From contig SVAZ01000014.1 in assembly GCA_015059145.1 (NCBI GenBank), positions 1-36,352 on the forward strand: a DNA stretch of 36,352 nucleotides, in the 5' to 3' direction. Shown here piece after piece: positions 1 to 36,352 of the stretch. The position numbers were made by a program, and so were the translations under genes. The stretch comes from Erysipelotrichaceae bacterium (GTDB lineage Bacteria > Bacillota_I > Bacilli_A > Acholeplasmatales > Anaeroplasmataceae). The number at the start of each line of letters is the position of its first letter. Positions within the stretch are counted from its first letter, which is position 1. Under the pieces are notes generated by a model, which had not been told where the DNA came from, did no database searches, and worked only from the letters and a program-made list of their open reading frames with translations.

Positions 1-101
1 ATATCCACGATATAAGGTGCATCTAAAGATATTAATATTTCGTTAAAATAGGCGAATGCCTAGATGAATAAATTATTCATTTTGTTCTTTAGGAGGTTAT
101 T
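1..101 (+). promoter_or_regulatory. Leader upstream of lysA with two competing hairpins
   Basis: No complete gene is visible in this edge segment. A perfect 8-bp inverted repeat (ATGAATAA at 64-71, TTATTCAT at 73-80) is followed by a T-rich stretch at 81-90. Its left arm overlaps an alternative pairing of CATCTA (20-25) with TAGATG (61-66), which would enclose a small AGGC/GCCT hairpin (50-61). The two folds exclude each other, as in an attenuator, but the stems are short and AT-rich. The words around 9-35 faintly recall the start of a lysine riboswitch, yet there is too little room for the full five-helix aptamer. The ribosome binding site AGGAGG at about 91-96 serves lysA. No promoter is seen, so transcription may come from outside the window. 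Confidence 0.35.
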
Positions 102-1331
102 ATGGCGAATTTAGATTTTAAGTTTTTGAAGGAAAAATATGGTACACCACTTTATATTTATGATGTGAACCATTTAAAGAAAAACATGACAGGCTATTTA
201 GATTATTTTAAATCTAATGTATTTGAAACAGAGGTATTGTTTGCTTCTAAAGCATTTTGTGTTAAGGAAATGCTTAGATTGGTAAAGGCATATAATATGT
301 CATTAGATGTTGTTTCTATCGGAGAACTATATACTGCTATAGCAGTTGATTTTCCAATGGACAAAATCTATTTTCATGGTAATAATAAATCTATTTCAGA
401 TTTAGAATTTGCTTTAAATAATAATGTTGGAACTATTGTGGTTGATAATTTAATGGAGCTTGTTGCTTTAGATGAAATTACAAATAGATTAAATAAGAAG
501 TGTAATATTATCATTAGATTAAATCTTGGTGTTGAAGCACATACTCATAAGTTTATTGTTACAGCTCACGTTGATTCTAAATTTGGAGTTTCATATGGTT
601 CAAATGATTATAACGATATGCTTGATGTTTTAAAGAATTCAAAGAATATTAATTTTAAAGGCTTTCATTCTCATATTGGATCTCAAATTTTTGATTTAGA
701 TGCATTTACTGCAGCACTTGAAAAAATGCTTGGAATTTGTAAGAGCTTTGACAAGCCATTAGTATTAAATATTGGTGGTGGCTTTGGAGTTCATTATACA
801 GATGAGGATAAGCCTATTCCATTTGATGTTGTAAGTAAGACTTTAGTTGACACATGTGAAAAAGCATTAAAAGCTAATAATGTTAAGATTGAAAAGCTTT
901 GTATTGAACCAGGTAGAAGTATTGTTGCTGAGGCTGGCTATACATTATATACAATTGGTTTTACTAAGAAGACACCTAATAAGGAATATTATTTTATTGA
1001 TGGTGGTATGACTGATAATATTAGACCTGCCTTATATCAAGCAAAATACGATTGTGATATTGTTGGTAAGGAAAACGAATTAAAAAATCATATCGTTACT
1101 ATTGCAGGTAAGTGCTGTGAGAGTGGTGATTTAATTATTGAAAATCATCCATTACCAGAGGCTAAAAGCGGTGATTTATTAGTTACATATACTACAGGCG
1201 CTTATGGATATTCTATGAGCAGCAATTATAATAAGGCATTAACACCTGCCGTTGTTTTCGTTGAGGATGGTAAGGACAAGCTTGTTTGTAGAAGACAAAG
1301 CTATGATGAGCTTTTAGAAAGAGAAATCTAA
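102..1331 (+). CDS. lysA: Diaminopimelate decarboxylase
   Basis: PLP-dependent decarboxylation of meso-diaminopimelate to L-lysine in the cytoplasm, the last step of lysine synthesis. The 409-residue length is normal for LysA. The alanine-racemase-like barrel carries the PLP lysine in FASKAF (K50), the HSHIGSQ motif, and the phosphate-binding GGGFG loop. The C-terminal half has EPGRS, GKCCESGD with the substrate-side cysteine, and GAYGYSMSSNYN. All the usual catalytic residues are present. The ATG is well placed behind AGGAGG. The next gene begins one base after the stop codon, so the two are cotranscribed and probably translationally coupled. It heads a lysine/DAP operon, although in pathway order it is the final enzyme. 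Identification is secure; only its upstream regulation is unresolved. Confidence 0.96.
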   Translation: MANLDFKFLKEKYGTPLYIYDVNHLKKNMTGYLDYFKSNVFETEVLFASKAFCVKEMLRLVKAYNMSLDVVSIGELYTAIAVDFPMDKIYFHGNNKSISDLEFALNNNVGTIVVDNLMELVALDEITNRLNKKCNIIIRLNLGVEAHTHKFIVTAHVDSKFGVSYGSNDYNDMLDVLKNSKNINFKGFHSHIGSQIFDLDAFTAALEKMLGICKSFDKPLVLNIGGGFGVHYTDEDKPIPFDVVSKTLVDTCEKALKANNVKIEKLCIEPGRSIVAEAGYTLYTIGFTKKTPNKEYYFIDGGMTDNIRPALYQAKYDCDIVGKENELKNHIVTIAGKCCESGDLIIENHPLPEAKSGDLLVTYTTGAYGYSMSSNYNKALTPAVVFVEDGKDKLVCRRQSYDELLEREI

Positions 1332-1332
1332 T

Positions 1333-2148
1333 ATGCATATAGTTAAGATGCACGGCTGTGGCAATGATTATATAGTTGTAGAATATGAAGAGGGAATAAG
1401 CTACAGCAATCTTTCAAAAAAACTATGTGATAGAAGACTAGGTGTAGGTGCTGATGGATTGATTGTTGCTAAGCGAAATCCATTTGATATTGAGATTTAT
1501 GGTAGTGATGGTAGTGATATTCCAATGTCTACTAATGGCATTATATGCTATGCTAAGTACTGCTTAGATAAGGGGTATATTACTAAAAATAAAATTGATG
1601 TTATTACTGATATTGGGAAAATTAAGGTTCAAATTGAAAATGAGGATTCATTTATGGCCTCAATAAATATGGGAACACCTATATATAATAATCAATCATT
1701 ATTTATAAGTGATCCATTAGATTCTTTTGGTAGAATTTTAAATATTGGTGATTCAAATATAATTAGCTATTCAGTATTTTTAGGTACTGTACATACTGTA
1801 ATATTTGTTGATGATTTCGATTGTAATGCTTTAAGGCTAGCAAGTGAAATTTCTAATTATAGGATATTTAATAGAAAGACAAATGTTAATTTTGTGAAAA
1901 TTATAGATTGTAATAATATCGAGATTAGAACCTATGAAAGAGGTATTGGATGGGTTTTATCAAGTGGTAGTGGCTCATGTGCTGCAGCGGCTGTGGCAAA
2001 TGAATTAGAGCTTGTTGATATGAGGCTTATGGCTCATCAGGAATATGGCTCATATCAAATTGAAATAAATAGAAAGGGAGAAGTATATATTACCGGACCT
2101 TCTATAAAGGTTTTTGAATGTGATATTAAGGAGGAAGATTTATGTTAA
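1333..2148 (+). CDS. dapF: Diaminopimelate epimerase homologue lacking both catalytic cysteines
   Basis: By fold and neighbours this is DapF, which normally interconverts L,L- and meso-diaminopimelate using two cysteines as acid and base. The N-terminal MHGCGNDYI, GVGADGLI, TNVNFVKI and ERG motifs are kept, and 271 residues is a normal length. Both active-site loops have changed. The first reads MSTNGIICYAKY, where the family has MCGNG, giving Ser66 (codon 1528-1530). The second reads ERGIGWVLSSGSGS, where the family has ERGxGET.ACGTG, giving Ser211 (codon 1963-1965). The usual GNPH loop is GTVH, and the Asn before DGS is also replaced. The reading frame is intact and codon use matches the neighbours, so this is not a recent pseudogene. 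It may be a poor epimerase, a structural or regulatory partner, or an enzyme with another activity. The symbol reflects homology only. It overlaps dapA by 7 bases. Confidence 0.8.
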   Translation: MHIVKMHGCGNDYIVVEYEEGISYSNLSKKLCDRRLGVGADGLIVAKRNPFDIEIYGSDGSDIPMSTNGIICYAKYCLDKGYITKNKIDVITDIGKIKVQIENEDSFMASINMGTPIYNNQSLFISDPLDSFGRILNIGDSNIISYSVFLGTVHTVIFVDDFDCNALRLASEISNYRIFNRKTNVNFVKIIDCNNIEIRTYERGIGWVLSSGSGSCAAAAVANELELVDMRLMAHQEYGSYQIEINRKGEVYITGPSIKVFECDIKEEDLC

Positions 2149-3023
2149 AGGGAAGTATTGTTGCATTAGTTACACCATTTAATGAGGATGGTAGTGTAAA
2201 TTATGAAAAGCTAGGAGAATTATTAGAATTCCATATTTCTAATAAAACTGATGGAATTTGTATTTTAGGTACGACAGGAGAGGCTTCTACATTAAGCTTT
2301 GACGAAGAGGCTGAAATTGTAAGATTCAGTGTTCAAAAGGTTAATAAGAGAATACCATTAATTGTCGGCTCTGGATCTAATGAAACTGAAAAGGCTGTTA
2401 AGATGTCTAAGAAGTATTCTGAGCTTGGTGCTGATTATGTTTTAGTAATTACACCATATTATAATAAGACTAATGAAAGTGGCTTAATTAAGCACTTTGA
2501 AATGGTTGCTGAAGCATCTTTATGTCCAGTTATTATGTATAATGTTCCAGGTAGAACTGGTATGAGCATGTCTATTCATGCTATAGAGGTTTTATCAAAG
2601 AATCCAAATATTTGCGCTATTAAGGAAGCATCAGGTAATATGAGCTATTCAACAATGGTTGCAAAATATGTTAATGATGATTTTCAGATGTTCTCTGGTA
2701 ACGATGACATTATTGTTCCTATGATGTCAGTAGGTGCTACTGGTGTAATTTCTGTTTTAGCTAATATTGCTCCACAGCAAACTCATAATATGTGTGAGCT
2801 TTGCTTAAATGGGGATTATAAGGCTGCTAATAAAATTCAACAGGATTTATTAGATGTTGCTAATAATTTATTTTTAGAGGTAAACCCAATTCCTGTTAAG
2901 GAGGCGTTAAATCACTTAGGCTTTGGTGTTGGTGGATATAGAATGCCACTTGATTATATGGGCGACGCACCTAAGGCTAAAATGATTAAGGAGCTAGATT
3001 TAAAGAAGGAAGTGATTTTCTAA
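2142..3023 (+). CDS. dapA: 4-hydroxy-tetrahydrodipicolinate synthase
   Basis: Condenses pyruvate with aspartate semialdehyde, the committed step to diaminopimelate and lysine. The 293-residue TIM-barrel protein has GTTGEAS (43-49), the catalytic Tyr133 in MYNVPGRTG with Arg138, and the Schiff-base Lys161 in AIKEASG, all at the positions seen in E. coli DapA. The start lies inside the end of the preceding gene, behind the AAGGAGG of its last codons, and its stop overlaps the dapB start by one base. This tight packing indicates one operon. No unusual features. Confidence 0.96.
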   Translation: MLKGSIVALVTPFNEDGSVNYEKLGELLEFHISNKTDGICILGTTGEASTLSFDEEAEIVRFSVQKVNKRIPLIVGSGSNETEKAVKMSKKYSELGADYVLVITPYYNKTNESGLIKHFEMVAEASLCPVIMYNVPGRTGMSMSIHAIEVLSKNPNICAIKEASGNMSYSTMVAKYVNDDFQMFSGNDDIIVPMMSVGATGVISVLANIAPQQTHNMCELCLNGDYKAANKIQQDLLDVANNLFLEVNPIPVKEALNHLGFGVGGYRMPLDYMGDAPKAKMIKELDLKKEVIF

Positions 3024-3736
3024 TGAAGGCTGTAGTAGTAGGATATGGTGCAATGGGTAGAATCATAGCTAGTATGCTAAAGGATGACCTTCATTCCATA
3101 GTTGCAATAGAATGTGAAAATAAAAGCCTTAATGATGTTAAGGGTGATTTTGATGTTATTATAGATTTTTCAAATCCTGCTAATTTGGATATGATTTATG
3201 ACTATTGTAAAGCTAACAATAAGGCTGTTGTTTTTGCAACAACTGGATATACAGAAGCACAATTAGCTAAAATCAATGATTTAGCAAATTATGCTCCTGT
3301 ATTAAGAAGTGCTAATTTTTCTTTAGGTGTTATTTTATTAAATAAGTTAGTTAAGGAAATAACTCCTATTTTAAAGGATAGCTTCGATATCGAAATTATT
3401 GAGGCTCATCACCATCATAAGGTTGATGCACCTAGTGGTACAGCAAAAATGCTATTAAATTCAGTGGTTGAGGCAACCGGCTTTACTCCTGTATATGGTA
3501 GAGATGGCTATTCGCCTCGTAAGCCTGATGAAGTAGGTGTTCACGCTGTTAGAGGTGGCTCTATTGTAGGTGAGCATGATGTTATGTATTGTGGTGAGGA
3601 CGAAATCATTACCCTAAAGCATAGTGCCCATTCTAAGAAAATATTCGCTGTAGGTGCTATTAAGGCAGCAAGATGGCTTGAGGACAAATCTAATGGTTTT
3701 TATACTATGGAGGATGTTTTATTTCAAAATAAATAA
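3023..3736 (+). CDS. dapB: 4-hydroxy-tetrahydrodipicolinate reductase
   Basis: NAD(P)H-dependent reduction of the DapA product to tetrahydrodipicolinate. The N-terminal Rossmann motif is VVVGYGAMG. The substrate-binding signature EAHHHHKVDAPSGTA, with its catalytic His and Lys, is complete. A GRD-GYSPRKPDEVGVHAVRGG segment follows, as in other DapB proteins. At 237 residues it belongs to the shorter members (B. subtilis DapB is about 267). It is the last gene of the lysA operon, and its final codons form the left arm of an 18-bp inverted repeat that probably ends the transcript. The acylase/aminotransferase or dehydrogenase enzymes that follow DapB in the pathway are not in this window. Confidence 0.95.
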   Translation: MKAVVVGYGAMGRIIASMLKDDLHSIVAIECENKSLNDVKGDFDVIIDFSNPANLDMIYDYCKANNKAVVFATTGYTEAQLAKINDLANYAPVLRSANFSLGVILLNKLVKEITPILKDSFDIEIIEAHHHHKVDAPSGTAKMLLNSVVEATGFTPVYGRDGYSPRKPDEVGVHAVRGGSIVGEHDVMYCGEDEIITLKHSAHSKKIFAVGAIKAARWLEDKSNGFYTMEDVLFQNK

Positions 3737-3776
3737 TTATAGGGCTTTATGATTAGTCATAATTATTTATTTTGAA
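3723..3776 (+). terminator. Long AT-only hairpin at the end of dapB
   Basis: A perfect 18-bp inverted repeat (3723-3740 and 3759-3776) has an 18-nt loop and almost no G or C. Its left arm contains the dapB stop codon. The right arm is T-rich (TTATTTTG). It differs from the compact GC-containing hairpins used as terminators elsewhere in the window, so termination is likely but not certain. It could also stabilise the 3' end of the message. Confidence 0.55.
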
Positions 3777-3880
3777 TTTAATAATAATGAGGGTTTAGAG
3801 GTAAAAATAAACACTGATTTTTATTTGTCTGTCTATAACGGACAAAAATTAAAAATGTACAAGAAAAGTGCATTTTGTTA

Positions 3881-3909
3881 TTGAAATTTATAATTTTGTT
3901 GATTATAAT
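3881..3909 (+). promoter_or_regulatory. Sigma-A-type promoter of asd-lysC
   Basis: TTGAAA at 3881-3886 and TATAAT at 3904-3909 are separated by 17 bases, a near-consensus vegetative promoter. It lies 36 bases before the asd start, and the ribosome binding site GGGGG sits at about 3931-3935. The rest of the 3737-3944 gap is AT-rich. It holds a weak TTTGTC/GACAAA repeat (3824-3846) and no recognisable gene. Confidence 0.75.
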
Positions 3910-3944
3910 ATTTCATATTGCTAAATATTAGGGGGTAGTATTAT

Positions 3945-4955
3945 ATGAAGAAGTTTAATGTTGGTATATTAGGAGCAACTGGTGCAGTTGGTCGTGAAAT
4001 GTTAAATATTTTAGAGGAAAGAAAATTTCCAATTAATGAATTGAGATTATTAGCAAGCCCTAGAAGTGTTGGAACTAAGGTTCCTTTTAATGGTGAGGAT
4101 GTCGAAATCCAATTAGCTCAAAAGGGAGCTTTTGCTGGCTTAGATTTTGTATTAGGTGCAGCATCTAATGCTGTAGCAAAGGAGTTTGCAGATGATATAG
4201 TGGCTGCAGGTGCAGTATTTATTGATAATTCAAGTGCGTTTAGAATGAACGATGATGTTCCTCTAATTGTACCTGAAATTAATGGTGATGATGCATTTTT
4301 AAATAAGGGTATTATTTCAAATCCTAACTGCTCAACTATCATTACTTTAATGGCTGTAAATGCTATTAATAAATTATCTAAAATTAAAGCTATGAATGCT
4401 TGTACTTATCAAGCAACTTCAGGTGCTGGTGCTGCTGGTCCTGTTGAGCTTCGTAATCAAGCTAAGGCTTTACTTGATGGTGGGGAAATTAAGAATGAGG
4501 TATTCCAATATCAAATTGCTGAAAATCTTATTCCACAAATTGGTTCATTCTTAGATAATGGATATACAACAGAAGAAATGAAAATGCAAAATGAAGGTAG
4601 AAAGATTATGCATCTACCTGAGCTGTTAGTTAATTGTACATGTGTTAGAGTACCTGTTGTACGCTCTCACTCTATTGCGGTAACATTAGTTACTGAGGAT
4701 AAGCTTTCTATCGAAGAGGTTAGAAATGCAATCGCAAATGCTAAGGGCTGTAAGCTTTATGATGATGTTGATAATAAGGTTTATCCAATGCCTATTGTAA
4801 CTTCAGATCAGGATTTAGTATTTGTTGGTAGAATCCGCAAGGATTTAATAAATGAAAATGGTATTACACTTTGGTGTTGTGGAGATCAGGTTAGAAAAGG
4901 CGCAGCTACAAATGCAGTTCAAATTGCTATGAAGCTTGCTGGACTTGATTATTAG
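3945..4955 (+). CDS. asd: Aspartate-semialdehyde dehydrogenase
   Basis: Reduces aspartyl phosphate to aspartate semialdehyde, the branch-point precursor of lysine, DAP, threonine and methionine. The 336-residue protein has the NADP-binding GATGAVGREML at residues 10-20 and the catalytic Cys129 in NPNCSTI. The C-terminal half has VRVPVVRSHS with the conserved His, and a GAATNAVQIA tail, all typical of the family. It is first in a two-gene operon with lysC, 8 bases apart, which supplies substrate to DapA encoded just upstream. A separate promoter lets asd-lysC be expressed independently of lysA-dapB. Confidence 0.96.
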   Translation: MKKFNVGILGATGAVGREMLNILEERKFPINELRLLASPRSVGTKVPFNGEDVEIQLAQKGAFAGLDFVLGAASNAVAKEFADDIVAAGAVFIDNSSAFRMNDDVPLIVPEINGDDAFLNKGIISNPNCSTIITLMAVNAINKLSKIKAMNACTYQATSGAGAAGPVELRNQAKALLDGGEIKNEVFQYQIAENLIPQIGSFLDNGYTTEEMKMQNEGRKIMHLPELLVNCTCVRVPVVRSHSIAVTLVTEDKLSIEEVRNAIANAKGCKLYDDVDNKVYPMPIVTSDQDLVFVGRIRKDLINENGITLWCCGDQVRKGAATNAVQIAMKLAGLDY

Positions 4956-4963
4956 GAGGAATT

Positions 4964-6268
4964 ATGTTGGTAGTAACTAAATTTGGTGGTAGCTCACTTA
5001 GCTGTGCTACTCAATTTGAAAAGGTAAAGAATATAGTAACATCTGATCCTAAGCGTAAAATTGTAGTTGTTTCAGCTTTAGGAAAGAGAGATTCATCAGA
5101 CACTAAGATTACTGACCTATTATATATCCTACATGCTCATCTTAAGTATTCTGTTCCATATGAGGATATTTGGAATATGCTTTATACTCGTTTTGTTGGT
5201 GTACAAAAGGATTTAGGTATTAACTATGATATTACTAAGGATTTAGATGCTTTATATAAGGAGCTAAATAAAAATATATCTCAGGATTATCTAGTTTCTC
5301 GTGGTGAATATTTAACTGCTAAGCTTATGAGCAGCTATTTAGGATATACATTCGTTGATGCTAAGGATTTATTAGTATTTAACTATGATGCAAAAATGGA
5401 CGAGGGAACTACTGAAAAGAATGTTAAGAATGCTTTTGCTAAGTACGGCACTATTGTTGTTCCTGGTTTTTATGGAGCATTCCCTAATGGCTCAATTAAG
5501 CTTTTATCTAGAGGAGGCTCTGATGTAACAGGCTCTATTCTATCTAAGTGCTTAAATGTTTCATTATACGAGAATTGGACAGACGTTTCTGGAATTCTAG
5601 CTGCTGACCCTCGCATTATTGATAAACCACGTGCTATTAAGGAAATCACTTATGCTGAGCTAAGGGAGCTTTCTTATATGGGTGCTTCAGTATTACATGA
5701 GGAAACTGTATTCCCTGTTCAACAGTTAAACATTCCTATTAATTTAAAGAATACTAATGAGCCATCTCATCCTGGTACTTTAATTAAGAATGTTTGTACA
5801 GATGAATCTAACATTGTAACAGGTCTTGCTGGAAAGAAGGATTTCTTATCATTCAATATTTCTAAGGATCACATGTCTAATGAAATAGGCTTCCTACGTA
5901 GAGCATTATCTATATTTGAAAAGTATAATGTATCTATTGAGCATATTCCATCTGGAATTGATTCATTTAGTGTTGTTGTCGCTGGTTCATCAGTTGAGAA
6001 ATGTCAATATGAGCTTGTTACTGAATTGCGCAAGGAATTAGAGGCTAATGTAACTGTAGAAAAGGATATCGCTTTAGTAGCTGTAGTTGGTAGAAACATG
6101 GCTAAGCGTAGTGGTATTTGTGGAACTATATTCCAAACATTAGGTCAAGAAAAAATAAATGTAAAGCTATTGGCTCAAGGTCCTGAGGAGCTAAATATCA
6201 TTATTGGTGTTGCTTCTAAGGATTATGAAACTACTCTAAAGGCTTTATATCAAAATTTAGTAGCTTAA
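4964..6268 (+). CDS. lysC: Aspartate kinase, monofunctional with C-terminal ACT domains
   Basis: Phosphorylates aspartate, the entry step of the aspartate-family pathway. The 434-residue protein opens with VTKFGGSSLS (catalytic Lys6). SRGEYLTAKLM and SRGGSDVTGSIL form the aspartate and ATP sites of the amino-acid kinase fold. From about residue 285 two ACT-like segments follow, which in this family bind an end-product amino acid for feedback control. No homoserine dehydrogenase domain is present. It follows asd behind AGGAGG and ends just before a strong terminator. Which amino acid inhibits it cannot be read from the sequence. Confidence 0.94.
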   Translation: MLVVTKFGGSSLSCATQFEKVKNIVTSDPKRKIVVVSALGKRDSSDTKITDLLYILHAHLKYSVPYEDIWNMLYTRFVGVQKDLGINYDITKDLDALYKELNKNISQDYLVSRGEYLTAKLMSSYLGYTFVDAKDLLVFNYDAKMDEGTTEKNVKNAFAKYGTIVVPGFYGAFPNGSIKLLSRGGSDVTGSILSKCLNVSLYENWTDVSGILAADPRIIDKPRAIKEITYAELRELSYMGASVLHEETVFPVQQLNIPINLKNTNEPSHPGTLIKNVCTDESNIVTGLAGKKDFLSFNISKDHMSNEIGFLRRALSIFEKYNVSIEHIPSGIDSFSVVVAGSSVEKCQYELVTELRKELEANVTVEKDIALVAVVGRNMAKRSGICGTIFQTLGQEKINVKLLAQGPEELNIIIGVASKDYETTLKALYQNLVA

Positions 6269-6274
6269 CAAATT

Positions 6275-6298
6275 AAAGACCAGAAATGGTCTTTTTTT
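6275..6298 (+). terminator. Intrinsic terminator of asd-lysC
   Basis: The stem AAAGACCA (6275-6282) pairs with TGGTCTTT (6287-6294) across a GAAA tetraloop and runs into a stretch of seven T. Confidence 0.93.
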
Positions 6299-6356
6299 GT
6301 GTTTCTTTTTCCTTAAAAGATTTTTATATAATGCTATACTAAAGATGGTGATTTTT

Positions 6357-7862
6357 ATGAGGATTATAAATTTAACAGCAAGAAGTGCAACATTTGAAAT
6401 GGATTGTAGTAATCCATATTTTTACACTTGTGAATTTGATATTACAGTTGATGGAGTATTTTTAAGAAAGGAAAATAGAAATGTATTTACTATTTTCGAT
6501 CTAAAGCCTAATACTAAATATACTATTAATGTATTAGCTGATACTTTAGAATTCGAAACATTAAATGAAGCACTTTGTGTTAATGTTAGGGATTTTAATA
6601 CGGCATCAGATGGAGTAACTGATGATACATCAAAAATTCAAGCTGCTATTATGTGTGCCCCAGATGGTTCAACTGTTTATATTCCTAAGGGTGTTTATTT
6701 AGTATCCTCTTTATTTTTAAAAAGTAACATTATGATTTATTTAGAAAAGGGTGCTAAAATTTTAGCTAGAACAGAAAGAAGTGCATTTCCTATATTTCCA
6801 GGCCTGATTGATGATTATAATTTTGGTGTCTGGGAAGGTTCTGAGGTTAATAATTTTGCATCAGTAATAAATGGAGTTAATATTGAAAATGCTGTTATCT
6901 GTGGTGAGGGCGTTATTGACTCACAGGCAGAAAATGGCGACTGGTATATTAATCATAGACAAATGAATATTGCCTGGAGAGGACATTCATTGTTTTTCAA
7001 TAGATGTAAAAATATAAGTGTTATAGGGGTTTATGTATGCAATACTCAGTCTTGGGCAATCCATCCTTATTTTTCTAATGACATTTCTTTTTTTAATGTT
7101 AGTATAAAAAATAATCCTGATATGCCGACTACTGATGGGATAGATCCGGATTGCTGTGATGGTGTTAAAATTGTTGGATGTAGGTTTGATGTTGGTGATG
7201 ATTGTATAGCTATTAAGAGTGGTACGATTGAGCTTGCAAATAAATATAATAAGCCATGTAGTAATATTTTTATTTCAAACAATCATATGCTTAAGGGTCA
7301 TGGTGGAGTGGTTTTTGGTTCTGAGTCATCAGGTGGAATAACAAATGTAAATGTTGAAAGGTGCTTGTTTGAAAATACTGATAGAGGATTAAGGATTAAG
7401 ACTCGAAGAGGTAGAGGTAATAAAGCTATTGATAATGTGTTATTTGATAATATAATAATGAATGGAGTTAAGACTCCATTTGTAATAAACATGTATTATA
7501 ATATGGGACCTAAGGGTGGTCATGAGGAATATGTATGGACTACTAAAAAGCTTCCTATAGATGAATTGACACCTAATGTTGGAAGCTTTAAATTCTCTAA
7601 TATGATATGTAATAATGTTGAATATGCTGCTGGAGTTTTCTTAGGATTGCCTGAGTCTAAAATTGGCACTTTAGAATTTAACAATATAAAGTTTACATAT
7701 GATAATAATGCAGAAGAAGGATATCCAGTAATGATTGAGCATAATTTTAAAATGAAGAACGCTGGGCTATATTGCTTTAATGTGGAAAAAATAATTACTA
7801 AAGATGTTGAATTTATTGGAAATTTAGGAGAAAATATTATAGTAGAAAGAAGTGATGGATAA
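6357..7862 (+). CDS. GH28-family galacturonidase (intracellular polygalacturonase-like)
   Basis: Hydrolyses alpha-1,4-linked galacturonic acid, probably oligogalacturonides. Residues 1-70 form a small fibronectin-III-like domain, followed by a right-handed beta-helix. GH28 catalytic motifs are complete: TTDGID with Asp260, GDDCIAIKSG with Asp281/Asp282, GHGG with His315, and RIK (Arg346, Lys348). I chose the ATG at 6357 (501 residues) because it follows a GATGGTGA ribosome binding site. An upstream in-frame TTG at 6297 lies inside the lysC terminator. There is no signal peptide, so the enzyme should act in the cytoplasm on imported fragments, probably as an exo-acting enzyme. A weak TATACT -10 box is at 6335-6340. 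The stop overlaps the start of the next gene (TAATG), so enzyme and transporter are coupled. Confidence 0.9.
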   Translation: MRIINLTARSATFEMDCSNPYFYTCEFDITVDGVFLRKENRNVFTIFDLKPNTKYTINVLADTLEFETLNEALCVNVRDFNTASDGVTDDTSKIQAAIMCAPDGSTVYIPKGVYLVSSLFLKSNIMIYLEKGAKILARTERSAFPIFPGLIDDYNFGVWEGSEVNNFASVINGVNIENAVICGEGVIDSQAENGDWYINHRQMNIAWRGHSLFFNRCKNISVIGVYVCNTQSWAIHPYFSNDISFFNVSIKNNPDMPTTDGIDPDCCDGVKIVGCRFDVGDDCIAIKSGTIELANKYNKPCSNIFISNNHMLKGHGGVVFGSESSGGITNVNVERCLFENTDRGLRIKTRRGRGNKAIDNVLFDNIIMNGVKTPFVINMYYNMGPKGGHEEYVWTTKKLPIDELTPNVGSFKFSNMICNNVEYAAGVFLGLPESKIGTLEFNNIKFTYDNNAEEGYPVMIEHNFKMKNAGLYCFNVEKIITKDVEFIGNLGENIIVERSDG

Positions 7863-8941
7863 TGCTTGATAAGCTACTATTTACATGTAATGCTGTATTG
7901 CCTATTATTTTAACAATACTATTAGGCTACTTTTTAAAAAGAATTAAGCTACTTCCAGAGAGCTTTTGGAAGCTAGCTAATAAGCTATGCTTTAGAGTGT
8001 GCTTGCCTATATTATTATTCTATAATATATATAATGTTGAAAACATTCAGGCTATTGGTGAAAATTGGAAGGTAATTTTATACTCATGCTGTGCTATATT
8101 AGTAGTGTTTGCTATTGGTCTTTTTACGGCGATGTTTGCTATAAAGGATCGTAAGCAAAAGGGAGTTATACTTCAATGTGTTTTCAGATCTAATTATGCT
8201 ATTATTGGTATTTCTCTTGCTCAAAGCTTAGCTAATGGAAATTCAATGGTTTCAGGTATTGCATCTGTAATTTCTGCTATTTCAATTCCTTTATTTAATG
8301 TATTAGCAATTATTGCGCTATCAGTATTCGTAGGTGAAGAGGATGCTGAGGGTGAAATTAAGAAGGTAAGCGTTAAGGAAATTGTTCTTAAGATTGTTAA
8401 AAATCCATTAATCATAGGTGTTTTTGTTGGTATAGTGGTTTTAGCAATTAGAGCTTTAATACCTTATGAATTAGTTGATGTTTATTCTGTTGATGAGGAA
8501 GCTATGTCTATAGTAGCTTCACAAGTGAAGGATTATTCATTTACCTTGAAGGATAATATTCCTTTCTTGTATAAGACAATAGAAAATATAGCAAGGATAG
8601 CCTCTCCTTTAGCATTAATTGCTTTAGGTGGTGATTTTAAGTTCTCAGCTGTTGGAAGACTAAAAAAACAAATTATAATTGGTGTTACATTAAGAGTTTT
8701 ATTAGTTCCAGCATTATGCTTAATCTTTGCATATGTATTTGGTTTTAGAGGAACAGAGTTCCCTGCATTAATTGCGTTATTTGGAACACCTGTAGCAGTA
8801 TCAAGTGTTCCAATGAGTGCTGAGATGCAAAATGATGATGAGCTTGCTGGGCAGCTAGTGGTATGGACCTCTATACTATCTGCATTTACGTTATTTATTA
8901 TTATTTTCATCTGTGCTCAGGTTGGTATATTTGTCGTATAA
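7862..8941 (+). CDS. AEC (auxin efflux carrier)-family membrane transporter
   Basis: A 359-residue multi-pass membrane protein of the AEC/membrane-transport-protein family, whose bacterial members include malate and other organic-acid carriers. The N-terminal pattern of hydrophobic helix, LLGYFLKRIKLLPE, then LCFRVCLPILLFYNIYN is characteristic. About ten hydrophobic segments are arranged in two halves around an acidic loop (GEEDAEGEIKK). A second hydrophilic stretch lies near residues 200-235. The second half has ASPLALIALGGDF and GTPVAVSSVPM, typical of the family. Its TAATG overlap with the GH28 gene suggests a substrate related to pectin breakdown, for example a sugar acid, but direction and substrate are inference. 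Confidence 0.85.
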   Translation: MLDKLLFTCNAVLPIILTILLGYFLKRIKLLPESFWKLANKLCFRVCLPILLFYNIYNVENIQAIGENWKVILYSCCAILVVFAIGLFTAMFAIKDRKQKGVILQCVFRSNYAIIGISLAQSLANGNSMVSGIASVISAISIPLFNVLAIIALSVFVGEEDAEGEIKKVSVKEIVLKIVKNPLIIGVFVGIVVLAIRALIPYELVDVYSVDEEAMSIVASQVKDYSFTLKDNIPFLYKTIENIARIASPLALIALGGDFKFSAVGRLKKQIIIGVTLRVLLVPALCLIFAYVFGFRGTEFPALIALFGTPVAVSSVPMSAEMQNDDELAGQLVVWTSILSAFTLFIIIFICAQVGIFVV

Positions 8942-8943
8942 TT

Positions 8944-8968
8944 AAAGCCTAGAAATAGGCTTTTATTT
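8944..8968 (+). terminator. Intrinsic terminator of the GH28-AEC operon
   Basis: AAAGCCTA (8944-8951), a GAAA loop, then TAGGCTTT (8956-8963) followed by TATTTAT. It has the same architecture and tetraloop as the lysC terminator. Confidence 0.88.
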
Positions 8969-8969
8969 A

Positions 8970-8998
8970 TTGATTATTTATACCTTGTGTTGTATAAT
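8970..8998 (+). promoter_or_regulatory. Sigma-A-type promoter of the membrane-protein gene
   Basis: TTGATT (8970-8975) and TATAAT (8993-8998) are 17 bases apart, directly after the preceding terminator and 26 bases before the chosen start codon. Confidence 0.72.
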
Positions 8999-9024
8999 AT
9001 TACCGTTGATTGGAGTGATTGTTT

Positions 9025-9891
9025 ATGGGTTGGAAAAGTAAAAAGGATAAAAAAATAATTAATGATAAGGATATTACATTTAAATCAAATGATAATGTGA
9101 CTAATGAGGATTCAAATGAAGAAGCACCTAAGAAGGAAAAAAGAGGTGTAGTTAAAACTTTTAATTTATATAAATTTATTATTAAAATTGTTGTTTTTGC
9201 AATTTTAGTTACATTTGGTATATTAATGCTTGTATTTAAGGAGCAGGCTGTTGGTACAATTTACCTATTAACTGGTGTGATTGCTACATTTGCTGCTATT
9301 ATAAGAATTATTCCGCTATTGAAAACTACTAAGTCTAAAAAGGCTAGAGTTATTTCTTTGGTTGAAATTTGCATTCATATTGTTATTGGTGTTTATTTGA
9401 TAGCTGTAGCATTCTATCATTGGAATGTTATTGAAGAAAATGCTGATCTTGAAAATTTAACAGGATTTGCTAAATTTAATCTACAAGCATATAGATTCTT
9501 TGTTGTTGCATTGTTCTTTACTAGAGTAGTATCATATTTCTGGGTTGTAGTATTACACAAGGAACCAACTGATGACTTTAAGTTCTGGCTACATATTATT
9601 ATTATGAGTCTTTCAATTTTGCTTGCAGCAATTCAATTAGATCCTCAAAAGATTGTTTATACACTTGTTGTTCTTGCCTTTGGAAGTGCATTGGTAATTG
9701 GTGGTGAGGCTGCTGGTGGATATTGGCGCTATAGGAAAGAGGTTTCTGCTACAAAGGAGCAAAAGAAGGATAAGATAGCTCCTGTTGAAAAGGAAGCACC
9801 ATCTAAGGATGATTCTGTTGATATAAATGAAATTGATCCTAATATTATCCCTGTTGAGGATATTCCACAGGATAGTCAAATAGTTAGCTAG
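9025..9891 (+). CDS. Six-segment membrane protein of unknown function
   Basis: I do not recognise this family. The ATG at 9025 follows TGGAG at 9011-9015 with good spacing; an in-frame TTG at 9019 is too close to that site. The product is 288 residues. A highly charged N-terminal tail of about 45 residues is rich in Lys, Asp and Asn. About six membrane segments lie between residues 50 and 235, grouped in close pairs. A charged C-terminal tail of about 55 residues is rich in Lys, then Asp, Glu and Pro. The pairing of helices superficially resembles small HdeD/DUF308-type membrane proteins, but no specific motif supports that. It is a single-gene unit with its own promoter and terminator. Both tails are probably cytoplasmic, which is inference from the positive charges flanking the helices. 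Confidence 0.75.
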   Translation: MGWKSKKDKKIINDKDITFKSNDNVTNEDSNEEAPKKEKRGVVKTFNLYKFIIKIVVFAILVTFGILMLVFKEQAVGTIYLLTGVIATFAAIIRIIPLLKTTKSKKARVISLVEICIHIVIGVYLIAVAFYHWNVIEENADLENLTGFAKFNLQAYRFFVVALFFTRVVSYFWVVVLHKEPTDDFKFWLHIIIMSLSILLAAIQLDPQKIVYTLVVLAFGSALVIGGEAAGGYWRYRKEVSATKEQKKDKIAPVEKEAPSKDDSVDINEIDPNIIPVEDIPQDSQIVS

Positions 9892-9893
9892 TT

Positions 9894-9926
9894 TAAGATG
9901 CCATTGTACTATGGCATCTTATTTTA
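9894..9926 (+). terminator. Intrinsic terminator of the membrane-protein gene
   Basis: An 11-bp perfect stem (TAAGATGCCAT, 9894-9904; ATGGCATCTTA, 9911-9921) with a 6-nt loop is followed by TTTTATT. Confidence 0.92.
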
Positions 9927-9935
9927 TTCTTTTCC

Positions 9936-9963
9936 TTTACAAAATGTATAATTATGTTATAAT
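9936..9963 (+). promoter_or_regulatory. Sigma-A-type promoter of tig
   Basis: TTTACA (9936-9941) and TATAAT (9958-9963) are 16 bases apart. Transcription from here gives a leader of about 105 nt ahead of the trigger factor start, which includes the hairpin at 10038-10066. A second TATAAT at 9947-9952 has no matching -35 box. Confidence 0.7.
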
Positions 9964-10030
9964 ATTATTTGGATTTTTTTTGATAATTTAAAAGAGGAAT
10001 TTGAGAGATATAATTATTAAAGTGTTATAT

Positions 10031-10078
10031 AGGAGGAGCAGATTATTCCGAAATATCTCGATCTGCGTGATGTAAATG
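10031..10078 (+). promoter_or_regulatory. Shine-Dalgarno, hairpin and start codon of tig
   Basis: The only good ribosome binding site, AGGAGG (10031-10036), lies 39 bases before the ATG at 10076, far outside the normal range. Between them GCAGAT (10038-10043) pairs with ATCTGC (10061-10066). CGA (10049-10051) with TCG (10058-10060) stacks inside after a 5-nt bulge. If this hairpin forms, only about ten unpaired bases separate AGGAGG from the ATG. An in-frame ATG-TAA at 10070-10075 stands immediately before the real start and blocks any upstream start in that frame. Confidence 0.6.
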
Positions 10079-11554
10079 ACTACTGAGAAATTAGAACAAA
10101 GTCGTGTTAAGGCTGTATTTGATGTTACAGCTGATGAATTTGAAAAGGCATTAGATAAGGCTTTTGAAAAGCTTAATGCAAATGTTACAATCAAAGGATT
10201 TAGAACTGGTAAGGCTCCTAGATCTGCATACGAAAAGACTTATGGTGAAATGTCTTTATTTGATGAGGCTTTAAATGTAATTTTAAACCAAAAGGCTCAA
10301 GAAATTTATAAGGATGAAAAACTTGCTAGACAAATTTGTGGTCCATTTGAACCAAATCTTGAGGGTGAGGATAGAGTTACTAGAGGTAAGGATTTTAAGG
10401 TTTCTTTATCATTTGATGTTTATCCAGAGGTTAAGCTTCCTCAATATAAGGGCTTAGAGGTTAAGGCTAAGGTTTTAACTGCTACTGATGAAGAGGTTGA
10501 AAACGCAGTTAAGAATATTTTAAAGAAGGATGCTTCTAAGGCTAATAAGGAAGAGCAAGTTATTGCATCTGGAGATTATGCTATTTTTGATTTTGCTGGT
10601 ACTGTTGATGGTGTAGCATTCCCAGGTGGTACTGCTGAAAATTATGAATTACAAATTGGCTCAGGTCAATTTATTCCAGGCTTTGAGGATCAAATGATCG
10701 GTATGAAGGCTGGTGAGGTTAAGGATGTTAATGTTACATTCCCTGAAAATTATGGTGCAGCAGATTTAGCTGGTAAGGCTGCTGTATTTAAGGTTACTGT
10801 TCATGAGGTTAAGGTTGAATCATTCCCAGAATTAACTGATGAATACGTACAAAATTTAAAGCTTGAAGGCGTTAATACAGTTTCAGAGCTAAAGGCTTCA
10901 AAGAAGGCTGAAATTGAAGCTCAAAAGGCTGTTAGTGAAAAGGACCGTCAAGTTGATGAATTAATTAATAAGATTTTAGATAATACTGTAGTAGATATGC
11001 CTAAGTCATTAATTGATGACAAGGTTAATGCTATTCGTGGTCAATATATTAATCAAGCTAAGATGTATAATATTCCATTTGAAACATTCTTAAGCTTAAT
11101 GAATATTGATAAAAATACATTTGAAGCTGAAACTTTAAAGCAAGGTGCTCGTCAAGCATTATTTAGTGTTGTAGCTACTAAGCTAATTGAGGTTGAAAAT
11201 CTTCAACCTTCAAAGGATGCTTTAGAAGCTAAGGCTGAAGCAGATGCAAAGGCTTCTGGTAAGACTAAGGAAGCAATGCTTAAGCAAAATCTAGATAGCT
11301 ACTTCAACCAATTATCATATGAAGCATTAATTAATATGTTATTAACTAATGCTGTTGAGGTAGAGGGTGAAGCTAAGCCAGCTCAAAAGAAGACAACAGC
11401 TTCAACTCAAGCAAAGAAGACAACAGCTTCAACTGCAGCAAAGAAGACAACAGCTTCAACTCAAGCAAAGAAGACAACAGCTTCAACTGCAGCAAAGAAG
11501 ACAACAGCTTCAACTGCAGCAAAGAAGACTGCAACAGCTACAAAGTCTGAGTAA
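10076..11554 (+). CDS. tig: Trigger factor, ribosome-associated chaperone and prolyl isomerase
   Basis: Binds the ribosome exit tunnel and protects nascent chains. The N-terminal ribosome-binding domain has the signature GFRTGKAPRSAYEKTYG. A full FKBP-type prolyl isomerase domain follows at about residues 170-250 (GDYAIFDFAGTVDG to VTVHEVK), then the helical C-terminal domain to about residue 430. The 492-residue length exceeds the usual 430-450. The excess is a Lys/Thr/Ala tail of five 9-residue repeats (KKTTASTQA or KKTTASTAA, residues 438-482) plus a degenerate sixth copy. The start matches family N-termini (MTTEKLEQSRVKAVF), but its ribosome binding site is separated by a hairpin. Single-gene unit with promoter and terminator. 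Confidence 0.93.
   Translation: MTTEKLEQSRVKAVFDVTADEFEKALDKAFEKLNANVTIKGFRTGKAPRSAYEKTYGEMSLFDEALNVILNQKAQEIYKDEKLARQICGPFEPNLEGEDRVTRGKDFKVSLSFDVYPEVKLPQYKGLEVKAKVLTATDEEVENAVKNILKKDASKANKEEQVIASGDYAIFDFAGTVDGVAFPGGTAENYELQIGSGQFIPGFEDQMIGMKAGEVKDVNVTFPENYGAADLAGKAAVFKVTVHEVKVESFPELTDEYVQNLKLEGVNTVSELKASKKAEIEAQKAVSEKDRQVDELINKILDNTVVDMPKSLIDDKVNAIRGQYINQAKMYNIPFETFLSLMNIDKNTFEAETLKQGARQALFSVVATKLIEVENLQPSKDALEAKAEADAKASGKTKEAMLKQNLDSYFNQLSYEALINMLLTNAVEVEGEAKPAQKKTTASTQAKKTTASTAAKKTTASTQAKKTTASTAAKKTTASTAAKKTATATKSE
11387..11545 (+). repeat. Tandem 27-bp repeats encoding the trigger factor tail
   Basis: Five contiguous 27-bp units (11387-11413, 11414-11440, 11441-11467, 11468-11494, 11495-11521) differ only at one codon, CAA or GCA. 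They are followed by a diverged partial copy. They encode the 9-residue unit KKTTAST(Q/A)A. The near-identity of the units at the DNA level points to recent slippage or recombination, so copy number may vary between strains. Confidence 0.95.
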
Positions 11555-11571
11555 TCTTATATTGATTTATT

Positions 11572-11598
11572 TAAAGCCAGCTAGACTGGCTTTATTTC
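11572..11598 (+). terminator. Intrinsic terminator of tig
   Basis: TAAAGCCAG (11572-11580) pairs with CTGGCTTTA (11586-11594) around CTAGA and is followed by TTTC. Confidence 0.9.
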
Positions 11599-11625
11599 TT
11601 TGTTAAATTATGTGAATTTTATATA

Positions 11626-11669
11626 TTTTTGGCAAACTACTTGCAAAAGTGCCAAAAATGTTATATATT
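11626..11669 (+). promoter_or_regulatory. lon promoter region with inverted repeat and sigma-54-like element
   Basis: Three signals overlap. A 9-bp inverted repeat, TTTTTGGCA (11626-11634) and TGCCAAAAA (11650-11658), has a 15-nt spacer. A vegetative promoter is possible from TTGCAA (11641-11646) with TATATT (11664-11669), 17 bases apart. TTGGCA at 11629-11634 plus TTGCA at 11641-11645 also gives the GG-N10-GC layout of a sigma-54 promoter. The inverted repeat straddles the -35 box, a natural position for a repressor. It is neither CIRCE nor a CtsR site. Confidence 0.5.
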
Positions 11670-11712
11670 ATAATTGCTGATATGGATTTTGATCAGTGAA
11701 AGGATGGTTTTT

Positions 11713-14031
11713 ATGGAAGATAATACAAAAATTGTTCTACCTGCCATAGCTGTTAGAGGTGTTGTTCCTCTACCTAGCAATGAATTTAGAATTGAGGTTG
11801 GCCGTACAAATTCGGTATTAGCTTTAGAGGCTGCTGAAAAGATGTATGGTGGAAATATTATTTTATTAGTTCAAAAGGATGCAACACAAGCAGATGTTAC
11901 TCCTGATGATATTGAATCAATTGGTGTTTTAGCTAAGATTACCTTAAAGCTTAAGCTGCCTAACAATAATTATAAGGTTAAGTTTAAGGTTACTAATCGT
12001 TTAATGGTTAAGGAATATACATCACTTGAACCTTATTTTGTATGCCACTATGAAAAGATGTTTTCAATTTTAAATGGTGACGATGAGGAAACTGCATTGC
12101 TTAAGAATGTTGCTACTGAGGTATCAAAGGGAGGCTCGACTTTATTAAGCTCTACTGATGAGGTTTCTAAGCTATTACAATCTAGCACTAATGCTGATGT
12201 TTTATCTGATGTTATAGCTTATCAATTAAAGCTTAATAGTAATTTATCAAAATATAGATATTTAGAGGAAATTAATGTTTCTAAGCGTCTAGAAATGATT
12301 CTTGAGGATATTGAGCATGAAAAGCAAATTGTAGAAATTGAAAATAAAATTAATAAGGATGTTAAGAAATCTATTGATGAGTCACAAAAGGAATACTATC
12401 TTCGCGAAAAGATGAGAGCTATTCAAAATGAACTTGGTGATAAAGCTAGACAGGAAGAGGATGTTGATAAGCTTAGAAAGGCTATTGAAGAGGCAAACCT
12501 TCCAAAAAATGTTTATGATAAAGCTATTCAAGAACTTCAAAAGTATGCTAATACTTCAAATCAAATGGCTGAAGCTGGCGTTATTAGATCTTATTTAGAA
12601 TGGATTGTTAATTTGCCATGGTCTAAATCAAGTAAGGATAATGATGATTTAGCTGACGTTGTTAAGAAGCTTGATGCTAATCATTATGGATTAGAGAAGG
12701 TTAAGGATCGTATTATTGAATACCTAGCTGTTAAGATGATGACTGGTCATAATCCTTCAACAATTCTTTGCTTTGCAGGTCCTCCAGGTGTTGGTAAGAC
12801 TTCACTTGCTAGATCTATTAGTGATGCATTAGGAAGAAAGTTCGTTAAGCAATCTTTAGGTGGTGTACGTGATGAATCTGAAATTAGAGGTCATAGACGT
12901 ACATATATCGGTGCATTACCTGGACGTATTTTAAAGGGTATGAAGGATGCTGGTACAGTTAATCCTGTATTCCTATTAGATGAGATTGATAAGATGACTG
13001 CTGATTACAGAGGTGATCCTGCCGCTGCAATGCTAGAGGTTTTAGATCCTGAGCAAAATAAATTCTTCTCAGATAACTATTTAGAAGAGCCATATGATTT
13101 ATCTCAGGTTATGTTTATTACAACAGCTAATGATTTGTCAAATATTCCAGGACCACTTCGTGATCGTATGGAGATAATTGAATTATCATCTTATACTGAA
13201 ATTGAAAAGTTTAATATTGGCTTTAAGCATTTATTACCTCGTCAATTAGAGGAGCATGGACTACAGGCTGAACAGCTATCTGTTTCAGAAGAAGCTATGT
13301 ATGCTATAATTCAAAATTATACTCGTGAAGCTGGTGTTCGTGAATTAAATCGTATGATTGCTGGTATCTGTAGAAAGACAGTTCGTAAAATTCTAATGGA
13401 TAAGGTATCTCATATAGATGTTACACCTGATAATTTAACTGATTTCCTAGGAAAGATTAGATTTACTAATAATAAGAATAGAGGTCAAAATCAAGTTGGT
13501 GTTGTAACAGGCTTAGCCTATACATCATTTGGTGGTGATACATTAGATATAGAGGTTACAACATATCCTGGTAAGGGTGGCTTAGTATTAACAGGTAAGC
13601 TTGGAGATGTAATGAAGGAATCTGCACAGGCTGCATTCTCTTTTGTAAAATCTCATTGTGATGAATATAATATTTCTAAAGAATTTTTAGAAAAGAATGA
13701 TATTCATATTCATGTTCCGGAGGGTGCTGTTCCTAAGGATGGACCTTCAGCAGGTGTTACCTTGACTACTGCATTAGTTTCAGCATTGTCTAATAGACCA
13801 GTTGATTGTCACATTGGTATGACAGGTGAAATTACATTAAGAGGTAGTGTTTTACCAATTGGAGGCTTAAGAGAAAAATCTATTGCTGCTCATAGAAGTG
13901 GTTTAACTAAGATTTTCATTCCTCAAGAAAATGAAAGAGACATTGAGGATGTGCCACAAGAGGTTAGAGACGTATTAGAAATAATACCTGTATCTCATAT
14001 AACTGAAATTTTAAATTCAGTATTTAACTAA
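11713..14031 (+). CDS. lon: ATP-dependent protease La (Lon)
   Basis: Cytoplasmic AAA+ serine protease for misfolded and regulatory proteins. The ATG at 11713, behind AAAGGAT, gives 773 residues, a normal length. The N-terminal substrate-binding domain (about residues 5-200) begins LPAIAVRGVVPLP. A helical region follows, then the AAA module with Walker A GPPGVGKT (356-363), Walker B LLDEIDKM and sensor residues. The C-terminal protease domain has the Ser-Lys dyad Ser679 (GPSAGV) and Lys722 (LREKSIAAH), the same positions as in E. coli Lon. It is a single-gene unit following the trigger factor gene. The upstream inverted repeat suggests specific control, possibly stress-related. Confidence 0.97.
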   Translation: MEDNTKIVLPAIAVRGVVPLPSNEFRIEVGRTNSVLALEAAEKMYGGNIILLVQKDATQADVTPDDIESIGVLAKITLKLKLPNNNYKVKFKVTNRLMVKEYTSLEPYFVCHYEKMFSILNGDDEETALLKNVATEVSKGGSTLLSSTDEVSKLLQSSTNADVLSDVIAYQLKLNSNLSKYRYLEEINVSKRLEMILEDIEHEKQIVEIENKINKDVKKSIDESQKEYYLREKMRAIQNELGDKARQEEDVDKLRKAIEEANLPKNVYDKAIQELQKYANTSNQMAEAGVIRSYLEWIVNLPWSKSSKDNDDLADVVKKLDANHYGLEKVKDRIIEYLAVKMMTGHNPSTILCFAGPPGVGKTSLARSISDALGRKFVKQSLGGVRDESEIRGHRRTYIGALPGRILKGMKDAGTVNPVFLLDEIDKMTADYRGDPAAAMLEVLDPEQNKFFSDNYLEEPYDLSQVMFITTANDLSNIPGPLRDRMEIIELSSYTEIEKFNIGFKHLLPRQLEEHGLQAEQLSVSEEAMYAIIQNYTREAGVRELNRMIAGICRKTVRKILMDKVSHIDVTPDNLTDFLGKIRFTNNKNRGQNQVGVVTGLAYTSFGGDTLDIEVTTYPGKGGLVLTGKLGDVMKESAQAAFSFVKSHCDEYNISKEFLEKNDIHIHVPEGAVPKDGPSAGVTLTTALVSALSNRPVDCHIGMTGEITLRGSVLPIGGLREKSIAAHRSGLTKIFIPQENERDIEDVPQEVRDVLEIIPVSHITEILNSVFN

Positions 14032-14033
14032 TT

Positions 14034-14061
14034 AGGGTGAGCTAAAAGCTCTCCCTTTTTT
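14034..14061 (+). terminator. Intrinsic terminator of lon
   Basis: AGGG and GAGC (14034-14042) pair with GCTC and CCCT (14048-14056) around one T-T mismatch, followed by six T. Confidence 0.9.
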
Positions 14062-14062
14062 A

Positions 14063-14091
14063 TTGACTATTATAAGGAGAATTTATATAAT
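14063..14091 (+). promoter_or_regulatory. Sigma-A-type promoter of the LysR-RluA operon
   Basis: TTGACT (14063-14068) and TATAAT (14086-14091) are separated by 17 bases, immediately after the lon terminator and 39 bases before the start codon. Confidence 0.82.
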
Positions 14092-14130
14092 TATCTTATG
14101 GTATAGATTTTATTTATAGGAGGGGCTTAT

Positions 14131-15015
14131 ATGATAGATACAAGATTAATTACATTTTTGACCTTATTAGAGGAGAAAAGCTATACAAAAACTGCTAATA
14201 AGCTATATATTACTCAGCCTGCGGTTACCCATCATATTAAGTCCCTAGAAAAGGATAATAGTATTACCATATTCCGTGATAATAAAACCTTTGAGCTTAC
14301 TCGTGCAGGAACAATTTTAAAGGAATATGCTGAAATTGCTAGAAGCCAATATATGCAATTTAATAATGCATTATCTAAAAAGGTAAATATGGTTGTTGCG
14401 AATATGGCAATCACACCAATGGCTTCACGCTGCATAAATAAAACTAATTTTAGAGATTTAATATCATCGAAGGATGGCAATTTAAATATATATGAATATA
14501 ACTATGATAGAATAGTAGATAAGCTTCTATTAGGTAAAATAGATTTTGCTATTATAGATAATAGCTTTGATGCTGCAGTATTCGATAGCTTTACCTTGGC
14601 TCTAACTAGCTTAATTTTGATTTGTAATCCTAATGGTAAGTATGGTGAAAATATTAGAATAAGCCGTGAGCAGCTAGGTAGTGCAATAATAGTTACTGGA
14701 GAAGAAGGAACTGGGCTATATAGATGTACTATTAATGGTCTAAATCAAAAGAATATAAGATTGAAGAATAATAGTGTTATATCCTCAAATAGTATTGATT
14801 GGATTGTTAATCAGGTTTTAATTAATGATGCGATTGGTTTTGTATATGAGGCTAGTGTTAAGGAGTTTATAAATAAGGGTATTGTTAAAAAGATAGAACT
14901 ATTAAACTTTAATGTATCCCAAAATATATATCTAATGTACAATAGAAAGTCATTCCTAAATAATTCGATTATAAATTTAATTGAAAATATTAAGAAGTAT
15001 GAGGATAATAAATAA
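14131..15015 (+). CDS. LysR-family transcriptional regulator
   Basis: A 294-residue DNA-binding regulator. The N-terminal winged helix-turn-helix is clear: FLTLLEEKSYTKTANKLYIT, then QPAVTHHIKSLE and FELTRAGTIL within the first 70 residues. The linker and effector-binding domain (about 90-290) are more diverged. The ATG follows AGGAGGGG. Its stop overlaps the start of the pseudouridine synthase (TAATG). LysR regulators usually control a divergent neighbour, but here the upstream gene is lon, in the same direction and behind a terminator. The target is therefore unknown. Confidence 0.9.
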   Translation: MIDTRLITFLTLLEEKSYTKTANKLYITQPAVTHHIKSLEKDNSITIFRDNKTFELTRAGTILKEYAEIARSQYMQFNNALSKKVNMVVANMAITPMASRCINKTNFRDLISSKDGNLNIYEYNYDRIVDKLLLGKIDFAIIDNSFDAAVFDSFTLALTSLILICNPNGKYGENIRISREQLGSAIIVTGEEGTGLYRCTINGLNQKNIRLKNNSVISSNSIDWIVNQVLINDAIGFVYEASVKEFINKGIVKKIELLNFNVSQNIYLMYNRKSFLNNSIINLIENIKKYEDNK

Positions 15016-15653
15016 TGTTAGATATATTATATGAGGATAATCATATTATTGTAGCATATAAGCCTAAGGGCATATTATCACAGGCTGATGGTTCTAATAA
15101 GCAAGATATGCTTACAATATTAAAGGAATATATTAAGGAAAAATATAATAAGCCTGGTAATGTTTATTTAGGCTTGGTTCATAGATTAGATATGAATACT
15201 AGTGGAGTAATGGTTTTTGCAAGAACATCTAAGGCTGCTGCAAGATTGTCAGAGCAAATTAAGAATAATGAGCTTAGAAAAAAATATATTGCTACAGTAG
15301 AGGGAATATTGAATAATCAGGATTATATTACATTAGAAAATTATATCACTAAAAATGAAGCCTTAAAGAAAGCGTCTATTACTAGTGATGGACAATTTTC
15401 TAAGCTTGAATATAAAGCAATTAATAGCTACAGTATTAATGGTGTTGATGTCACAGATGTAGATATAATTTTACATACTGGTAGATTTCATCAAATTAGA
15501 TGTCAAATGGCTAATATTAATCATCCCTTATTTGGTGATACAAAATACGGAAGTAGGAATTTGATTGATAAGGAGCAGTTTCCTTTAGATGCATATTATT
15601 TATCATTTAAGCATCCAACAACAAAGGAGATTTTAGAATTTAAGAAAAAATAA
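15015..15653 (+). CDS. RluA-family pseudouridine synthase
   Basis: Isomerises uridine to pseudouridine in ribosomal RNA or tRNA. The catalytic motif HRLDMNTSGVMVFAR contains the invariant Asp, preceded by YEDNHIIVAYKPKG and followed by KKYIATVEG and LHTGRFHQIRCQM, the RluA subfamily order. At 212 residues it is short and lacks an N-terminal S4 RNA-binding domain, like compact RluA/TruC-type members. The target nucleotide cannot be assigned from sequence alone. Translationally coupled to the LysR gene through a one-base overlap. Confidence 0.9.
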   Translation: MLDILYEDNHIIVAYKPKGILSQADGSNKQDMLTILKEYIKEKYNKPGNVYLGLVHRLDMNTSGVMVFARTSKAAARLSEQIKNNELRKKYIATVEGILNNQDYITLENYITKNEALKKASITSDGQFSKLEYKAINSYSINGVDVTDVDIILHTGRFHQIRCQMANINHPLFGDTKYGSRNLIDKEQFPLDAYYLSFKHPTTKEILEFKKK

Positions 15654-15656
15654 TTT

Positions 15657-15692
15657 AAATGCTGCAAGGGTATTATCCTGGCAGCATTTTTT
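15657..15692 (+). terminator. Intrinsic terminator after the pseudouridine synthase
   Basis: AATGCTGC (15658-15665) pairs with GCAGCATT (15681-15688). The inner AAGG/CCT pairs extend the stem, and TTTTTT follows. Confidence 0.9.
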
Positions 15693-15707
15693 CATATTCT
15701 AATATAG

Positions 15708-15902
15708 GTGATTATTATTAAGCTGATATTGGAAAATAATTTAATGGCTGTCGACAATTATAAGCAAATTATTGATATTAAAGATGATTTAATAAGGTTA
15801 GAAAATTTGTCTATAAAGGGTAATAGCCTAAAAATTAAATATTTAGATAAATATAGGTTAGTTGTAGAAGGTTTAATTAAGGATATAGCCATAGGAGAGT
15901 AA
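15708..15902 (+). CDS. yqfC: YqfC-like sporulation protein, small
   Basis: A 64-residue protein whose position directly before yqfD and phoH, and whose layout, match YqfC of the YabP/YqfC sporulation family (about 93 residues in B. subtilis). The N-terminal VDNYKQIIDIKDDLIRLENL is followed by the beta-rich KGNSLKIKYLDKYRLVVEG. The N-terminus is shorter than usual. A TAG at 15705-15707 prevents extension. The GTG at 15708 lies within its own best ribosome-binding-site match (AGGTGA), so translation may instead start at a rare codon near 15717 or the ATG at 15744. Exact start uncertain; family assignment moderate, supported mainly by synteny. No promoter clearly recognised, though a sporulation-sigma promoter is possible. 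Confidence 0.65.
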   Translation: MIIIKLILENNLMAVDNYKQIIDIKDDLIRLENLSIKGNSLKIKYLDKYRLVVEGLIKDIAIGE

Positions 15903-15903
15903 T

Positions 15904-17016
15904 ATGTATAAAATAATAATGAATAAGGCAGACTTTTTTAAGATTCATAATAGGATAGCGACTAAGAATATTGAAATTATTAAGGAAGAGGTTAAATTCG
16001 AAGTTAATCATGATGCACTAAGGACCTTAAAAAATATAGGATATCCATATGTTTTAGTAGATTCATTCAAAATAAAATCAAAGCTTTTTTTAAAGAAGTA
16101 CTATATGGTTTTAATAGGGTTTGTGTTTTTGTTTAGTCTAATTTATATAAATAATTATCGTGTATCAAAAATAATATTTAATACAGACACTCCTATTAAT
16201 GCAGAAATTGAGGATAGGATTAATTCAAGTATTAAGGATTTGTTTTGGTTTAGCTTTTCTAATGAAGATTATACAAAGCTCTCTAAGGAGCTTAGGGTTC
16301 AATATTCCGAATATCCATATATAGAGGTTTATTCTAAAAATAATAAAATTTATGTAGATATATATACCTATCATGATGAATATCCAGAGCTAGAGGATGA
16401 TCAAGGGTATGGAAGTATAGTTTCAAAGAAGGATGCTGTAATAGATTATTTCTATATTCATAAAGGGAATTCCTTAATATCTAAAAATAAATATGTGAAG
16501 AAGGGTGATGTATTAGTAGATGGATATATTAATGGAAGCTATATAGGTGCAAAGGGTCTTGTTATGGGATATACCTATGAGAGTATAGATATAGTAGTAA
16601 ATAAGGTAGATGAATTTGAGATAGAAACAATGAATGTTGATAGCTATACTGAAATTAATTTTTTTGGTAATAAATTTAATTTTGGAAAGGATAATGAATT
16701 TAGCATATCAGAGATTTCTAAGGATAATGTATTCAATCTTTTTGATGTCTTTAGTATCAAAAAAATTGAAGAAGTAGAAAAAAATGTTATAATAGAAGAA
16801 AATAGCCTTGAAGCTGCGATTGAAAAGGGTAAGAAAGTAATTACTGAAAATTTCAATAAAAATAAAACTTCAAGTGAAGAGGAAATGATTGACCTATATT
16901 ATTATAGATATAGTGAGAGTGAGGATTCATATACAATCACTTATATCGCAAAGAAGCTAGAGTCGATTGGTATATTTAAGGAGAGTAGTATAGATGAAGC
17001 TGAACTTACAAATTGA
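15904..17016 (+). CDS. yqfD: Sporulation membrane protein YqfD
   Basis: A 370-residue protein of the YqfD (stage IV sporulation) family, needed for efficient endospore formation in B. subtilis. A cytoplasmic N-terminal region of about 80 residues is followed by one membrane helix at about 84-104 (YYMVLIGFVFLFSLIYI). The large extracytoplasmic domain contains the family segment GSIVSKKDAVIDY to VKKGDVLVDG (about 175-215) and a charged C-terminus. It begins one base after yqfC, behind GGAGAG, and overlaps phoH by 23 bases. That order matches the Bacillus and Clostridium cluster. Its presence suggests a spore-forming ancestry, though actual sporulation cannot be concluded from this window. Confidence 0.85.
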   Translation: MYKIIMNKADFFKIHNRIATKNIEIIKEEVKFEVNHDALRTLKNIGYPYVLVDSFKIKSKLFLKKYYMVLIGFVFLFSLIYINNYRVSKIIFNTDTPINAEIEDRINSSIKDLFWFSFSNEDYTKLSKELRVQYSEYPYIEVYSKNNKIYVDIYTYHDEYPELEDDQGYGSIVSKKDAVIDYFYIHKGNSLISKNKYVKKGDVLVDGYINGSYIGAKGLVMGYTYESIDIVVNKVDEFEIETMNVDSYTEINFFGNKFNFGKDNEFSISEISKDNVFNLFDVFSIKKIEEVEKNVIIEENSLEAAIEKGKKVITENFNKNKTSSEEEMIDLYYYRYSESEDSYTITYIAKKLESIGIFKESSIDEAELTN

Positions 17017-17950
17017 AAATGCAGTAGATGCGAAAAACATTTCTGGAATTAATAATTCAAATCTTAAGGCCTTAGAAGAGGTGTTTGAATGCTCAATCGC
17101 TGTTCATGGCGATAGTGTATTATGTGGTTCTAAGGATGATGAGCTTTGTCTTAAGGTTGAAAGGATATTTAAGCTATTATTATTTTTATCTCAAAAATCC
17201 TACAATATAACTCCGCGTGATGTTATGTATCTTATTAGTATTGTTGACGGAGAGCTTGAGGATAGATATATTGATTTTGTAAATAAAAGAAAGCCGATAG
17301 GTCATACACTACATAATAAGCCTATATATGCTAAAACTATTCGACAGGATGATTATATTAAGGCGCTTGGCAAAAAGGATCTTATTTTTTCTATAGGCTC
17401 AGCTGGAACTGGTAAAACATATTTAGCTGTTTGCTATGCGGTTACAGAACTAAAGAAAGGTAATATTGAAAAAATAATTTTAACAAGACCTGCAGTAGAA
17501 GCAGGTGAATCATTAGGATTTTTACCTGGCGATTTAAAGGAAAAGGTAGACCCTTACCTAAGACCGCTTTATGATGCTTTATATGATATGCTTGGTGTTG
17601 AGCAGGTTACATCTTTAATTGAAAAGCAGGTTATTGAAATTGCTCCACTTGCATACATGAGAGGTCGTACATTAGAGAATGCATTTATCATATTAGATGA
17701 AGCACAAAACGCCACAATTGATCAGTTAAAAATGTTTTTAACTAGATTAGGCTTTAATTCTAAAATGGTTGTAACTGGTGATATCTCACAGGTGGATTTG
17801 CCTAGCTCTAAAAAATCCGGTTTAAAGGTTAGTGCAAATCTGCTTAAGAACCTTCCAGAGGTTGGATATATTATGTTTGACAAGTGTGATGTTGTACGTC
17901 ATCCATTAGTTGCCAAGATTATTGAAAAGTTTGAGAAATTAGATAATTAA
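16994..17950 (+). CDS. phoH: PhoH-family ATPase
   Basis: A 318-residue PhoH-like P-loop ATPase. The N-terminal region of about 110 residues is KH-like and may bind RNA. The ATPase core has Walker A GSAGTGKT (135-142), TRPAVEAGESLGFLPG, and Walker B FIILDEAQNAT, then TGDISQVDLP. These are the diagnostic PhoH motifs. Its start lies inside the end of yqfD, behind GGAGAG. In many Bacillota phoH is followed by ybeY, dgkA and era; that continuation is absent here, so conserved gene order breaks at the terminator. The biochemical role of PhoH proteins is poorly defined, with RNA metabolism suspected. Confidence 0.93.
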   Translation: MKLNLQIENAVDAKNISGINNSNLKALEEVFECSIAVHGDSVLCGSKDDELCLKVERIFKLLLFLSQKSYNITPRDVMYLISIVDGELEDRYIDFVNKRKPIGHTLHNKPIYAKTIRQDDYIKALGKKDLIFSIGSAGTGKTYLAVCYAVTELKKGNIEKIILTRPAVEAGESLGFLPGDLKEKVDPYLRPLYDALYDMLGVEQVTSLIEKQVIEIAPLAYMRGRTLENAFIILDEAQNATIDQLKMFLTRLGFNSKMVVTGDISQVDLPSSKKSGLKVSANLLKNLPEVGYIMFDKCDVVRHPLVAKIIEKFEKLDN

Positions 17951-17957
17951 TAAATGT

Positions 17958-18003
17958 ATGCGACCTGGTTTTTTTGACCTTTAGGTCGCATTCGACTTTT
18001 TTT
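17958..18003 (+). terminator. Intrinsic terminator of the yqfC-yqfD-phoH operon
   Basis: ATGCGACCT (17958-17966) pairs with AGGTCGCAT (17983-17991). A further TTTTTTT tract follows at about 17997-18003. The loop is T-rich and repeats GACCT, which allows a shorter alternative fold. Confidence 0.82.
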
Positions 18004-18045
18004 GATAAAAAATGTGGTTTTTCCCGTAAAAAGTCCAATTTTTTC

Positions 18046-18080
18046 TTGAATTTGTATTTTAAAAATAATACAATGATAAT
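18046..18080 (+). promoter_or_regulatory. Overlapping sigma-A-type promoters of the L15-like fusion gene
   Basis: Two register-shifted pairs fit equally well: TTGAAT (18046-18051) with TACAAT (18069-18074), and TTGTAT (18052-18057) with GATAAT (18075-18080). Each pair is spaced by 17 bases. The start codon is 30 bases downstream, behind AAGGAGAGAG. Confidence 0.6.
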
Positions 18081-18110
18081 ATATTGGGGATTATGTAAGG
18101 AGAGAGAAAA

Positions 18111-20705
18111 ATGAAAAAGAATTTTATTGGTAATTTTATAAAGTCTTTTGGAATAATACAATGCTTTTTTGTTACTTTAGTAATTGTATTATTGCACTTT
18201 GTTTCACGCAATACTGATTCTATGATTATTGGTACAGGCGGAAAGATTATCACTGATATCTTACGTGGTACTGTATATCTAGGTGTTATTGGCTTTGCGG
18301 TGATGGGTATTTCAGGTTTGAAGGAGGTTAGAATCAACAAGCTAGATTTAATTAGAGTTGTTGGTCTATTTGCTTCAATAATTTTACTTGTCTATACATT
18401 AGTTGATCAAGGATTTTCATTAACTAATTTATTGATTTATACTTTATGCATTATTGCGTTTATTGTTGAGCTTGTATTTAGATTTTTACACTGCAAGGGT
18501 AGAGGTAAATCTTTTGGTTATAAGGCTTATGTAAATGCGATTGGCAATAAGTTTAACCCTTTATATTTATGCTTAATTGGTTTAGCTTTATCTTTCGTAT
18601 ATATTTATGTGGGTGATTATAATTCTGGATTATGTAAGGTTATAATCGATAATTTCTGGATTTTATTATGTGGTTCTTTTGTTGCGATATTAATATTACA
18701 GGTATTATTCTCAAATGAAAGTGTTACATTTATAGATGCTATTGCTGTAATTGTATCTGTTGGATTCGCTAGTATAGCAATTCATGGTTCAATTATGAAT
18801 GCATTCCCAGCTGAGGAAACTGTTTTTGCAGCAATCTTTATTGCAATGTCTTTATATTTAAGAGCAGTTTCATTTAGTGGTGTTGAACAAGAGCAATCAA
18901 AATATAAATTAAATAATTATTATGCAAACGTATATAAAAAGTATGATGCTGTATTACCAATAGTAGTTGCATTTATTACATGCGCTATATTCACTTTATT
19001 TAGTGTATTTAATAATCCTGTATTAAATATTAATATTTCTCAATTAGCTGCATCAATTATTGCACTTGCAGTTTTATCGCTTGTATTAATTCTAGCTTGT
19101 TCATTCGTTTATAAAATTAAATCTTCTGAGATTACTATATTTGATTTCTTATTAAGATTTATGACATATTTTGCTTTATTCTCAATTCCTTATATTGTTT
19201 ATGCATTTATAAATGTTAAAACATTAGGAAATGATGCTTTAGTTTTAGTTGTTACTATTTTAATGATTTTAAATTTAATAGCTGCAATAGCGTTTCAGGT
19301 TGTAAGAGCTATTTTCTATGCTCCAATTCAATACGAGATTTCAAAAGAGTTTGATGAGGCTGCATTTGAGGAAGCGTTAAATTCAATTCCAGAAGGGCAA
19401 GAAGCACCAGCTGAAGAGATTGTATGTGTTGACGAGGAAGGTAATGTTATTGAAAATCCAAATCAGCAAGCACCAGCTGAAGAGGTTGTATATGTTGACG
19501 AGGAAGGTAATGTCGTTGAAGCACCAGCTGAAGAGGTTGTATATGTTGATGAGGATGGTAATATTGTTGAAGCACCTGAGGAAGATGTTGTTTACGTAGA
19601 CGAGGAAGTGGCTGCTGTTGAAAAAGAAGCAAGTGAATCTGAAAATGATACTATTGTTTATGTAGATGAGCAAGGTAATGTTATCGAAGAAGTAGATAAT
19701 ATTCAGTCTACTGAGGAAGTGATTTATGTTGATGAGGATGGTAATGCCGTTGATAATGCTGTAGAAACTGTTAATTCTGAAGATGAAGATGAAGAAGATG
19801 AAGAAGATGATGATGAGTCTGAATACTATGAGGATGAAGAGTACGTTGAGGTTTCACATGCAAAGGAAAGAAATGTCTTAATGCCTGAGGTTAGTATTAT
19901 TGACGAAAATGGTGAGCCTAAGAAAATTAAACGTAAATTTAATACTCGTATGATGTTTGCTCCTTATGAGGCAAAGGAATATTATAATGATATTAAGAAT
20001 TATTTAGTTATGTATCGAGCTACTAGTAGATATTCTGCTAGATGTGAAACATTTAGATATAAGGGATTGGTTGCTAAGGTTGCTTTAGCTGGTAAATCTA
20101 TTAAGGTATGCTTAGCTATTGATCCAACTTCATTAGAGGGAACTAAATACAATTTCAAGGATGTTTCTAATAAGAAGCAATATGAAGAGGTTCCTACAAT
20201 GATTAAGGTACGTTCTCCTAGAGGCTTAAAATACTTTAAGGAGCTAGTTGATATTATGATGGCTACTCGAGGTGTAAATCCTAAGAGAAATTATCAGCCT
20301 ACTAATTATTTACCTTATTTAATTCCAAATGGTGAAGCTATTTTAGCTACAATTGGTATGAGTACAGATTACCTATATTCTTCAATGAATGTTAGAGGTA
20401 TTCCTGCTGAATTACCTGATGATTTAATTGAGTACCTACCAGTAATTCAAGCTGAAGAGTTAGATGAAGAAGAGGTAGAGGCTACAATTTATTTAGATAC
20501 ATTATGCAATCACTTCATTGATGGTGATGAAATTACAATTGATGTATTAAAGGAATTACATATTATAAGTAAGGGTAATGTTTTAAGAATCAAGGCAAGA
20601 GGTACATTAGATCGTAAGCTGATTATTTATGCAGAATATTTTGATGATGATGCAATTAAAATGCTAATGTGTACTAATTGTACTGTTGTTAAGATAATTA
20701 GATAA
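18111..20705 (+). CDS. Large membrane protein with acidic repeats and a ribosomal-L15-like C-terminal domain
   Basis: An 864-residue protein of unknown role with four parts. About twelve membrane helices span residues 14-400. An acidic linker (about 433-555) holds six imperfect copies of a unit close to EEVVYVDEEGNVVE, followed by a run of Asp and Glu to about 580. A basic-to-mixed domain (about 605-720) contains APYEAKEYYNDIKNYL, then SARCETFRYKGLVAKVAL and CLAIDPTSLEGTKY. That pattern recurs in uncharacterised Bacillota proteins. The last 70 residues (ITIDVLKELHIISKGNVLRI, then KARGTLDRKLIIYAEYF, DDDAIKMLM, TVVKII) follow the layout of the C-terminal half of ribosomal protein uL15. It is a single-gene unit with promoter and terminator. 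The soluble part is probably cytoplasmic, anchored to the membrane through the flexible linker. A link to ribosomes or RNA at the membrane is inference only. Confidence 0.8.
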   Translation: MKKNFIGNFIKSFGIIQCFFVTLVIVLLHFVSRNTDSMIIGTGGKIITDILRGTVYLGVIGFAVMGISGLKEVRINKLDLIRVVGLFASIILLVYTLVDQGFSLTNLLIYTLCIIAFIVELVFRFLHCKGRGKSFGYKAYVNAIGNKFNPLYLCLIGLALSFVYIYVGDYNSGLCKVIIDNFWILLCGSFVAILILQVLFSNESVTFIDAIAVIVSVGFASIAIHGSIMNAFPAEETVFAAIFIAMSLYLRAVSFSGVEQEQSKYKLNNYYANVYKKYDAVLPIVVAFITCAIFTLFSVFNNPVLNINISQLAASIIALAVLSLVLILACSFVYKIKSSEITIFDFLLRFMTYFALFSIPYIVYAFINVKTLGNDALVLVVTILMILNLIAAIAFQVVRAIFYAPIQYEISKEFDEAAFEEALNSIPEGQEAPAEEIVCVDEEGNVIENPNQQAPAEEVVYVDEEGNVVEAPAEEVVYVDEDGNIVEAPEEDVVYVDEEVAAVEKEASESENDTIVYVDEQGNVIEEVDNIQSTEEVIYVDEDGNAVDNAVETVNSEDEDEEDEEDDDESEYYEDEEYVEVSHAKERNVLMPEVSIIDENGEPKKIKRKFNTRMMFAPYEAKEYYNDIKNYLVMYRATSRYSARCETFRYKGLVAKVALAGKSIKVCLAIDPTSLEGTKYNFKDVSNKKQYEEVPTMIKVRSPRGLKYFKELVDIMMATRGVNPKRNYQPTNYLPYLIPNGEAILATIGMSTDYLYSSMNVRGIPAELPDDLIEYLPVIQAEELDEEEVEATIYLDTLCNHFIDGDEITIDVLKELHIISKGNVLRIKARGTLDRKLIIYAEYFDDDAIKMLMCTNCTVVKIIR
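19411..19763 (+). repeat. Imperfect 42-45-bp coding repeats in the acidic linker
   Basis: Six imperfect copies encode units such as EEIVCVDEEGNVIE, EEVVYVDEEGNVVE, EEVVYVDEDGNIVE, EDVVYVDEEVAAVE, DTIVYVDEQGNVIE and EEVIYVDEDGNAVD. The first three are nearly identical in DNA and closely spaced; the later copies have drifted. This is consistent with expansion by slippage. Confidence 0.9.
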
Positions 20706-20712
20706 ATTGTTT

Positions 20713-20744
20713 AAAAGAGGAAAAATTTTTCCTCTTTTTTTATT
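20713..20744 (+). terminator. Intrinsic terminator of the L15-like fusion gene
   Basis: AAAAGAGGAAAAA (20713-20725) is directly followed by its perfect complement (20726-20738) and a T tract. Confidence 0.9.
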
Positions 20745-20752
20745 TATTTTAG

Positions 20753-20842
20753 TTGACAGATTAATTTTTTTACACTATAATAATATTAAAGTTAGACAAG
20801 ACTAACTTTTTAATTTAATCTATAAGTTAGTTAACACTAACT
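20753..20842 (+). promoter_or_regulatory. Consensus promoter and two matching palindromic operators
   Basis: TTGACA (20753-20758) and TATAAT (20776-20781) are 17 bases apart, the best promoter in the window. Two copies of AGTTAG-N6-CTAACT follow, at 20790-20807 (over the expected start of transcription) and 20825-20842 (just before the ribosome binding site). Their centres are 35 bp apart. A strong promoter covered by twin palindromes indicates a repressor. The TTAG...CTAA half sites resemble those of DtxR/IdeR-type metal regulators, which would fit the flavodoxin, but the regulator is not identified. Confidence 0.8.
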
Positions 20843-20857
20843 AATTGAGGTGATGTT

Positions 20858-21403
20858 ATGTGTAAGCAGTTTGAAAAAGCATTAGCGCTTCACTGCTCTC
20901 CAGCTTTGTTTGGAATTAAGCCCTCTAACCTGATTAATTTAGAGCTTAAAAATTATCCAAATTTAGATGAAGAGATAGAAGAACTAAATAGCATGTTTAA
21001 TCCAAGAATAAGCTTTTATGTACTAAAGAAAACTCAAAAAAATGCATTAGTTTTAGTATATCAAGAAAGAAAAATTTGTAGAGCATTATTTAATAATTGT
21101 AGTTATTTATATTTATTAGGCTTTAATTATCCTAAGGAGAAAAAACTAGATTTATATTTAGAATGCTTAAAGGATAGAATGAATCTAAGTGATTTTCCTC
21201 ATGAAATTGGAGTTTTCTTAGGATATGATCTTAATGATATTATTGAATATCAAAAGGGAAACAAAAATTGTATTTTAGTTGGTTATTGGAAGGTGTTTTC
21301 AGATAAGGAAAGAAAAATGAAAATATTTGAACAATACAATAAGTGTAAAAGCATAGTCTCAAGATTGTTAGATAAGGGTTATAGATTAGAAGCAATTATT
21401 TAA
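20858..21403 (+). CDS. DUF3793-like protein
   Basis: A 181-residue soluble protein matching the uncharacterised DUF3793 family of Bacillota. The N-terminal MCKQFEKALALHCSPALFGI and KPSNLINL block is typical, as is the late FPHEIGVFLGYDLNDIIEY and CILVGYWKVFSD. The two Cys near the N-terminus (Cys2 and the Cys of HCSP) are conserved in relatives I recall. No enzyme motif is apparent. It starts at ATG behind GAGGTGA and lies 13 bases before a flavodoxin gene. DUF3793 genes often neighbour flavodoxins and iron-uptake genes, so a role in metal or redox homeostasis is plausible but unproven. Confidence 0.8.
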   Translation: MCKQFEKALALHCSPALFGIKPSNLINLELKNYPNLDEEIEELNSMFNPRISFYVLKKTQKNALVLVYQERKICRALFNNCSYLYLLGFNYPKEKKLDLYLECLKDRMNLSDFPHEIGVFLGYDLNDIIEYQKGNKNCILVGYWKVFSDKERKMKIFEQYNKCKSIVSRLLDKGYRLEAII

Positions 21404-21416
21404 AAGGAGAAATTAT

Positions 21417-21824
21417 ATGAAAAATATTGTTGTTTATTGGTCTGGAACAGGTAATACTGAAGGTATTGCTAATTTAATAGCACAAGATGTAAATGCTGAT
21501 ATTAAGTTTGTGGGTGATGCCTCTATAGAAGAGGTGCTAACATACGATACGATTATTCTTGGTTGCCCTGCAATGGGTGCAGAGGAGCTTGAGGATGTTT
21601 TATTTAAACCATTTTATGAGGAGCTTATTATAAAGGTTTCTAGTCAAAGAATATTCTTATTTGGTTCTTATGATTGGGGAGATGGGGAATGGATGAGACA
21701 ATGGGCTGATGATGTTTTAGCTCATGGTGTTACATTAACTCATGATGGTTTAATTGTAAATGGTGATACGTCTGCAATAGATGATTTTAAATATAATGAT
21801 TTTATATTTGAAATTAACAAATAG
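21417..21824 (+). CDS. Flavodoxin
   Basis: A short-chain flavodoxin of 135 residues, an FMN-binding electron carrier that often replaces ferredoxin when iron is scarce. The phosphate-binding loop WSGTGNTEGIA (residues 8-18) follows the first beta strand. GCPAMGAEELED and LFGSYDWGDGEWM supply the isoalloxazine-binding loops; DWGDGEW is typical of clostridial-type flavodoxins. It starts behind AAGGAGAAA and is cotranscribed with the DUF3793-like gene under the twin-palindrome promoter, consistent with metal-responsive control. Confidence 0.94.
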   Translation: MKNIVVYWSGTGNTEGIANLIAQDVNADIKFVGDASIEEVLTYDTIILGCPAMGAEELEDVLFKPFYEELIIKVSSQRIFLFGSYDWGDGEWMRQWADDVLAHGVTLTHDGLIVNGDTSAIDDFKYNDFIFEINK

Positions 21825-21883
21825 TAATTACTGGCTATAATGCCCTCCTATTTGAGTTACAAATAGAGTATAGCCATTAATTA
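21825..21883 (+). promoter_or_regulatory. Nested hairpin downstream of flavodoxin
   Basis: The outer arms TAATTA (21825-21830) and TAATTA (21878-21883) continue as TGGCTATA (21832-21839) with TATAGCCA (21869-21876). An apical stem CTATTTG (21848-21854) with CAAATAG (21860-21866) closes on AGTTA. An asymmetric internal loop, ATGCCCTC, stays unpaired. There is no T tract after it, unlike the other terminators here. It may be an mRNA processing or stabilising element, or a weak terminator. Confidence 0.5.
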
Positions 21884-21917
21884 ATAGATATTCTAATTTA
21901 AAGAAAGGGGATATTGT

Positions 21918-22118
21918 GTGAAAATAAAAATTATAAATTCCTTATTGTTTAACTCCTTTCTATTAGAATTGGTATTCATAATAGCAATAGCGTATGCTAT
22001 TATGAAGCAAAAGCCTTATTTTATTTTACTACTTTTTATAATTTGTATTTTATTGATACAAATAGCTATATTGTTTTTAAAGAGTAGAGATAAAAGTAGC
22101 CTTAGGATTAATACCTAA
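21918..22118 (+). CDS. Small two-helix membrane protein of unknown function
   Basis: A 66-residue hydrophobic protein with membrane segments at about residues 12-29 and 33-54 and a basic C-terminus. The GTG start at 21918 lies 7 bases after AAAGGGG, which supports real translation. The final codons overlap the left arm of the terminator. It resembles no family I know. It may be cotranscribed with flavodoxin through the nested hairpin upstream, as no clear promoter was found. Confidence 0.6.
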   Translation: MKIKIINSLLFNSFLLELVFIIAIAYAIMKQKPYFILLLFIICILLIQIAILFLKSRDKSSLRINT

Positions 22119-22133
22119 GGCTCTTTTATTTTT
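22092..22133 (+). terminator. Intrinsic terminator after the small membrane protein
   Basis: AGCCTTAGG (22098-22106) pairs with CCTAAGGCT (22114-22122). Flanking AAAAG/CTTTT extends the stem beyond one bulge, and TTTATTTTTT follows. Confidence 0.92.
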
Positions 22134-22134
22134 T

Positions 22135-22161
22135 AAAAAGGCCCTATCAAATGATAGGACC
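22135..22161 (-). terminator. Intrinsic terminator of the fumarase-malic enzyme operon
   Basis: On the minus strand GGTCCTATCA pairs with TGATAGGGCC (22161-22152 and 22149-22140, one G-U pair) across a 2-nt loop and is followed by TTTTT. It stands tail to tail with the plus-strand terminator of the small membrane protein gene. Confidence 0.9.
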
Positions 22162-22168
22162 AATAATT

Positions 22169-23356
22169 TTATTTTATTTTAGAAACATTAGTTTTAATAG
22201 CCGCTAAAGCTACTGCTTTACTTACCTCATCAACGACTCTCTTATCAAATGCAGAAGGAACGATATAATCCTCTTTTAGCTCTTCATCTGAAATGATATT
22301 AGCTATTGCATATGCTGCGGCTAGCTTCATTTCTTCATTTATTTTTGTAGCTCTTACGCTTAAAGCACCCTTAAAGATTCCTGGAAATGCAAGTACGTTG
22401 TTAATTTGATTTGGATAATCAGATCTTCCTGAGCCTACAATAAAGGCACCTGCCTCCTTTGCATCATCATAAGATATTTCAGGAGTTGGATTAGCCATTG
22501 CAAAAATAATTGAATTACTATTCATTGATTTTACCATTTCCTTAGAAACAAGATTCGGAGCAGATACACCAATAAAGGCATCAGCACCCTTTAATAAGGA
22601 TGCAAGGCTATTATCATGCTCCTTAGGTGTATCGAACACCCCATCGTCAATTAATTCTTTTATTAAGAAATCGTATGAATCATAGTTTTTCTTATCTACA
22701 ACACCATTGATATTAAATGCGTTAATTTCCTTAACTCCAATTTTCTTTAGCATTTTAGCAACCATTGAGCCAGCAGCACCTGTACCTGAAAGAACTATTC
22801 TCATTTCAGATAGCTTTCTTTTTGTAAATCTTTCTATATTTAAAAATGCAGCAGCAACTATAATAGAGGTACCATGCTGATCATCATGAAATACTGGAAT
22901 ATCCATTTCTTCAATTAATCGTCTTTCTATTGTAACACAGCGGGGTGCGGAAATATCTTCTAAATTAATCGCTCCTAATGTTGGTGCAAGATATTTACAG
23001 GTTTTTATGATTTCCTCAGTGTCTTGAGTATCTAAGCAAAGTGGAATAGAATCAACACCAGCTAATTCCTTAAGTAAAATAGATTTACCCTCCATTACTG
23101 GAATGGCTCCATATGGTCCAATATTACCTAAGCCTAATACAGCAGAGCCATCTGTAATTACTGCCACCATATTAGCTTTAGAGGTATATGTGTAAGCTTC
23201 CTCCTTGTTTGCCTCAATCTCCTTGCAGACATATGCAACACCTGGAGTATATGCAAGTGATAGATCATGTAGATTTTCAATTTTAACCTTTGATTTTATT
23301 TCAAGCTTACCTGTATTTTCTTTGTGTAGCTTTAAAGCATCCTCTTTAATTCCCAT
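22169..23356 (-). CDS. NAD(P)-dependent malic enzyme
   Basis: Oxidative decarboxylation of malate to pyruvate and CO2. The ATG at 23356 follows GGGAGAAAG and gives 395 residues, the compact bacterial form without a phosphotransacetylase domain. Motifs are complete: SLAYTPGVA, the catalytic Lys in SKANMVAVITDGSAVLGLGN, the metal site in PVFHDDQHGTSI, the Rossmann loop GTGAAGSMVA, and AMANPTPEI. An upstream in-frame start lies inside the fumarase gene and is unlikely. It overlaps the fumarase beta gene by 11 bases, so malate from fumarase can pass directly to pyruvate. Cofactor preference is not decidable here. Confidence 0.94.
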   Translation of the reverse strand: MGIKEDALKLHKENTGKLEIKSKVKIENLHDLSLAYTPGVAYVCKEIEANKEEAYTYTSKANMVAVITDGSAVLGLGNIGPYGAIPVMEGKSILLKELAGVDSIPLCLDTQDTEEIIKTCKYLAPTLGAINLEDISAPRCVTIERRLIEEMDIPVFHDDQHGTSIIVAAAFLNIERFTKRKLSEMRIVLSGTGAAGSMVAKMLKKIGVKEINAFNINGVVDKKNYDSYDFLIKELIDDGVFDTPKEHDNSLASLLKGADAFIGVSAPNLVSKEMVKSMNSNSIIFAMANPTPEISYDDAKEAGAFIVGSGRSDYPNQINNVLAFPGIFKGALSVRATKINEEMKLAAAYAIANIISDEELKEDYIVPSAFDKRVVDEVSKAVALAAIKTNVSKIK

Positions 23357-23882
23357 TTTTCTTTCTCCCAAATATATTATTTTGATGATAGTCAATAGCA
23401 CATATCATAGTAAAATTTTCAACCTCTAATCTTTTAATAGATTCAGGTCCTAAATCCTTAAAGGCGATTTCCTCGCATTTTTTTACCGCCTTTGATAATA
23501 AGGCACCACATCCGCCAGTAGTAATAAAATATAATATCTTGTTATCTATATAAAATTGTGTGCATTCATTATCTCTTGGACCCTTTCCAATAGTTCCTAA
23601 AACATTAAGCCTTGGCATCATATATGCAAATCTATCCATTCTAGAAGAGGTAGTAGGTCCGATTGACCCTACAGTCATGTTAGGCTTTGTTGGGGTAGGA
23701 CCGGCATAGTAAATAAATGAATCACTAAAATCAATAGGTAGAGCCTCATTATTATTTATCATTTGCTCGATTCTCATATGCGCGGCATCTCTTGCAGTAT
23801 AGATTGTGCCTGTAAAGCTAATGACATCACCTGCCTTGATTTCCTTAAGTAGATTTTTGTCATCTGGATATTTTATTATCAT
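23346..23882 (-). CDS. Class I fumarase / Fe-S hydro-lyase, beta subunit
   Basis: The C-terminal (beta) subunit of a two-subunit, oxygen-sensitive [4Fe-4S] fumarase; related enzymes act on tartrate or methylfumarate-type substrates. Of 178 residues, the key segments are GTIYTARDAAHMRIE, YYAGPTPTKPNMTVGSIGPT, TSSRMD, IGKGPRD and FITTGGCGALL, all typical. It overlaps the alpha subunit by 4 bases (ATGA type) and the malic enzyme by 11, so the three proteins are probably made together. Fumarase is preferred over tartrate dehydratase because of the adjacent malic enzyme. Confidence 0.92.
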   Translation of the reverse strand: MIIKYPDDKNLLKEIKAGDVISFTGTIYTARDAAHMRIEQMINNNEALPIDFSDSFIYYAGPTPTKPNMTVGSIGPTTSSRMDRFAYMMPRLNVLGTIGKGPRDNECTQFYIDNKILYFITTGGCGALLSKAVKKCEEIAFKDLGPESIKRLEVENFTMICAIDYHQNNIFGRKKNGN

Positions 23883-24715
23883 AGCTCCACCACCTTATGT
23901 CTTGATGCATGACATTGTATGTTTACCGCAACAGGTAATGATGCGATGTGACATGGATACAGGTTTACTTTAACAGCTAAGGCAGTAGTTTTTCCTCCTA
24001 AGCCCATAGGTCCTATATTAGTATTATTTATTTCCTCTAATAGCTTTCGCTCAAGCCTTCTTGCATCCTCGTCATCTGATTCATCATTAATATCTCTAAT
24101 TAAGGCTTCCTTAGCTAAAAGCGCACATTTTTCTAAATTGCCACCTATTCCTATACCTACAATTAATGGTGGACAAGCTCTACCTCCTGCAGAGGTAATG
24201 GTTTCTAAAACAAATTTTTTAATTCCATCAATCCCGTCTGCTGGAACTAGCATTTTCACCCTGCTCATGTTTTCACTACCTGCGCCCTTTGGACATACTG
24301 TGATTTTAAGCTTATCACCTACAATGTATTTTGTGTGTATTATTGCAGGAGTATTATCATTTGTGTTAATTCTGTTTATTGGTGATTTAACAACGCTTTT
24401 TCTTAAGTATCCTTCAGTGTAGCCTAGGGCAACTCCGTCATTGATTGCTTTATATAAATCTCCATTAATGGTAATATTATTTCCTATTTCAACAAAAACA
24501 ATAGTAATACCTGTGTCTTGACACATTGGAATGTCCTCTTTAATTGCAAGCTCATCATTTTCAATTATTTGACTTAGTATATTTTTAGGAAGACCAGTTT
24601 CCTGCTTATGTGCTTTTTTAATGCAATTTAAAACATCACTTTCTATTATGGTTGCAGCCTCTATACAAAGCCTTTTTACTTCATTTGTTATAGTTTTAGT
24701 TTCGATAGTTCGCAT
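23879..24715 (-). CDS. Class I fumarase / Fe-S hydro-lyase, alpha subunit
   Basis: The iron-sulfur subunit that hydrates fumarate to malate together with the beta subunit. MCQDTG, GGNLEKCALLAKEAL and NIQCHASRH supply the three cysteines that ligate the [4Fe-4S] cluster. VVKSPINRINTNDNTPAIIH and KGAGSENMS are further family signatures. The ATG at 24715 (279 codons including the stop) sits behind GGGTGAT; a GTG at 24724 is an alternative. A minus-strand TATAAT at about 24741-24736 may be its -10 box, divergent from serine acetyltransferase. An oxygen-labile fumarase suits an anaerobe. Confidence 0.92.
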   Translation of the reverse strand: MRTIETKTITNEVKRLCIEAATIIESDVLNCIKKAHKQETGLPKNILSQIIENDELAIKEDIPMCQDTGITIVFVEIGNNITINGDLYKAINDGVALGYTEGYLRKSVVKSPINRINTNDNTPAIIHTKYIVGDKLKITVCPKGAGSENMSRVKMLVPADGIDGIKKFVLETITSAGGRACPPLIVGIGIGGNLEKCALLAKEALIRDINDESDDEDARRLERKLLEEINNTNIGPMGLGGKTTALAVKVNLYPCHIASLPVAVNIQCHASRHKVVEL

Positions 24716-24775
24716 CCTTATCACCCACTTGCTTATTATACATTAAATTTATAATATTTTAAATAATTTAATTAT

Positions 24776-24803
24776 TTGAAAAATTACTAAAATATCATAT
24801 AAT
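24776..24803 (+). promoter_or_regulatory. Sigma-A-type promoter of cysE
   Basis: TTGAAA (24776-24781) and TATAAT (24798-24803) are 16 bases apart in the divergent gap between the fumarase operon and cysE. Confidence 0.72.
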
Positions 24804-24832
24804 AATTATAGGATTCATTAGGAGAGATGCTT

Positions 24833-25651
24833 ATGAGTGAAAAGTTTAATTTATGGATTGAAAAAAAGAAGAATGAGCTTGTTCATAACGATATAATTCA
24901 AATGGAGGATTTGATTGTTTTTTTAGATAATATAAAGTCATTAATTTTTCCGGGCTATGTTGAATATATAAGTGATATGGAAAGCTATATAGATAATTTA
25001 ATAAAGAAGAGTAAGGCAAATTTAATGTCTTTATTAGAGACTGTAGATAATATTGAAAATGCTCAAATTAACGCATCAAAAATAGTAGAAGATTTTTTTG
25101 ATGAGCTTCCAAGGGTAGAGTCATTGTTATTAACAGATATAGATGCATTGTATGCAGGTGATCCTGCTGCATCATCAAAAACTGAAATTATTTTATGCTA
25201 CCCAGGCTTAACTGCAATTTTCATTTATAGAATTGCACATGTATTGTATAAGCTTGCCGTACCTATTTTACCTCGTGCATTAAGTGAGTATGCACATAGC
25301 AAAACTGGTATTGATATCCATCCAGGAGCAACAATAGATGAATATTTCTTTATTGACCATGGTACAGGTATTGTTATAGGTCAAACATGTGAGATAGGTA
25401 AAAATGTTAAGATATATCAGGGTGTAACCTTAGGTGCCTTATCATTAAGAGAAGGACAAAAGCTAAAGGGTAATAAGCGTCATCCAACTATTATGGATAA
25501 TGTTACTATTTATTCAGGAGCTTCAATTTTTGGTGGAGAAACTATTATTGGTAAAAATTCAACAATCGGATCTAATGCATTTATTATTAGTAGTGTAGAG
25601 GAAGATATGACTGTTACCATTCAAGGCCAGAAAAAACACAAAACAAAATAA
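24833..25651 (+). CDS. cysE: Serine O-acetyltransferase
   Basis: Acetylates serine with acetyl-CoA, the first step of cysteine synthesis. The ATG at 24833 follows AGGAGAG with normal spacing; the ATG at 24827 abuts that site. The N-terminal helical half of about 125 residues leads to DIDALYAGDPAA and RIAHVLYKLAVPILPRALSE. The left-handed beta-helix hexapeptide domain has IDIHPGATI, FIDHGTGIVIGQT, KRHPTIMDNV and GASIFGGETIIG, as in EpsC/CysE-type enzymes. The His-Asp catalytic pair is within the DPAA and HPGA regions. Single-gene unit; no cysK is nearby. Confidence 0.93.
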   Translation: MSEKFNLWIEKKKNELVHNDIIQMEDLIVFLDNIKSLIFPGYVEYISDMESYIDNLIKKSKANLMSLLETVDNIENAQINASKIVEDFFDELPRVESLLLTDIDALYAGDPAASSKTEIILCYPGLTAIFIYRIAHVLYKLAVPILPRALSEYAHSKTGIDIHPGATIDEYFFIDHGTGIVIGQTCEIGKNVKIYQGVTLGALSLREGQKLKGNKRHPTIMDNVTIYSGASIFGGETIIGKNSTIGSNAFIISSVEEDMTVTIQGQKKHKTK

Positions 25652-25667
25652 TTTGTATTGGTAGAAC

Positions 25668-25706
25668 AAACACATCTTTTTGTCAAAAAAAGGATGTGTT
25701 TTTTTC
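25668..25706 (+). terminator. Intrinsic terminator of cysE
   Basis: AAACACATC (25668-25676) pairs with GATGTGTTT (25693-25701). T and A runs inside can extend the stem, and a T tract follows. Confidence 0.9.
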
Positions 25707-25731
25707 TATTATTAATATTTAAAAAAATATA

Positions 25732-25759
25732 TTGCATATTTGGAAATAAAGTATATAAT
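25732..25759 (+). promoter_or_regulatory. Sigma-A-type promoter of the first pot operon
   Basis: TTGCAT (25732-25737) and TATAAT (25754-25759) are 16 bases apart. The implied transcript has a leader of about 120 nt before potA. It contains a GTTAAA/TTTAAC hairpin (25793-25811), the short leader ORF and the structured potA start. Confidence 0.7.
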
Positions 25760-25849
25760 TTACTTGTCAAATAATATTGGCATAAATGGGGAGTTAAAGT
25801 TAGATTTTAACCAGTTACAAACCAGAAAAATTTTTTTGGAAAGGAAAAA

Positions 25850-25882
25850 ATGCGAAGAATATTTTATTCTTCAATTCGGTAA
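25850..25882 (+). CDS. Arg-rich 10-codon leader ORF upstream of potA
   Basis: ATG at 25850 is preceded by GGAAAGGA with ribosome-binding-site spacing. It encodes MRRIFYSSIR and stops at TAA (25880-25882), six bases before the TTG start of potA and in the same frame. Three of ten residues are Arg, two from codons that are rare in this AT-rich DNA (CGA, CGG). A perfect 8-bp hairpin (GAAGAATA 25854-25861, TATTCTTC 25865-25872) lies wholly inside the ORF. CAATTCG (25872-25878) pairs with CGAATTG (25906-25912), enclosing a TTGG/CCAA hairpin that hides the potA start codon. This is the layout expected of a translational attenuator or reinitiation leader. That it is translated is inference. Confidence 0.5.
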   Translation: MRRIFYSSIR

Positions 25883-25888
25883 ACAGCG

Positions 25889-27082
25889 TTGGCAAAACCA
25901 ATTATCGAATTGCACAATATTGTGAAATATTATGGTGCAAATACAGTAGTAGATGGAATTAATTTAGACATTTACGAAAACGAGTTTGTAACTCTTTTAG
26001 GTCCTTCTGGATGTGGTAAGACTACTACACTTAGAATGATCGGTGGATTTGAATATCCAAATTCTGGAGAAATAATTGTTAATGGAAAAATTATTAATGA
26101 TCTTCCAGCATATGCAAGACCTATTAATACAGTTTTCCAAAGATATGCATTATTTCCACATTTAAACGTTTTTGATAACGTGGCCTTTGGTATTAAAAAC
26201 AGAGGTAGAAAATTTATGATTGAATTTTATGGTGGTATAAAGAAGCTTAAGGAAGAAGCTATCGAGTACAAGAAAAGAATGGGTGCTACTGAAGAAAAGG
26301 CTAATAAGGTAAACTTCTTTGACATCAATAAGGTTCTAAAGATGCATATTAAGGAATCAGTAACAGAAGCATTAAAGCTTGTTAATTTAGTTGGCTTTGA
26401 GGATCGTAAGATTGATAAGATTTCAGGTGGACAAATGCAGCGTGTTGCAATTGCACGTGCCATTATTCTAAAGCCTAAAATTTTATTATTAGATGAGCCT
26501 TTATCTGCGCTTGATTTAAAGCTTCGTCAAAATATGCAATATGAGCTTAAGGAAATGCAAAGAAATCTGGGTATTACCTTTATTTTTGTTACACATGATC
26601 AAGAGGAAGCAATGGTTATGAGTGATAGAATTGTTGTAATGAAGGATGGAATCATTCAACAGATGGGAACACCTAAGGATATATATAATGAGCCAGTAAA
26701 TCGTTATGTTGCGAACTTTATTGGTGAATCAAATATTATAAATGGTATTTACATTAAAAAGAATTTAGTTCGATTCCTTGGAACTGATTTTAAGGTTGTT
26801 GGCTATGAGTTTGATGATAACGAAGCAGTAGATGTAGTTATAAGACCTGAGGACTGGGATGTAGTACCGTTAGATAAGGCTAAGGTTATTGGTAAGGTTA
26901 CATCATCTATTTTTAAGGGTGTACATTATGAAATTTGTGTAGATATTGAAGGCGTTGAATATGTTGTTCATGCATATGAGGATGTAAAGGTAGATGAGCT
27001 AATTGGCTTATCTGTTGACCCATATGAAATTTGCTTGATGAAGGTAGATGGCTCATGCAAAAAAATAGTGCCAATAGAGTAA
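25889..27082 (+). CDS. potA: Polyamine-type ABC transporter ATPase, first operon
   Basis: The ATP-hydrolysing subunit of a spermidine/putrescine importer. Walker A is GPSGCGKT (38-45). The Q-loop lies in [22 protein letters not shown], the signature is [13 protein letters not shown], Walker B is [12 protein letters not shown], and the switch His is in [11 protein letters not shown]-terminal TOBE-type domain follows (VIRPEDW region). The 397 residues include about 38 extra between the Q-loop and the signature helix (about 105-155), charged and helical, beyond the usual PotA. The start is TTG with no ribosome binding site of its own; it depends on the short leader ORF just upstream. It overlaps potB by 28 bases. 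Confidence 0.92.
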   Translation: MAKPIIELHNIVKYYGANTVVDGINLDIYENEFVTLLGPSGCGKTTTLRMIGGFEYPNSGEIIVNGKIINDLPAYARPINTVFQRYALFPHLNVFDNVAFGIKNRGRKFMIEFYGGIKKLKEEAIEYKKRMGATEEKANKVNFFDINKVLKMHIKESVTEALKLVNLVGFEDRKIDKISGGQMQRVAIARAIILKPKILLLDEPLSALDLKLRQNMQYELKEMQRNLGITFIFVTHDQEEAMVMSDRIVVMKDGIIQQMGTPKDIYNEPVNRYVANFIGESNIINGIYIKKNLVRFLGTDFKVVGYEFDDNEAVDVVIRPEDWDVVPLDKAKVIGKVTSSIFKGVHYEICVDIEGVEYVVHAYEDVKVDELIGLSVDPYEICLMKVDGSCKKIVPIE

Positions 27083-27918
27083 TACCTACTCATCAGGTTG
27101 CCCATCGTTTAGATAAATTATCAAGACCTTATTTAGGCTGGCTATATGTATTTGCAGTGCTTCCTATGATAGTTATGCTGTTCTTGATGTTTGTTGATAC
27201 TGAGGGCGTTAGATTCCAGGAGATGGAATTTACGATAACAAACTTTTCTATTTTAACAGAAAAGTCAACTATAGTTGCCTTCTTTAATTCAATTAAATAT
27301 TCTTTTATTACAACTATTATTTGTATTTTCTTTGGATATTTAATTGCTTATTCGTTGTATAAGTCTAAGATAAAAAATAAGTATTTAATTCTTTTAATTT
27401 TAATATTACCTATGTGGACTAATATTCTTTTAAGGATTAATGCTTTAGCTTCAGTTTTCAAAGAAAATAATATTTTGAGTGATATTTTAGGTATTTCTGG
27501 ATTAAATATTATAGGTACAGATTTAGCTGTAATATTAGGTATGGTATTTACATATTTACCATTTATTGTTTTACCAATTTACACATCACTAGAAAAAATA
27601 GATCCTCTATTACATGAGGCTGCATTAGATTTAGGAATGACTGAATTTAAAAAGTTCTGGACTGTTATTTTCCCACTATCTATTAAGGGAATAGTGTCTG
27701 GCTCTATAATGGTATTATTACCATGCTTGTCTGGATTTGCGATTCCTAAGGTATTAGGTGATGGCAATATATTATTAATTGGTAATGTTATAGAGCAATC
27801 ATTTATTAATATGAGCTATACACAAGGCTCTGTATTAGCGATTGTAGTTCTAATTATTATATTAGGCTCTATCCTAATCATCAATAAGGTTGATAAGGAG
27901 GGTGAGACATTATTATGA
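27055..27918 (+). CDS. potB: Polyamine-type ABC transporter permease PotB, first operon
   Basis: One of two inner-membrane permease subunits. The ATG at 27055, behind AAGGTAG and inside the end of potA, gives 287 residues; an upstream in-frame TTG is less likely. It has about six membrane helices, starting with YVFAVLPMIVMLFLMF. The EAA loop that contacts the ATPase reads EAALDLGMTEFKKFW with ILP-type sequence after it. The PMWTNILLRI motif is typical of PotB. It ends in GETLL, overlapping potC by 4 bases. Confidence 0.92.
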   Translation: MQKNSANRVIPTHQVAHRLDKLSRPYLGWLYVFAVLPMIVMLFLMFVDTEGVRFQEMEFTITNFSILTEKSTIVAFFNSIKYSFITTIICIFFGYLIAYSLYKSKIKNKYLILLILILPMWTNILLRINALASVFKENNILSDILGISGLNIIGTDLAVILGMVFTYLPFIVLPIYTSLEKIDPLLHEAALDLGMTEFKKFWTVIFPLSIKGIVSGSIMVLLPCLSGFAIPKVLGDGNILLIGNVIEQSFINMSYTQGSVLAIVVLIIILGSILIINKVDKEGETLL

Positions 27919-28799
27919 TGAATGAATACAATCCAAATAATTATGAAAAGGCTACTTTAGAGGAATATGGCTTTAAGGAGCATAAAGCTCTTAAAATGAT
28001 TTGGAAGATTGCTTCTAAGGTGTTATTAGTATTTTCAATTTTTATGCTTTATTTTGCTGTAATTATTATCGCTATACAGTCTTTTAATTCTTCAGATTCA
28101 ACTACAGAATTTGCAGGATTTACCTTTGATAACTATATTCATATGTTTGAGAAGAGAAGCTTGAATGAGGCAATCGCAAATACATTTAAGACTTCAATTA
28201 TTGCGACTCTTATTGCAACTGCAATTGGTACATTGGTTGGTATTGGTGCATTCTATTTACCACCTAAGATAAAGAATAGATTAACATTATTAAACAATAT
28301 TCCATTATTAAATGCTGATATTGTTACAGGTGTATCTTTAATGCTAATCTTTTCATTATTCCTTCCTATAAATAAGCACATCTTTGGATTTTGGACTATT
28401 CTAATAGCTCATGTGTATTTTATACTTCCATATATAATACTTTCAGTTTTACCAAAGATGAAGGAAATAGATCCTAATATGCTTGATGCTTCATTAGACT
28501 TAGGTGTTAAACCCTTTAAGTCAATTATAAAGGTTATAATTCCTGCGATTAAGGGTGGAATATTTAGTGGATTAGTTTTAGCTTTTACTATCAGCTTTGA
28601 GGATTTTGTTGTTGGATATTTTACTACAGGCAATGGTTATAATACATTATCTATATGGATTTATTCTTCAATTGGTAGAAAATCATTATTCCCAGGTGTT
28701 TATGCATTTTCAACTGCATTAACATTAATAATGATTGCTTCAATTGTGATTTATAATTTAGTGAAGGGACGTATTAAAAATGAAAAGAAGAATGGTTAG
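27915..28799 (+). CDS. potC: Polyamine-type ABC transporter permease PotC, first operon
   Basis: The partner permease, 294 residues, about six membrane helices after a hydrophilic N-terminal tail of about 35 residues that is longer than in most PotC proteins. The EAA loop reads DASLDLGVKPFKSIIKVIIP. Family segments NNIPLLNADIVTGVSLML and FTISFEDFVVGYFTTG are present. It overlaps potB by 4 bases and potD by 20, so the operon is translationally coupled throughout. Confidence 0.92.
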   Translation: MMNEYNPNNYEKATLEEYGFKEHKALKMIWKIASKVLLVFSIFMLYFAVIIIAIQSFNSSDSTTEFAGFTFDNYIHMFEKRSLNEAIANTFKTSIIATLIATAIGTLVGIGAFYLPPKIKNRLTLLNNIPLLNADIVTGVSLMLIFSLFLPINKHIFGFWTILIAHVYFILPYIILSVLPKMKEIDPNMLDASLDLGVKPFKSIIKVIIPAIKGGIFSGLVLAFTISFEDFVVGYFTTGNGYNTLSIWIYSSIGRKSLFPGVYAFSTALTLIMIASIVIYNLVKGRIKNEKKNG

Positions 28800-30114
28800 T
28801 CTTTTTGTAGCCCTTATGCTTATGTTTACTCTTGCAAGCTGTAAAGGAAGAAATATTCTATTATTCTTAAACTGGGGAGAATATATAGATGAATCATTAA
28901 TCGAAATATTTGAAGAGGAATATAATTGCACTGTATATATGGACCTTGGTGAAAGTAATGAAATTTTTTATTCAAAGGTTAGAGGTGGAACAACAGTGTA
29001 TGATGTTGTTTGTCCAAGCGATTATATGATAGAGAAAATGTATAAAAATGATATGCTTCATAAGCTTGATTTAGCTAAGCTTCCAGCCTATACCTCATTA
29101 GAGGAAAGAAAAGGAGTTAAGGCGATTAAAAATCAAATGGCTTTAGGTACAGATGATGAAATCGTTAATTACTTTGTTCCTTACCTATGGGGTACATGGG
29201 GGATTATGTATTCAACTGAAAAGGCTGGCTTAGAGGATGCTGTTATCAATTCTGATAATGAGTGGAGCTGCTTATTTGATAGAGGTGTGCTACCAGCAAA
29301 TACTAAGGTTGCAATGTATGATTCTCATCAGCATGCTTATTATGCTGCTTGTAAGTATTTAGGTAAAGCTAGCAATATTGAGCTTCCTGAATCTGAATTA
29401 AACGAAATTAGAGATTTAGTAATTGATATGAGCTATGATGCTTGGGGAACAGACAACATTAAAAAGGATATCGTTGCAGGAAACATAGATGTTGGATTTA
29501 TGTGGACTGGTGATTTCCTATATTATTATTGTGAAAATATTGCTAATATAGTTATGGACGCATATTTAAATAATGAGATTACTATTTTAGAATTTGAGGA
29601 TATGATTAATACATTAACATCTGCTCAAAGAATTTATAGCAAAAATGGAATTGATTACAATATAGGCTTTGATCTTACTATTCCTGAGGATTCAATTGCA
29701 TTTTGCGATAATTTAGCTATTACTAAGGATGCCTCACATAAGGATTTAGCATATGAGTTTATTAATTTCATGTGCTCAAGTGAATTAACAATAGGTGAGG
29801 AAGAGGTTTCTCCTGCATATGCAAATACATACTACGTTTGTTATGATACACCATTTAATTCTGTTTTTGATGAAATACTAGAGCTAAAAGAGGAAGTATT
29901 TGGTGATGAGGATGAAGCCTTATATTTAGAGGAGTCTAATGATAATGTTGATCCATATGATTCAACATTATATTGGAAGATTTATGATTATGCCACAGGT
30001 ATAGCATTCAATAAATATTATCAAAAGGATTCTGTTAAGGGTAATATTCTTGCTACCTTTAATAGAGATTATGTTAATATAATTAATACTACATTTAATA
30101 ATGCTAGAGCGTAA
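28780..30114 (+). CDS. potD: Polyamine-type binding lipoprotein PotD, first operon
   Basis: The extracellular substrate-binding subunit. A lipoprotein signal peptide ends in the lipobox LASC with the modified Cys at residue 21. LNWGEYID, then VVCPSDYMIEKMY and FVPYLWGTWGIMYS, match the PotD/PotF solute-binding fold. At 444 residues it is some 70 longer than its paralogue in the second operon. Extra sequence lies around NNEITILEFEDMINTLTSAQ (about residue 265-285) and in an acidic C-terminal part. The different size suggests a different ligand or docking surface from PotD of the second operon. Ligand identity is not readable from sequence. Confidence 0.9.
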   Translation: MKRRMVSLFVALMLMFTLASCKGRNILLFLNWGEYIDESLIEIFEEEYNCTVYMDLGESNEIFYSKVRGGTTVYDVVCPSDYMIEKMYKNDMLHKLDLAKLPAYTSLEERKGVKAIKNQMALGTDDEIVNYFVPYLWGTWGIMYSTEKAGLEDAVINSDNEWSCLFDRGVLPANTKVAMYDSHQHAYYAACKYLGKASNIELPESELNEIRDLVIDMSYDAWGTDNIKKDIVAGNIDVGFMWTGDFLYYYCENIANIVMDAYLNNEITILEFEDMINTLTSAQRIYSKNGIDYNIGFDLTIPEDSIAFCDNLAITKDASHKDLAYEFINFMCSSELTIGEEEVSPAYANTYYVCYDTPFNSVFDEILELKEEVFGDEDEALYLEESNDNVDPYDSTLYWKIYDYATGIAFNKYYQKDSVKGNILATFNRDYVNIINTTFNNARA

Positions 30115-30151
30115 AAAATACCACATTAGGTTAAACTAATGTGGTATTTTT
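30115..30151 (+). terminator. Intrinsic terminator of the first pot operon, usable in both directions
   Basis: A perfect 15-bp stem (30115-30129 and 30136-30150) with loop GTTAAA is flanked by A and T tracts on both sides. It can stop potD transcription on the plus strand and any read-through from the minus-strand small RNA. Confidence 0.93.
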
Positions 30152-30155
30152 ATAT

Positions 30156-30226
30156 AAAAAAAGAAGGAAGACTAGCGGATTTTCCGGTGGCCCTAGTCTT
30201 CCCTCGACGTCTATATACGCCCTTGT
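30156..30226 (-). ncRNA. Candidate small RNA of about 71 nt, unrecognised
   Basis: A GC-rich island stands out in an AT-rich gap. Read on the minus strand it is a complete transcription unit: promoter at 30261-30233, predicted start near 30226, then a single-stranded 5' end (ACAAGGGCGTATATAGACG). A 13-bp stem follows (30205-30193 with 30175-30163, loop side included), then a tail of seven T (30162-30156). Inside the stem is a 6-nt bulge GGCCAC and an apical CGGA-AAA-TCCG hairpin. One stem position is G-U as minus-strand RNA but A-C as plus-strand RNA, which favours the minus strand. I do not match it to SRP RNA, 6S RNA, tmRNA or a riboswitch I know. It lies between two polyamine-type transporter operons and next to a regulator, so a role in their control is possible. 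Confidence 0.6.
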
Positions 30227-30232
30227 GTTGTT

Positions 30233-30261
30233 ATTATATATCAAAAAAATACAATTTGCAA
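30233..30261 (-). promoter_or_regulatory. Sigma-A-type promoter of the candidate small RNA
   Basis: On the minus strand TTGCAA (30261-30256) and TATAAT (30238-30233) are separated by 17 bases. No minus-strand reading frame follows, only the structured RNA. Confidence 0.65.
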
Positions 30262-30335
30262 CAATTAATTTTTTAAGAGTATTTTTAGGGTTATAAATTT
30301 GTTTTAAAAAATATCAATATTTATATATAAATATA

Positions 30336-30364
30336 TTGCAATATTTTATCATATTTTATATAAT
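30336..30364 (+). promoter_or_regulatory. Promoter of the XRE-cupin regulator and second pot operon
   Basis: TTGCAA (30336-30341) and TATAAT (30359-30364) are 17 bases apart. The -35 box lies in the centre of a 12-bp palindrome ATATTGCAATAT (30333-30344), and an 18-bp AT-only palindrome (30317-30334) adjoins it. These are candidate operator sites for autoregulation by the XRE-cupin protein, although AT-rich palindromes arise easily by chance. Confidence 0.6.
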
Positions 30365-30441
30365 AACATTGTTGAAATATTGGTTTAGGAATTTCTTACT
30401 TTAAGTTTAGTAATAGAAAACTTTAAGAGGGGTGGCTTGAA

Positions 30442-30975
30442 ATGAATTTAGGAGTCAAAATTAAAGAAAAAAGAACCCTATTACAATTAACTCAAGAGGA
30501 GCTCGCGAATAGATGTGAGCTTACTAAGGGTTATATATCTCAGCTTGAAAATGATAAGGTTTCTCCCTCAATAGAAACCTTAGAAATTATCCTTGAGGTT
30601 TTAGGTACTAATTTCTCTGATTTCTTTCATGAGGAAAAAAATCAACAATTGATTTTTACAGATGATGAGCAATATGAAAAGAAGTTTGAGGGATATAGTC
30701 AAACATGGCTAGTTCCTACAAGCCAGGAGCATTCTATGGAGCCAATATATATTGAAATCGAGCCAGGAGCTGAAACATTTAATGATTATCCTCATAATGG
30801 TGAAGAGTTTGGTTATGTTATAGAGGGTGAAATAGTAGTAGTCTTTGGTTCTATGAAAAAAGCTTGTAGAGCTGGTGAATCATTTTATATGATTACTAAT
30901 TCCAATCATTATATTATAAATAATTCTGATAAAGTGGCAAAGCTAGTATGGGTTTCTTGTCCACCTAATTTTTAA
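30442..30975 (+). CDS. XRE-family regulator with C-terminal cupin domain
   Basis: A 177-residue transcriptional regulator. The helix-turn-helix at about residues 5-62 reads [20 protein letters not shown], then [22 protein letters not shown] short linker leads to a cupin sensor domain (about 100-177) with [19 protein letters not shown] and [19 protein letters not shown]. This domain pairing is that of PuuR-like and other polyamine- or amino-acid-responsive regulators, and such genes often stand beside potABCD. It starts behind GAGGGG and lies 13 bases before potA, so it is probably the first gene of the second pot operon and may also act on the first. The effector is inferred, not seen. Confidence 0.9.
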
Positions 30976-30988
30976 GGAGTGTTGTTAT

Positions 30989-32527
30989 ATGGAAAATAAG
31001 AAGTTAATTGAGCTTAAGGGTATTCATAAGGAATACAATGGAAATACAGTTATTGAAAATTTAAATTTATATATTAATGAAAATGAATTTATTACGTTAG
31101 TTGGTCCGTCTGGCTGTGGAAAAACAACTACTCTTAGAATGATTGGTGGATTTGAGGATCCTGATTATGGACAGGTTGTATTAGATGGCGTTGTAATTAA
31201 TAATACACCCGCACATCAAAGACCTATTAATACAGTTTTCCAAAGATATGCATTATTCCCACATTTAAATGTTTTTGATAATGTTGCCTTTGGGTTAAGA
31301 AATTTTAGTAGAATAATGGCTGATATTAAATCTAGCTGTCAAAGAAAATATGAAACTCAAAGATTAGAACTAGTTACTAAGCTTCAGGATAAGAACCTTC
31401 CAAAGGCTTTAAAGTCTGAGATAAAGCTTAAGCTAAAGGAAATAAAAACTCAAATTAAAAATGATATTTCTAAAACTAAAATGGAGCTGATTGAAAAGAA
31501 GCTTTTAGAGGTGGAAAATAAATATAATCCGATTATCAAAAAGCTAGATGAGCAAATTGATATTGAATGGGAAAAGGATGAAGAGGTTAAAAATGCCAAG
31601 CTTAGAATCAAGGAAATTGAGGCTAAGATAGAAGAGGAGGTTGCCAACGGGCAATCTAAGGCTAAGGCTACTAAGCCGTATGAGGCTGAGTTAAAGAAGC
31701 TTAATAATATTGCTGTATGGAGTGAGCTTACTAGATTAGAGGCTTTAAAGAAGCAGGCATTACAGGATAAGGCATTAGAAATTAAAAGTGCTAAATCATT
31801 AATGCTTAATAAAAAGCAAATTAAGGAAGCAGTTACTCAGGCACTAAAGCTAGTCAAGCTAGAGGGCTATGAGAATAGAAGAATTGACGAAATGAGTGGT
31901 GGTCAACAGCAAAGAGTTGCGATAGCACGTGCAGTTGTTAATAAACCAAGAATTTTATTATTAGATGAGCCTTTATCTGCACTTGATTTAAAGCTTCGTC
32001 AGGAAATGCAATATGAAATTAAGGAGATGCAGCGCAAGCTTGGTATTACCTTTATATTTGTAACACATGATCAAGAGGAAGCCTTGACTATGTCTGATAC
32101 TATTGTTGTTATGGATAAGGGTGTAATTCAGCAAATTGGTACACCAGAGGATATTTATAATGAGCCTAAAAATAGATTTGTTGCGAAGTTTATAGGTGAA
32201 TCTAATATAATAAGAGGTAAGTATAAGGGTAAGAAGACCGTTGAATTTATGGGTGTAAAGTTTGAATGCGTTGATGATAATTTCAAGGTAGGAGAGGTTT
32301 GCGACGTTGTAATTAGACCTGAGGATTTTGACAGAGTTCCTATTGAAAATGCTAAGATTGTAGGTACTGTTACAGATGTAGTATTTAAGGGTGTTCACTT
32401 TGAAATATGTGCAGATGTTAATGGTATGGAATTTGTAATTCATGATTATGAGATTGCTAAGGTAGGAGATAAGATCGGATTAAATGTGGATCCATATGAA
32501 ATCCATCTTATGAAGGTAAATGAATAG
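30989..32527 (+). CDS. potA: Polyamine-type ABC transporter ATPase with large helical insertion, second operon
   Basis: Same core as the first-operon PotA: Walker A GPSGCGKT (39-46), Q-loop in [22 protein letters not shown], signature [13 protein letters not shown] (from about 303), Walker [19 protein letters not shown], and the C-terminal TOBE-type domain. The protein is 512 residues because about 160 extra residues (about 106-275) are inserted between the Q-loop and the signature helix. The insert is rich in Lys, Glu and Leu and reads as coiled coil ([36 protein letters not shown]). Mycoplasma PotA proteins of about 560 residues are also enlarged, as I recall in the same region. It starts at ATG behind AAGGAG and overlaps potB by 8 bases. 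Confidence 0.93.
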
Positions 32528-33365
32528 ATTTAAAAAGCTTTCAATTCCATATCTTGTATGGATGATTATTTTTACGGGTATTCCTTTACTATTAATGGTT
32601 CTTTTCGCATTTTCAACAATTCAGTCGTTTTCAGCGTATACCTTTAATATTTCTGAGCACAGCTTTACTGCAGCTAATTTAAGCTCATTGTTTTCACTAG
32701 TTTTTGTTAAGGCATTTGGTAGATCCCTATTATATGCATGCATAGCTACTATTTTAGCATTATTATTAGGATATCCAATTGCATACTTTATTTCAAAAAG
32801 TAACTTTAAGCATAAGTATTTATTTTTGTTAATATTTATTATGCCTATGTGGACAAATATGCTTTTAAGAATTCAAACTATAAATAATTTATTAAGCGCT
32901 AATAGCTTCTTTACAAATGTATTAGGCTTTACACTTGATTTAAGCGAGGCTAAGGCATTAAAGATTATTTTAGTTATGACATTTGTTTATTTGCCTTTTA
33001 TGATTTTCCCAATCTATACAGTTTTAGAGAAAATCGATAAATCAATATATGAAGCATCTAATGATTTAGGTGCAGGAGCAGTTAAAACATTCTTTAAGGT
33101 AACACTACCTAATTCAACAAAGGGAATATTTTCTGGAGTAATGATGGTGTTTTTACCTGCAGCTATGGGCTTTACAATTCCTAAAATTGTAACAGGTGAG
33201 GATCCAAATTATTCTATGGTAGGTTCTTTAATAGAAAGACAATTTAAGAGCTCCAATGTTATGTATAATATTGGTAGTATGTACAGCTTAATAATTATTA
33301 TATTTGTATTGGGAAGCTTATATATCATATCTAGAATTGATGAGGATGGTGAGACATTATTATGA
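32520..33365 (+). CDS. potB: Polyamine-type ABC transporter permease PotB, second operon
   Basis: A 281-residue permease with about six membrane helices, beginning [21 protein letters not shown]. It has [12 protein letters not shown] and the EAA loop [20 protein letters not shown]. It is the paralogue of the first-operon PotB and also ends in GETLL, with the same nucleotide junction to potC. It starts within the end of potA and overlaps potC by 4 bases. Confidence 0.92.
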
Positions 33366-34225
33366 TGAATGAAAGAATAATAGTTGAAAAGCCACTGAAT
33401 CAAAGGGTTAAAAAAATAAGCTATAAGGTGTTTGTTATAAGCTTTATTGCGATAGTTTTATTAATAACATATACACCTATTTTAGTAATGGGAATTACAA
33501 GCTTTTCAACAGACCCATTTGGATATAGATTTACAGGCTTTACCTTTAGCTGGTATTCTAAGCTATTTACTAATGGTGAGCTTAATGAGTCTATAATGTT
33601 CACATTACAAATAACATTTTTATCAACTCTAATATCTACAATTTTTGGTACTATTACCGCAATAGGTATTAATGTATTAAATAGAAATGCAAAGAAGAAG
33701 ATTATTGTTTTGAATAATGTTCCTATTTTAAATGCTGATATTGTAACAGCAGTATTCCTATTATTGGTGTTCCAAATTATTTCTATAATTATTGGAGTTA
33801 ATATTATTGCTGAATATAGCTTTGTTACTACGTTAATTGCACATGTGCTGTTTTCAACACCTTATGTAGTATTATCTGTATTACCAAAGCTAAATAAGGA
33901 TAATAGCTTATATGATGCTGCTATAGATTTAGGCTGTAGCCCGTATCAAGCATTATACAAGGTTATTATTCCAAATATAAAATCAGGAATTTTCTCAGGT
34001 GCTTTACTTGCATTTACTATGAGTATTGATGATTTTATTATTACATATTTCGTAAGTGGTGATAAGGATAATTTCTCTACATGGCTATATGGAAACCTTA
34101 AAACACTACGTAATGGTCAATGGAATCAAGCTTGTGCTTATAATACTGTATTAATGGTTATAACATTTATAGGTATTATTGGCTATCAGCTTATATCAAA
34201 TAAAAAGAAAAAAGAGGAGAATTAA
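33362..34225 (+). CDS. potC: Polyamine-type ABC transporter permease PotC, second operon
   Basis: A 287-residue partner permease with about six membrane helices. NNVPILNADIVTAVFLLL and the EAA loop DAAIDLGCSPYQALYKVIIP are present, as is FTMSIDDFIITYFVSG. The N-terminal tail is shorter than in the paralogue at 27915. Coupled to potB by an ATGA overlap; potD starts 2 bases after its stop. Confidence 0.92.
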   Translation: MMNERIIVEKPLNQRVKKISYKVFVISFIAIVLLITYTPILVMGITSFSTDPFGYRFTGFTFSWYSKLFTNGELNESIMFTLQITFLSTLISTIFGTITAIGINVLNRNAKKKIIVLNNVPILNADIVTAVFLLLVFQIISIIIGVNIIAEYSFVTTLIAHVLFSTPYVVLSVLPKLNKDNSLYDAAIDLGCSPYQALYKVIIPNIKSGIFSGALLAFTMSIDDFIITYFVSGDKDNFSTWLYGNLKTLRNGQWNQACAYNTVLMVITFIGIIGYQLISNKKKKEEN

Positions 34226-34227
34226 TT

Positions 34228-35343
34228 ATGAAAAGAAAATTAGGGTTATTTATTTTTGCATGCCTTGCATGCTTATCTTTAGCATCATGTGGTCAATCTG
34301 ATAAGCTAGTTATTTTAAACTGGGGTGACTATATTAGTGAGGATGTAGTTAGTGCATTTGAGGATGAATATGGTGTAAAGGTTAAGGTTGTTACTACAGA
34401 TTCAAATGAGCAAATGTATACTAATGTTGTAAATAAGATTGCTGAATATGATTTGGTAGTACCATCTGATTATATGATTCATCAAATGTATGAAAATGAT
34501 TTATTAATCAAGCTTGATTATTCAAAGCTTACAAATTATAAGGATGATATTTATGTTTCAGAATTAAATGATTTAATGAATTCTGATGATTGCAAGGCTT
34601 ATAATGGATATTATGTACCTTATTTCTGGGGCTCATTAGGTATTATGTATAATAAGGGCTTAGCTGGAGTTGAGGATGCAGTGCTTGCTAATGGCTGGGA
34701 TGTATTATTTGATAGCTCATTATTACCAGAGGGTGCTAAGGTAGGTATGTATAATTCTTCTAGAGATGCTCTTGCGGCTGCACAATTAAAGTATGGATAT
34801 TCTTTAAATACAAAGGATACTAAGGAAATTGATGCTTGTATGGATTTATTAAAGAATACAGATTTCTATCAATGGGGAACAGATGATTTAAAGATTAAGG
34901 TTTCTCAAGGTAACCTAGATGTTGCTTTAGTATATTCTGGAGATTTCTTTGATGCCTTCTATGCTGATTTAGATGCTGCACCTGAAAATGTTGAGAATTA
35001 TTCTATTTTTGCACCAACAACTAATAACGTATTCTTTGATGGTTTAGTTATTCCTAATACTTGTACAGATGTTGATATGTCTCATAATTTTATTAATTTT
35101 ATGCTAGAGCATGAGAATTCATATACAAATGCTGAATTCGTTGGCTATTGTCCTACTATTCAAACAGTATATGATGAAATCATGAATGATGAAGAGGGCT
35201 GGGGAGATATTATAGCTATTGATGCATATGATCCAGCAAAGATCCTAAATGCAGAAGATGCAAATGCTATGGTTTATAGCTATTTAGGTACAGACACTTA
35301 CGAGTACATTGAAAATAAATTTACTAGTGTAATTAATAGGTAA
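34228..35343 (+). CDS. potD: Polyamine-type binding lipoprotein PotD, second operon
   Basis: A 371-residue lipoprotein, normal PotD length. The signal peptide ends in LASC (lipobox, Cys at about residue 21). LNWGDYISEDVVSAFEDEYG, VVPSDYMIHQMYENDLL and YVPYFWGSLGIMYNKG match the PotD/PotF fold. WGTDDLKIKVSQGNLDVALV lies in the ligand cleft region. It is clearly related to the first-operon PotD but lacks that protein's insertion. The start ATG is behind AGAGGAGAA. Confidence 0.92.
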   Translation: MKRKLGLFIFACLACLSLASCGQSDKLVILNWGDYISEDVVSAFEDEYGVKVKVVTTDSNEQMYTNVVNKIAEYDLVVPSDYMIHQMYENDLLIKLDYSKLTNYKDDIYVSELNDLMNSDDCKAYNGYYVPYFWGSLGIMYNKGLAGVEDAVLANGWDVLFDSSLLPEGAKVGMYNSSRDALAAAQLKYGYSLNTKDTKEIDACMDLLKNTDFYQWGTDDLKIKVSQGNLDVALVYSGDFFDAFYADLDAAPENVENYSIFAPTTNNVFFDGLVIPNTCTDVDMSHNFINFMLEHENSYTNAEFVGYCPTIQTVYDEIMNDEEGWGDIIAIDAYDPAKILNAEDANAMVYSYLGTDTYEYIENKFTSVINR

Positions 35344-35347
35344 TTAT

Positions 35348-36163
35348 ATGATTATTGATCTTAAAGGGACTGATATGATGCTTCAGGATGCTTTGTTAAA
35401 GGCATCTGAGTATGATACTATTATTTTGGATAGTAAAACATATTATGAAAAGATAGAGGTTAGTATTCCTAATCTTACAATTGAAGGAAGAGATGGCTCT
35501 TGTATAGCCTTCGATGCAACTAATCAAGCTATTATCCCAGCTTTAATGGGTGGCGATGGAATAAAGACATTTGGCACAACAGGTAGTGCTACCTTCAGAG
35601 TGCTAGAAGGAGCTAATGGCTTCATCTGTAAGAATGTAAAGTTTCTAAATTATTTTAAAAGAACATTTGGGGATCATGGTCAAGCTGTTGCATTTAAATC
35701 TGAAATAAGTGATTTATATATGGAAAATTGTAGCTTTATATCTATGCAGGATACGCTATATATAGATTATGGGACAAACAATAAAATAGTTAATTGCTAT
35801 ATTGAGGGTGACATTGACTTTATCTTTGGTAGTGCTGATTGCTATTTTATAAATTGCGAAATAAAGGCTATTAATTCGTTTAAAAATGCTTATTTTACAG
35901 CTCCAGATACTTATGAATATAATAAGATTGGATTTGTATTTGATAATTGTAGGTTTATTGCTTCAGCTGGTGTTCATGCAAAGCTTGGTAGAGCGTGGTA
36001 TCCTAGTGGGGCTAGGGTAACTGTAAATCCATTATTAACAGTTAGAAATTCTCAATTCATTGGAGATGTTGACCCAACCCTTATTCAAATGCATGTGGGT
36101 GATCCTGAAAGACATATTTGTAGGCTTGATAATTGTTTATTAAATGGTTCGTTAATCAAATAA
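35348..36163 (+). CDS. Pectinesterase (carbohydrate esterase family 8), intracellular
   Basis: Removes methyl esters from galacturonan. The 271-residue beta-helix protein carries all family motifs: GQAVAF (111-116), QDTLY with Asp135, GDIDFIFG with Asp157, and LGRAW with Arg215 (LGRPW in most relatives). There is no signal peptide, so it should act on imported methylated oligogalacturonides. It starts only 5 bases after potD and has no terminator before it, so it is probably expressed with the XRE-potABCD operon, an unexpected partner for polyamine uptake. It fits functionally with the GH28 gene at the other end of the window. Confidence 0.92.
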   Translation: MIIDLKGTDMMLQDALLKASEYDTIILDSKTYYEKIEVSIPNLTIEGRDGSCIAFDATNQAIIPALMGGDGIKTFGTTGSATFRVLEGANGFICKNVKFLNYFKRTFGDHGQAVAFKSEISDLYMENCSFISMQDTLYIDYGTNNKIVNCYIEGDIDFIFGSADCYFINCEIKAINSFKNAYFTAPDTYEYNKIGFVFDNCRFIASAGVHAKLGRAWYPSGARVTVNPLLTVRNSQFIGDVDPTLIQMHVGDPERHICRLDNCLLNGSLIK

Positions 36164-36352
36164 TAAATAATCAATAAGGATAATTACTTTTAAGATGTTT
36201 TGACTTAAAGGAAATTAAAATAGCTGATTTTATAAAAGTGGCTGTGAAAAAACCTAGGTTTTGAGAAAAAACAAATTTAGGAACATAAAGCGGGAATCCT
36301 CGGTTATTAAATTTCCGAGATGAAAGCATATATATTTTTTTATAAAAAACAG
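36164..36352 (+). promoter_or_regulatory. Non-coding tail with palindrome and hairpin at window edge
   Basis: No gene is seen in the last 189 bases. A 14-bp palindrome AAAACCTAGGTTTT lies at 36249-36262. CTCGG (36299-36303) pairs with CCGAG (36315-36319) inside an unusually GC-rich stretch starting near 36289, followed by a T-rich run at about 36334-36340. The segment may be the structured leader of a gene beyond the window, or a terminator for the pectinesterase. It matches no riboswitch consensus I can name. Confidence 0.35.

Follow-up and report, generated by a model that had tools for sequence, protein, structure and literature searches.

Two catalytic cysteines are a textbook feature of DapF, which is a drug target in many bacteria. 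What, then, is the role of a DapF homologue that has neither cysteine and is encoded within a lysine operon? The protein that raises this question, P0001 (271 aa), is the product of an exact open reading frame in the window, by which we mean the whole 36,352-nucleotide stretch analysed (contig SVAZ01000014.1, assembly GCA_015059145.1). The genome, G000 in our survey, comes from a gut bacterium akin to Anaeroplasma and is 1.43 Mb and 94.4% complete. A sequence-only reading had placed the gene, with its frame open, in a lysine/DAP operon, and profile scores bear this out. The order is lysA-dapF-dapA-dapB-asd-lysC, with dapF beginning one base past the lysA stop and its 3' end overlapping the start of dapA:

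102..1331, forward strand: lysA, diaminopimelate decarboxylase (TIGR01048, 421.3 bits, cut-off 297.9).
1333..2148, forward strand: dapF homologue encoding P0001, both catalytic cysteines gone (TIGR00652; AlphaFold2; best PDB match 4ijz_A).
1501..1503, forward strand: codon for Gly57, at the site of E. coli Asn64 (phmmer alignment).
1528..1530, forward strand: TCT codon for Ser66, at the site of catalytic Cys73 (alignment); a predicted helix, 67-79, begins one residue on.
1963..1965, forward strand: AGT codon for Ser211, at the site of catalytic Cys217 (alignment); a predicted helix, 212-224, begins one residue on.
2142..3023, forward strand: dapA, its start overlapping the dapF end (TIGR00674, 320.7 bits).
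3023..3736, forward strand: dapB (TIGR00036, 200.6 bits).
3737..3944, forward strand: gap between dapB and asd without dapH; the slot of dapH in the Cys/Cys relatives G013, G026, G002 and G021.
3945..4955, forward strand: asd, aspartate-semialdehyde dehydrogenase (TIGR01296, 394.5 bits).
4964..6268, forward strand: lysC, aspartate kinase (NF006540, 500 bits).

No lysine riboswitch, nor any other Rfam family, was found in the window at gathering score. Further along, positions 15904-17016 encode a YqfD stage IV sporulation family protein (PF06898, 90.3 bits), here in a relative of the wall-less Mollicutes; sporulation genes in Anaeroplasmataceae are on record in the accessible part of an earlier report (PMC10868615). 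The 864-aa open reading frame at 18111-20705 has no Pfam match at E 1e-10.

P0001 is recognisably a DapF. It scores 186.4 bits on the NCBIfam DapF profile (TIGR00652), above the cut-off of 114.65, and its AlphaFold2 model, made with 38 aligned sequences, is a confident DapF fold of two similar domains (mean pLDDT 94.6). The best match among solved structures is E. coli DapF (4ijz_A, E 2.5e-30, TM-score 0.87), and the top ten include C73S and C217S mutants of H. influenzae DapF and the RppH-DapF complex. Its motifs read GCGNDY, YGSDGS, MSTNG, GTVH, YERGIGWV and SSGSG, and a phmmer alignment to 4ijz puts Ser66 and Ser211 at Cys73 and Cys217 of the E. coli enzyme, exactly as had been read from the letters. 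The accompanying claim of a linked set of active-site changes holds in part. Gly57, in place of Asn64 (a residue that we take to bind substrate in E. coli DapF), and the V of GWV depart from the norm of the lineage, as do Ser66, Thr67 and Ser211, but GTVH and the W are themselves the norm: Cys/Cys copies in the family have GTIH or GTVH, and mostly GWT. Thr152, at the place of E. coli Asn157, is also Thr in Cys/Cys relatives, and Asn11, His154, Asn184, Glu202 and Arg203 are kept.

A survey of 55 family genomes, 27 of them in the window's genus, sets these substitutions in context. Two kinds of DapF occur, which we label DapF2, encoded in the lysine operon, and DapF1, a second and canonical Cys/Cys protein. 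DapF2 is present in 19 of the 27 genus genomes, with a further fragment of 30 residues in G020, where the contig ends; it is Cys/Cys in 4 of the 19 (G002, G013, G021 and G026) and lacks both cysteines in 15. DapF1 is found in 10 of the 27, seven of which have both kinds in full. G000 has DapF2 only, a PF01678 search of this 94.4% complete genome having found no second DapF. Sequencing error, which had been argued against from the letters, is excluded by the recurrence of the change in 15 other genomes; Cys73 is missing from all 16 scorable copies without dapH, and since one serine codon is TCT and the other AGT, a single repeated error is not the explanation. Sister strains with both cysteines, which had been offered as a sign of sequencing error or recent decay, do exist (G002, G013 and G026); recurrence disposes of the first of these, whilst the window's own copy may indeed have begun to decay recently.

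The state of the cysteines follows dapH, the gene of the acetylase route to L,L-DAP. Within the genus, dapH is over cut-off in exactly the four genomes with a Cys/Cys DapF2, where it lies between dapB and asd; G000 has none over cut-off (TIGR03532, best 30.9 bits against 231.75). Across the family, dapH is over cut-off in 18 of 55 genomes, and the dapF beside it encodes both cysteines in 17 of these, the eighteenth (G043) being a fragment in which one is visible. The dapF of G054 adjoins dapH, with lysA outside the view. Conversely, scorable lysine-operon copies without dapH lack Cys73 in 16 of 16 cases and both cysteines in 15 of 16. The single intermediate, in G051 (L277:5512-6327), reads MSGDG and SCGTA, so that only Cys73 is lost, and this genome is the sole member of its genus without dapH. 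An M20 amidohydrolase gene follows lysC in 13 of the 18 dapH genomes and at none of the 12 non-Cys loci with lysC in view, and the window gave no match to it; it plausibly encodes the acetyl-DAP deacetylase.

It is dapH, and not the meso-DAP dehydrogenase gene ddh, that separates Cys from non-Cys genomes. As a separating factor ddh was considered and rejected, being equally common in the two groups (13/16 non-Cys genomes, G011, G015 and G023 being those in which it was not found, and 13/18 dapH genomes); thus it allows the loss of the cysteines but does not mark it. In G000, ddh scores 433.9 bits on TIGR01921 (cut-off 180.6). The proposal that the organism may make meso-DAP by another route is therefore borne out as far as gene content goes, with ddh present and no dapH over cut-off; nor is there a DapL over the TIGR03540 cut-off, although an aminotransferase below it might supply L,L-DAP. 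Because ddh can make meso-DAP straight from tetrahydrodipicolinate, DapF in G000 would have lost its substrate.

MurE is over cut-off in 6 of the 27 genus genomes, with two copies each in G000, G010, G013 and G026; mur genes in some Anaeroplasmataceae are already in print in the accessible part of PMC10868615. The G000 copies (G000:C2:24066-25421, L182:6004-7431; G000:C15:6441-7799, L183:6402-7817) both score best on the DAP-ligase model (439.9 and 398.8 bits, cut-off 373). A search of the two sequences for a D[ND]P motif gave nothing; read by eye, the usual place of DNPR is occupied by DNSRFE in one and by EDPKNE in the second. A lysine-adding MurE in G000 was rejected on the profile scores, the second copy, with EDPKNE, being only a possible DAP ligase.

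In 10 genus genomes (L172-L181, for example L176:944-7842) the DapF1 gene belongs to a nitrogen cluster that also includes gltD, glnA, an ANTAR gene and, as a rule, pyrG, the visible extent of the cluster varying with the contig ends. A DapL-like gene follows in 9 of 10, the tenth being cut by a contig end, and the one DapL-like protein of the cluster that was scanned scores 483 bits on TIGR03542 (cut-off 364.7). In eight further genomes the DapL-like gene adjoins pyrG without dapF. Four genomes (G001, G015, G018 and G022) combine a DapL-like gene with a non-Cys DapF as their sole DapF, DapF1 being absent; in G003, G012, G014 and G024 the DapL-like gene is present and no DapF was found. Both groups, like the three genomes in which ddh was not found, tell against a simple account of the meso-DAP supply. 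Downstream of the DapL-like gene and pyrG, G001 (Anaeroplasma bactoclasticum) also encodes a second LysA-like decarboxylase (G001:C1:132658-133884, L257; L267:10659-11915) that reaches 288.6 bits against the lysA cut-off of 297.9, and similar copies occur in G022, G014, G012, G015, G003 and G024.

The residues that replace the cysteines suggest what kind of change this was. In the 15 copies without either cysteine, site 73 is N in six, S in five and D in four, and site 217 is S in eleven, T in two and N in two. S, N, D and T are favoured helix N-caps, and in the P0001 model a helix begins one residue past each serine. Cysteine gave way only to these four residues, and both sites directly precede a predicted helix, so that a structural substitution is more likely than catalysis by serine. 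The same variation makes conserved serine chemistry, which the sequence-only reading had allowed for, unlikely, and the Ser/Ser proteins do not form a clade. At substrate-pocket positions the ancestral residue survives in 0.39 of cells, against 0.69 at other conserved positions, where the pocket list is our own choice from motifs and recall and the Fisher p of 0.00015 ignores kinship and is not used as evidence. Five positions have become newly conserved in the non-Cys copies, none of them on the pocket list. Arg34, which aligns with E. coli Arg36, is kept in 15 of 15 non-Cys copies; in the available part of PMC7144940, mutation of E. coli DapF Arg36 together with Tyr268 is described as disrupting the dimer.

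These patterns bear on two catalytic explanations. A serine-based or residual epimerase might still turn over L,L-DAP slowly, fed by a PRK07681- or DapL-type aminotransferase. The five motif residues kept in G000 (Asn11, His154, Asn184, Glu202 and Arg203) would suit this, and an aminotransferase scoring 338-362 bits on TIGR03540 (cut-off 593.25) occurs in 8 of the 27 genus genomes, among them the Ser/Ser genomes G000, G001, G015 and G022, as well as G010 and G024; the G000 protein is nearest PRK07681 (414.6 bits, below the cut-off of 545). However, sister copies have N, D or T at the cysteine sites, Asn64 has become Gly in G000, the same class of aminotransferase is found in G024, which has no DapF that we could find, and ddh offers a direct route. 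In addition, the related racemase HisR loses most of its turnover when one cysteine is changed to serine, according to the accessible part of PMC11602996, and a fully active Ser/Ser form is therefore unlikely. We regard a residual epimerase as improbable. New catalysis by a cysteine-free DapF fold is given as little weight: PhzF, which presumably works without this cysteine pair, is among the structural matches, so that the fold can do without it, but the five newly conserved positions are all off the pocket list, no new active-site set common to the non-Cys copies is seen, and P0001 has no Pfam PhzF match.

The cysteines have probably been lost more than once. On the rpoB tree G000 falls in one clade with the Cys/Cys genomes G002, G013 and G026 (support 100/99), and a single clade of all non-Cys genomes is rejected (AU test, 14 rows against 4, p-AU 0.00028). 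The operon tree, from which G027, G043 and G054 were left out because operon genes are missing, groups G000 as well as G010 with these three Cys/Cys genomes (100/99). Counting only well supported branches, this tree yields three independent pairs that are unlike in dapH/Cys state; the best operon tree as it stands yields five. None of the 31 rows used shows discordance between dapH and Cys state, so one label served for both traits in this count; concordance within operon-tree pairs is thus set by the coding, and the informative quantity is the number of independent pairs. A sign test on three pairs gives p 0.25, significance being out of reach with so few. At least three independent comparisons agree on the tie between dapH and the cysteines. 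The DapF gene tree, in contrast to the rpoB and operon trees, groups the non-Cys copies as one clade (75/93), which allows a single loss; its long branches can produce false grouping, and we rely on it less for that reason.

In three clades the non-Cys genes are not simply drifting. All 16 frames are open through the stretch seen (that of G022 in two contig pieces), and the one TAA in each of the G010 and G018 matches falls at the C-terminal end in the alignment. In seven pairs in which both members lack cysteines, NG86 dN/dS for DapF2 is 0.166, 0.188, 0.191, 0.166, 0.176, 0.263 and 0.177, against 0.08-0.14 for LysA and DapA in those pairs and 0.18-0.26 for DapF2 in the three computable Cys/Cys pairs. 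Codon models reject dN/dS = 1 in three non-Cys clades (2dlnL 271, 345 and 259), although the fitted values, like the 0.008-0.053 that the IQ-TREE codon runs gave for all genes, are unreliable in size because synonymous sites are saturated. The earlier suggestion that the gene is under some selection is thus clearly right for the sister non-Cys clades; on the window's own branch the signal is weak (2dlnL 6.8 for rejection of dN/dS = 1), and G000 DapF gives 0.51 against G010 (LysA 0.22) and 0.30 against G013 (LysA 0.13). Selective retention is therefore well supported in three sister clades and weakly so in G000, where the copy may be decaying. In amino acid identity, non-Cys DapF changes faster than its operon neighbours (for G006-G017, DapF 77% against LysA 91%), whereas Cys/Cys DapF is about as conserved as LysA or a little less so (65% against 74% for G013-G002; 69% against 67% for G013-G021).

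Could P0001 then be a decaying relic, functionless since L,L-DAP ceased to be made, whose frame is still open here because the loss is recent or because the gene lies between overlapping neighbours? The ratio of 0.51 for G000-G010 and the weak rejection on the G000 branch would fit, as would the five genomes in which lysA is followed directly by dapA (G004, G005, G012, G014 and G024), which show that dapF is dispensable in some. The same clean deletions, however, indicate that no spacer is required at this place, and neither 16 open frames out of 16 nor strong purifying selection in three non-Cys clades is expected of a relic. We consider this explanation unlikely, though it deserves more weight than either catalytic one.

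The reading that we prefer, and hold to be somewhat probable, is that P0001 has the DapF fold but is a pseudoenzyme, left with no reaction to catalyse once L,L-DAP was no longer made and retained since then for a non-catalytic role. One mark of a pseudoenzyme, a known enzyme fold from which the catalytic residues are gone, is plain to see; another, purifying selection after the loss, is clear in the sister clades and weak on the G000 branch; and a non-catalytic function has a precedent in E. coli DapF. The ancestral operon would have made L,L-DAP by the acetylase route, through DapH and then probably the M20 deacetylase, and a Cys/Cys DapF would have converted it to meso-DAP. Loss of dapH in several lineages, the window's included, would have left DapF without a substrate, after which residues able to cap the adjoining helices may have taken the place of the two thiols, each of which lies at a helix start. 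Both the fold and the E. coli dimerisation residue would have been kept whilst substrate-pocket residues were lost preferentially. We infer from this that epimerase activity has gone and that it went after dapH; the role that remained would most likely be that of a binding partner or regulator, possibly of some enzyme of the lysine operon. Against this reading stand the weak constraint on the G000 branch, the five genomes with no dapF between lysA and dapA, the four relatives that pair a DapL-like gene with a non-Cys DapF alone, and the unassigned aminotransferase of G000, a putative source of L,L-DAP.

We propose more tentatively, as a possibility somewhat short of probable, that DapF has become, repeatedly and independently in Anaeroplasma and its relatives, a selectively maintained, non-catalytic, protein-binding member of the lysine operon, each time after the loss of dapH. 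If so, the non-catalytic role would be an old second function of DapF that outlived its chemistry, as the E. coli RppH link hints. To our knowledge, a non-catalytic role for DapF is so far known only from E. coli RppH. The natural series from Cys/Cys through one cysteine to none goes with the loss of a single upstream gene; it sets the chemistry apart from any other role that DapF has, and makes a general non-catalytic role testable in bacteria that already lack the chemistry. A practical consequence is that an automatic DapF annotation, such as P0001 would receive, is no proof that the genome is capable of DAP epimerisation. A literature search at title level, with subscription journals mostly outside it, gave no title on a natural DapF without its cysteines.

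Several known systems resemble P0001 in part. Members of the DapF family proper (TIGR00652, PF01678) share its fold, length and operon context, and its score is above their cut-off, but in P0001 both catalytic cysteines and Asn64 are replaced, and G000 has no dapH to supply L,L-DAP. The PhzF family has a related fold, but P0001 has no PF02567 match at E 0.001. The bifunctional DapF/glutamate racemase of Chlamydia is likewise a member of the DapF family with an extra function, although a catalytic one, and P0001 scores only 52.3 bits on its profile (NF038284, cut-off 350). HisR and CntK, as described in the accessible part of PMC11602996, are DapF-fold proteins with a changed job in a DAP-poor context, and their Cys to Ser mutants keep the fold; in contrast to P0001, which has neither cysteine, they keep and need both. 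The closest parallel may be the partnership of E. coli DapF with RppH, an RNA pyrophosphohydrolase. In the available part of PMC4227774, DapF(C73&217A) is inactive as an epimerase, yet it binds and stimulates RppH, so that a DapF without its chemistry can have a function. There, as in the role suggested here, a DapF fold without catalytic cysteines serves as a protein partner, and Arg36 of E. coli DapF corresponds to Arg34 of P0001; by analogy, P0001 might have a role of the RppH type. The difference is that the cysteine-free form in E. coli is an engineered mutant.
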